In this document: positions 1 through 51,282 of the stretch, in pieces | Numbering within the stretch: the first letter of the stretch is position 1 | How the letters are laid out: each line of letters begins with the position of its first letter | Assembly (NCBI GenBank): GCA_028599125.1 | Contig: JAQRMX010000056.1 | Coordinates: 1-51,282, forward strand | DNA length: 51,282 nucleotides | Reading direction: 5' to 3' | DNA from: Alphaproteobacteria bacterium | GTDB lineage: Bacteria; Pseudomonadota; Alphaproteobacteria; Rhizobiales; NORP267 | Program-made: the position numbers and the translations under genes | The notes under the pieces: model-generated | Database searches by the model: none | The model's input: only the letters and a program-made list of their open reading frames with translations | What the model was told of the DNA's origin: nothing

Positions 1-483
1 GAACGATAAGCGGGCGTGAATATGCTCTCAAAAGTGAAGGAGACGCTCTCACTTTCCTTAATGATGAGAGGAGTGAGGTTTCTTCTGTTGATGGAACGGG
101 ACTTTTCACGTCAGGGACTACAGCGAATATTGAAAATAAGGGAACGATAAGCGGGCGTGAATATGCTCTCAAAAGTGAAGGAGACGCTCTCACTTTCCTT
201 AATGATGAGGGGAGTGAGATTTCTTCTGCCGATGGAACGGGATTTCTCACGTCAGGGGCTACAGCGAATATTGAAAATAAGGGAACGATAAGCGGGCGTG
301 AATATGCTCTCAAAAGTGAGGGAGCCGATCTTATTTTCAATAATCTTAAAGACAGTGAGGTTTCTTCTTTTGATGGAACGGGACTTCTCACGTCAGGGGA
401 CAAAGCGAGGATTGAGAACATCGGGACGATAAGCGGTCGTGAATATGGTATTATCAGCAGGGAAGCTGATTTCCATTTTAAGA
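1..483 (+). repeat. In-frame 141-bp (47-aa) tandem repeats of the autotransporter passenger
   Basis: Motif 'g(a/g)acgataagcgg(g/t)cgtgaatatg' recurs at 1, 142, 283 and 424, exactly 141 bp apart; the first two copies differ at only a handful of bases; the fourth is more diverged. Confidence 0.95.
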
Positions 484-2036
484 ATTCTGCTGATGGAGTG
501 CTCTCTTCATCCCATGGCTCCGCTCTTTTCCAAAAAAAGAGCGGAGCGGCGTATGTCGTTAATTACGGCAGAATAGAGGGAAAAGAGTCAGCTCTTGTAA
601 CAGAGAATCAAAAAACTTTAATTTTTAGGAATTTCGGTCTTCTTGAATCTGACGGAAGAACATTCGTTTCAAGAGGTGGCTCTCCTGTTTTATTGAATAA
701 AGGAAAGATTTCTACGTCTTCAAAGATTTCAGGTGATTATGCTGTAGGCGGGAAGGAAGGGGGAGTTTTTCATCTCATTAATTCCGGGATAATAAGAGGT
801 TCTGTTGAAAACAATATTCCAGCGATAAAATTATCTGGTGGGGGTACTGATACCCTGGAATTTAAGAAGGAGTTTTCTATTTCCGGAGATATCGTTCTGG
901 ATAACGCAACGAAGATCATTCTTGGTAAGGAGGTGGACTCGTCGTTCCGTCTTGATTTCGGAGGTTCCGGCGTTCTCAATTTTAATGAGAGGGATCTGAA
1001 CTCTTTGTCTGTCCCTGTTTTTTACAGTGCTTCTGAACGAAGGCTTGCCTCCTTTAATCCTACTGCTCTTGTGCTTGAAGGAGATATTCTTGCCTCTGTT
1101 TCTAGCGATGTTTCGTCTCTTATTGCGGCGCACAGTTCTGTACTTTCCTATAATACTGGCAGAAAAAATTTCTGGACGTCTAGTTTCGTTTCCTCAATGA
1201 AACTGGGAGGGGAGCGTAATATTCCCTTTTCCAATCAGGGGTTTGCAGTCGGTTATGAGACAATTTTGTTTCCAAGCCTGTCTTTAGGCATTCTGGCGGG
1301 TTATAATGAAGGACGTTATACAAGCACTTCTAGCTTTAGAAGACGGGAGCTTCCGGGTTATAAAAATGATCTGAGCGGCTTGTTTTTTGCCTTTCATATG
1401 GCACATGAGAAAAGCAGTACGAGCGGCCTTTTTGTGAAGGCGTCTTTTTCTGGTGGAACACTTTCACATGCCGACAAGCGTTTTATGAATTATCACAAGA
1501 TGAAAGAGGGCATGAGTTATGTTATGTCGACTTACAAAAGCCTTTGGATTGCACCTGAGGTGACGTCAGGAGCGCATTTTGATATGGGGTCTTTTGTTCT
1601 AACCCCGTCTATGCGTATCCGCTTTGCCTATCAGTCAGTTGATGGTTACACGGAAAAGGGCAAAGGGAAATCTTCTGCTGTTGTGACATTTTCTCGTCGC
1701 TCTTCCAAAGCCAGTGAGGGCCGTCTTCAGATGGCGCTTACACGAAAAATCATGAATATGTCATCAGTAGTGAGCGCTTATTCCGGGGTTCAGTATGGGA
1801 GCATCGGGACAAATGGGGCCGGTGTGAATTTGTCAATGTTTGACATGAGCAGAAACTTTAAAATACCGGATCAGAAGGATCGTTTTTCAATTTACACGGG
1901 TGCTCTTCTGAACCTTAATTTAGGACGAAATGTCAGCCTAAATGCAGGTTTAGAGTTTGTTTTTGGTGATGTAGAGGTTAAAGAGCTGCAATACAGAGCG
2001 AATTTTGGGCTGTCTATGTTTTTTAAGGAGAGATAA
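1..2036 (+). CDS. Autotransporter outer-membrane beta-barrel protein (5' truncated by window start)
   Basis: Frame of ORF 498..2036 is open back to the window start and encodes GTISGREYALKSEGDALTFLNDE... repeats; C-terminal ~300 aa looks like an autotransporter barrel (amphipathic strands, ending ...ANFGLSMFFKER). Confidence 0.85.
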   Translation, partial: TISGREYALKSEGDALTFLNDERSEVSSVDGTGLFTSGTTANIENKGTISGREYALKSEGDALTFLNDEGSEISSADGTGFLTSGATANIENKGTISGREYALKSEGADLIFNNLKDSEVSSFDGTGLLTSGDKARIENIGTISGREYGIISREADFHFKNSADGVLSSSHGSALFQKKSGAAYVVNYGRIEGKESALVTENQKTLIFRNFGLLESDGRTFVSRGGSPVLLNKGKISTSSKISGDYAVGGKEGGVFHLINSGIIRGSVENNIPAIKLSGGGTDTLEFKKEFSISGDIVLDNATKIILGKEVDSSFRLDFGGSGVLNFNERDLNSLSVPVFYSASERRLASFNPTALVLEGDILASVSSDVSSLIAAHSSVLSYNTGRKNFWTSSFVSSMKLGGERNIPFSNQGFAVGYETILFPSLSLGILAGYNEGRYTSTSSFRRRELPGYKNDLSGLFFAFHMAHEKSSTSGLFVKASFSGGTLSHADKRFMNYHKMKEGMSYVMSTYKSLWIAPEVTSGAHFDMGSFVLTPSMRIRFAYQSVDGYTEKGKGKSSAVVTFSRRSSKASEGRLQMALTRKIMNMSSVVSAYSGVQYGSIGTNGAGVNLSMFDMSRNFKIPDQKDRFSIYTGALLNLNLGRNVSLNAGLEFVFGDVEVKELQYRANFGLSMFFKER

Positions 2037-2736
2037 ATATACTATCTCCTTGCGGAAGACTATCTTCTTCAGTAAAGTATGAAAGTGATATTGTTACAGA
2101 TCATTCATTTTTATTATATAATAACGTTTCGTTCTTGTAATTTATAGTTTTATGTATTTTTCTGATTTCTTTTGTGTAAGATTAGATTTTTATTGTGGTG
2201 ATGTTGTCACGAATTTTTCGTTTTTTTTTAGTTACATCTGGTTCTTCTTCTATTGAGTATGGCATATTTTTATCCTTAATTTCTGTGCTCCTGTTCTTCT
2301 TTCTCAAGGATTATGCTACCGATATCAAGGATTATTTTTTGGCATTAGAGGAAATAATAGACTAATTTTATAAACGATCACTTATATAAAATATCGTACC
2401 GGCATGCTTTCACTAACGGTGTTTTGCAGGGACTGTGTTCTTTGCAGAAATATCTTTTTCATTTTTATTTGTGTACGCAAGCTGAAAGCTTTTCGGGGAA
2501 GAATTCTGATCTGAAATCGGGTGATGAAATTCTCCTTAAGGACAAGACAGGCCGACGTGTAACGTAGGCTTAAAATTTTTTCTAATCGGTGTTACCTTCT
2601 AGAATGTGAGGGAAAATACTCTATACATATGTGCCTCTATAAAATACATTGAGACAGATATTGCTCTTTTGTCCTTTTATTTTTGTTTCCGTAATTAAAG
2701 ATTTTTTAGTATTTCTGCTTCCTTTTTCCTTTTTTT

Positions 2737-2790
2737 CCAGCGAACCTGTGAACAGGACTCTTCGAAGGGTCCTGTTCACAGGTTCGCTGG
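2737..2790. repeat. 54-nt near-perfect palindrome (22-bp arms)
   Basis: ccagcgaacctgtgaacaggac-tcttcgaagg-gtcctgttcacaggttcgctgg; arms are perfect reverse complements. Confidence 0.9.
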
Positions 2791-2899
2791 ATGAGGTCTT
2801 TATCCCGAAGCAAAAAAGCAGTCGTCCCGAGCTTGTTCGTTACATCCTTTTCCTTCCTAAAAAATCAATCATTTCCCCTCTTAGGGATGAACGATTATT

Positions 2900-3780
2900 C
2901 TAGGAGGGAATGATGTTTTGAAAAATACAGGAAGGCTCTTTTCTATTGCAACGGGGCCAGTCTTCGAAGGTAATGCTTTTTATGTTGTATTAATAGGAGA
3001 GAATGTGCTCCTCTTCTTCCACCGTGAGACCTCTATCTTTTCGGAGTTGTGGAAGCGGTAAAGATCTTTAATTCATGCGAAATCATTGGTTCTGTCAAAA
3101 ATGATATTTCCGCAATTAAGCTTTCAGGGAAAAAATATCCTTCCTGATCTTTGGTAAGAGATCATTTATTATAAGTGATATCATCATGAAGGCTTCGGCA
3201 AAAGTTCATTTTGAGGAGAGCCTGTCATTTTCCTGCCGAATGTCTTTCAAAAAGGAGGGAGAGCTTTTTGTTACAGGTGAGGAGCAGATTTTTCTTACTC
3301 CCCTCCTGTTTTTCATAACAAGGCAAAATGTCAGGTAGCGGGCATTGTTCCAGATCTTTTTTCCTGCTTCCTCCAGTGCAGGCGCGTTATGCATATCAAT
3401 CAATATCTCTCTATTCGGAAACAGAAGCGACAGAAAATGCCTGATTCAGTTCGCAGTCTGTCCGTAGCTAAGAGATCCATGCCGGAGAAGCGGTTACAGA
3501 GGGCTGCAGGCTGGTCTTTATATTCTTCATCTTATAGAAAAATGCCCTTCCTTTCACGGTTTATCGGTCAAGAAAAAGAAATCTTAGTTGATACCTGGAT
3601 AAACAGATTGTTTTTTACGTGGTCTAGGGGAGCGATATTGAGGCTTGGTGCTGAGATGGTTTTCGGCGAGAAAATGCCCTGGGACACACGCCGGTCCAGA
3701 ATTTTTCTTTTGATGTGTGCTGAAAAAAAGCAACAGGGAGAATGTGCGGATATGGGAAGAAAGGGGGAGAGTTTGTAACA
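2900..3780 (+). pseudogene. Degenerate autotransporter paralog
   Basis: Frameshifted translations match the intact copy: FNSCEIIGSVKNDISAIKLSG vs LINSGIIRGSVENNIPAIKLSG; ARYAYQSISLYSE vs IRFAYQSVDGYTE; ILRLGAEMVFGEKMPW vs SLNAGLEFVFGDVEVK. Confidence 0.75.
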
Positions 3781-3805
3781 GAAAAATTGCTTGCGCACCG
3801 CTGCA

Positions 3806-4852
3806 TCAAAGGGCGCTGCTCTGCGCACTTGGCGTGCGGGCTGCAACGTCCAGAAGGATCCGTACGATTCCTATTCTGGAAAGCCCATCGCTTCTGCGGC
3901 TCATCTTCATGCCTTCATGCAATTGATTCTGTATTATCTCAAGTTCTTTCTGTTTCCAGCGGGCGCATTGCCGGATCAAAGCTTCCTTGCGCTTGAAAAA
4001 AACGGCAGGTTTCCGGTTTTCCACAACAGAAGTCGCGCTTTTGCCTTTTTCAACCTCACATCGTAATTCATGCAGAAGTTGAAAGTGAGAAATCGCACGC
4101 GTTATGAGATGGGTATGGGGTGTTCCACTTTCTAGGAGAGAGTGAAGCCTTGCGTCTGTGCCAGGAAAATCCCCTAAACCTAGACCATCAAGAAAGGGAT
4201 CCACGTCTCTGGCTGATACATCACTTGTAATGGCTATAATGTCTTCCAGACTGATGGGGGATAACTGTCCTTCTGCGTATAAACAGATTTTTTCAATCTC
4301 CATCCGTGAAACCATACGGTCGGCACCAAGATGACTGAGCAAGAAAAGACGGGCCTCTGACTGAATTTTGAGATTAGCTTTCATGATCGTCTTATCTAGC
4401 ATCTGTTCTAGATCCCGTTTATTATCAGCATAGCAGGCGATCGCAGCCCATTTTTGATGCCGCTCAAATAATGTACGCAAGGCGGCACCAGGAGTGAGAT
4501 TCCCCGTTTCCACAATCAGCAGTGTATCCGGCACCTCCTCTTTCGAGAACGTGCTTAACAGCTTTGTAATCTGGGGAGAGCCAGGGTGTATCCAGACACA
4601 ATTCCGGCCACCGGATAAAGGTCTCGCATAAAGCTCGTCCCTGAGTCGTGCTTCATTTGTGGCGAGGTCGTCGGCGGATAACCTGACCAAAGCGAATGGA
4701 TCATCTACTTTTTCATCGAGAAAGACAGAAATAACCTGTCGTGCGCGTTCGTGCGACAGACCTAAATTGGGGCCGTAAAAAAGGATAGCTCCCGTGTCTG
4801 GGGGAAGCTTTTTAATGAAACGATTGGCGTCATAGGGTTTGATGATGGTCAT
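3806..4852 (-). CDS. holA: DNA polymerase III subunit delta
   Basis: 348-aa ORF, N-term MTIIKPYDANRFIKKLPPDTGAILFYGPNLGLSHERA typical of HolA; adjacent to leuS. Confidence 0.85.
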   Translation of the reverse strand: MTIIKPYDANRFIKKLPPDTGAILFYGPNLGLSHERARQVISVFLDEKVDDPFALVRLSADDLATNEARLRDELYARPLSGGRNCVWIHPGSPQITKLLSTFSKEEVPDTLLIVETGNLTPGAALRTLFERHQKWAAIACYADNKRDLEQMLDKTIMKANLKIQSEARLFLLSHLGADRMVSRMEIEKICLYAEGQLSPISLEDIIAITSDVSARDVDPFLDGLGLGDFPGTDARLHSLLESGTPHTHLITRAISHFQLLHELRCEVEKGKSATSVVENRKPAVFFKRKEALIRQCARWKQKELEIIQNQLHEGMKMSRRSDGLSRIGIVRILLDVAARTPSAQSSAL

Positions 4853-5007
4853 CAGATCATGCTGTCAGGATCAGGGATTCGTTTCTTTCGTATTTTTCTG
4901 TGCAGAAGGAAGGACTGGCGGCAGAGAGGGAAGTATAACAGGTGTGCTCATCCTGTGCAATGATCATAAAGGAGTCTGAAGAATAACGGAGGGGACACAC
5001 GGATACA

Positions 5008-7665
5008 TCATTCATGAGATGATTCTGCTTGGAGAACAATATTGATAATTTTGTCGGGAATCACAATAATTTTGCGTATGGATCTATTTCCGATTGCACG
5101 TTTTACGCCATGCAGTTCTATGGCGGCCTGACCTGTTTCTTCTTCTGTCATATCGCCTGTGAGCACAAGTTCTCCTCGTCGCTTTCCGTTAACTTGTACC
5201 CCAATGGGGACGTGCTCTTCTTTCAGAACAGACGGATCAACCCGAGGCCACGGCCGTGCGGAGAGGAAAGGTTCATTTCCGAGTTGATGCCAGCATTCTT
5301 CAGCCAAATGAGGCATCATGGGTGCAAAACACTGGATCATCAGTTCTGCGGCTTCCCTTAGAGCGCTCGTGAGCTCTGGCGTGAGAGCTTCCTGATCAAC
5401 TATCTTCTGAAGGTCACTGCTGAAATGGTTTGCATATTCGTGAATATGTGCGACAGCCCGGTTGAAATGGAGGGCGTTGAGTTCCGTTTCAACTTTGAAG
5501 ACGAGCTTATGGGCCTCCTGCCGTAGGGTGTCTCCGGCACTGCAAAAGAGGGTGTTCCCGGGTGAGGAAGAAGGAGAGAGGGTGGCAACTTTTTTGATCA
5601 TACGCAAGAGGCGTTGAACAAAACGCCAAGCCCCTTCAATCCCTGCGACGCTCCATTCCACATCACGTTCTGGTGGTGAATCCGACAACATGAACCAGCG
5701 TGCCGTATCGGCCCCGTAAGTGTCTATAATCTCTGAAGGATCAACGGTGTTGTGTCGGGATTTTGACATTTTCTCTACCGGCCCAATGGTTACTATTTCG
5801 CCGGTCTTTGTTAATTTTGCAACTGTTTTTCCTGAATCCGTTGTCCGCGTAATAGCAGACGGGGCGACCCAGTTTCCTTTTGCATCGCGATATGTCTCAT
5901 GCGTTACCATGCCCTGTGTAAAAAGACCCTCAAAGGGTTCTTCTCTTTCCAGATGCTGTGTCAGTTTCATCGCACGGCTGAAAAAACGGGAATAAAGGAG
6001 ATGCAGGATGGCATGTTCGACACCGCCGATATACTGATCGACGGGGAGCCAGGAATCAGCTTTTTGCCGATTGGTCGGGGTATCAGCCTCTGGAGCGGGG
6101 AAACGCGCAAAATACCAGGATGAATCAACGAAGGTATCCATCGTATCAGTTTCCCGTTCCCCGGCTCCTCCGCAAAGGGGGCAGGCCACATGTTTCCATT
6201 CCGGGTGACGGGTAAGAGGATTTCCGACACCGTCAAATGTAACGTCTTCCGGGAGACGGACAGGAAGATCCTGTTTTGGGACAGGCACAATTCCACAATC
6301 CGGGCAGTGTATGAACGGAATCGGGCATCCCCAGTAGCGCTGCCGTGAAATTCCCCAGTCACGCAAACGATAATGAATCTGGCGGCGGGCTTGAGGTTGC
6401 CCGTTAAGAAAGCGAGAGTGGAGGAAATCTGAAACTGTCTTCCGGGCTTCACTGATGGAGAGGCCATCAAGAAAATCTGAATGGAACAAGGTCCCTTCTC
6501 CTTCATAAGCCTTTTCCCCGATGTAAAAGCAGGCGGAATCCTCTCCCGCAGGCAAAATAACGGGGAAAAAAGACAAATTATGAGCGTGAGCAAAATCAAG
6601 GTCTCGCTGATCGTGAGCTGGACACCCGAAAACAGCACCGGAGCCATGATCCATCAAAACAAAATTGGCAACAAAAACAGGAAGATTCTGTTCTTCTTTG
6701 AGGGGATGCTTCACGCGCAAGACTGTTTTGTAGCCTTGTTTTTCTGTTTTTGCTAGCGCGCTAAGGGCTGTTCCTATCCGCTGATGAGCGCTAATGAAGG
6801 CCGCAAGGCCTGTGTCTGTCTCTGTAAGCCTTGCCGCCAGGGGATGATCGGGTGCCAGAGCGACAAAACAGGCGCCGAACAATGTTTCTGCCCTTGTTGA
6901 ATAAACTGTGATGTCCTTGATATCTTCGCCCCCCGGAGGCGTGCTGGTGCTGTCGATTTCAAATCGCAGGGACAGTCCTTCTGATTTTCCGATCCAGTTT
7001 TTTTGCATCTGCCGGACCTTCAATGGCCACCGCAGAAGGCTATCTGTTGAGGACAAAAGATCTTCGGAAAACCGGCTGATTCGGAAAAACCATTGTTCTA
7101 ATTTCCGCTGTTCGACAGGGGCACCAGAGCGCCAGCCGCAGCCCTCGATCACCTGTTCATTGGCAAGAACTGTCTTGTCAACAGGATCCCAATTGACTTT
7201 TGAGGCCTGCCTGTAAACAAGGCCAGCTTTATGAAAATCAAGGAAGAGTTTCTGCTGCTGATGGTAATAAGCCTCATCGCATGTCGCAAATTCGCGTGTC
7301 CAGTCCAGTGAAAGGCCCATTGATTTCAATTGAGATCGCATGCATGCGATATTCTGGCGTGTCCATGTTCCGGGATGAATCTTGTTCTGGATCGCTGCAT
7401 TTTCCGCAGGCATACCGAAGGCATCCCATCCCATCGGGTGTAATACATCAAACCCTTGAGCGCGTTTGAAACGAGCGATAACATCACCCATACAGTAATT
7501 GCGCACATGTCCCATATGAATCCGGCCTGACGGATAGGGGAACATTTCAAGAACGTAATATTTTTGCTTCCGCCCATCTTCTTTTGTCTCAAAGAGCTTG
7601 GCATCTTTCCATGCTTTTTGCCATTTTTTTTCCACCTCACGGGCGGGGTATTTTTCCGTTGTCAT
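5008..7665 (-). CDS. leuS: Leucyl-tRNA synthetase
   Basis: 885 aa; [22 protein letters not shown] (HIGH motif region), [12 protein letters not shown] (KMSKS). Confidence 0.98.
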
Positions 7666-7790
7666 GCATTTTAATCCGTTTTAATAAGTCTCGTTCATTT
7701 GTTTCTCTTGTTTTGTTTACTCCCTGTACTCTGTCGAGTAAAATTATACTGTGGAGTAAATTCTCATTTTGAGTAATTTTTTCTCTTTCG

Positions 7791-8522
7791 GTGTCACATG
7801 AAGCCTGTCAATGTGTACAGGGAAAGGTAAAATGGAGGAAGAGTCCTTTGAATCTTTCGGTGAAACGGCTCACGGCGTTGCGTGCAGAGATTGGCTTATG
7901 CCGGGAGAGCCTCGATAAATCCTTTGGAGCACTCACTGTTCCTGCATTGATTGCCATTTCAAAGACGGTTTCTGCCGAGGATATTCGTCCTGTCTTAGAG
8001 GCCGGACAGAAAATTTTCGGTGAGAATAGGGTCCAAGAGGCTCAGGGCAAATGGCCCGCTCTCCGAGAGGAATATCCCGATAGTGAATTGCATCTCATTG
8101 GTCACTTGCAGTCCCGGAAAGTTCCTGAAGCCCTCCATCTTTTTGATGTGATACAGACCCTTGACAGAGAGTCTCTTGCCCGCGTCCTGGCAGAAGAGAT
8201 TGCGCGGAGTGCACGGAAGCCTAAATTGTTCGTGCAGGTCAATACTGGCGAGGAACCACAGAAATCAGGCATTTCCCCAAAGGATGTTGCCAATTTCATC
8301 CACTGCTGCCGAATACGTTATCATCTTGAAATTGAGGGTTTGATGTGCCTTCCTCCTCTTAATGAAGAGCCTGCGTTACATTTTGCTTTTTTGGCCAAAC
8401 TTGCAAAAGAAAACGGAATAAAGGGCCTATCTATGGGCATGAGCAGGGATTATCTAAAAGCAATGGCTTACGGGGCAACGCATCTGCGAATCGGCCGTAT
8501 GATTTTTGGAGAAAGGCATTGA
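7791..8522 (+). CDS. YggS family pyridoxal phosphate-dependent protein
   Basis: AISKTVSAEDIRPVLEAGQKIFGENRVQEAQGKW...HLIGHLQSRK...GLSMGMSRDYLKAMAYGATHLRIGRMIFG; true start may be internal. Confidence 0.9.
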   Translation: MSHEACQCVQGKVKWRKSPLNLSVKRLTALRAEIGLCRESLDKSFGALTVPALIAISKTVSAEDIRPVLEAGQKIFGENRVQEAQGKWPALREEYPDSELHLIGHLQSRKVPEALHLFDVIQTLDRESLARVLAEEIARSARKPKLFVQVNTGEEPQKSGISPKDVANFIHCCRIRYHLEIEGLMCLPPLNEEPALHFAFLAKLAKENGIKGLSMGMSRDYLKAMAYGATHLRIGRMIFGERH

Positions 8523-8697
8523 TCTTTCTCATCAGCCACAGGTGAAAGAGCGGGCTGATGATAGAAGGGACCCCGAGGAAAGACGAATGGAAGAAAAAAG
8601 AAAAGTCTATTAATAAAATATTAGTAAAGGGAAAATAGAGTTTCTTTCCCTGTTACATTCTTCCGATTGTCAGGGAGGAAGGAGGGAGCTGCGTAAG

Positions 8698-9231
8698 ATG
8701 GCCTTCTATCCTATCGCCGAATTATCATTGTTTGAAAAGAGTGGAGTAAAGGCAGTGAGTGTTGAAAATGATATGCGGTTGCTGAGTAATTTTGATCTTT
8801 TGAAATGTCTTGTTCCAGACGAAATTAAGCTTCTTGCTTTTACGCTCCAGAAGCGTCACCTTTTGGCAGGAGATGTCCTTTTCAAGAAAGGTGACCCTGC
8901 TTCGGGACCGGTTATCCTTGTATCCGGTCGGCTCCGTGTTTTAAGCGGTAAGGGTGAAACGGACGAAAAAGAAATATCCGGAAGCACAATATTGGAGACC
9001 CCGGGGACGGTGTTAGGCGAGCGAGCGCTGTTTATGGGCGTCATGCGTCCTGCAACTGTCATCGCGTTAAGTGATGTTGAGAGTCTTGAACTCCCACGGC
9101 ATGTTTTTCTTCGCCTCCTTGAAGAATATCCCGAAAAGGTTGGCTGGCTCCGTAATATTTATGCCAACCGCCTTAGCACTCTTATTGAGGAAATCAGGAA
9201 ATCAATCTCTTCTTCTGTTGCCTTTTCATAA
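8698..9231 (+). CDS. Cyclic nucleotide-binding (CNMP) domain protein
   Basis: LAGDVLFKKGDPASGPVILVSGRLRVL...GTVLGERALFMGVMRPATVIALSDVESLELPR; single CNMP domain, no clear C-terminal HTH. Confidence 0.8.
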   Translation: MAFYPIAELSLFEKSGVKAVSVENDMRLLSNFDLLKCLVPDEIKLLAFTLQKRHLLAGDVLFKKGDPASGPVILVSGRLRVLSGKGETDEKEISGSTILETPGTVLGERALFMGVMRPATVIALSDVESLELPRHVFLRLLEEYPEKVGWLRNIYANRLSTLIEEIRKSISSSVAFS

Positions 9232-10161
9232 GGAGCGAGGAGTTTGTCTGTCGCCACGGGTAAGGGTTGCAATAAGAGGGATGTGATCTGAGGGACTCTC
9301 CCATCCCCTTGCATGTTTAATAAGCTTTATTGCGGAAATTGAACCTGCGAGATGGGGGCTGGCCCAGATGTGGTCAAGTCTGCGGCCCCGGTCTGAAAGC
9401 TCCCAATTTTTGGCGCGGTAGCTCCACCAGGTATAAAGCTTTTGTTTCGGTGGGATATGAACGCGCGCTACATCGACCCACCCTTCGGCCATAATGTTAT
9501 TCAGATATGCGCATTCAATCGGCGTGTGGCTGACTACATTTATCAATTGCCTGTGAGACCAGACGTCAGTTTCAAGAGGAGCGACATTAAGGTCACCCAT
9601 GAGAAGGCTGAGCGTCTTGTCCTCCAGTATGGTAGCACCCTTTATCCGTTCCTGCATCTCCTTCAAAAAGGCAAGCTTATGAGCAAATTTCGGGTTTGAA
9701 ACGGGATCAGGGTCATCTCCTCCTGCAGGAACATAGACATTATGCAGGGTGATATCTGACAGTTTGCCTGCTTCGCAACCGAAAACGACTTGAAGATGAC
9801 GTGCGTCATCCTTATTACAAAAGCGCTGAGAGCCTATCTGAGTGAAGGGGAGCCGTGATACGATAGCTACGCCATGATAGCCTTTCTGTCCATTAACAGC
9901 GATGTAGGGATAGCCCATGCGACGCAAGGCTTCTTCGGGAAATTCCTTGTTTTCGCATTTAATTTCCTGTAGACAAAGAACATCAGGGGTCTCTTCTCTG
10001 ACAAAGCGGTTGACGAGGGCTAGGCGCTTGCGGATGGAATTTATATTCCAGGTTGCAATTTTTATGTCTTTCCCGTCTTTTTTTTCTGCAGGGCCCACTT
10101 CTTCCTTTTGCATAGCGCAGGTCCTGTGCCACGCTTTCATTGCAGACTCCGTCATGTGCAT
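9226..10161 (-). CDS. xthA: Exodeoxyribonuclease III
   Basis: KIATWNINSIRKRLALV...PDVLCLQEIKCENKEFP...LMGDLNVAP...RRLDHIWASPHL...SDHIPLIA. Confidence 0.95.
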   Translation of the reverse strand: MHMTESAMKAWHRTCAMQKEEVGPAEKKDGKDIKIATWNINSIRKRLALVNRFVREETPDVLCLQEIKCENKEFPEEALRRMGYPYIAVNGQKGYHGVAIVSRLPFTQIGSQRFCNKDDARHLQVVFGCEAGKLSDITLHNVYVPAGGDDPDPVSNPKFAHKLAFLKEMQERIKGATILEDKTLSLLMGDLNVAPLETDVWSHRQLINVVSHTPIECAYLNNIMAEGWVDVARVHIPPKQKLYTWWSYRAKNWELSDRGRRLDHIWASPHLAGSISAIKLIKHARGWESPSDHIPLIATLTRGDRQTPRSL

Positions 10162-10201
10162 GTCTTCCTCTTTCCTTTTGCTATTTTATAACAGGGAAAG
10201 A

Positions 10202-10933
10202 TCAGCGTTCATTACTGTGATCTACATCAAGGTGTTCCTCAATCCAGAACAGATTTTCTTCCAGAAATATGCCGCTTACCGTATCAAAAAGGCGAACATG
10301 GGTGACAAAATCTTGTGTATCTATCACTCTCCATTCCGATAGGGTGAGATCAGGTTTCCTGAAAACAAGGATCAGACGACCCAGTCTCTCTTCTCCCTTG
10401 AGCTCCAAAAAAATGGAGATTTGATCATCGTTTTCCTGCAAATCAATGATCAAGGTACTTTTCTTAAGATCCACATATTCATCCAGAAGAATATGGAAAG
10501 GGGTGCGTGAGAGAGGGTATTTTTCTGTTCGGTTTTCCTCCCGGTTTTCAATCCCGATCCATTTTCCGTCCGAAATTATGAGGTTGGGATTGGGCGGGGT
10601 ATATTCAAAACGTATCTTGCCGGGGCGCTGAAGGAAAAAAATGCCTCCGGTTTTGCTGCCGTCCGGATTGACTTGTGTAAATCGGCCCTTGAGTGTCGTC
10701 AGGGAATTGAGTTTTGTATTGAGCTTTTGCAAGGTTGCATATTGCGCTTCTGTCAGGGGCATTTGAGCAAGAACCTGTCCTGTTGGCAGGGCGTAACAAA
10801 ACAGAGAAATGATAAAGAGTACGGCCAGATTTGACAGAAAAAGATAGATTTCAGGGTTAAAAACTCCGTTCCTTCTTCGCACGAAGGAGAAAGATGGGGG
10901 CAGAAAAAGGCTCATCATTTTAAATAAAACCAC
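10202..10933 (-). CDS. lolA: Outer-membrane lipoprotein carrier LolA family protein
   Basis: LKGRFTQVNPDGSKTGGIFFLQRPGKIRFEYTPPNPNLIISDGKWIGIENRE; next to ftsK. Confidence 0.85.
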   Translation of the reverse strand: MVLFKMMSLFLPPSFSFVRRRNGVFNPEIYLFLSNLAVLFIISLFCYALPTGQVLAQMPLTEAQYATLQKLNTKLNSLTTLKGRFTQVNPDGSKTGGIFFLQRPGKIRFEYTPPNPNLIISDGKWIGIENREENRTEKYPLSRTPFHILLDEYVDLKKSTLIIDLQENDDQISIFLELKGEERLGRLILVFRKPDLTLSEWRVIDTQDFVTHVRLFDTVSGIFLEENLFWIEEHLDVDHSNER

Positions 10934-10939
10934 CGATTA

Positions 10940-13546
10940 CTATTCCTCTCTCGTATCATCAATAAGAACCTCTCTTTTGCCTGCATGGTTAGCCGCGCTA
11001 ATGATCCCTTCCTCTTCCATGCGTTCAATGAGGGTTGCCGCACGGTTATAGCCGATTGAGAGACGCCGCTGTACATAACTGGTTGAAGCTTTCCTGTCTC
11101 GCGCAACGATCTGGACAGCGCGATCATAAAGTTCATTACTTTCTCCTTCGCCGGTCTCAGGTCCGTTGAAGAGACTCTCTTTCTGTTCATCTTCATTCAC
11201 AATCGCCTCAAGATATTCGGGTGTTCCCTGAGATTTGAGATGGTTAACGACTTTTTCGACATCCTCATCCGAGACAAAAGGACCATGAACGCGATGAAGG
11301 CGCCCCCCCCCTGACATGTAGAGCATATCCCCCTGACCAAGCAACTGCTCTGCTCCTTGTTCGCCTAAAATGGTACGACTGTCAATTTTTGATGTGACTT
11401 GAAAGGAGACGCGGGTTGGAAAATTCGCTTTGATGGTACCAGTGATAACATCAACAGAGGGACGCTGTGTTGCCGTAATCATGTGAATTCCTGCGGCACG
11501 TGCCATTTGTGCAAGGCGTTGGATGGCTCCTTCAATCTCTTTACCTGCAACCATCATCAGGTCTGCCATTTCGTCAACGATGACGACAAGATAGGGCATC
11601 GGGGTAAGGTTCATTTCCTCGCTTTCATAAATGGCCATGCCTGTTTCCTGATCAAAACCGGTCTGCACCGTCCGTGTCATGACCTCACCCTTTTCTATTG
11701 CTTTCCGGACGCGCTGATTGAACCCGTCAATATTACGTACGCCCAGTTTCGACATTTTCTTGTAGCGTTCCTCCATTTCATGCACTGTCCACTTCAGTGC
11801 GACGATTGCTTTTTTAGGGTCCGTTACCACGGGCGTGAGTAAGTGAGGGATGTTGTCATAGACTGATAATTCGAGCATTTTCGGATCTATCATGATAAGG
11901 CGGCATTGTTCCGGTGTGAGCCTGTAAATGAGTGACAGGATCATGGTATTGATCCCGACGGACTTTCCCGAACCTGTGGTTCCTGCGATGAGGAGATGTG
12001 GCATACGTGTAAGATCCGCGATCAAAGGCTCGCCGCCGATGACCTTACCAAGAGCCAGAGGCAGGCGTGCCTTCGAATGTGAAAACTCTTTTGAACCGAG
12101 AAGTTCCCTAAGATAAACAACTTCGCGGATTGTGTTCGGTAATTCAATGCCGATCGCGTTTCGGCCGGAAACGACCGCGACACGTGCGGCAACCGCGCTC
12201 ATGGAACGGGCGATATCATCTGCAAGGCCAATTACGCGAGAGGATTTTATGCCGGGGGCCGGTTCAAGCTCGTACAAGGTGACAACTGGCCCGGGTCGGA
12301 CATTGATAATTTCCCCCTTGACGCCAAATTCCTGCAATATCTTTTCAAGACTTTTAGCGTTTTTTCTTAAGGTATTCTGGCTCATATCCGCTCTGTTTCC
12401 GGTTGGAAGTTTAGGGGGCTCGAGAAAAGTCAAGAAAGGAAGCCGATAGGTTTTTTTCTTTCGTAAGAGTAAGGAGCCGGGCTCTTTCTTTTGCTCCTGG
12501 TCTTGCTTAAGTGTTTTGGTATGCGGCGTGATATTGATTGACGCCCCCTCTTGCTCCGGAAGGGGGAGGTGCTCCTCTTGCTCTTCCTCTGCCAGCTGAC
12601 GTTCCCTGCTTTTTTTAGACAGCAAAAAAGGCTCAATGCGCCCATCAGGGAGACGGTATGCGCTCCTTCCCGGGACAGAGCCGGTTGAAGGCTTTGTTTT
12701 CTGTTTTGCCGGAAAAATGTTTTTCAGGATGCGAAGGGGTTTTAGGACGTGGCGGGGAACGCTGATCAGTCTTTTCAGAAAAGAGATGACAGCACCAGGC
12801 CATCGGCGTTCCAGTTTTTCTCCTTCTTCTTCTTCATTTGAATACATCGGAAAGGACGTCTCCCCGTCACTTCCCTCTTTTTCGGCATCGTCATAAGACG
12901 GCTTCCGTCTGATAAAGACAGGCCATTGGGGGCGTTGTGGACGGAGGCCTAGTGAGAAAATGAAGAGGAGAAACGATCCCGTAAGGAATACCAGACCTGC
13001 CAGTATATTGCTCATGCTATCAGGGGGCGTTAAGATCAGAGAGAAGGTAATGCGCAAAAACAAGTCGCCTATGGCGCCTCCCAATCCCACCGTCAGTGGC
13101 CAGATGTCAGGAGTAAAGACCGTAGCAAAAAAACCGGCGGCTGCCGCTGTTGCTGCGAGACCTGCAAGAACACGGCGCTGCGGATAAACAGGGGGATGAT
13201 GGAGAATAGAGCACCAGCCCCACCACATGAGGGGTAAAATCAGAAGAAGGCTTGCCAGTCCAAATGTCTGGAAGCACATATCCGCTATGACAGCCCCATG
13301 AGAGCCAAGCATATTCTCAGGGGGCTTAAATGTTCCATGATTGAAACTGGGATCTTGTGGAGACCAGCTCAGTAGGCTGACGGTCAAAGCGGCTCCAGTT
13401 GCGAGGAGACCCAGACCGACCAGTTCTTTTAACCGGTTGCGTATGAGTTGCCGTAAACGGTCAGAAAGAATCAAATCGGCACCGAAAGCCCTGGTGTTTG
13501 CTCGCGGACGCTTTACAGCGCGCTGTTTATGTCTCGTTCGTCTCAT
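10940..13546 (-). CDS. ftsK: DNA translocase FtsK
   Basis: 868 aa; N-terminal TM segments, MPHLLIAGTTGSGKSVGINTMILSLIYR Walker A, C-terminal gamma-like winged helix (RDRKASTSYVQRRLSIGYNRAATLIERMEEEGI). Confidence 0.97.
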   Translation of the reverse strand: MRRTRHKQRAVKRPRANTRAFGADLILSDRLRQLIRNRLKELVGLGLLATGAALTVSLLSWSPQDPSFNHGTFKPPENMLGSHGAVIADMCFQTFGLASLLLILPLMWWGWCSILHHPPVYPQRRVLAGLAATAAAAGFFATVFTPDIWPLTVGLGGAIGDLFLRITFSLILTPPDSMSNILAGLVFLTGSFLLFIFSLGLRPQRPQWPVFIRRKPSYDDAEKEGSDGETSFPMYSNEEEEGEKLERRWPGAVISFLKRLISVPRHVLKPLRILKNIFPAKQKTKPSTGSVPGRSAYRLPDGRIEPFLLSKKSRERQLAEEEQEEHLPLPEQEGASINITPHTKTLKQDQEQKKEPGSLLLRKKKTYRLPFLTFLEPPKLPTGNRADMSQNTLRKNAKSLEKILQEFGVKGEIINVRPGPVVTLYELEPAPGIKSSRVIGLADDIARSMSAVAARVAVVSGRNAIGIELPNTIREVVYLRELLGSKEFSHSKARLPLALGKVIGGEPLIADLTRMPHLLIAGTTGSGKSVGINTMILSLIYRLTPEQCRLIMIDPKMLELSVYDNIPHLLTPVVTDPKKAIVALKWTVHEMEERYKKMSKLGVRNIDGFNQRVRKAIEKGEVMTRTVQTGFDQETGMAIYESEEMNLTPMPYLVVIVDEMADLMMVAGKEIEGAIQRLAQMARAAGIHMITATQRPSVDVITGTIKANFPTRVSFQVTSKIDSRTILGEQGAEQLLGQGDMLYMSGGGRLHRVHGPFVSDEDVEKVVNHLKSQGTPEYLEAIVNEDEQKESLFNGPETGEGESNELYDRAVQIVARDRKASTSYVQRRLSIGYNRAATLIERMEEEGIISAANHAGKREVLIDDTREE

Positions 13547-13780
13547 TTATGCAATCGTGTATCTCCAGAAGAACAAGGGCACATGTGATCAGGAAAAGGA
13601 CTCCCTTTTTCTGTAACTACGTAATGAAGTGGCCCCCTTTGCTTCATAATTTTTCCTTTTGAGCTTACATCATGATCCTGTCTAGCACAATTTACCGCAA
13701 GATAAGAAGGAACTGAGACCACGGGTCCTGACCTGATTTCTGACCATGAACGGCTCCCTGCCTGTTATAATTTTTCTCAG

Positions 13781-13825
13781 AATATGAGAGAATATGAGAG
13801 AATATGAGAGAATATGAGAGAATAT
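13781..13825. repeat. 10-bp tandem repeat (aatatgagag) x4.5
   Basis: Direct reading of 13779-13825. Confidence 0.95.
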
Positions 13826-14226
13826 CCGGGGCTTTGCTGTCCTTTTTTCCACAGCTTCCCTTTCCTGCTGCTCTTGCGGCGTGTTGCCTATTCTCCAGGT
13901 AATGGGGAGGGAACAGTGTTTATGGGGACAGATTTTTGGGATGTTGTGTCTTGCCGAGGGGACCCATAGAGGAGAAGGCTAGTAATTTCAGAGCATCATC
14001 AATGGGCATGTCATGCAATTTGCTTCCCATTTTATGTGCAAGGGGACAGGAAACAAAACCCACGAAAAAAGCGTATCCGGCCTTTTCCGAAAGGTAGGTC
14101 CGGAAAAAGGGATGATCTGTCTGATTTTCAGCCTCCTGACGTTCCTTTTATCTTCATACGGGGGTGTTTTTTCAGGACGGATAGTGTTTACTGGACAATA
14201 CGTCATGGTGGAAAAGGAAAAAGGCT

Positions 14227-15486
14227 ATGCGTAGGATCGTCTGCGATGTTCTCATCTCCGGGCAGGGATTCACCGGTTCTGCTCTGGCCTGTGCACTGGC
14301 GGGAACTGCTGGAGAGGCCCGTGAAATGAGGGTTGTCACCGTTGAACAGGACAAGCAGATGCCTGCATCACCGGGAGCATCTGTTTCACAAGACGGGCGG
14401 GCCAGTGCTCTTAACACAACAAGTCTCCGCTTATTATCCCGTCTCGGTGTGGAAGACCACATCAGGGATGCCATACAACCTGTTACGTCCATGCAGGTTT
14501 GCGACGGAGAGCTTGATGAAGCGGTGTATCTGCCTTTTTTATCGTTTGATACTTCCGGAGATCACGACGGGAATAAAGCCATTGCTTTTATTGTTTCTAA
14601 CAGTGCTTTGCGGGAGGGATTTGCCCGGCAGCTTGCAAAGAAGACGTCTGTTACGCGTCTGTTTGGTCAACGCATTGAAGCGTTTAAGGTAACGAATACG
14701 CGGACATGGGTAAAACTTGATGATGGACAAGAGATTGAGGCGTCTTTGCTCGTTGCCGCCGACGGAGCGCGTTCAAGGCTGCGTGATCTGGCCCGTATTA
14801 AGGTTTTGCGGAGAAATACGGGACAATGGGGTCTTACGGCTTCTGTGGCGCTTGGCTATGAGCATGAGGGGCAGGCTATCCAGCATTTTTTCCCGGGGGG
14901 ACCCTTCGCTCTTCTTCCTCTACCCGGTGCTTTCGCTTCTCTCGTCTGGACTGAACCTGCACACCGGGCCCGTTGCCTCATGGAGCTGCCGCTAGACGCC
15001 TTGCATGAAGAATTGATACGGCGTTCCGGCTGCCGGTTCGGTGATATACGCCTTGTCAGCACCTTGCAAGGCTGGCCACTTTTTTTTCAGATCGCCAGAT
15101 CTTTTGTTTCAGAACGGATTGCCCTTACCGGTGATGCTGCTCATCTTATTCATCCCCTTGCCGGACAGGGGCTCAATCTTGCTCTGAGGGATATTGCTGC
15201 CCTGACAGATTGCATACAGGAGGCCGTTTGTCTTGGTCTTGATCCGGGAGATTGGCAGGTACTGGAACGATATCAGCGATGGCGGCGATTCGATACTGTG
15301 ATGATGGGTACCGCTATGGAGGGCCTGAATGGCATTTTTTCCAACGATATGGACCCGATACGGATGGTGCGTGATCTTGGAATGGGCCTTCTTGAGCGGG
15401 TTCCTCTCCTGAAGGGTTGGATGATGAGTGAGGCAGCCGGGGAAGTCGGAACCCTTCCCCGGCTTCTCCGTGATTTTGGGGACTAA
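14227..15486 (+). CDS. UbiH/UbiF/COQ6 family FAD-dependent monooxygenase
   Basis: DVLISGQGFTGSALACALAG; IALTGDAAHLIHPLAGQGLNLALRDIAAL (GD motif). Confidence 0.92.
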   Translation: MRRIVCDVLISGQGFTGSALACALAGTAGEAREMRVVTVEQDKQMPASPGASVSQDGRASALNTTSLRLLSRLGVEDHIRDAIQPVTSMQVCDGELDEAVYLPFLSFDTSGDHDGNKAIAFIVSNSALREGFARQLAKKTSVTRLFGQRIEAFKVTNTRTWVKLDDGQEIEASLLVAADGARSRLRDLARIKVLRRNTGQWGLTASVALGYEHEGQAIQHFFPGGPFALLPLPGAFASLVWTEPAHRARCLMELPLDALHEELIRRSGCRFGDIRLVSTLQGWPLFFQIARSFVSERIALTGDAAHLIHPLAGQGLNLALRDIAALTDCIQEAVCLGLDPGDWQVLERYQRWRRFDTVMMGTAMEGLNGIFSNDMDPIRMVRDLGMGLLERVPLLKGWMMSEAAGEVGTLPRLLRDFGD

Positions 15487-15519
15487 TGTACGCGCTTTTC
15501 CTGGGTTAGAGTTCGATTC

Positions 15520-15534
15520 CGTCCAGATGGCGGG
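15520..15534. repeat. Left 15-bp direct repeat (candidate att core) of mini-island
   Basis: cgtccagatggcggg, identical to 17640..17654; on the minus strand this side reads ...RHLDGIEL-stop. Confidence 0.8.
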
Positions 15535-15671
15535 TTCAGGAACAGCCAGTTGCAACGTGTACCAAAGCATCTGATTTCATTGCATAAAACGGTGTTTATA
15601 GCGTTTGTCCTGTACTCGTGAATTGCAGTTGATTGCAGGCAAGACCGTGCAATTCCCGTACAAAAAGGACA

Positions 15672-16124
15672 ATGAAAATGGTTACTCAGCGATTGAAGAT
15701 AACGCAAGCAGCGTGCGAAAAGACACCACCCAACAGCAAGCCGTGGGACACCGAGATTAAGGGCTTCGGCTTGTTCACGGGCAAATCGACGAAGACATTT
15801 TACTATCAACGCGAAGTGCGCGGTAAGACGGTTCGCATCAAACTCGGGAACTTCCCACAGGTCTCCGCAGGCATCGCGCGTGGTGACGTGTTGCAGCTCG
15901 CCGCCGACCATGCGTCGGGCCTGTCCGCAAAGTGCCTCAATGCGTCGAAGATACCGACACCCGCGCAGGCTCTCGAAACGTATATCATGCGGCCCAAGCT
16001 GAGGTCCGAGAGAAACAAACGGCAAATCCACAATCAAATGCACCGACATTTGAAGAACTGTCGTGCTGCATTCATGCGCGCAGATGTACAAAGGCCTCGA
16101 ATGGATCGGTGGCTGTTTGCATAA
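15672..16124 (+). pseudogene. Truncated/frameshifted tyrosine integrase (Arm-type DNA-binding N-terminus only)
   Basis: MVTQRLKITQAACEKTPPNSKPWDTEIKGFGLFTGKSTKTFYYQREVRGKTVRIKLGNFPQVSAGIARGD resembles the DUF4102/Arm domain; continuation (VREKQTANPQSNAPTFEEL) is in another frame; no catalytic domain follows. Confidence 0.75.
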
Positions 16125-16244
16125 ATACACGAACACCTCGAATGGGACCCCTGTTTGAGATGGCGGGACGCCGAACCGGGTCTTCACAGAATTCTCCAGA
16201 AACATACTGACCACCCACTTGGGTGCCATGCCCACGCCCGTCAA

Positions 16245-17195
16245 TCATCCACTCAAATCCGCAGCCTCGTCAAAATATGCCTCATCAATCTGCTTGATAT
16301 GCAGAATATCTTTATCGCGGCATCCAATGTTGTGCTTGATCATCAGCTTTGCCAATTGAGAACCGTCGATTAGAACAATCCGAGCTCCCAAGTTCTTAAC
16401 CGTTTGCGTCGCAGACATTGTGAAGTGAGAGGTTGTGACAAAAATTCCTTTGGTTGTCTTCATGATGCTTAGAGCACCGTAGAATTCCCGGATATCGCCC
16501 GGCCCAACGCTGTTGCCTGCCGCATAGCGTTTTGCCTGCAAGTAAATTTGATCGACGCCGAGAGGGTCCTGATCAATAACACCATCCACGCCGTTATCGC
16601 CTGACTGCCCTAACGCCCTGCCAGCGTCTTCAGACGGTCCGCCATAGCCCATAGCTCTCAAGAGATCGACGATAAGGTTCTCGAAAAAACGTGGGGATGC
16701 CGAGCGAACACAGTCGAGCAGGTTTGCCGCTAGCGCAGCCTCAAGTTTCTTGTGTGCGGCCTGAAGGTTTTCGTCGGGCGTGTTAGAAACACTTTCGGAT
16801 TCCGCTGAATTGAACGTACTTTCCTGCTCGTCACTTTCTTTGCTTCGGGCTTTAAATTCCTGAAACTCGTCAAATTTCGCAAGAAATTTGTTATTGAGAA
16901 CGACATCTACATTTTCTTGAACAGAGCGCCCTCTGTCCGTCAATTCATACCAGCCGCGTTTGACGTTTTTCACCAACCCAGCTTGCTTCAGGTAGGACCG
17001 GGCCCAATGCACTCTATTAGCAAATTTCGTCTGACCGCCGCTTGGAAGTAGCTGCTGTCTCTCCTCGTCGCTCAATTCGAGACGATTGGAAATTTCTTCG
17101 ACCACATCCGAAATCTTTCGTGGTTCATTTTTTGCGCAATCCAAAACCGGGCGCATCAAAGACTGGTATTCAGGAATCATCGGCACTCTTTTCAA
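16245..17195 (-). CDS. mrr: Mrr-type restriction endonuclease (type IV)
   Basis: Mrr N-terminal winged helix (QTKFANRVHWARSYLKQAGLVKNVKRGWYELTDRG) plus PD-(D/E)XK-like core (FFENLIVDLLRAMGYGG...GDNGVDGVIDQDPLGVDQIYLQAKRY...FVTTSHFT). Confidence 0.92.
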   Translation of the reverse strand: MKRVPMIPEYQSLMRPVLDCAKNEPRKISDVVEEISNRLELSDEERQQLLPSGGQTKFANRVHWARSYLKQAGLVKNVKRGWYELTDRGRSVQENVDVVLNNKFLAKFDEFQEFKARSKESDEQESTFNSAESESVSNTPDENLQAAHKKLEAALAANLLDCVRSASPRFFENLIVDLLRAMGYGGPSEDAGRALGQSGDNGVDGVIDQDPLGVDQIYLQAKRYAAGNSVGPGDIREFYGALSIMKTTKGIFVTTSHFTMSATQTVKNLGARIVLIDGSQLAKLMIKHNIGCRDKDILHIKQIDEAYFDEAADLSG

Positions 17196-17625
17196 AATAT
17201 TTTGTTCAGTTTCACTATACTCTTCGGAGAGAGTTCATACACCCGCCAAAGCCCCGGACAACTCGTCAGCGCTTACGGTTCCACGCATCTCCCGACCGCA
17301 CACACCCAATCCAAACTGCACTCTATGATATGACGCGCGCTGCGATCAAATTATGCGCTCCTGAATGCAACAATAACGCTCACCGGCTAGGCAATTTTGG
17401 CAGCCTCAGAGCTCGTATATTACCTCTGATTGTTTCGGGACGAGAGAAATTTTCTTCCAGATGATTCAAAACGCGAAAGTTTAGGTCGACCGCCCATTCC
17501 ACGATCTGGCATTTGAATAGACGGTCTTCGTCAACGGGGACTTCGTTGAAGTTAATCTGGCCATGAATGTGTATCTTGTTTCGGTACTTACGTAATTCGT
17601 ATTGTTTTTGTGTTATAAATTCCCA

Positions 17626-17892
17626 TTACAACGACAGTTCGTCCAGATGGCGGGCCTCTTCCGGAAGCATGACGGGGATACCATTGCGGATCGGGTAGGC
17701 GAGATTTGCAGCTTTACTGATCAGTTCTTGCTTCGTGCTGTCATAAATGAGAGGGGATCTGGTAACAGGACACACCAAAAGCTCCAGTAATTTCCTGTCA
17801 GGTCCTTCTGCTTTTTTTTCTTTCTCTTCCGTCATTTTCTCTTCCTTTCTATCCGTCTCCCTGATTGGAATGATTGTCTCTTGTCCGCGCAA
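17626..17892 (-). CDS. Trm112 family protein
   Basis: [50 protein letters not shown]. Confidence 0.9.
17640..17654. repeat. Right 15-bp direct repeat (candidate att core) inside the 3' end of the Trm112 gene
   Basis: cgtccagatggcggg; encodes part of the C-terminus RHLDELSL. Confidence 0.8.
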
Positions 17893-17897
17893 AAAAA

Positions 17898-18848
17898 TCA
17901 GGAAAACAAAAGGGTCGAAAGCTGTCGTCGTCCATTGATGCTATGAGGGTTCATTGGTCCCCAGATTTCAAAAAATGTGATCAATTGTTGACGCGCCTGC
18001 CCGTCTTTCCAGTCTCGATTCTTTTTTAGGATATAAATCAGTTGCTCAATAGCTCCTGCCCGTTCATTTTCAGCTTCAAGGGCAATGGAGAGGGCAAAGC
18101 GTGCCTCAAAATCTTCAGGGGAGTTCCTGATTTGCTCTTGTAACAGGGAAAGAGAGCCAGCTTCTTTTCTTTGCCCGGCCAGTTTAAGGAGGGCAACCAC
18201 ACCGGAAAGGGGAGGTTTTTTCAGAGCTGCCTCAGGCGCCATGGAAAGTGTTTGGTTTGCTCGTTCCTCATCGCCTAGACCAAAATAACAGCGCGCAAGG
18301 CCCGCGATAGCAGCTCCATTATTCTTGTCTTCTCCGAGAACGAAAGCAAACCCCTGTGCGGCCTCTGTTATATCATGAGCTTCAAGCGCCGCCTGAGCGT
18401 CAGAAAGGGCCTTCTGTAAAAGATTTTTCCGTGGAGGCCCACACAAATTGTTAATGAATGCCGTGAGGCGGGCCTCTGTCTGAAGTCCTGCGAATCCGTC
18501 CACAGGACGACCGTCCTTGAAAGCAAATACCGCAGGAACGGAGGAGATCCCAAACTGGGCTGCAAGGAGGGGATGAGCCTCAATGTTAAGCTGGGTTACT
18601 TTTAGATCAGATGGACGGGCTTTGGCAAGTTTTTCAAGTAACAGTGTGATTTTTTTGCACTCCGCGTTACGGGGAGACCAAAAATGCACTAAAACGGCCT
18701 GCTTCAGTGAGGAGTTCTTGACCTCGGTTTCGAAATTTTGTGGAGTGATGTTCATCATTACCGTTTTTTTCTCTTCGATAATTTTGTGTGTCCCGAATTT
18801 CATGTCTTTTAGAATTCCATCCTGTTTCCGGTCTTTCCTCATCACCAA
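17898..18848 (-). CDS. Thioredoxin-domain/TPR protein (YbbN/CnoX-like)
   Basis: [44 protein letters not shown] thioredoxin fold with altered CXXC (NAEC), then TPR-like helices; N-terminal ~30 aa may be untranslated. Confidence 0.85.
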
Positions 18849-19216
18849 TCATCCGCTCCTTTCTTCCCTATGGAGGGCTCTTACTCCTGTAGAGGGCACC
18901 TCCATGGTGAAATACACCCCATGTCCAAGAACCAACAGATATACTATTTCTTTTCCGCTTCTCTTTTTCCTGTGTCAAGGGAGATAGAAATAAGAAGGTC
19001 GCAAGAAACAGGTGTATCCTGTTAATCTTTGTCTCCGGATTTATTCTGAATAAGTCCTCCAGAAGACGTATTTTCTCTTGTTTCTGACGGTCATATCTTT
19101 TCCGGTTTTTGTTTTTGTTTGCATTAAAGCGAAAAATGGGCAATAAAGCTTGTGCTGTTTTTCACTTTTTTTGTCGGAATTTCAATATATTATTACCTTC
19201 CTGCCATATTGGGACT

Positions 19217-19291
19217 GCGGGCGTAGCTCAGGGGTAGAGCACAACCTTGCCAAGGTTGGGGTCGTGGGTTCGAATCCCATCGCCCGCTCCA
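19217..19291 (+). tRNA. tRNA-Gly (GCC) with encoded CCA
   Basis: gcgggcg-tagctca...caacc-ttGCCaa-ggttg...ttcgaat...cgcccgc-t-cca; cloverleaf folds by eye. Confidence 0.95.
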
Positions 19292-19497
19292 GTGGTAGCT
19301 TCCGGGGGAAGCGTTCTAAGCAATTTCTGTTGTTTTGATTTTCTCATTTCGGAGAAAAAATCTGTTCTGTGCGGAAATCGAAGAGCCCGGGGATTCGGGC
19401 GTGGAAAAGTGATTCGAAAGCGTGGGGTGGACGGCTGTATCCTGAACTGTTTTTGCCTTCCTTTCTTCCTGTTTTCTTTTTTCCCCTGATGCCGGAG

Positions 19498-19533
19498 AGA
19501 GTATTTTAACAGGTCAGAGTATTTTAACAGGTC
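19498..19533. repeat. Perfect 18-bp tandem duplication agagtattttaacaggtc
   Basis: Direct reading. Confidence 0.9.
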
Positions 19534-20140
19534 ATGCAAGTGGGCTGTAGGCCGATCTTGCCTGTTCGTTTGGTCTATTTTGTATTTTCAGCACATCCAT
19601 GAATGAGTGTAGCCTGTATGTCAGGGTCCGCGGGGACTTTGCTTGTGCCACGAAATCTGATCAGAAAGAGAAAGAGAAAGAGAGAGGGAAGGCCGGTCTG
19701 AAGCTTTTGCCTGTTGCCGGAGGCATTCAGGCTTTTCGCAGGGCGTCATCTCATTAGGCTAAGAGAAGGGGGGATGACGCAAAACATCCCCGTGGGGCAT
19801 AGGATGTATCAGAAGGCCTTTCCATCTTCTTTTTTGCATTACGATTTATCCAGAAATAAAACTCAAGATTATGTTTACTAATGGACGTTTTTTTGTAATG
19901 ACGCACCAATTAATTTACTTATAGAAACAATTTTGTCAATTAAAAAGTTTTAAATAGAAAGTTTATTTTTCATTATTTTTCCTGGATACAGAAAAGAGAA
20001 GCGAGGTGCGGATTCAGTTATTAAAGAGGGGCAGAGAAGAGGGCGGTGAGGCAGCCGAAAAGAGAGGGGGTGCGGGTTGTGAACGCAGGTAGCAGATTAG
20101 GTGCGTGGTTATAGGCTTTAATTATGGAAATTCAATGGAA

Positions 20141-20752
20141 TTAAATTCTTTCGACGAGAGAATTCGGCCAGGCCAGGCGTACTGGAGCAGCCCATTTCAG
20201 CTTCACATCAAACATATTGTCAATAAATGGATTGACGCTGATAAGGTGAAATGTTTCCGGTTGACTTCCGGGTTTTATATGTTTTACCCAAGCATTCCCA
20301 TTTTCATCTTCACAGACACAGATTGATCCCAAAGCTTCTGTTGGAACACCAAATGTCTCTCGGGAATAAAACAGCACATCTCCATTCTTATAGACAGGAA
20401 ACATGCTGTCTCCTTCCACTTCTACGGCTACAATACTGCTTCTGTGAGGTAAATCGGCAGGACATGCAACGTGGTAAAGCCCATTTCCCCTTTCGAAATC
20501 ATCAATGAGGGGCACTTTCGCACCTGCACCGACCTTCCCGGCGACTGAAATCGGTTTTGCGTCGTCAAACAGATCTCCGACCCGAACATCAAGAACTTTT
20601 GCGATGGAAAGCAAGGTATCCGTTGAGGGTGATTTTTTTATATTCATGCTTTCAATCGCAGCAATGTAAGGGCGTGAGATACCAGCTGCATCAGCAAGTT
20701 GATATTGCTTCATACCCTTTTGTTTCCTGATTTTACGAATACGGCTATTCAT
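20141..20752 (-). CDS. XRE-HTH / S24 (LexA-like) phage repressor
   Basis: RKQKGMKQYQLADAAGISRPYIAAIESMN HTH; C-term VEGDSMFPVYKNGDVLFYSRE and GNAWVKHIKP of S24 peptidases. Confidence 0.92.
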   Translation of the reverse strand: MNSRIRKIRKQKGMKQYQLADAAGISRPYIAAIESMNIKKSPSTDTLLSIAKVLDVRVGDLFDDAKPISVAGKVGAGAKVPLIDDFERGNGLYHVACPADLPHRSSIVAVEVEGDSMFPVYKNGDVLFYSRETFGVPTEALGSICVCEDENGNAWVKHIKPGSQPETFHLISVNPFIDNMFDVKLKWAAPVRLAWPNSLVERI

Positions 20753-20827
20753 GATGAGAATCTACTACAGAGAAAATAAGAACCCTATAATCAGAAAGAA
20801 AATATAATTCCATTAGTAACTTTCAGC

Positions 20828-20856
20828 TTGACAACATATAGTTACCAATAGAAAAT
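20828..20856 (+). promoter_or_regulatory. Candidate rightward early promoter (TTGACA - 17 bp - GAAAAT) with flanking dyad
   Basis: TTGACA at 20828-20833; ttagtaac/gttaccaa imperfect inverted half-sites surround it; divergent from the repressor. Confidence 0.35.
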
Positions 20857-21733
20857 ATCAATCCATCGGATAATAAAATTATGCCGGGGAAGGGTGAAAG
20901 AGAAAAGATAAAATTCCTGCAAAAGGTGAAACATTGGAAAGACAGCTGTTTTTGTGGCTCTCCTGGAGCATTACGCTGATTCTGTTTGATTATTATAGGC
21001 AAATCAGATGCAGATTTCAGGAAAGGGATAACAGAACTTTGTTCCCGGTAAAAAAACTAAAGGCAGGAGCAAAAAGGTAAACGAAGGGGAAAGGCCTGTT
21101 TGAAGGAATTCCTGGCCAGTCAGGCGGATGGAATGGTGGTGAAGGTTCGGCAACCGGCGGGGAAGGATCCTCCCCGTACCATCTCAGATCACGGAAGAAG
21201 GAGATTATAAAGCTTTCACTTGTCAGAATTGTAAGAAAAATCATGAGAACTTTACAATATCTTTATCTATTGTTTGGAAAAAACGACCTCCTGTTCCTCC
21301 TTCTTTTCTCTTTCGTCAGGCGGGAAAGAGGGCTGAAAAATGGAAACAGAAGGGAGTGGTTACACCTCGGATTTGCTTTGCTCTTCTTTTCCGGAAAATC
21401 CCAGAAGGGACGTACAAGGATATCAAATTGAGGATAATTTGTGAAAACTCGGCAGGAAAATGTTTGAAATCATCTGGAGACAATTATTTTATTTACGCGA
21501 TTTATGTCATCCGGTTGTCACTTGTCCTGCGGTCAGCTCTCTTCCTCCTTTCCCCTTTAGTAAGGAAAATACAAAACCTGTGTCTTTTCCTTTCCCGGTA
21601 GAGAGGAGGGAAGGGAACGGTCAAGACCGGCGTGGCCTGAGAGTGGGAGGTCATGAGATATGAAGATACGGCGCCGGTTCAAAAAGGAATGTTGCGGACG
21701 TTCTTTCTGCCCTGTGGCTGCCTTCCTTTTTTT

Positions 21734-21760
21734 TCTGCAACGATCTGAGATCGTTGCAGA
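21734..21760. repeat. Perfect 13-bp dyad tctgcaacgatct-g-agatcgttgcaga
   Basis: Direct reading; noncoding gap between repressor and Prim-Pol gene. Confidence 0.85.
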
Positions 21761-21998
21761 GGACGTGGAGATTGTTGGCGGTTCCTGAAAAAAACAGGAA
21801 GTTAGGAGAACGCAGATCAACATGCCCCTCTTTTTCTATAAATCTCTTCAGGAAGCCGGGGGGCAGCGTTTGCTGGGGGCTTTTCATGCTTTAAAACAGG
21901 TTCCGTTTTTTCTCATTGCCGTACATAAGGGACTGTCGTCACAAATGTCTTACGCAGAGAATCAGAGCGGTACGGTCTGAAAAAGAGGTAGTACGGCC

Positions 21999-24503
21999 AT
22001 GAGCTCTCCTTTTTGCACTATCGCGGCCCTCTTGTGGGAAAATGGTTTTACACCACTGCCCGTTATGCCCGGCTCAAAAATACCGGGGCGGTATCAGGGG
22101 GGAGTGTGGCGACCTATGAGGGGATGGACAAGATTTTGTGACGAGGTGCTGCCTTTATACCAGATAAGTCAGTGGGAAAAATGGCCGGAAGCCGGCATAA
22201 GCATTGTGCATGGAACGGTGATCGGACTTGATGTGGATACAGATAGAAAAGATGTTGCAAAGGCAATCTTTAATGCAATTGAGCCCTCTCCAGTTAAACG
22301 ACGGGGGGAAAAGGGGTATGTCGCCTATTACCGAATCGGCGAGGGGTTGGAAAACAACAAAGCCCGTCTGTGCTGGAAAAATGGAAACGAGATACTTTGT
22401 GAACTCTTGCTCAGGGGCACACATTCTGTCATTCCTCCGACGCTTCACCCGAAAACGGGGAAACCCTATTTCTGGTTAACACCCGAAACTTTAGGAGATA
22501 TCGGATGTGACGAGTTGCCTGAATTGAAAGGTGAATCGCTTCAGCGTCTCGATGAGGAGCTTGGAAAACTGGGAGTGAAGCGGAACCAGTCTCCGGAGCA
22601 AATGCTCGTCAGGATCAGGCCTGACAAGTCTTCCTCTCCCTGGCGGAAACTCAACAATCGTGCTCTGGAACCGGCAGCTCTTGATCAATGGTGGCCGGCG
22701 TTAAAGATGCCCAAAAGTGCCTCACGGAGATCCGGAGCATGGGAAGCTGTTCCCTTCTGGCGCCCCTCGACGTCCGGAAGACGGACTGAAGAACGCAATC
22801 CAAATCTCAAAGCGGCTCCTGAGGGTATCGTTGATTTTGGCGTAGGCAGAACGCATACGCCTCTTGATGTCGTTATGTGTGCTAGGGGGTGTTCTCCTGT
22901 CATGGCAAAAAATTGGCTTGAGCAGTATGTACGGATGGAAGTGACGAAATTGGAAGCTGAGTTTATGCCGAACCGCAGGGGAGAGGATAACTTTGTTTCG
23001 GAGTGTCCGGACAGGAGTGATGTACCTGATCCCGTTCAGGCTGTAAGTTCCTCTTTCCCTTCTGGAACGCCTCATTCTTGTGAACAGTCTCGTCCCTCTG
23101 AAAAATCTTATCACTATGAAAAGAGCGGGGATAGTGATGAAAAAGACGCTGAACATACATCATGGTGCATGGCTCCTGTTTTCAGGAGAGCAAAGCCCCG
23201 GCCAAAGAACAGGGAGATACGGGGTCTTTCCAGCGCGGATTTTGAAACTCTGCTTCCACGGGATGCAGGTCCCTTTCCAATCACTAATTACCGCCATGAC
23301 TGCCCGGGACTCTTGGGGCAGATTGCAAGCTATCTTGAGAAGGCGGGATCCACGGAAACAGAAGCTGGCGGCCTTGCCGTAGCGCTTCCGATGCTCGGTG
23401 CTGTCATGGGACGGCTTTATGCAACATCCACAGGTCTCCGCACAAATATTTATGCTGTTGCCCTGGGAGCGTCAGGGACAGGAAAAACCTCTCTGGTCAA
23501 TCCCGCCAAGGAAATCATGCGTCTTTCAGAATTGGGTTCTCTCATTGGGCAGGATAGAATTGCCTCAGGGGCAGGTCTGATTAAAATGCTCGTTACCGAA
23601 CCGAGACGCATTTGTTTTCTTGATGAATTCGGACATATGCTTCAGCAGATCGGAATGCCGGGAGCTGGTGTTCATGCCCGGCAGATCATTTCTGAATTTA
23701 CGCAATTATTCTCTGCGGCCCGGTCTCTCTATACAGGTACGGCTTATGCCACGCGCGCGCCGGTGGAGATAGATTGCCCGCATTTATGCCTCTTTGGCAT
23801 GGCAACACCGGAACAGTTTTGGCGGGCGTTCAGTTCATTAGCACTGGAAGATGGGTCTATTGCCCGTTACCTTGTTTTTCCCATTGGGTATACAGGGTCA
23901 AGGGATCCGGATTGCCGTTCCCGGCCCGGAATTGTAAGCGCATTAGAACATCTGGCGGCTATCATTGGCTCCCGCTCAAAGGGCCATCAGGGCAATACTG
24001 GATTGTGCATTGCTCCTCTTTCTGAAAAAGTTGAAACAGCGAGGCAATCTCTCATCAAAACTATGGATGCATGTGCAGAGTATGCGGAGAGAAACAGCAT
24101 CAAGGGGGGCATGGCAATCCTGAGGAGAGTGGCTGAGAATGCAATAAAGATTGCCCTTATTTCAGCTGTGGGGCGCAATCCGGCCAAGCCGTTTATTGAA
24201 AAAATAGATTTTGACATCGGACATGCCATCGCACGTTGGTCTGCCACTCATATGTTGATCAATATTGCAAGCCATATCGCAGATAATCAGTTTGAACGCG
24301 ATGTTAATGATGTGGAACGGTTTGTCTCTCAGGCTGAGAAAAAGGGACGAATCTGGCGCGAAATACAGCGCAAATTCCGCCGTATTAGGAAGCGTGATCT
24401 TCAGGATATCATTGAGGGGCTTGAAAAAGAGGGGAGTGTGAGAGTCCAGACAGATCCCAATCCACAAGGGGGGCATCCTGTGAAACGGATATTTTGCACC
24501 TGA
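21999..24503 (+). CDS. Phage replication protein: AEP primase-polymerase (Prim-Pol) fused to DUF3987-like ATPase
   Basis: N-term GFTPLPVMPGSKIPG...GISIVHGTVIGLDVDTD (AEP hDhD motif); later YAVALGASGTGKTSLVNPAKEI Walker A and ICFLDEFGHM Walker B. Confidence 0.88.
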   Translation: MSSPFCTIAALLWENGFTPLPVMPGSKIPGRYQGGVWRPMRGWTRFCDEVLPLYQISQWEKWPEAGISIVHGTVIGLDVDTDRKDVAKAIFNAIEPSPVKRRGEKGYVAYYRIGEGLENNKARLCWKNGNEILCELLLRGTHSVIPPTLHPKTGKPYFWLTPETLGDIGCDELPELKGESLQRLDEELGKLGVKRNQSPEQMLVRIRPDKSSSPWRKLNNRALEPAALDQWWPALKMPKSASRRSGAWEAVPFWRPSTSGRRTEERNPNLKAAPEGIVDFGVGRTHTPLDVVMCARGCSPVMAKNWLEQYVRMEVTKLEAEFMPNRRGEDNFVSECPDRSDVPDPVQAVSSSFPSGTPHSCEQSRPSEKSYHYEKSGDSDEKDAEHTSWCMAPVFRRAKPRPKNREIRGLSSADFETLLPRDAGPFPITNYRHDCPGLLGQIASYLEKAGSTETEAGGLAVALPMLGAVMGRLYATSTGLRTNIYAVALGASGTGKTSLVNPAKEIMRLSELGSLIGQDRIASGAGLIKMLVTEPRRICFLDEFGHMLQQIGMPGAGVHARQIISEFTQLFSAARSLYTGTAYATRAPVEIDCPHLCLFGMATPEQFWRAFSSLALEDGSIARYLVFPIGYTGSRDPDCRSRPGIVSALEHLAAIIGSRSKGHQGNTGLCIAPLSEKVETARQSLIKTMDACAEYAERNSIKGGMAILRRVAENAIKIALISAVGRNPAKPFIEKIDFDIGHAIARWSATHMLINIASHIADNQFERDVNDVERFVSQAEKKGRIWREIQRKFRRIRKRDLQDIIEGLEKEGSVRVQTDPNPQGGHPVKRIFCT

Positions 24504-25278
24504 TGTGAGGCGTTTGTTAATGGCTGGATAAAGACGGCATGGGGTTTAACTACAGTCCTGACTGTCCTTGCAAATAAGTATTGAATAAATAAAAGGAATA
24601 ATAGTCATGTATAAAAGTTGCATGGACGATTAGGACGATTGATTTTTTAAATAAAAATTGCCTCTTAAAAAGAAACAGGATAGAGTAAGTATGCCGGACT
24701 TTCATCACCTCAAAATAAGGGGGTGATTTATTATGTTTTGTTTTATCTATTACTGTGGATATGACGATTTTATATTTTTTTACAAGGCTGCTTTTTCCCG
24801 GGCGATAATTTGTCATCGCAGTTTTCTTATTATTTTATGCCGTAGATTTTTTTCTCTTCCAGACTCTTCTTTTTCCATTTCATTCCAGTATGTCCTGTTT
24901 CTTTTGCGGCAGCCCCCTTGCATTCCTTAAATATCATTCCTAACCGCTTCGAAACGCTGATGCCCCAGCTGTCTGTTCCTGACACGGGATATCGCTGATT
25001 CTTTACGGACGGGTGTTTTTTCCTTTTTGGCCTGAAGTGTGGCCGTTGAGGGAAGCACCATAATACAGGGGTGAATCACACATGTTTTTTCCTTTCTTAG
25101 TGATGTTTCCTTCACGGGAAGAGCGTTCTTTTCACTTACATTTTATCAGTTTTCAGCCTGAAAAGCTGTTTCCGGGGAGGGAATTTTTCTCTTCTGTTTC
25201 TCCGTCGTTTCTCTTTTCATGGTCTGAAAAACAACCTGTTTATCCCTACTGCAAGATCATCAAAAAAAGGAATCAGAC

Positions 25279-25983
25279 ATGAGTGCTCGACGTGAATCTC
25301 TGGGGCAGGGTGCACAAAAAATTAATAAAACAGCCAGAACCCAGATGAAAAACCCCAATATTTTCTGGTATGCACTCCTTGTTAGGTCAGGTAAGGAATT
25401 TCTTGCTCAACGAATTTCGCAACAGGGAGGTGCTTATGTTTATCTTCCGCTTTGCTGGAAATGGCGCCGGCTCAATCGCTATAAACGTGAGAAGAGCAAA
25501 TTGGCCTACCCTGCTCTTCCGGGTTGTCTCTTTATCGGCTTTGAATCAGGGAAAGAGGAATGGCTCTGTTTGGTCAGGTCTGTTACAAGCCTGCGGGGAT
25601 TGCTGGGGTGTTTTGGTATGCCTCTTGCCCTAAGAGGGGAGCGTCTTTCCTTTTTTATTGAGAGTAATTTTATGCGCTTTGATGTGCCACAGGAAGAGCG
25701 ATATATGCGCACACATCATGAATTTCAGGCCGGTGATCAGGTGCAGATTACCAGTGGTCCTCTTGTGGGCTATATTGTTGATGTTCAGAAGATCAGTGGG
25801 AAATATGCTTTTATATTCAATGAGATTTGTCATGAGACGAAAATATCACTTGACAAATTAGAGAAGATAGACTATAATATAAAACATAATGATGTAACAA
25901 GGATCTGCGCGTGTCCTACAGACCCTGATGGGTTTGAGGGGGTTAAGAGCCGCTCCTGTGAGGGACGGGTATCTTCAAAGTGA
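25279..25983 (+). CDS. Phage-encoded NusG-like transcription (anti)termination factor
   Basis: NGN-like FWYALLVRSGKEFLAQRISQQGGAYVYLPLCWKW...LPGCLFIGF; KOW-like FQAGDQVQITSGPLVGYIVDVQKISGKYAFIFNEI. Confidence 0.82.
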   Translation: MSARRESLGQGAQKINKTARTQMKNPNIFWYALLVRSGKEFLAQRISQQGGAYVYLPLCWKWRRLNRYKREKSKLAYPALPGCLFIGFESGKEEWLCLVRSVTSLRGLLGCFGMPLALRGERLSFFIESNFMRFDVPQEERYMRTHHEFQAGDQVQITSGPLVGYIVDVQKISGKYAFIFNEICHETKISLDKLEKIDYNIKHNDVTRICACPTDPDGFEGVKSRSCEGRVSSK

Positions 25984-26156
25984 AGCTTCAGAAGTGGAGC
26001 TCCTTTCGTGAGCGCAATTGTTACACCCCAGGTGCCCCTGAAGTATGGCGCTATTGGTTGAGAACGGTTGTAAGACTCGGTCTTGCAGGCTGGTGCGGAG
26101 CTTACGAAAATGGCCGTAGGGCTTTTCGGAGACTCGGGATTTATTCTCTACTTTGA
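25980..26156 (+). CDS. Small 58-aa phage protein, GTG start overlapping nusG-like stop (GTGA)
   Basis: (M)KLQKWSSFRERNCYTPGAPEVWRYWLRTVVRLGLAGWCGAYENGRRAFRRLGIYSLL-stop; not in supplied ORF track. Confidence 0.5.
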   Translation: MKLQKWSSFRERNCYTPGAPEVWRYWLRTVVRLGLAGWCGAYENGRRAFRRLGIYSLL

Positions 26157-26379
26157 TAATTAAAAAGCAATAAACCGCTGGAGGGAGCAGGGCTTGTCTT
26201 GTTTCTCTTTTGGACAGGAAAATTGCAGGAATTTCTCGAGGCTTTATCTTAAGGCATGTGTTTCCGTAATATAAGGTACGGGGGGCTCATGAGAAAAACC
26301 TCTTGAAAAATTCCGGATAACCTTCAGAGACGCTCTTTCCCTGAAGGCATATATCAATAAATCCACTCAGAGCCTGAAC

Positions 26380-26874
26380 GTGCCACGCCCTAGAACAAAA
26401 AGGGGAACTCTGATGGTCAAATCCCTGGTTATGGCAAAACAAATACGTAAGTCTTTCTTAGAAGCTCTTGCCGGAACAGGAAATGTTTCAGAAGCTGTTC
26501 GTGTTGCAAAAATTTCGCGTAGTACTGTCTATAAATACCGTAAAATTGAGGTTGATTTTGCTCGGGAATGGGATGAAGCAGAGCAAGAAGCTGCAGACAG
26601 GCTGGAGCGTGAAGCCTGGAGGCGGGCTGTGGAGGGCTTTGACAAGCCTGTCATTTATAGAGGAAAAGTCACAGATATATACAAGGATTATTCGGATAGG
26701 ATGCTCGAATTGCTTCTGAAAGCGAAACGTCCCGGAAAATTCAAAAAGCCTATTGACAGTGAAGAAACAGGAAAAGAACGGGGGCCGCAGACCGGACTTG
26801 AAAAAACAGCCGCCTCTGAGCGCCTGATTGCCATATTGGATAAGATGTCTTTAAGGCCTGATGACGGATCGTAA
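26380..26874 (+). CDS. Terminase small subunit-like protein
   Basis: HTH near N-term (GTGNVSEAVRVAKISRSTVYKYRK...FAREWDEAEQEAADRLEREAWRRAVEG); overlaps terL; start may be at 26413. Confidence 0.8.
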   Translation: MPRPRTKRGTLMVKSLVMAKQIRKSFLEALAGTGNVSEAVRVAKISRSTVYKYRKIEVDFAREWDEAEQEAADRLEREAWRRAVEGFDKPVIYRGKVTDIYKDYSDRMLELLLKAKRPGKFKKPIDSEETGKERGPQTGLEKTAASERLIAILDKMSLRPDDGS

Positions 26875-28204
26875 GACGCAAAGCCCCACGGAAAAGCTTG
26901 CGGCTTTATCCCGGGAAACGCGAAATGAGTTTCTGCAGAGCCTCTCTGAAGATGAATGTGAGGATTTGCTCTATAAGTGGCGGGGCTTTTTTGCTCGGCC
27001 TAATCAACTTCCTCCAGTAGGAGAGTGGGATATTTGGTTAATCCTTGCGGGGCGGGGCTTCGGAAAGACGCGGGCAGGAGCCGAATGGATTCGTGAGAAA
27101 GTCTACGGGGGGGCCAGACGGATTGCTTTGGTTGCCGAGACACAAAAAGATCTTGAAGAGGTCATGATTGAAGGAAATAGTGGTGTTCTATCGGTATTTC
27201 CTCCTGCCCGGCGCCCGCGCTATCAGAAAAAGCCAGTGAGGCTGATGTTTGACACAGGTGCCGTTGCCCTCGGATATAATGCGACCCAACCGGATCAACT
27301 TCGTGGTCCTCAATTTGATGTCGCATGGTGCGATGAGCTTGCAAAATGGCGTTATGCAAGGGAAACATGGGACCAGTTACAATTTGGAATGAGGCTGGGA
27401 GAGACACCTCAGCAGCTTGTGACGACAACGCCACGGCCGATCGAAGTGCTTAAGTCAATCCTGAACAGCCGGGAAGGACGTGTTCACGTGACAAGGGGCA
27501 GGACTGTTGATAACCGCTCTAATCTGGCTCCCTCTTTTCTAAGAAAGATCAAAGCCCGTTATGCGGGCACTGTTCTAGGACAACAGGAGCTTGAGGGGGA
27601 GGTTCTTGATACTCTTCCCGGTGGACTGTGGAAGCGTGAGCAAATTGATGCCACGAGGATAGACAGGGCCCCGGAAGATCTGGAACGTATCCTTATCTCC
27701 ATTGACCCGGCGATGACACATCATCGTGAAAGTAACGAACACGGCCTTATCGTCGTTGGAACGTGCCATCGGCATGGATATGTTCTTGAAGATGCATCTT
27801 TGAAGGGATCGCCCTTGTCCTGGGCCCGTCGCGCTGTTGAACTTTATGACATCTATGCTGCGGACGGGATTGTCGTTGAGGTGAACCAGGGGGGAGACAT
27901 GGTTGCTCAGACTATTCGCAGCGTTCGGGACGGTATGAATATTATTCAGGTTCGTGCCACGCGGGGCAAACATGTGCGTGCTGAACCGGTGGCGGCTCTT
28001 TATGAGCAAAAGCGTGTCCATCATGTCGGTAATTTTCCGGAACTTGAGAATCAGATGAGCTTGATGACCAGCGCTGGTTTTGAAGGAGACGGCTCTCCTG
28101 ACCGACTTGATGCGCTTGTTTGGGCTATAATCGAATTATTTCCTGCGATGCTTCTGGAGACGTCTGTCAAAATTCCTCATTTCAGTGTGAGGCATGTTGT
28201 GTGA
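26861..28204 (+). CDS. Terminase large subunit
   Basis: WDIWLILAGRGFGKTRAGAEWIREKVYGGARRIALVAETQKDLEEVMIEG; nuclease part ILISIDPAMTHHRESNEHGLIVVG. Confidence 0.95.
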   Translation: MTDRKTQSPTEKLAALSRETRNEFLQSLSEDECEDLLYKWRGFFARPNQLPPVGEWDIWLILAGRGFGKTRAGAEWIREKVYGGARRIALVAETQKDLEEVMIEGNSGVLSVFPPARRPRYQKKPVRLMFDTGAVALGYNATQPDQLRGPQFDVAWCDELAKWRYARETWDQLQFGMRLGETPQQLVTTTPRPIEVLKSILNSREGRVHVTRGRTVDNRSNLAPSFLRKIKARYAGTVLGQQELEGEVLDTLPGGLWKREQIDATRIDRAPEDLERILISIDPAMTHHRESNEHGLIVVGTCHRHGYVLEDASLKGSPLSWARRAVELYDIYAADGIVVEVNQGGDMVAQTIRSVRDGMNIIQVRATRGKHVRAEPVAALYEQKRVHHVGNFPELENQMSLMTSAGFEGDGSPDRLDALVWAIIELFPAMLLETSVKIPHFSVRHVV

Positions 28205-28235
28205 ATGAGCTCCTAATCGTTGCGGAAAAGAGCTT

Positions 28236-28305
28236 GCAGGCAAGGCGGATGATAACCCCTTAACGATCATCACCTGATGAAAAAGATCATGATCGCCTTG
28301 CCTGC
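28236..28305 (+). other. Structured intergenic element between terL and portal
   Basis: Perfect 12-bp arms gcaggcaaggcg (28236-28247) / cgccttgcctgc (28294-28305) enclosing further dyads gatgat...atcatc, tcatca-cc-tgatga and gatcatgatc. Confidence 0.75.
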
Positions 28306-28366
28306 TTGTTAATAAAGAGGCTGTGAGAGTGTTTCATCTGTCGGATATCCGGGAACTACGCCTACC

Positions 28367-30538
28367 ATGGCAGAGGGGAAAATGAACAAACAAATAAAAA
28401 ACGACGCGATAGAAGATCATGACAAACTTGCTTGTTATGTTGCTGATCTGATCGAAAAATGTGAAATTTATTCAGATGAACAAAAACATGATCGTACGCG
28501 CGCGCTCGAATATTACGATGGAAAGATGAATGATTTGCGAGCTGAAGACGGACGCTCTCAGTCTGTCTCCAGAGATGTGCGCTCTGTTATCAGGAAGCTT
28601 ATGCCTTCAGTTTTGCGGACATTGCTGTCAAATGAAAAGATCGTTGAATATCATCCATTAAGTCCAGAAGATGAACTGAGTTCACAGCAGGCAACCGATT
28701 ATATAAATCACGTTATTCTTCATGAAAGTGGAGCCAGGAGAGCCATTTATGATTCTATTTTTGATGCCCTGACTGTGAAGACAGGCATCATAAAATGGGT
28801 TGCTTATAAACGGAGAAAATCAAGGATTCATGAATACACCAACCAGCCATCTCTAGCCTTGCTGGGACTGGAAGGTGAGGAGGGCGTGGAAATCTTTGAT
28901 CGTAAGGATTGGTTGGAAACGGATCCTTTTATTCTTGCTATTAACCCCGAAGCAGAAAGGCATGACTTCAAACTGCGCCGCACGGAAGAGCGTATTGACA
29001 TTCGCCTGGAAGCGATCCCGCGAGGGTCTTTTCTCATTTATCCGAACGCGGTCAATATCGGTGAAAGCCCCATTATTGGGGAACGACAAATTGTTACAAG
29101 ATCTGAATTAGTCAGCCGAGGATATAATAAAGACCAAGTTGCAGCTCTCAATGTGTGCAGAGGAGAAAAAGACGATCTTGAAGATAGGCAGGCCCGGCAG
29201 GGTGATGACTGGACTGACATAAGGGCTGAAATGTCTGCCGCAATGGAAGAGGTCCTCTTGTATGAGGTCTATGTGAAGCTTGATCAGGATCATGACGGTA
29301 TTGCTGAACTTTACAAAATCTGCCTTGCGAGAAGCAGAGGAGACGGAGGGGGACCACAGATCATCCTTGAGATGGAAGCGGTAGACGAAGCGCCTTATAC
29401 TCAGATCGTTGCTGAACAGGAAGCGCACCAGTTTGAAGGTCATTCCGTAGCGGAAGATGTGATGGACATCCAGCGCATCAAAACGGCTCTCCTACGGGAA
29501 ACACTAGATAATATTTATTGGCAGAACAAAAAGCAGCCTGCTATTGATCCTTCCCGGCTGACGGAGAGCGGGATGGAGGCTATCTATAACCCTGCATTCG
29601 GAAAGCCTATTCTCCTCAAAAGTGGAGCCAATGTCCATGAAGCCATTCAGTGGGGTAACGTCCCTTTCGTAGCGGACAAATCCTTTGCCATGATGTCTTA
29701 CCTCGATAATGAGGCGCAAAATCGGACCGGGATTACCGAAAGCGCCGGGGGCGTTAATCCTGAACTCCTGAAGGATATGACAAAATTTGCAGCCATTTTG
29801 ATTTCTGAGAGTGGGATTGCAAGGGCGGCCATGATCATTGACACTCTCTCCGGGAACGGTGCTGCAGACGGGAGCGGGATTGCAAGGGCGTTTAAGGGCT
29901 TACTCAAACTTGTGATTGCCCATACTGATCAACCCCGCACTGTCTGTCAGGGAGGAAAATGGGTTGAATATGATCCGCGTCAATGGAACGTAGAGATGAA
30001 TTGCATTGTCAATGTCGGGTTGGGGGCAGGCTCAAAGGAGCGTGATCTGGCTGTCTTGCAAATGATCCTTGGGCTCCAGAAGGAATTGATTGCAATCATG
30101 GGAGCCAATAACCCCTTTGTGACGCCGGTGCAGATTTATAATGTCCTTGAAAAGATCACAGAGACAGCTGGATTTTCCAGCGCAAATCCCTATTTCACAA
30201 AGCCGGATGAGGAGGCGATCCGGAGACATTTCCAAACAGAATTGAAGCCATCCGAAAATGACGAAAAATTCCATATGCAAATGGAGCTGGAAAAACTGAA
30301 AGCGACGCTGAAAATTCAGATTGAGAAAGAACAAATGGAGGCTGACCTTTGCGTTCAGCAGGCTGAATTAGAGAAAAACAAGTCTATCCAATTGTTAAAA
30401 ACCGAGCAAGAGCGCGAAATCGCCATGATGAAAAGTCAGTTTGATTGGTTGAAATATCAAGAAAAAATGAACTTGGAGCGACAAAAAGCCGGATTGGAGA
30501 GACCAGGGAAACAGGTTGCGGATCAGGAAAAAAGCTAG
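28367..30538 (+). CDS. Portal protein (P22-like)
   Basis: 723 aa downstream of terL; RTRALEYYDGKMNDLRAEDGRSQSVSRDVRSVIRKLMPSVLRTLLSNEKIVEYHP; coiled-coil C-term. Confidence 0.85.
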   Translation: MAEGKMNKQIKNDAIEDHDKLACYVADLIEKCEIYSDEQKHDRTRALEYYDGKMNDLRAEDGRSQSVSRDVRSVIRKLMPSVLRTLLSNEKIVEYHPLSPEDELSSQQATDYINHVILHESGARRAIYDSIFDALTVKTGIIKWVAYKRRKSRIHEYTNQPSLALLGLEGEEGVEIFDRKDWLETDPFILAINPEAERHDFKLRRTEERIDIRLEAIPRGSFLIYPNAVNIGESPIIGERQIVTRSELVSRGYNKDQVAALNVCRGEKDDLEDRQARQGDDWTDIRAEMSAAMEEVLLYEVYVKLDQDHDGIAELYKICLARSRGDGGGPQIILEMEAVDEAPYTQIVAEQEAHQFEGHSVAEDVMDIQRIKTALLRETLDNIYWQNKKQPAIDPSRLTESGMEAIYNPAFGKPILLKSGANVHEAIQWGNVPFVADKSFAMMSYLDNEAQNRTGITESAGGVNPELLKDMTKFAAILISESGIARAAMIIDTLSGNGAADGSGIARAFKGLLKLVIAHTDQPRTVCQGGKWVEYDPRQWNVEMNCIVNVGLGAGSKERDLAVLQMILGLQKELIAIMGANNPFVTPVQIYNVLEKITETAGFSSANPYFTKPDEEAIRRHFQTELKPSENDEKFHMQMELEKLKATLKIQIEKEQMEADLCVQQAELEKNKSIQLLKTEQEREIAMMKSQFDWLKYQEKMNLERQKAGLERPGKQVADQEKS

Positions 30539-30663
30539 TGCCAGGGGCCAGTGAGTTAAAAAAAAGCGAAAGCGCAGAATGATGATTGGTCAAGAAATCG
30601 AAAAACACAAAAATTCCAGAATTGAAAAAATTCACGCAAATCTTACGAACAGAAGGGGATGTA

Positions 30664-30933
30664 ATGCAGGAGAAACGGATGCAGGAAGAACTGATCAATG
30701 GTGAAGCAGAACGTCTTTCTGGACATCCTGTTATTAGGCATATCTTTGATGAAATGGAACAGGATGCTATGGAACGGGCCATTTATGCCAGACCATCTGA
30801 TGATGAAGCGCGTCGGAGTGCTATGAATGAGGTCCGTGCGATCAGGGCCTTGCGGCAGAAGTTGAAAATTCTTGCATCCGGACTGGAAAGCCCCGCGAAA
30901 AAAATGCCAGAGGTAGGTAGCTTTGTTGCATAA
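30664..30933 (+). CDS. Small phage protein of unknown function
   Basis: Collinear ORF between portal and scaffold; start uncertain (ORF track 30586). Confidence 0.5.
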   Translation: MQEKRMQEELINGEAERLSGHPVIRHIFDEMEQDAMERAIYARPSDDEARRSAMNEVRAIRALRQKLKILASGLESPAKKMPEVGSFVA

Positions 30934-30983
30934 GCAGAAGCGTACAGCAGAGACAGCGCATAGCAATGAAAGGATATTGAAAG

Positions 30984-31973
30984 ATGCCGAGGGAAGATCG
31001 TGAGGAAAACATTTTTGATGAGAGCGGGTTTGGGAATGAAACAGGCGAAGGGGAGCCCGAAACCGCTCAAAATGACTATTCTTTCAGTGAAATCTTCAAC
31101 CCCGGGATGAAGATCGATGATGTGCTGAAAGGACAGAGTGGCCTGAAGAGTGATGATGTGGATGATTTTGATCTGGATATACAGGATGAAGGTCTGTGCC
31201 GTGACGAGAAAAACGGTGAGAATACAGACGGGGAAAAAGAAATTTGGGTGAATTTGCTTGAAGGAGACAATAGCAAGAAGGTGCTGCTGGATGATCTCAG
31301 AAAGAGCTACATCTGTGAAAAGGACTATGCTGATAAAATTGAAAATGTTGATCTGGACAAACAGGAGCTTGAAAGAACAAAGGAAACTTTCTGGAAGAAT
31401 GCCTCGGATATTCAGGGTGTGTATCAGACATTGACAAAATTCCTGGAGGGACTGATCCCCCCTTCCCCTGATCTGGTACTCGCAAAAAATGATCCGGGGG
31501 AATATCAGTACAAGCTTGCCTTGCGTCAGAGGGCCATTGATGAATTGCAGCAGCTTTTTAATGTTGCGGATGAAGCTGAAACCATCATTCAGACAGCAGA
31601 TAAAGAAGGAATGGAAAGCTACAGAATTGCACAGGAAAAAAAGCTGTTTGAACGATTTCCTGCGCTGAAGGCCCCAGAGAAAAAGAAAATATTTGAAGCG
31701 GAAAATAAAAAAACGGCCCTTGAGTTCGGTTTTGGTGAAGAGGAAATTAACCAGACCTTTGATCACAGGATTCTTGAGCTGGTTCATTATGCACGGGTAG
31801 GAAAAATAGCGGAACAGAATCGTAAAAACGCAGCGCGTCGGCTTAGTGAGACGCCTAGGAATGGTCGGCGGTCAACTCCGGCAAAAGGCCAGCCGGAAAG
31901 AAATGGTAAGGCTATGAGACGCTTACACGAAACCGGGACAATTGAAGCTGCTATGGCGATTGATTTTGACTGA
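30984..31973 (+). CDS. Putative scaffolding protein
   Basis: 329-aa acidic/charged protein between portal and capsid genes. Confidence 0.65.
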   Translation: MPREDREENIFDESGFGNETGEGEPETAQNDYSFSEIFNPGMKIDDVLKGQSGLKSDDVDDFDLDIQDEGLCRDEKNGENTDGEKEIWVNLLEGDNSKKVLLDDLRKSYICEKDYADKIENVDLDKQELERTKETFWKNASDIQGVYQTLTKFLEGLIPPSPDLVLAKNDPGEYQYKLALRQRAIDELQQLFNVADEAETIIQTADKEGMESYRIAQEKKLFERFPALKAPEKKKIFEAENKKTALEFGFGEEEINQTFDHRILELVHYARVGKIAEQNRKNAARRLSETPRNGRRSTPAKGQPERNGKAMRRLHETGTIEAAMAIDFD

Positions 31974-31997
31974 AGACTTTCAAAAAAGGTGAATGAA

Positions 31998-32987
31998 ATG
32001 GCAAAAATTGCACATACTCTAATATCATCTGATACGGTTGGGAACCGGGAGGATCTCTCTGATGTTGTGAGCAGAATCACGCCGGAAGACACTCCCATTT
32101 ATTCCATGATGAAAAAGGAGACAACGACATCCACTCACCCTGAATGGGAAATTGATGAGCTTTCCGCTCCTGGTGAAAATATCAACAGTGAAGGGGATGA
32201 ATTTGATTTCGATGAAGTCAAGACGCCTGATCGTGTAGGAAATTATACACAGATTTTCCGAAAAACATGGTCTGTTTCGGAGACGCAAGAGGCAGTAGGA
32301 CATGCCGGAAATGTTGAAAAAATCAAATATCAGAAGCTGAAAAAGGGGATTGAGGTCCGTAAGGACATAGAATTTGCTATTCTTTCAAATAGGGCGTCCT
32401 CGGCTACTGACCCACGTAAAATGGGATCTCTGGCCTGCTGGTACGAAACAAATGCGACCCGGGGAAGGGGAGGAACGAATGGAGGCTTTGAAAAGAGAAC
32501 GGGTCTGACCAGTGCAGCTGGTCAAGGAGAGAAGCGCGCGTTTACAAAGGCGCTTCTGGATGCAACCATGCAGCAAGTCTACACTTCAGGTGGAAATGTC
32601 AGGTTTGCCGTTTGTTCCCCTTACGTCAAATCCGTCTTCACGACCTTCATGTCAGATGCCAATGTAGCCCATTTTCGCTATGCCGCCTCCGGTGGAAAAA
32701 ATACGATTATTGCCACGGCAGATGTTTATGAGGGAGATTTCGGAAAGGTGATGATCGTTCCCAATCGTGTTCAGTCTGCGAATGATACACTGGCTTCCAA
32801 CGTTCATCTTCTGGACTCTGATATGCTTTCCTTTAAAAATCTCCGCAAGATTCAGGATGTCAGGAACCTTGCCAAAACGGGTGATGCCCAAAAAGGCGTG
32901 ATTATTGGTGAAGGAACGCTTTGTGTAAAAAATGAAAAGGGGATTGGAGTTGTTGCCGATATCTTTGGAATGAATGCGCTTGCTTGA
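31998..32987 (+). CDS. Major capsid protein (DUF5309/SU10-type)
   Basis: AKIAHTLISSDTVGNREDLSDVVSRITPEDTPIYSMMKKETTTSTHPEWEIDEL typical N-term; ATG at 31998 or GTG at 31989. Confidence 0.85.
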   Translation: MAKIAHTLISSDTVGNREDLSDVVSRITPEDTPIYSMMKKETTTSTHPEWEIDELSAPGENINSEGDEFDFDEVKTPDRVGNYTQIFRKTWSVSETQEAVGHAGNVEKIKYQKLKKGIEVRKDIEFAILSNRASSATDPRKMGSLACWYETNATRGRGGTNGGFEKRTGLTSAAGQGEKRAFTKALLDATMQQVYTSGGNVRFAVCSPYVKSVFTTFMSDANVAHFRYAASGGKNTIIATADVYEGDFGKVMIVPNRVQSANDTLASNVHLLDSDMLSFKNLRKIQDVRNLAKTGDAQKGVIIGEGTLCVKNEKGIGVVADIFGMNALA

Positions 32988-33125
32988 TGAAGAACAGCTT
33001 TGCAGGGGCCGTCTTTTTTACCTGAACAGAGAGGTCCCTGAGGGGAGGCTGAAGGGAGGTGCGCCCCACCCTTCCTGCCGGCTGTGTATAAAGGCTGCAG
33101 GCCTGATAGTTATGGAGGGATCAGT

Positions 33126-33383
33126 ATGACTCATCAAAAACAGACCCTTTCTGCGGAAAAGACCCTTTCTGTAGGGAAAAAACTGGCCTTTCGTTCCGCT
33201 TCTGCGGGGAAAGAGCGGACTTCTCATTCCGTTCCTCTCCTGTTGCGCAGCGATTATTGGGATAACAAAGGCAGGCGATATGCAAAAGGCGTCATTGTTA
33301 GCGTCAGTATCGATACGGCGAGATTGTTGCTCTTGCAAAAGAAGGCTGAACGCGTTGATCCCTTGCCGGGGGAGGAGGAATGA
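33126..33383 (+). CDS. Small phage head-module protein
   Basis: SDYWDNKGRRYAKGVIVSVSIDTARLLLLQKKAERVDPLPGEEE resembles small phage proteins encoded after the capsid gene. Confidence 0.5.
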   Translation: MTHQKQTLSAEKTLSVGKKLAFRSASAGKERTSHSVPLLLRSDYWDNKGRRYAKGVIVSVSIDTARLLLLQKKAERVDPLPGEEE

Positions 33384-33435
33384 GACCGCCTTTCGCTGCT
33401 GATTTCGGAAAAAGACGGCTATCAGGGATGCTGGA

Positions 33436-33771
33436 ATGACAATGAAAAAGGAGCAATTAAAGGATGGACAGTGGGAATTAATGGCGCATGACCCACAAAC
33501 GGGGCGGACCGTCTGGTGCTGTTGTGACGGCAGCGCAACACATTTTCGGACTGATTACCCTGTGGAGACGCTCATTGAGGAGAATACGGTTTCCTTCAAT
33601 GACAGCCAGGGCCATCGCTTCCGGGACGGACAACGAATTGCCTCCATCCCGTTGAACCTTTTCTATGAGCAATTGCATGAAGCGCAGATCCAAGGAGATC
33701 AGCACTTTATCAGCCGGTGGCTCAATGATGCCGAGCATCGCAAATTCAGAACCTTCAGGGGGCATGTCTGA
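33436..33771 (+). CDS. Hypothetical phage protein
   Basis: 111-aa ORF collinear with late genes; stop overlaps the next start. Confidence 0.5.
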   Translation: MTMKKEQLKDGQWELMAHDPQTGRTVWCCCDGSATHFRTDYPVETLIEENTVSFNDSQGHRFRDGQRIASIPLNLFYEQLHEAQIQGDQHFISRWLNDAEHRKFRTFRGHV

Positions 33772-34343
33772 TGATAAGGGATTATCCGGAACTCATCTCT
33801 GAAGTGTCCGCAAGATCCGGTATGCCGGATCTTATCCATCGCGCGGGTATGTTTGTAAGCATGGCAGAGACCATGCTCTCAAAATGTTTACACTTCTCTT
33901 CCTTAGAAAAAAGAGTGACACTTGTAACTGATCAGGATGGGTTCGCTCTCTTGCCGACAGATTGCAAGGCCCCCCACTCTGTTCTTGTTGAGGGAAAAAA
34001 TCTTGAATATACATCGCCGGACCTGATTAAGAAGGGGCAGACCTGTGTTTATGCTATTCAGGGTGCGCTGTTGTTTTCCTCACAGCGTGGAGTTTCACAT
34101 TTGTGTCTTTATGAGAGCTGTATCCCCTCTCTGGAGACGGCCAATAAAAATTGGCTTCTTGAGCGTGAACCGGAGATTTATCTTCATGCGGTCTTGTTTC
34201 AGGTTTACACTGCCGCGCATGAGATAGAAAAAGCAAAAGAAACGGCAGCCTATCTCACTCATTTAATAGAGCTCTCCAATCAGGTTGATGCCTTAAGGTG
34301 CTATGCCTTTCGCCGGGTCCGTTTCGGAACAGTTGCCCCATGA
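33771..34343 (+). CDS. Putative head-tail adaptor/connector protein
   Basis: 190 aa; overlaps next ORF by ATGA; position in podovirus module. Confidence 0.6.
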   Translation: MIRDYPELISEVSARSGMPDLIHRAGMFVSMAETMLSKCLHFSSLEKRVTLVTDQDGFALLPTDCKAPHSVLVEGKNLEYTSPDLIKKGQTCVYAIQGALLFSSQRGVSHLCLYESCIPSLETANKNWLLEREPEIYLHAVLFQVYTAAHEIEKAKETAAYLTHLIELSNQVDALRCYAFRRVRFGTVAP

Positions 34344-34948
34344 CGGTAGATCAGGTACTTGCAAATGTCCTTCTTCACATTGGACTCGATGAGAAAAATG
34401 TGCATGTGGAGAAGCCCTCATATGAAATCCGCAGGCTTCTGGCTCTCATGAATATGTCAGGAAATGAGATTATGCGGCGTGCTGAATGGTCACGCCTTTT
34501 AAGACTGATGCAAGTTGAGGGTTGTCTCTCTGAATTTCCTTTGCCGGAGGATTTCCAGAGGATGTCAGGGGAAGGGGGTGTCTCTCTCAACAAGCCTGGA
34601 TTTCATCCTGTCCGCCCTGTTGTTGCGACAGAACAATGGGATTTTCTTCTGCAACGTCCCTCATTGCAGGCTTATTACCGTCTTTTCTCCGGTTTCTTGG
34701 AATTTTCACCGGCTCTTGAAGAGGGCGGGGCAAGGGTCTGCTATATCTCAAAATATTGGTTAAATGGGAAAGAGGCCATCACTAAAGGTGATGATTTTTT
34801 GCTTATTCCCGGAAATTTGCTGGAAAAGGCAACAGTCTGGAGATGGAACAGGCAAAAAGGATTTCCTTATGAAGATCATCTTGCGGAATTTGAAGCCTGT
34901 CTTTTTTCAGAGATCAGAGCAGACCGGGGAGAAAAGACAGGGATATGA
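34340..34948 (+). CDS. Putative connector/tail accessory protein
   Basis: MTVDQVLANVLLHIGLDEKNVHVEKPSYEIRRLLALMNMSGNEIMRRAEWSRLL; start chosen at ATGA overlap. Confidence 0.6.
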   Translation: MTVDQVLANVLLHIGLDEKNVHVEKPSYEIRRLLALMNMSGNEIMRRAEWSRLLRLMQVEGCLSEFPLPEDFQRMSGEGGVSLNKPGFHPVRPVVATEQWDFLLQRPSLQAYYRLFSGFLEFSPALEEGGARVCYISKYWLNGKEAITKGDDFLLIPGNLLEKATVWRWNRQKGFPYEDHLAEFEACLFSEIRADRGEKTGI

Positions 34949-35059
34949 AAGCGTAGTCCGAATGACGAAAACAGCTCTTCATTAAGGAAGAGAAAGACCG
35001 CGTGTAAATGAGGGAAGAAGAGAGAGGAATGTGGTCTTTGAGACCGGAAGAGAGCGATC

Positions 35060-36685
35060 ATGTTAAAAATTGAAAAGGCGCGCCTCCGTCCAAGGAATCG
35101 CGGAGTGATGGGAAAAGGCCCTCGAATTTTTACGAAAACAAAGACTTATATGGCGCCTTCAGGCGGCTGGGTCACGAATGTAAATCTTGCAAATCAGCCT
35201 TCCGGTTCGGCTCTGGTTCTGGAGAATTTTTTTCCCACGGAAAGGGGAATCCTGCCACGAGGGGGCGCACGCCGCCATGCCGTTGTGCCGGGCAAGGTCG
35301 AAAGTTTGTTCGAATTCAGGGCATCGAAGGAAAGGCAGTTTTTTGCCGCAACGAAAAAAAATATCTATCTCTTTGGCCCACAGACAAAGGCAACAGACAA
35401 ATTGCCAACCGTTGTGACCGGTCAGACGGGAGGAATTTACAGTGTTCTTGAAATGCAAACAGATGAGGCCAGTTTTCTTTCAATTATTAACGGGCATGAT
35501 CCCCTACAACTTTATGACGGCGTAAAATGGCAACAGGTTACAGCCCATTCATCACCTTATGCCATCAGTAACATCGATACGTCCCTGTTGAGTTTCAACT
35601 GGGTTTACAGAAATCGACAGTTTTTTATACAAAAGGGGACGATGAATGTCTGGTATCTCGGTATCAATAGTGTTGCAGGCTATGCAACGAAACTTCCTCT
35701 TGCAGGAATTTTCGTCCGGGGAGGTCAGCTTTTATTTGGTACGACATGGTCTTCAGACAGCGGTGCAGGGATGGATGACCGCTGCGTTTTTGCAACTGAC
35801 AGGGGTGAATTTGCTGTTTTCAGCGGAGATCCCATAGATCAGTGGTTGTTAATCGGCATTTATGATGTTGGTATTCCTCTAGGCAACAAGGGATTCATGT
35901 CGGTGGGAGGTGATGTTATCATCGCGACAAAGGGTGGCATGTTTCCTATTTCCAGTGTGGTTCAGAAGGGATTAAACCAGTTGAAATTGTCTTCCTTGTC
36001 AGAATGTATTGATACTGACTGGAGAAAGGAAAGTTGTGCCTCTGTTTCTTCTGTTGGTTGGCGCCTTGTGAAATGGGAAAAGCAGAATATGGCGTTTGCA
36101 ACCTCCCTGGGAGTAAATGACAATCATACAAGTTGTTTTGTCGTCAATCTCAGTACAGGCGGTTGGTCCAGATTAACGGGATGGAAAATCTCTGATCTAA
36201 ATGTTCTTGATGACAAGCTCTATTATGCTGATATGTCCGGCGTTATTTTTCGGGCTGATTGTGGGGGGACGGATGATGAGCAACCTATTTTCTGCAAGGC
36301 CTGTTTTTCTTTTGATCTTCTGGAAGAACCCCTGGCGTTTAAACAGGCCCAGCTTGTGCGAGGGGTTTTCTCTCATTCCTTACCCTTTGAGGCGAGGCTG
36401 GGGGTTGCAGCGGATTATTGTCTGTCTTTCGGAGTGGAAAAGGAGCTATGGGACAGCGGGGACTACGGGGTCAATCCTGCTTCATGGGACCGAAATGCGT
36501 GGGACCAGGGCTTATGGTTCCTTCATGACAATAATGAGAAAATCAGTCAACGCTGGAAAAGTGTAAGTACGCAGGGGCAGGCGCTTGCGATACAGTTGGA
36601 GATTATGTCCTTTGAGCCCTACAAGCTTGATTGCGAACTGATTTCTGTTGATCTTGTCTATTCCACAGGTACGGCAATCGCGTGA
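35060..36685 (+). CDS. Putative tail hub / DNA-stabilization-type protein
   Basis: 541 aa, YMAPSGGWVTNVNLANQPSGSALVLENFFPTERGILPRGGARRHA; beta-rich, podovirus position. Confidence 0.6.
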   Translation: MLKIEKARLRPRNRGVMGKGPRIFTKTKTYMAPSGGWVTNVNLANQPSGSALVLENFFPTERGILPRGGARRHAVVPGKVESLFEFRASKERQFFAATKKNIYLFGPQTKATDKLPTVVTGQTGGIYSVLEMQTDEASFLSIINGHDPLQLYDGVKWQQVTAHSSPYAISNIDTSLLSFNWVYRNRQFFIQKGTMNVWYLGINSVAGYATKLPLAGIFVRGGQLLFGTTWSSDSGAGMDDRCVFATDRGEFAVFSGDPIDQWLLIGIYDVGIPLGNKGFMSVGGDVIIATKGGMFPISSVVQKGLNQLKLSSLSECIDTDWRKESCASVSSVGWRLVKWEKQNMAFATSLGVNDNHTSCFVVNLSTGGWSRLTGWKISDLNVLDDKLYYADMSGVIFRADCGGTDDEQPIFCKACFSFDLLEEPLAFKQAQLVRGVFSHSLPFEARLGVAADYCLSFGVEKELWDSGDYGVNPASWDRNAWDQGLWFLHDNNEKISQRWKSVSTQGQALAIQLEIMSFEPYKLDCELISVDLVYSTGTAIA

Positions 36686-37131
36686 CCCCTTTCTGGCCGG
36701 GGCAGAATACACCTCTGTCCCGTTTTATTGCGGATTTTGTTTCAAGGGAAATTTACTGCGTTCCCGGAAAATTTCGTGACTATACGGCTCTAGGTGTTTT
36801 TGATTCCTGTGTTCTTGTCGCCGGTGTTCTTTACTATGATTACGATAGGGATGCTGGAGTTCTGCAAATATCAGCCGCCGCTACGACCCCGCGTTGGCTG
36901 ACCCGCTCTATTCTTTGGGACATCTTCGATTTTCCCTTCAATCAACTGAAGTGTCAAGCCATTGTTATGCGCGTTGATCCGGCCAATCGAAGGCTTGAAC
37001 GTATCCTGAAGGCTTATGGTTTTTCTGCCTATAAAATCCCCCGGCTCAGGGGCCGTGAGAAAGCTGAAATGCTTTACCTGCTTGGCGATGATGTATGGCG
37101 TCAGAATAATTTTCACAAGAGGAGGCTGTGA
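36682..37131 (+). CDS. GNAT-like acetyltransferase in structural module
   Basis: VAGVLYYDYDRDAGVLQISAAATTPRWLTRSILWDIFDFPFNQLKCQAIVMRVDPANRRLERILKAYGFSA; GTGA overlap with previous gene. Confidence 0.65.
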   Translation: MTPFWPGQNTPLSRFIADFVSREIYCVPGKFRDYTALGVFDSCVLVAGVLYYDYDRDAGVLQISAAATTPRWLTRSILWDIFDFPFNQLKCQAIVMRVDPANRRLERILKAYGFSAYKIPRLRGREKAEMLYLLGDDVWRQNNFHKRRL

Positions 37132-38384
37132 TGGGAAAAAAATCTGCTGACCCGACCCCCCCCAGACAAGTTGCTTCGGCACAAACGGGAGCAAATATGA
37201 ATGCGGCAATCGCCAACTCGTATCTGAACAATATCACAAGGCATACACCGGATGGCACGACCAGGATTGAGGAGACAGGCAGAAAGAGTATCTACGATCC
37301 TTATACCTATAAAAAGTATGATGTGCCGACTTTCACACAATATACGGAATTATCTCCTGAACAGATGGCCATAAAAAAACAGCAGGATAAGGCAAAGCTC
37401 GGTCTTGCGACATTAGGTGCCGAACAAACGGAACGGATTAGTGGTCTTTTGCAAAAAGTTCCTGTTTTTGACGATATTCCAGCATGGAAAGACTTTTCTC
37501 CTTTTCAAAAGGTAACCTTTCAACGTTCAGGTGCCGCCCCTGCGTTAAAAACGTCTTATGAAACAGATTTTTCCAAGGAGGGAAATCGGGTTGAAGAGGC
37601 GTTTCTGGAGCGGATGAAGCCACAGCAGCAACGCGATATGGAAAGGCTGGAAAGCCGACTGGCCTCTCAGGGCATCCGGCTGGGATCGGAATCTTATCGT
37701 GAGGCGATGGAAACTCATGCACGGACGCTCAATGATGCTCGTCTAGGGGCTATTCTTGCCGGAGGGAAGGAAGAGGAGAGGCGTTTCGGAATTCAGCACC
37801 AAAAGGCCCAATTTGCTAATAAGGCGAAACAGGCCATGTTTGAAAACACGATGCAAAGTGCGCTTTTTAACAGAAATGCCGAAATTCTTGAAAAAAATCA
37901 TGAACAGGGGCGAATAAGGGCACAAAATGATCTCCGAAATCAAGTGTTGCAGGAAAAAATAGCGATAACAAATGATCCCATCAACAAGATTACCGCTCTT
38001 CTAAGTGGGTCCCAGGTTACCTATCCGCGGTTTCAGACGTCAAGAATGGCAACAATCCCCTCTACTAATATGGTCAATATCTTTGCCAACAGGGATCAGC
38101 AAAAGATGTATGAGGCCAAAAGGAAAAATGACCTCGTAAAGACAGCTTTAAGAGGTTTCATCGCGTCTGACCGTCGCGTGAAAAAAGATATCAGATCCGT
38201 GGGAATAACCCATGATGGCCAGTCTGTCTATCGATTCAGGTACAAATCCGGTGGTCCTGTCCGGATGGGGCTCATGGCAAATGAGGTATTGAAGAAATAT
38301 CCGGAGGCGGTCTCAGATGTCGGCGGCATCAGGATGGTAGATTATGCAAAAGCACTTAAACAGGCTTCACGAAAGCCTGTCTGA
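37128..38384 (+). CDS. Tail/internal virion protein with C-terminal S74 (intramolecular chaperone) domain
   Basis: C-term IASDRRVKKDIRSVG...VYRFRYKSGGPVRMGLMANEVLKKYPEAVSDVGGIRMVDYAKALKQA. Confidence 0.75.
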   Translation: MMGKKSADPTPPRQVASAQTGANMNAAIANSYLNNITRHTPDGTTRIEETGRKSIYDPYTYKKYDVPTFTQYTELSPEQMAIKKQQDKAKLGLATLGAEQTERISGLLQKVPVFDDIPAWKDFSPFQKVTFQRSGAAPALKTSYETDFSKEGNRVEEAFLERMKPQQQRDMERLESRLASQGIRLGSESYREAMETHARTLNDARLGAILAGGKEEERRFGIQHQKAQFANKAKQAMFENTMQSALFNRNAEILEKNHEQGRIRAQNDLRNQVLQEKIAITNDPINKITALLSGSQVTYPRFQTSRMATIPSTNMVNIFANRDQQKMYEAKRKNDLVKTALRGFIASDRRVKKDIRSVGITHDGQSVYRFRYKSGGPVRMGLMANEVLKKYPEAVSDVGGIRMVDYAKALKQASRKPV

Positions 38385-38402
38385 TTCTTCTTTGTGGCGT
38401 GA

Positions 38403-39746
38403 GTGAATAAGGCCCGCAAGAGAGAGCGCAAGTGGCAAAAGAACATAGAATCTGCTGGTCATGAAAGAAGGGAGATTATCATGGTTTTTTTCAGATCTTC
38501 GAAAAAGAAGGGTTCTGAAATGCGTCATATCCAGGGTGCACCAGACCCTGAGGGAACAATGCGGGCTTCAATTTTAGCCTTTTTAAGACGACAGAGGCTG
38601 ATCGATGGACATACCGGTCATTTAGTCGTCCCGCAGGCAAAACAGAAAGACGATCCGATGGACAGGGATAATAGCCTTGATAGTGGGGAGAGTGTTTATA
38701 GGGAGGGGTTGCTTCTCCCGCCTTCTTTTTTTGAGAAGCAGGGAAATGAGGATATGGGAATCTCTCCACAGAAAAGAGAGGGGATCTCAAGGATATGGCT
38801 TGAAAAATTGCAACGGGAGCCTTTGGATTTGAAAAGGAAGGAGCGGGAGCCGGAACAGAAATCTGCTGAAGGCAGGGATGCGGATATTTTGGCCTTCCCC
38901 CGTCTTTTTTTACAAAAGAGGGAGTGTGATGATCGGTTCGTTTCCGATAGCCATATCCCTGATAATCACATAAGCGATTATCAGGGTACCGGCAATCTTC
39001 TCCCCGGCCTTGCTTCTGAAACAGACGTGTCTGCCCATCTTGCTCCTTTATTTCCTCCTTCTTTTTCCTCTCCTGATCCTGCGTCTGGATTCACGGAACG
39101 ACAAGACGGAATGGGAGCCCAGACGCAAGGGAATGCTTTTGAAGCCGTAACGGACAAAGCATCCCTTATCTCACCGCCGCATTTATCCTCCCTGTTTGCT
39201 CTGCGGTTAAAGGCAGGAGATCTAGACCCCGGAGAAATGATAAGCAGTCAAGACAGGTCTGCTCAGGGCGGGTCTCCCCATGTCCTGAACGAGCTATTGC
39301 AGGTCCAGAAGGCTGACAGAGGAGATGAAAGGGAAAAACAACAGGTAGCGGTAGCAGATAAGGCTGACAGAATTCCTCCTACGGAACTGTCTTCCCATGG
39401 AGGAGAGCCAAAGGGGCAATCAGGTGAGTTAAAAGCTCTTTCCGGGGAGCCCAAAGTTCCTGCAAAGATGGAAGAGAAAGAGGAAAGCCTGATACAGGCC
39501 ATCCACATGGAAAAGATGCGCGCTGAGGCCGTAAAGGTGATCGCGGCGTGGATCCTGGATGAAGTCAAGAAAATCAATGAAAGAGCGATAGGGGATGAGA
39601 AAAGGGCTGAAACCGGCAAGGAACCCGTGTCGTCGGGGGAGGAAGAAGAAGATCAGTACACAGCGGAAGACCGAGTGAACGGGAGACAGCTTTCCTCTTC
39701 CTCTTACCAGCGCATGAAGGCATGGAACCCATGGTCTATGAAGTAA
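38403..39746 (+). CDS. Charged, probably disordered phage protein of unknown function
   Basis: 447-aa ORF collinear with late genes; true start uncertain; low-complexity, SGE(L/P)K repeats. Confidence 0.55.
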   Translation: MNKARKRERKWQKNIESAGHERREIIMVFFRSSKKKGSEMRHIQGAPDPEGTMRASILAFLRRQRLIDGHTGHLVVPQAKQKDDPMDRDNSLDSGESVYREGLLLPPSFFEKQGNEDMGISPQKREGISRIWLEKLQREPLDLKRKEREPEQKSAEGRDADILAFPRLFLQKRECDDRFVSDSHIPDNHISDYQGTGNLLPGLASETDVSAHLAPLFPPSFSSPDPASGFTERQDGMGAQTQGNAFEAVTDKASLISPPHLSSLFALRLKAGDLDPGEMISSQDRSAQGGSPHVLNELLQVQKADRGDEREKQQVAVADKADRIPPTELSSHGGEPKGQSGELKALSGEPKVPAKMEEKEESLIQAIHMEKMRAEAVKVIAAWILDEVKKINERAIGDEKRAETGKEPVSSGEEEEDQYTAEDRVNGRQLSSSSYQRMKAWNPWSMK

Positions 39747-39888
39747 AGAGGGCCGCATATGCCATCTGCTTCATGATCTTCCGGTGAAACAGGTGAAATT
39801 CATTATGTTTTTCCGAGAGATCACCAGAGATGTGCCTCTCCCTCCGGCAAAGGGAGATAAGAGGAAATAAAAGAAAAAGGGTAGATAA

Positions 39889-40809
39889 ATGGAACGCGGG
39901 CAACAGAACCGGGAATCATCTTCTCATGAGGAAGAGGGCAAGGAGAAGCAGGATACGCAGGAAAAAAACAGGCCCTTATTGTCAACCGGAGAAGATGAAA
40001 ACAAGTTCAGGAGACGTTTTAGTTGGAAGCAGGACCGAGAAAATGGAATTCTTATTTCTGCTGATCGCATGGATCTGGAAATGGATAATATTTTTCAAGC
40101 TTTTAATTCTATTTTGCAGGGAAAAATTTCCTTTGATGCGCCCCTGAGAACTGTTCACGGAACAGAAAGCGCGCCTGCTTTTAGCTTCATCGAGTCACCA
40201 CGGACCGGATTTTACAGCAAAGTGAACGGAGAAATAGGAGTTACCCTTGAGGGGACCGAAATTGGAACTCTTTCTCCTGACCTTTTGAGTCATTACAAGG
40301 AAAAGGATAATCCTCATTCCGTAACGGTTGAGCAAATTGGTGCGGTTCCTGCGTCCAGTTATACTCTGGAAGAGCTTTGCAAGACATTATCGTCAGGGGG
40401 GGGCGAGGGGTCCGGGATCAATGCTGATCTGCTTGATGGCATACATAAATCTGATTTCGTTCTTAAAACGCAGAGCGTTTTCACCAGTGGAGGGCTTACA
40501 GGTGGAGGGGCATTAAATGGTGATCTTATGCTTGATCTCTCCTATGCTTCGGAACAAGACCTCCAAGAGTCAACAGATAATCAAAAGGTTATGACCCCCT
40601 TGCGAACGAAGCAGTTTTTCTCTTCTTTTTCTAGTGTTCCAGTCAAAATTTATTTTTATGGGATGAAATTCGAGAATGATAATCTCATTATTTATGAATA
40701 TACAGGGGATGAGGAGTATCAACAGGCTGGCTACCTCTGGACAGATATTACGTCGTTAAAAATGAATCCTGTCATTGACGATAATGGTCATTTTGTCCTG
40801 GAAATATAG
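39889..40809 (+). CDS. Tail fibre protein
   Basis: KDNPHSVTVEQIGAV and INADLLDGIHKSDFVLK motifs typical of phage tail fibres; FSFIESPRTGFY. Confidence 0.75.
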   Translation: MERGQQNRESSSHEEEGKEKQDTQEKNRPLLSTGEDENKFRRRFSWKQDRENGILISADRMDLEMDNIFQAFNSILQGKISFDAPLRTVHGTESAPAFSFIESPRTGFYSKVNGEIGVTLEGTEIGTLSPDLLSHYKEKDNPHSVTVEQIGAVPASSYTLEELCKTLSSGGGEGSGINADLLDGIHKSDFVLKTQSVFTSGGLTGGGALNGDLMLDLSYASEQDLQESTDNQKVMTPLRTKQFFSSFSSVPVKIYFYGMKFENDNLIIYEYTGDEEYQQAGYLWTDITSLKMNPVIDDNGHFVLEI

Positions 40810-40821
40810 GAGACTGAAGCT

Positions 40822-42504
40822 ATGCGGATTGACCTTGGAAAACTGAAATTCAACTGGAAAGGGCAATATAAGGATGATGTGACTTACGAGAAAGATGATG
40901 TTGTCTTTTATGACGGCTCCTCCTATATTTTTGTTTCCCTCAATCCTCGTTCCAAAATTCCACCATCTCGCCTTATTCCTCCATTTCAAGTGAATCTCTC
41001 CGGGGACGTCTGGGATCTTATGACTTTTGGCATTCCATTGGTAAAATCTTCCGGGGTGCTTGTCTTTTCTGATGAATCCGGTCTTTCTGTCCTCCCTCCA
41101 GGAAAGGAAGGGATGGTTTTAACCTCCCATGGGCTTTCATCTCCGGAATGGGAGATGGCGAACAAAAAGTTTGTTCTGCGTTTGCCTAATACGGACTATC
41201 TCTACGGGGCCTTCTGTAGCGGGAGCGTGATATTGTCTGATGGGACGCCCCGTTCCTGGGGTGATGGATCTTACGGCCAACTCGGTCAGGGGGCCTCGGT
41301 AGGCAAAAATAGATTTAAACCTGTTATGCCCGTATTCCCCAATAAAGATATCTTTGTTGAAGAATGGCATCGATCGGGATGCGAAAATTTTTGTCGGATG
41401 TCAGATAGATCAATCTACAGCTGGGGTCGTAACAGCAGTGGATGTCTGGGACATGGACATACGTCCCCCGTATTTCTTCCTACGAAAGTGGAAGCGCTTG
41501 AAGGAAAGAGCATTTCTAATATTTACTTTGGGCAAGGAAATAGTTCTCTCCGACAGCATGTCCTGTTTTTGTCAGAAGATGGCTTAGTTTATGCAACGGG
41601 TAACAATGAATCCGGTCAATTGGGTGTGGGATATGATGTTTTAATCAAAACACCTTTATGTCTTTCGAAGAAGAATTGGTTTTGTATTTTTTCTATCGGA
41701 ACTCAAGGAAAGAGCCGGAGTTTCGGTATTGACTTTGAGGGGGCGTTATGGGGCTGGGGAGACAATAGTGACTATGCTCTGGGTACAGGAAGGGGAAGGA
41801 AGAAGTATTATCTTCCTACAAAAATTGATCTTCCGTTAAGCTGTTTTTCTGTTTCCAGTGGAATAGATTATGATAGAGGGATCTTGGTAGGACATACGCT
41901 GGCTTTGCTTTCAGATGGAAGCGTTTTCGGCTGGGGACGGAATCAATCCGGGGAATTGGGGTTTAAAAGTTCAATCTATGAAAGGATCCCGAAACTTATT
42001 TCATCGTTGGGGGACGATAATTTCCTTGTTTTTGCTTGGGGCAGTCTGTCTGCTTCATCCTTGGTGCTCAAAAAAGATCGGACTCTCCGCGTTTTCGGCT
42101 CAAACCAATCTGGACATCTTGGCATAGGGTCTATGACTTCGACGTTCTCCCCGATGAAGCCAAATATCAATGAAACGTCCCCCATTAAGCAGATTTTGCC
42201 GATTGGAACTTCTTTGCATCGATCGCTTTTTCTGCTTTTTGAAAATGGGAAGCTTTTTGCGTCAGGTTACAATAAAAGCGGTACTCTTGGTCTAGGGGAT
42301 TTTGAAAACAGATCCTTTTTTGAAGAGGTTCCCCTGATGAATGAAAAGATTATTTCTATGTGTGCTGTAGGACAGGGAGCTTCTGTAAGCATCGGAATTC
42401 TGACCGAAAAAGGCAATTATTATCAAAGTGGTTCGGGCACGAACGGACAATTGCCGTGGGAAGAAATAGAAAAGTCGAGTGTTTTTTGCCCGATCTCTTT
42501 CTGA
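40822..42504 (+). CDS. Tail-fibre/receptor-binding protein with RCC1-type beta-propeller
   Basis: N-term NWKGQYKDDVTYEKDDVVFYDGSSYIFV; repeated SWGDGSYGQLGQG, SWGRNSSGCLGHG, ATGNNESGQLGVG, GWGDNSDYALGTG, GWGRNQSGELGF, VFGSNQSGHLGIG, ASGYNKSGTLGLG, SGSGTNGQLPWE. Confidence 0.88.
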   Translation: MRIDLGKLKFNWKGQYKDDVTYEKDDVVFYDGSSYIFVSLNPRSKIPPSRLIPPFQVNLSGDVWDLMTFGIPLVKSSGVLVFSDESGLSVLPPGKEGMVLTSHGLSSPEWEMANKKFVLRLPNTDYLYGAFCSGSVILSDGTPRSWGDGSYGQLGQGASVGKNRFKPVMPVFPNKDIFVEEWHRSGCENFCRMSDRSIYSWGRNSSGCLGHGHTSPVFLPTKVEALEGKSISNIYFGQGNSSLRQHVLFLSEDGLVYATGNNESGQLGVGYDVLIKTPLCLSKKNWFCIFSIGTQGKSRSFGIDFEGALWGWGDNSDYALGTGRGRKKYYLPTKIDLPLSCFSVSSGIDYDRGILVGHTLALLSDGSVFGWGRNQSGELGFKSSIYERIPKLISSLGDDNFLVFAWGSLSASSLVLKKDRTLRVFGSNQSGHLGIGSMTSTFSPMKPNINETSPIKQILPIGTSLHRSLFLLFENGKLFASGYNKSGTLGLGDFENRSFFEEVPLMNEKIISMCAVGQGASVSIGILTEKGNYYQSGSGTNGQLPWEEIEKSSVFCPISF

Positions 42505-42506
42505 AA

Positions 42507-42782
42507 ATGAAGGAATTACCTCTCTTGTGCGCTGTTGGACAAGACCCTTTTGCAAGCATCAGGATTTTGATCAAAGAAGGTAACTTTTATCAAAGCGATC
42601 TCAGCCTGAACGAACAATTTCCGTGGAAGAACACAACGCAGAAGGAGTGTTCTTCACCTGAGCTTTTTTCTGAGAAGGAAGAAAGGAAGAAAAATGCAAT
42701 TATTCGAAATCAGATCAGAAGCAAAGCCGAAGTGCCTTGTAGGTCTGGAAGAGAAACACTCACCTGTTTACATAGGGTATAA
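42507..42782 (+). pseudogene. Displaced duplicate of the RCC1 fibre C-terminal module
   Basis: LCAVGQDPFASIRILIKEGNFYQSDLSLNEQFPW vs MCAVGQGASVSIGILTEKGNYYQSGSGTNGQLPW of the upstream gene; offset 167 bp, own ATG at 42507. Confidence 0.7.
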
Positions 42783-42999
42783 TTATCTGGCTCTTTTGGA
42801 AGAAGGAACAGGCACCGCTGACGGTGATGAGCCTAGGAAATTTGAAGAAAATGAGGACTTCAAGGAAATTGATTGGAAAAAAGATCCCCAACTCCGGAAA
42901 AAGATCATTTCCGAATTTCTCTCTTATACGGAAGAAAAAATAATGAGCGATGAGGAAATGTCTGTTTATCAGTCCTTAACGACCTTCGTTTCTTCTTAA
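42694..42999 (+). CDS. Small acidic protein, possible tail-fibre chaperone
   Basis: MQLFEIRSEAKPKCLVGLEEKHSPVYIGYNYLALLEEG...; follows fibre gene. Confidence 0.5.
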   Translation: MQLFEIRSEAKPKCLVGLEEKHSPVYIGYNYLALLEEGTGTADGDEPRKFEENEDFKEIDWKKDPQLRKKIISEFLSYTEEKIMSDEEMSVYQSLTTFVSS

Positions 43000-43721
43000 A
43001 AGAGAGAGGTGCGCCTGATAAGGCAAGATGTTCAAAAACGAACCGACGCTTCTGTACGTTCGGATGTAAAATGAATCCGAGAGCATCTGTAGCGATCACT
43101 TTCACCGATAAGTAGGATTATTCCTCCTCTCGAAAGTATAGTGATCTGATGGCAGTGATGAGGAATAAAGGAAAGAATGTCCTGTCATCCGGGCAATCAT
43201 GATGTCTATCAGGACAGGACATAATTCCTCTTTCCTCAAGAGCCACGCGGCTTCATTGTTACGCTTGTAAGTATGTTTAGCTCTTTTTTTGCAAAGGGCA
43301 TCAGGAGCTTGTCCAAGCCTGAAGCCTGGGTCTTTCCTTTTGCAAAAATGGTCACAAAAAGAGCCCGGTTGAAGAGTTATACGTCCTTCGGGCACAATCC
43401 TAATATCTTTCTCCATGCTGTTTCTGAGTGAAGCGTGTCTTTTCATGACGGAAATATTTTTTCGGTGCCTGCCTTTGTATAATGAAATTTCAGGAAGATA
43501 TTCTTCTGTTTCCTTCCCAGATGCAGACATTTTCTGTGTGCCCCGTTTGTGAGCGGCGTGAAGGCGTGGTGCAGACGTCTTTGCGATCTCAACAAATCTC
43601 GAAAAGCAGGCATTATGCCTCGGGGAAAGGGGAGGAATTTTGTATAGAGGAGAGGAGTTTTTCTTTTTTAAAACAGAGGCGTTTCTATTAAAAATCCAAT
43701 GAAGACGGGAGGAACGTTATT

Positions 43722-45011
43722 TTGAAAATAAGCGAAAAAGGTATTTTAGAAATTATTACCCATGAGGGGATCGTCCTATCCCCCTACAAGGACTGTGTCG
43801 GGATCTGGACTGTAGGAATCGGCCACACGAAAAGCCTAAGGAAAGGGCCTCAGTTTTTTGTCAGAAAGGCCTTGTCTTCCCGAGAGGTTATGGCACTTTT
43901 TCTGAAAGATATTGCTCCTTGCTTGGAGCGCGTGCGCACGATTTTCAATCGGGATATCACACAAGAACAATTTGATGCAGCGGTATCTTTTGATTTTAAC
44001 ACCGGTGCCCTTCTTCGTGCTTCATGGGTGAGGCATTTCAACAATGGTCATGATGATAAAGCTAAAAAAGCATTTATGGCATGGTGTAAACCGTCCCAAA
44101 TCATTGAACGGAGGCGAAAAGAAAAAAAGCTCTTTTTTGAGCAGAAATATTCAAGTTCTGGATATGTGGTTCTTTATCCTGCTTCATGCACGGGTGATGT
44201 GCTGTGGGGGCAGGGACAGAGGGTGTCTTATTCCGATTTTTTCGTTAAGCCCGGAGGGAGGGACGCTAATTCAGGACTTTCTTCCGGGCGCTTTACGTCC
44301 CGAAAAGAAACAGACAGAAAAGAGACGACCAGAAAAACGGCGCCAATGGGAATAAAAGAGGAGGTGTTTGATGAGCAGCTTTCTCCTGACCCTGCTATGG
44401 TTCCCTCATTTCGACCACAGCAAGATCAGGAGATTACACGCGCTGTGCTTGAAAAATTTTCTTATCTCACTCCGGTAGATTATCAGAACGATTTGATTAA
44501 GGTCCTGATGGTGCGAGGATATTATATGAATATTATGGGAAATAAGGGACAGAATGAACGCGCTGTTTATGATGATGCGCTCTTTGTCGTTTCCCCGGAA
44601 GGGACGCAATCTTTCAATGGAAATGCAGATCCTTCCATATTTCGCAGGGGGATTGCAACGATTAAGGATCCACAGGCTATCCAGTATAGTCCCGGATTGC
44701 ACGGATATAACCGGAGAGCGGGCCCTTATCCGGCTTTTTGTCAGGAGGCCCCCTGTACGGTTATGCGTGATGGCAGAGGAGAAGATACTGGCTTGTTTTT
44801 TGTCAATCTCCATCGTGGGGGAGTTGAAGATACTTCATCGAAGGGTTGTTTGACGGTTCCCCCGAACCAGTGGAAGGAATTTTACGCGCTTTTATGTGGC
44901 CTGCTTGAAAAATATGGGCAGTCCACTTTTTTCCTGACATTACTGTCCTATCCTGAAGATGAGCCTCCTGTGATCCTTTCCAGTGGCGGGGCCGCGTACA
45001 GGGAGAGTTAA
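43722..45011 (+). CDS. Endolysin: GH24 lysozyme-like N-terminus plus C-terminal Cys-containing domain
   Basis: ITHEGIVLSPYKDCVGIWTVGIGHT (E..C..T arrangement of GH24); C-term LHGYNRRAGPYPAF...FVNLHRGGVEDTSSKGCLTVPPNQW. Confidence 0.8.
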   Translation: MKISEKGILEIITHEGIVLSPYKDCVGIWTVGIGHTKSLRKGPQFFVRKALSSREVMALFLKDIAPCLERVRTIFNRDITQEQFDAAVSFDFNTGALLRASWVRHFNNGHDDKAKKAFMAWCKPSQIIERRRKEKKLFFEQKYSSSGYVVLYPASCTGDVLWGQGQRVSYSDFFVKPGGRDANSGLSSGRFTSRKETDRKETTRKTAPMGIKEEVFDEQLSPDPAMVPSFRPQQDQEITRAVLEKFSYLTPVDYQNDLIKVLMVRGYYMNIMGNKGQNERAVYDDALFVVSPEGTQSFNGNADPSIFRRGIATIKDPQAIQYSPGLHGYNRRAGPYPAFCQEAPCTVMRDGRGEDTGLFFVNLHRGGVEDTSSKGCLTVPPNQWKEFYALLCGLLEKYGQSTFFLTLLSYPEDEPPVILSSGGAAYRES

Positions 45012-45147
45012 AGCGAGTCTCCTATTTTACAGTTTTATTCTTTTTACATGTATCTTCCGGTGCATTTTTTCACCGGTCCTCTCTGTAATGCCTGTAACAA
45101 ATTGCCTTTTTCTGTCCTGCTTTTGGGGATGTAATGACAAGAGGGGA

Positions 45148-45360
45148 ATGATGCACTTTATGATAATGGTAATGGAAGGGTTGAAGGGCTGGCGTACCGT
45201 TCTTGTGAACTTGTTGATGGGGATCGTGCCTTTGATGGAGATGTCCGAAATTATCCCGATCTTGCCGGATGAATGGGAGCCTTTCTACATTTTTGGCATC
45301 GCTCTTATAAATATGTGGTTGCGTGCAATGACAGACACAAAGATTGGACAAAAGAGATGA
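45148..45360 (+). CDS. Holin-like small membrane protein
   Basis: EGLKGWRTVLVNLLMGIVPLMEMSEIIPILPDEWEPFYIFGIALINMWLRAMTDTKIGQ; GAGGGG RBS. Confidence 0.65.
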   Translation: MMHFMIMVMEGLKGWRTVLVNLLMGIVPLMEMSEIIPILPDEWEPFYIFGIALINMWLRAMTDTKIGQKR

Positions 45361-45728
45361 TAGGAAACATTCTTTCTTGGTTTTTCGGAGGAAGCTCGGG
45401 GCCTTTAGAGAGGCTTGCTGCGGAGCTTAACAAGGCGTATGAGGTCAAGCTGAAGGCAAATAATAATTATGAACGCATTGAAGCGGAGAGACAGATTGTT
45501 ATCCTTCAGGCACGCCAGGCTGTTTTAACAATTGAACAAAAGAAGGGGCTGACTTGCTGGATCAGACCTGCTTTTGCCCTTCCTTTTGTATTCTACAACT
45601 TTAAGATTATCCTTTGGGACAAGATTCTAGGTCTAGGGATTACGGATGATCTGCCTCCTTCTTTCTGGAGGTTGCAAATGATTGTTTTTGGGGCCTATTT
45701 CCTTACCCGCCCACTGGAGCGTCGCTGA
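45357..45728 (+). CDS. Putative holin (membrane-anchored)
   Basis: MIGNILSWFFGGSSGPLERLAAELNKAYEVKLKA...CWIRPAFALPFVFYNFKIILWDK; ATGA overlap. Confidence 0.65.
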   Translation: MIGNILSWFFGGSSGPLERLAAELNKAYEVKLKANNNYERIEAERQIVILQARQAVLTIEQKKGLTCWIRPAFALPFVFYNFKIILWDKILGLGITDDLPPSFWRLQMIVFGAYFLTRPLERR

Positions 45729-45943
45729 TGATTGAAGTAATGCTGAGAGATGGGGTTTACTTCCTTACATTAGCTGTAGGGATTGCAGGATCACACTTTA
45801 TGTTAAGAGCAAAGGTTATGGTTTTGGAAGAACGTATCGCAGGCTATTATGCCATATTGAAGGGGATCTTCTCTTCTTTACAGAGAATTGAGAGCAAACT
45901 TGATAAGAAAGTTGATAAAAGCTTCAAAGGGGAGGAGGTTTGA
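45728..45943 (+). CDS. Small TM/coiled-coil lysis-module protein
   Basis: One TM then coiled coil (IAGYYAILKGIFSSLQRIESKLDKKVDK); ATGA overlap. Confidence 0.5.
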   Translation: MIEVMLRDGVYFLTLAVGIAGSHFMLRAKVMVLEERIAGYYAILKGIFSSLQRIESKLDKKVDKSFKGEEV

Positions 45944-45968
45944 GTGGGGATATCCTCGTTGACCCGGA

Positions 45969-46238
45969 TCAAGGATGGTATTCATCATGATTAGGGCTTA
46001 AGACTTCTTCCAGGACGATGTCAAACAGGCGCCTGGGTTCAAAATCCAAGGCTTTGGATAAGAGAATAAACTCTGCAAGGTCCAGACGCCGTTCACATCT
46101 TTCTGTTTTCGCTACATAAGATTGCGGTTTCCCGAGTCTTTCTGCAACTTTTTGTTGTGTCAAGCCTTGCTTTCGACGTACAGATACCAATGTGGTGATA
46201 AATTTCCGGTATTTTTCGCTGTGTAAAGAGCTTGTCAT
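45969..46238 (-). CDS. XRE-family HTH regulator
   Basis: LVSVRRKQGLTQQKVAERLGKPQSYVAKTERCERRLDLAEFILLSKAL. Confidence 0.9.
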   Translation of the reverse strand: MTSSLHSEKYRKFITTLVSVRRKQGLTQQKVAERLGKPQSYVAKTERCERRLDLAEFILLSKALDFEPRRLFDIVLEEVLSPNHDEYHP

Positions 46239-46320
46239 TTCCCCCCGTAAGGACGCTCACTAGCCTGCTTTCATCTTTGCATAGCGCGAGGAGCCATTAA
46301 TATTTTATAGCGCGCTTCAG

Positions 46321-46402
46321 AAAGAACGGATAATAAACTGTTTGAAAGTTGATCTCAATCCAGGGGTATTTTTCTCAAGCTTTCAAAGCTATTCCGTTCT
46401 TT
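46321..46402. other. 82-nt nested inverted repeat
   Basis: Outer aaagaacgga/tccgttcttt (10 bp perfect), inner tttgaaag/ctttcaaa (8 bp perfect). Confidence 0.75.
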
Positions 46403-46497
46403 TCCGGAATATGCAATGCTTCAGCTGTTTTTCCTTTCTTGCGTCCCGTGTGGGGCGTTGCGTTCCGGATTTCTTTTTTACTGTTAGGAGATGAGAG

Positions 46498-47010
46498 ATG
46501 TTTTCGGAATTTCTGGCTTATTTGAAAGCATCTTTATTTCGTTCTCCAGAGGAAAAGACATTTGAAGTGATCGGCGCACAAGAGGCAACTGTTGCTCTTC
46601 TTGTGCACGCGATCACTGCTGATAGCGTTGTTATGCCGGGAGAAGGTGATCGTCTGCGCCATTTAGTGCAACAGGAGTATGAACTGAACGATTCACAGAC
46701 AGATCAGTTAATTAACCATGCTTATGAACTTGAGGCTGAGGCCGTTGATTTTTATACTTTCACAAAAGTTCTGACCAAGGCTCTTAATCAGGAAGAGCGC
46801 CAGCACGTTGTCGGTATGCTTTGGGAATTGGTTTACGCAGATGGCGAAATTCATGAATTTGAAGATAATTTTGTCTGGCGAATTGCAGAGCTATTGTCTG
46901 TGTCCTCACGAGACCGCCTCCGTCTCAAGAGAGGTGTGATTCAGGGGGCGGAGACAAAGGCAACTGAGAACGAGGAAGATTCTGTAACAAAAACTGAAAA
47001 GGAAGCATAA
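46498..47010 (+). CDS. TerB-like domain protein
   Basis: ATVALLVHAITADSVVMPGEGDRLRHLVQQEYELNDSQTDQLI...LWELVYADGEIHEFEDNFVWRIAELL. Confidence 0.85.
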   Translation: MFSEFLAYLKASLFRSPEEKTFEVIGAQEATVALLVHAITADSVVMPGEGDRLRHLVQQEYELNDSQTDQLINHAYELEAEAVDFYTFTKVLTKALNQEERQHVVGMLWELVYADGEIHEFEDNFVWRIAELLSVSSRDRLRLKRGVIQGAETKATENEEDSVTKTEKEA

Positions 47011-47027
47011 GGGTTTGTGCGGGAAAA

Positions 47028-47103
<76 letters not shown>

Positions 47104-47268
47104 AAAAGTGGCATCTGTCAGGAAAAATTTCTCCCCTGCGCGCCGGCTCGTATTTAGAAGTTCTCTCTTCTCTCTGTCAAGAGACATTGCCCATTCATTC
47201 AAATGTCTTTACCCTTCTCTTTGTTTGCTTTAAGAGACTATTTTGTAAAACAGGGTGAGGTAGAGGAC

Positions 47269-47559
47269 ATGCGGGCTATATTAGATGTTGTAATCCTTGT
47301 GATGGAGTTCTACTGGTGGGTTATCATTGCGAGTTCCTTATTTAGCTGGCTTGTCGCGTTTGACCTTGTGAATGTTCACAACAACGTTATTCGCTCTATT
47401 GATAATACGCTTAACCAATTGACGGCCCCTTTTTTGCGTCCTCTCCGTCGTATCCTGCCTGGAGCGCAGGGGATTGATTTTTCTCCCCTTGTCTTTTTGC
47501 TTATTCTCTTTTTTATACAGCGTTTTATTTTTTATTACGCCTATCCTTTCATTCATTAG
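47269..47559 (+). CDS. YggT family membrane protein
   Basis: WWVIIASSLFSWLVAFDLVNVHNNVIRSIDNTLNQLTAPFLRPLRRILPGAQGIDFSPLVFLLILFFIQ; start at MRAILD preferred over 47203. Confidence 0.9.
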   Translation: MRAILDVVILVMEFYWWVIIASSLFSWLVAFDLVNVHNNVIRSIDNTLNQLTAPFLRPLRRILPGAQGIDFSPLVFLLILFFIQRFIFYYAYPFIH

Positions 47560-47607
47560 GTACCGGTCGTTCCCGGAGATATTTTTCTGCGGTGCGGGGA
47601 TCTTCGG

Positions 47608-47625
47608 GATAGCCGTTTGGCTATC
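47608..47625. terminator. Candidate hairpin between convergent yggT and ppa
   Basis: gatagcc-gttt-ggctatc, 7-bp perfect stem; U-tract weak. Confidence 0.35.
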
Positions 47626-47715
47626 TGTTTCCGGATTTGTCTCTGCGCGGTTTTTTCCGTGAGGCTCTTTCCTCTCTTTTTCTCTCTGTTTCTCTTCGCC
47701 TTTTGAGGCTTTCTT

Positions 47716-48264
47716 TTACCCTTTTTGTTTTGCCCGCTCATATGCCTCTCGGATGAGGAGGCGTGCATCCTCCGCATCACCCCAGGCCTGGATCTTGATC
47801 CATTTGTTTTTTTCCAGATCTTTGTAATGCGTGAAAAAGTGAGTGATCTGTTCAATCAGGATATTGGGCAAATCAAGATAGGAGGTGACGTTTTCATAAA
47901 AGGGTGTCAAGGATTTGAAGGGGACCATGAGTAATTTTTCATCCAGGCCGGCTTCATCCTCCATTCTGAGCACGCCAACGGGAGAGGAGCGCACGATGGC
48001 TCCGGGAGTGATCGGGTACATACCCACGACCAGAGCGTCAATTGGATCACCATCATTAGAAAGTGTTTGAGGAATGAAGCCATAATTACAAGGATAGTGC
48101 ATAGAGGTATGGAGGAAGCGGTCAACGAAGAGAGCACCAGAAACCTTGTCCATTTCATATTTTATGGGTTCGCCCCCAAGCGGGATTTCAATAATGACAT
48201 TGACGTCTTCGGGAGGATTTTTTCCTATCGGAATGGCCTCAAGGTTCACGGTATTTCCTTTCAT
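47716..48264 (-). CDS. ppa: Inorganic pyrophosphatase
   Basis: VIIEIPLGGEPIKYEMDKVSGALFVDRFLHTSMHYPCNYGFIPQTLSNDGDPIDALVV. Confidence 0.97.
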   Translation of the reverse strand: MKGNTVNLEAIPIGKNPPEDVNVIIEIPLGGEPIKYEMDKVSGALFVDRFLHTSMHYPCNYGFIPQTLSNDGDPIDALVVGMYPITPGAIVRSSPVGVLRMEDEAGLDEKLLMVPFKSLTPFYENVTSYLDLPNILIEQITHFFTHYKDLEKNKWIKIQAWGDAEDARLLIREAYERAKQKG

Positions 48265-48347
48265 AAGTAACGCCGCTTACGGCGTAGGTAGGATTCGGTT
48301 TCTGGAGGTAGTCTTGTTTCTGAAATGTTTCTGAAATGTCTCTGATG

Positions 48348-49589
48348 TCAAGGGTGTTGGGAAGAATTTTGCTTTCCGTAGAGGCTTGTTCCGGGGTTCA
48401 TTTTTCTGTTTCTGTATGATAGGTGTTCCTCTTTTTCCCGGAAGGACTTTTTTTTATGAGAGGGAGGGGAGGTTTTGGCGATTCTTCCGCCGATCATTGG
48501 TCGTGGGACCCCCGTTGTTGTAGGAAAACTGATCGGTAAGTTAAGCAATCTGCGTGCCGCAAGGAAAGCAAAACACTCTGCTTCAAGTGCATCACTATGC
48601 CATCCTTTTTTCTCTGCCGGTTCAATGTTTATCCTGGCATATTTAGCTATGTTTTCCATGAGGACAGGATTTTTTCGTCCACCCCCGCAAACAATCAGGT
48701 GTTCGGGACGTTTCGGTAGTAAATCAAGGGCTTTTCCGATAGCTGAGGCTGCAAAGGCCACGAGGAGTGCCGCTCCGTCAGCCGGTGATAACCCTTTTGC
48801 CATATCCATTGTAAAAGAAAAACGATCAAGTGATTTTGGTGCGGGGGCCTCTAAATAGGGATGTGACAGCAAAGCAGCAAGCTGTGTGTGATCCACATTT
48901 CCGGCAGCGGCGAGTTTTCCATCTGTGTCCATTTTGCCCTGACCATGAACGGCAACCCAGTCATTGAGAGGACCATTCGCAGGACCGGTATCAAAGGCAA
49001 TGAGCTCTTCCTCTGGACCGACCCATGTGAGATTACCGACCCCTCCCAGATTGAGTATGGCGGTATCTGTTGAGCATCCGGCATTTTCAAGCAGGAGCTT
49101 ATGATAAATGGCAGCCAGAGGTGCACCCTGTCCTCCGGCTTGGACATCGGCGCTGCGAAAATCGAAGACGACATCAATGCCAAGCAGTCTTGCCATCAAG
49201 TCTCCATCTCCTAGTTGCCGTGTTGCTCCCGGTGATCTCCCCGGAGAAGAGGGGTTGTGCAAGACTGTTTGTCCATGAAATCCAACGACAGTGATTTCTT
49301 TTTTAGTGAGGCCATTTTCTTTGAGAAAGTGTAATACAATAGCGGCTTGCTGCTGTGTGAGTTTTTTTTCTGCCTGCGCAAAGAGCGCGGGTTCCTGTCC
49401 GTTGAAGTTCCAGTTCCGTGCCGCTGTGATGGTTTCCTCCAGAATATTGATGACATCCTCCGGATAAGGATATTGGCCCCATGGACCAAATTTTGTTATT
49501 TTTGTTCCATTGGTCTGAAGCAGGGCGATGTCTACATCGCCATCCAGTGATGTGCCGGTCATGAGGCCCACGGTCCAGAAGGGTTTCAA
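48348..49589 (-). CDS. anmK: Anhydro-N-acetylmuramic acid kinase
   Basis: WTVGLMTGTSLDGDVDIALLQTNG...VGFHGQTVLHNP...ILNLGGVGNLTW...FDTGPANGPLNDWV. Confidence 0.95.
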   Translation of the reverse strand: MKPFWTVGLMTGTSLDGDVDIALLQTNGTKITKFGPWGQYPYPEDVINILEETITAARNWNFNGQEPALFAQAEKKLTQQQAAIVLHFLKENGLTKKEITVVGFHGQTVLHNPSSPGRSPGATRQLGDGDLMARLLGIDVVFDFRSADVQAGGQGAPLAAIYHKLLLENAGCSTDTAILNLGGVGNLTWVGPEEELIAFDTGPANGPLNDWVAVHGQGKMDTDGKLAAAGNVDHTQLAALLSHPYLEAPAPKSLDRFSFTMDMAKGLSPADGAALLVAFAASAIGKALDLLPKRPEHLIVCGGGRKNPVLMENIAKYARINIEPAEKKGWHSDALEAECFAFLAARRLLNLPISFPTTTGVPRPMIGGRIAKTSPPSHKKKSFREKEEHLSYRNRKMNPGTSLYGKQNSSQHP

Positions 49590-50034
49590 AATGCGTTATC
49601 CTTTTTGTTTTTCAGTTCTTCTTATTTTTTCGCGTTTTTGTGAGAGAAGACGTCACTACTGGTCGTGTTTTTATTTTGTCTTTGTCCCCCCTTTCCATCT
49701 TCAGGGTTTTCACAATTCAGGGGCGGAAGTATTTATATTTTTGCTGCACCACGAAAGCTAAATCTCATTATAAACTGCGGGCATTTTTTTTCAAAGGCGA
49801 TGATCTTGCCTTGCCTATTGCAGGTGAGGTTTGTCTTATTATTCAGAGAAGAGGAAGGTGTGAGGTTTGTATTTTTCTGTGTCATGTTTTCGTATTCTGT
49901 ATGATGCCTTATGCATGCCGCTGCCTCTTCCTATCTGAAAGGACCAGCGACAGCCTGCTGTCTTCACAGCATCATATCTGGATTCCCGGTTGCATATACA
50001 AAAAGGCTATGCATAGCGGGCGCGTGGCTGTCGT

Positions 50035-50940
50035 TCAGGCTCCCCCCTTACCAAAGCGCTTTTGTGCATTTTCATGGTAGATTTTATTAATCTCATAGCC
50101 AAGATATTTGCGTTGCAGATGGCGTGCAGCAATGAGTGTGGTACCACTGCCTGCAAAGGGGTCAAGGACGATCTGCTCCTCACGGGTCGTCAGCTCTATA
50201 AGAATCTGCATAAGCTTTTCAGGTTTCTGTGTAGGGTGCAGTCCCCCTTCTCCTGTTGCATATCCACATCTGATGATATTGTCCGGGCGCCCGACCAGCC
50301 GCTCAAAAGCGTCCTGATTATATGCCCCCACGCCATAGTGGAGGGCATTGTCAGCAATCGTACCTCCCCTTTTATAGGGCTTTGCAAACCACAGAATTGG
50401 TTCAAATGCAGGGCGTAAATTACCGATTCTCCAACCAGACCACTCTGTTGCAGCTTTTTGATCTCTTCTTTTCTTATAAACAAGACTGAGGCGTTGGGCT
50501 CTGTGCGGCGCTTTCTCACGGATCCAGGCAAGAGTGTCCTTATAGCTGAAACCCGCGTCCTCAAGGGCACAGATACAGCGGTGGGCAAGTTGTCTCCCTG
50601 CAAAGACGAAGGCAAATCCGCCTGGTTTAAGCACACGGTACCATTTGTGCGCCCATGTTGAACACCATTCTTCATATTCTTTTGGCCTTTTCCGGTCGGC
50701 TTCTGACCAGCCATTAATAGGTTTTCCTCTTTTTTTGAAAATGGCTCCCGCTTTTTTCTGAGCTGGACTTGATCCAAGCAACGCAGAATTTTTATTCTGG
50801 TGGAGGACATCCCACTCTTCTATGCAGATGCCATACGGGATGTCACTCAGTATGAGATGAACGTGATTGTCAGGTAGATCATTGAGGCCTTCAATACCGT
50901 CTTCCTGTAGAAACTGGTTCTCGAGGTTCGGTTTATTCAT
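50035..50940 (-). CDS. Site-specific DNA methyltransferase (N6A/N4C amino-MTase fold)
   Basis: LILSDIPYGICIEEWDVL (motif IV variant), HPTQKPEKLMQILIELTTREEQIVLDPFAGSGTTLIAARHLQRKYLGYEI (motif I). Confidence 0.92.
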   Translation of the reverse strand: MNKPNLENQFLQEDGIEGLNDLPDNHVHLILSDIPYGICIEEWDVLHQNKNSALLGSSPAQKKAGAIFKKRGKPINGWSEADRKRPKEYEEWCSTWAHKWYRVLKPGGFAFVFAGRQLAHRCICALEDAGFSYKDTLAWIREKAPHRAQRLSLVYKKRRDQKAATEWSGWRIGNLRPAFEPILWFAKPYKRGGTIADNALHYGVGAYNQDAFERLVGRPDNIIRCGYATGEGGLHPTQKPEKLMQILIELTTREEQIVLDPFAGSGTTLIAARHLQRKYLGYEINKIYHENAQKRFGKGGA

Positions 50941-51282
50941 ATTCCAGCGGGCCTTGTTTGTGCATTTATGCTCTCACTATTCAAGAATATTTTCTCTTCG
51001 GCTGTGATTTTTTCACGCGGTCTTTCCGCATTAATTTTCTGTATCCGGATTTAAAGTGTTTCTCGGCCTGAGGCAATTGTGGTCGCTTGTGTGCGGAATA
51101 GAATTTTTATATTCATTCATTTCGTTTATTGCTTCACGTGATATCTCAATATCATTGACAGATCATTCTGCCTTTATCTTTGCGAATGATCAAAACCATT
51201 CCTTATTTCCATCAATATCGACTCTGAAGATTGCCATTGCGATAAAAGCCTCCGGTGCATCGTTCTGCAATTTTTCTGCATG

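Follow-up and report, generated by a model that had tools for sequence, protein, structure and literature searches.

Reviews list RfaH, LoaP, TaA, UpxY and ActX, and rfaH-like genes on prophages are mentioned there as well (PMC7593976 among them). LoaP acts via an RNA hairpin located upstream of an intrinsic terminator (PMC12691694). For most alphaproteobacterial temperate phages, we found no account in the literature of how the late genes are switched on. The papers on LM21-type prophages discuss no mechanism, and in one of them the early region closes with a 'transcription antiterminator' (PMC5537653, PMC12429752). In these papers and in the annotations the NusG-type gene is either just named or not mentioned, and neither promoter, leader RNA nor terminators are described.

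Here we analyzed a prophage-bearing contig of an alphaproteobacterium; the entire stretch of 51,282 nt is called the window. The best reading of its NusG-type gene, to which we assign a probability of roughly 0.7 from sequence and structure prediction, is that it forms part of a NusG-based, Q-like module for late antitermination. The gene occupies a slot between a replication gene and a one-way late operon. The relevant genes are:

20141-20752, minus strand, CI-type repressor (Pfam HTH_3, Peptidase_S24)
21999-24503, plus strand, primase/helicase-type replication gene at the end of the early region (Pfam Prim-Pol, DUF3987; PHROG DNA primase)
25279-25983, plus strand, NusG-family ORF of 234 aa, phage paralog (Pfam NusG, PHROG 6386, AlphaFold2, Foldseek), with an NGN domain at residues ~28-134, a KOW domain at ~145-197 and a predicted disordered C-terminal extension at ~199-234
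26380-26874, plus strand, terminase small subunit, the first late gene (PHROG 4044, 2.6e-34)
26861-28204, plus strand, terminase large subunit (Pfam Terminase_6N, 6C)
28367-30538, plus strand, SU10-type portal protein (Pfam SU10_portal, 2.7e-161)
from 31989, plus strand, SU10-type capsid

Long plus-strand ORFs continue in one direction up to 45728, making a late block of ~19.3 kb, and the end of the paralog is separated from the terminase small subunit gene by 396 nt. The earlier note on this DNA had placed the ORF directly upstream of a terminase/structural operon of ~19 kb, and these coordinates bear it out.

Some further features of the window and its host were recorded. The late region encodes an RCC1-repeat protein (40822-42504; Pfam RCC1 1.1e-45, WD40_RLD 4.8e-55), which is unusual for a phage tail region, and a protein with a phage lysozyme domain (43722-45011; residues 14-133) followed by a long C-terminal part without a Pfam name. 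At 15633-17195 a short ORF of the integrase arm-binding type (163 aa, probably fragmentary) is adjoined on the opposite strand by an Mrr-type restriction endonuclease. The prophage is flanked by tRNA-Gly (19217-19291, plus strand) and tRNA-Ala (47028-47103, minus strand), which are possible integration sites. The host genome, 1.43 Mb at 99.8% completeness, is reduced when set against the 2.8-3.8 Mb of the listed genomes of the same family, yet it carries a prophage.

The ORF at 25279-25983 matched Pfam NusG (PF02357) with an E-value of 7.6e-7 and 30 bits (cut-off 22.2) over residues 30-121, and PHROG 6386 'transcription antiterminator' with 1.2e-13. By sequence the KOW segment is weak, with Pfam KOW at 0.019 and KOW4_SPT5 at 0.006, both below cut-off, over residues 145-185. 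The AlphaFold2 model, built on an alignment of 25 sequences, has a mean pLDDT of 79.6, rising to around 90 across NGN and KOW, and the KOW is confidently predicted as a small beta barrel. A Foldseek search against solved structures returned NusG and RfaH as the closest matches, with full-length NusG structures ranked at the top; the NGN domain of RfaH (8pen_P) aligned with a TMt of 0.79 and an rmsd of 2.1 A over 97 columns. The NGN-like and KOW-like segments described in the earlier note are thus present as a predicted NGN domain and KOW barrel, and the comparison of an AlphaFold model with NusG and RfaH that it had suggested gave the expected fold. From sequence and model, the ORF is a divergent NusG-family protein containing both domains. 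The KOW was modeled in the beta form from only 25 aligned sequences, and an RfaH-style fold switch is compatible with this result.

The host has a separate, normal housekeeping nusG on another contig. Because of this separate gene and because a terminase operon adjoins as target, the ORF is a specialised NusG paralog. Close relatives of the protein were found neither in annotated phages nor in viral contigs, the nearest being ~30% identical.

The slot itself is conserved. In seven annotated phages a NusG paralog is located just upstream of the terminase genes on the same strand: Sinorhizobium phages phi2LM21 and phi3LM21, Rhizobium PPF1, Mesorhizobium vB_MseS-P1, Agrobacterium Rivra, Nostoc Nsp-JY10 and Microcystis yong2. 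The interval sometimes contains one or a few small genes, e.g., an HNH gene, and in PPF1, Rivra and yong2 the order spans the ends of the record. A prophage on a Leisingera plasmid (L134) has the paralog followed by terminase, in the same order as in the window. PHROG 6386 also matches housekeeping NusG and is unsuited to surveys. A 43-nt leader pattern consisting of DNA only retrieved 41 viral contigs from IMG/VR. All 38 of these with upstream DNA have a NusG paralog on the same strand, whose end precedes that of the pattern by 107-171 nt, and TerL follows downstream in 33 of the 41; in the other eight the stored DNA stops within 1.8 kb. Relatives L022-L034 were treated separately as RfaH-like; several of these genes lie in polysaccharide loci. 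Separately, a motif GGTC(G/A)AAAGT(C/T) with G-runs is common to five loci. In L071, L074, L036 and L021 it immediately precedes the terminase small subunit gene, and in L020 it immediately follows the NusG paralog; it is possibly a cos/packaging site.

We refer to the phi3LM21-type phages as the sister group, a label by which no sister relation is meant. In a midpoint-rooted tree with several long branches, the window protein belongs to a clade of eight phage proteins (support 97/89) beside RfaH-like chromosomal proteins, and the sister group, which carries the leader RNA described below, is on the host-NusG side. In view of this two-sided placement, two NusG lineages may have come to occupy the slot, and since the window protein and the sister group stand apart, a mechanism deduced for the latter may not carry over to the window.

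The 3' end of the paralog gene contains a predicted late promoter:

25850-25878, plus strand, predicted late promoter, with TTGACA at 25850-25855, a 17-nt spacer and TATAAT at 25873-25878

It matches the consensus at 12 of 12 positions and is the sole perfect TTGACA-17-TATAAT in 51 kb, with 0.025 expected on both strands. The -35 box coincides with the Leu-Asp codons of SLDKLEKI, and the homologous codons of the sister group lie in PLAxLEKL. Of 40 non-redundant related genes, 37 have TTG at these codons in the form xTT-G, and nearly all carry a CTTG -35 box there; genes with Ile or Val in place of Leu retain the TTG. Leu at this site is encoded by CTT in 33 of 34 cases, whereas CTT makes up 16% of the other Leu codons of the same genes (p ~1e-23, a value that is not strict because the gene rows are related; codon and motif counts carry no correction for phylogeny). 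In the relatives the corresponding -10 boxes are not strong. Transcription probably starts at this embedded promoter. No 11-mer is common to the late promoter and the repressor region of the window, i.e., an operator-like repeat was not found there. By its sequence, the window has a gene at the early/late junction with a predicted late promoter at its end, a feature of the lambda Q type.

The same arrangement bears on the possibility that the paralog has a lambda N-like role, protecting or extending early transcription, and that it precedes the late operon just by being the last early gene. It does close the early region, and most relatives have it immediately behind, or overlapping with, the replication gene, as this explanation would predict. 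Against such a role, which we regard as very improbable, stand the conserved promoter in the 3' end of the gene and, just downstream of it, the RNA structure and terminator of the sister group.

A conserved element 3' of the paralog was first seen in six phages. In the sister group, the leader that follows the promoter contains a strongly covarying RNA structure of ~160 nt. Across 33 sequences, 98% of the cells are paired and 9 of 18 pairs have changes on both sides. Doubly changed cells number 61, compared with 18.5 for shuffles. Sliding the partners makes the signal collapse, a control that favours the structure to some degree because the structure was predicted on the same alignment. All five pairs of a long-range helix joining columns 24-28 with 124-128 covary. 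No match to this RNA was found in Rfam 15. A second, short pattern (P3) retrieved two further loci with the same order, its other four matches being attributable to chance, and a whole-genome search added one more (L128), which scored 107.9 bits with a full model built without it. Three weak matches of RNA model R1 in the order (22-28 bits) were dismissed as chance, a profile search finding no NusG or terminase nearby; one of them, L131, resembles ordinary coding DNA on full reading.

The sister-group RNA is usually followed by a predicted intrinsic terminator. The threshold for a strong terminator was passed by 35 of 40 leaders, a count that includes the window leader and a few long imperfect hairpins, versus 33 of 120 shuffled leaders.

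For the window's own leader, the following elements were annotated:

25885-26379, plus strand, predicted untranslated late leader from about +1, inferred from the promoter, to the terminase small subunit gene, overlapping the C-terminal extension of the ORF
26079-26126, plus strand, weak candidate intrinsic terminator, an imperfect hairpin followed by TTTT and the best hairpin-plus-U-tract in the leader
26093-26106, plus strand, weak candidate for a P3 hairpin relic or analogue, GTGCGGAGCTTACG compared with GTGCGAAAGCTATG in the sister group

We do not claim the sister-group RNA for the window, since model R1 gave 0.6 bits at the P3-like candidate and model R2 nothing. The leader had no match in Rfam, and its global fold is no more structured than that of shuffles. 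The candidate terminator was equalled by 8 of 150 shuffles (~5%). The pattern that picks out the P3-like motif at 26093 matches nowhere else in the window; it was itself chosen after the motif had been seen. Within the window clade, the Leisingera prophage L134 carries in its 500-nt leader a motif resembling P3 (13.1 bits, E 9e-4 for that leader) along with a GC-rich hairpin that runs into T-rich sequence. No motif common to the leaders of the clade exceeded shuffles.

A variant of the Q-like reading is that the paralog loads as RfaH does, at an ops-type DNA element on the non-template strand of the window leader and not at RNA. The window clade adjoins RfaH-like chromosomal proteins, and the leader contains GGCCGTAG at 26112-26119, one mismatch from the ops core GGCGGTAG. 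About 0.2 such one-mismatch 8-mers are expected per 500 nt, which keeps this ops-like sequence within chance, and the lack of a common short motif in the leaders of the clade also counts against it. We consider this variant unlikely; as a sub-variant of the main reading, its share overlaps with the probability given above.

A window leader with neither a clear loading element nor a strong terminator would also suit a general anti-Rho or processivity factor that loads without regard to the leader, the late genes being activated by the embedded promoter alone, e.g., through derepression. Specialised NusG paralogs are considered to favour long operons via Rho exclusion (PMC7593976). However, the covarying RNA and the terminator of the sister group accompany the paralog at every informative locus, and a perfect promoter that shares no repeat with the repressor region would fire in the lysogen unless transcription were stopped. 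Such a general factor is therefore quite unlikely in our estimate.

The Q-like module would operate as follows. The paralog, as the last gene of the early region, would be a phage-specialised NusG in the role of lambda Q, and the late promoter at 25850-25878 would start a long leader ahead of the terminase genes. RNA polymerase lacking the paralog would halt within this leader. After induction the paralog would build up and load on the polymerase while the leader is being synthesized, where it would displace or outcompete the action of host NusG/NusA, and the polymerase with the paralog would read through the 19-kb late operon. The NusG-family fold, the conserved slot and the promoter at a homologous site are steps supported by sequence, and so, for the sister group, are the RNA and the terminators. 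Loading within the leader, read-through, timing and promoter activity are what we infer from this arrangement, together with the recruitment signal and terminator of the window. The protein, its position and the promoter sequence are firm for the window.

The proposal in the earlier note of a possible Q-type antiterminator is partly supported. Its fold and position are confirmed, and the conserved slot, the embedded promoter and the sister-group leader RNA and terminator, comparative evidence that the note did not have, favour a Q-like role; in the window's own leader no RNA or DNA recruitment element was found, and the terminator candidate is weak. A broader scheme is that two phage lineages have recruited NusG paralogs, placed near RfaH-like proteins in one and near housekeeping NusG in the other, as a widespread equivalent of Q with the promoter in their own gene, and that in one lineage the ~160-nt RNA recruits the paralog past the next terminator. 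We put this forward tentatively, at somewhat less than even odds.

The results suggest a widespread Q-like switch built from NusG. If true, it would join the logic of lambda Q with the NusG/RfaH/LoaP family. The candidate is specific and widely distributed, with protein, promoter, leader RNA and terminator within ~1 kb, and is hence testable by reporter or in vitro assays, and the structured RNA of the sister group adds to what Rfam 15 holds. NusG-type 'antiterminators' were already known from the annotations of such phages. What appears to be new is the promoter-RNA-terminator arrangement. We found no description of this module in the open-licence literature, a scope within which its absence is not proven.

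The genes annotated as phage 'transcription antitermination protein NusG' (phi2LM21, phi3LM21, PPF1, Rivra; PHROG 6386; phiLM21-like prophages) are of the same family and occupy the same slot. GafZ of the Caulobacter gene transfer agent is likewise an alphaproteobacterial antiterminator of a phage-like late cluster, but it is not a NusG paralog and is reported to act with host NusA, NusG and NusE (PMC11150451). RfaH, also an NGN-KOW paralog, is among the best structural matches and RfaH-like proteins adjoin the window clade in the tree, whereas the window paralog is phage-borne beside its target and the ops-like sequence of its leader is within chance. LoaP (Bacillus, dfn leader) is a NusG paralog with a structured RNA before an intrinsic terminator, as in the sister-group leader (PMC12691694); it serves an antibiotic operon, whereas here the target is a phage late operon and the putatively bound RNA is larger and different (~160 nt, in the sister group, not detectable in the window). 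The pR'-qut-tR' system of lambda Q differs in that Q has an unrelated fold, while the window factor is a NusG paralog with a predicted promoter inside its gene and a candidate terminator. Common to both are a factor encoded by the last early gene, a late promoter at that gene, a long leader before terminase and a single long late operon.
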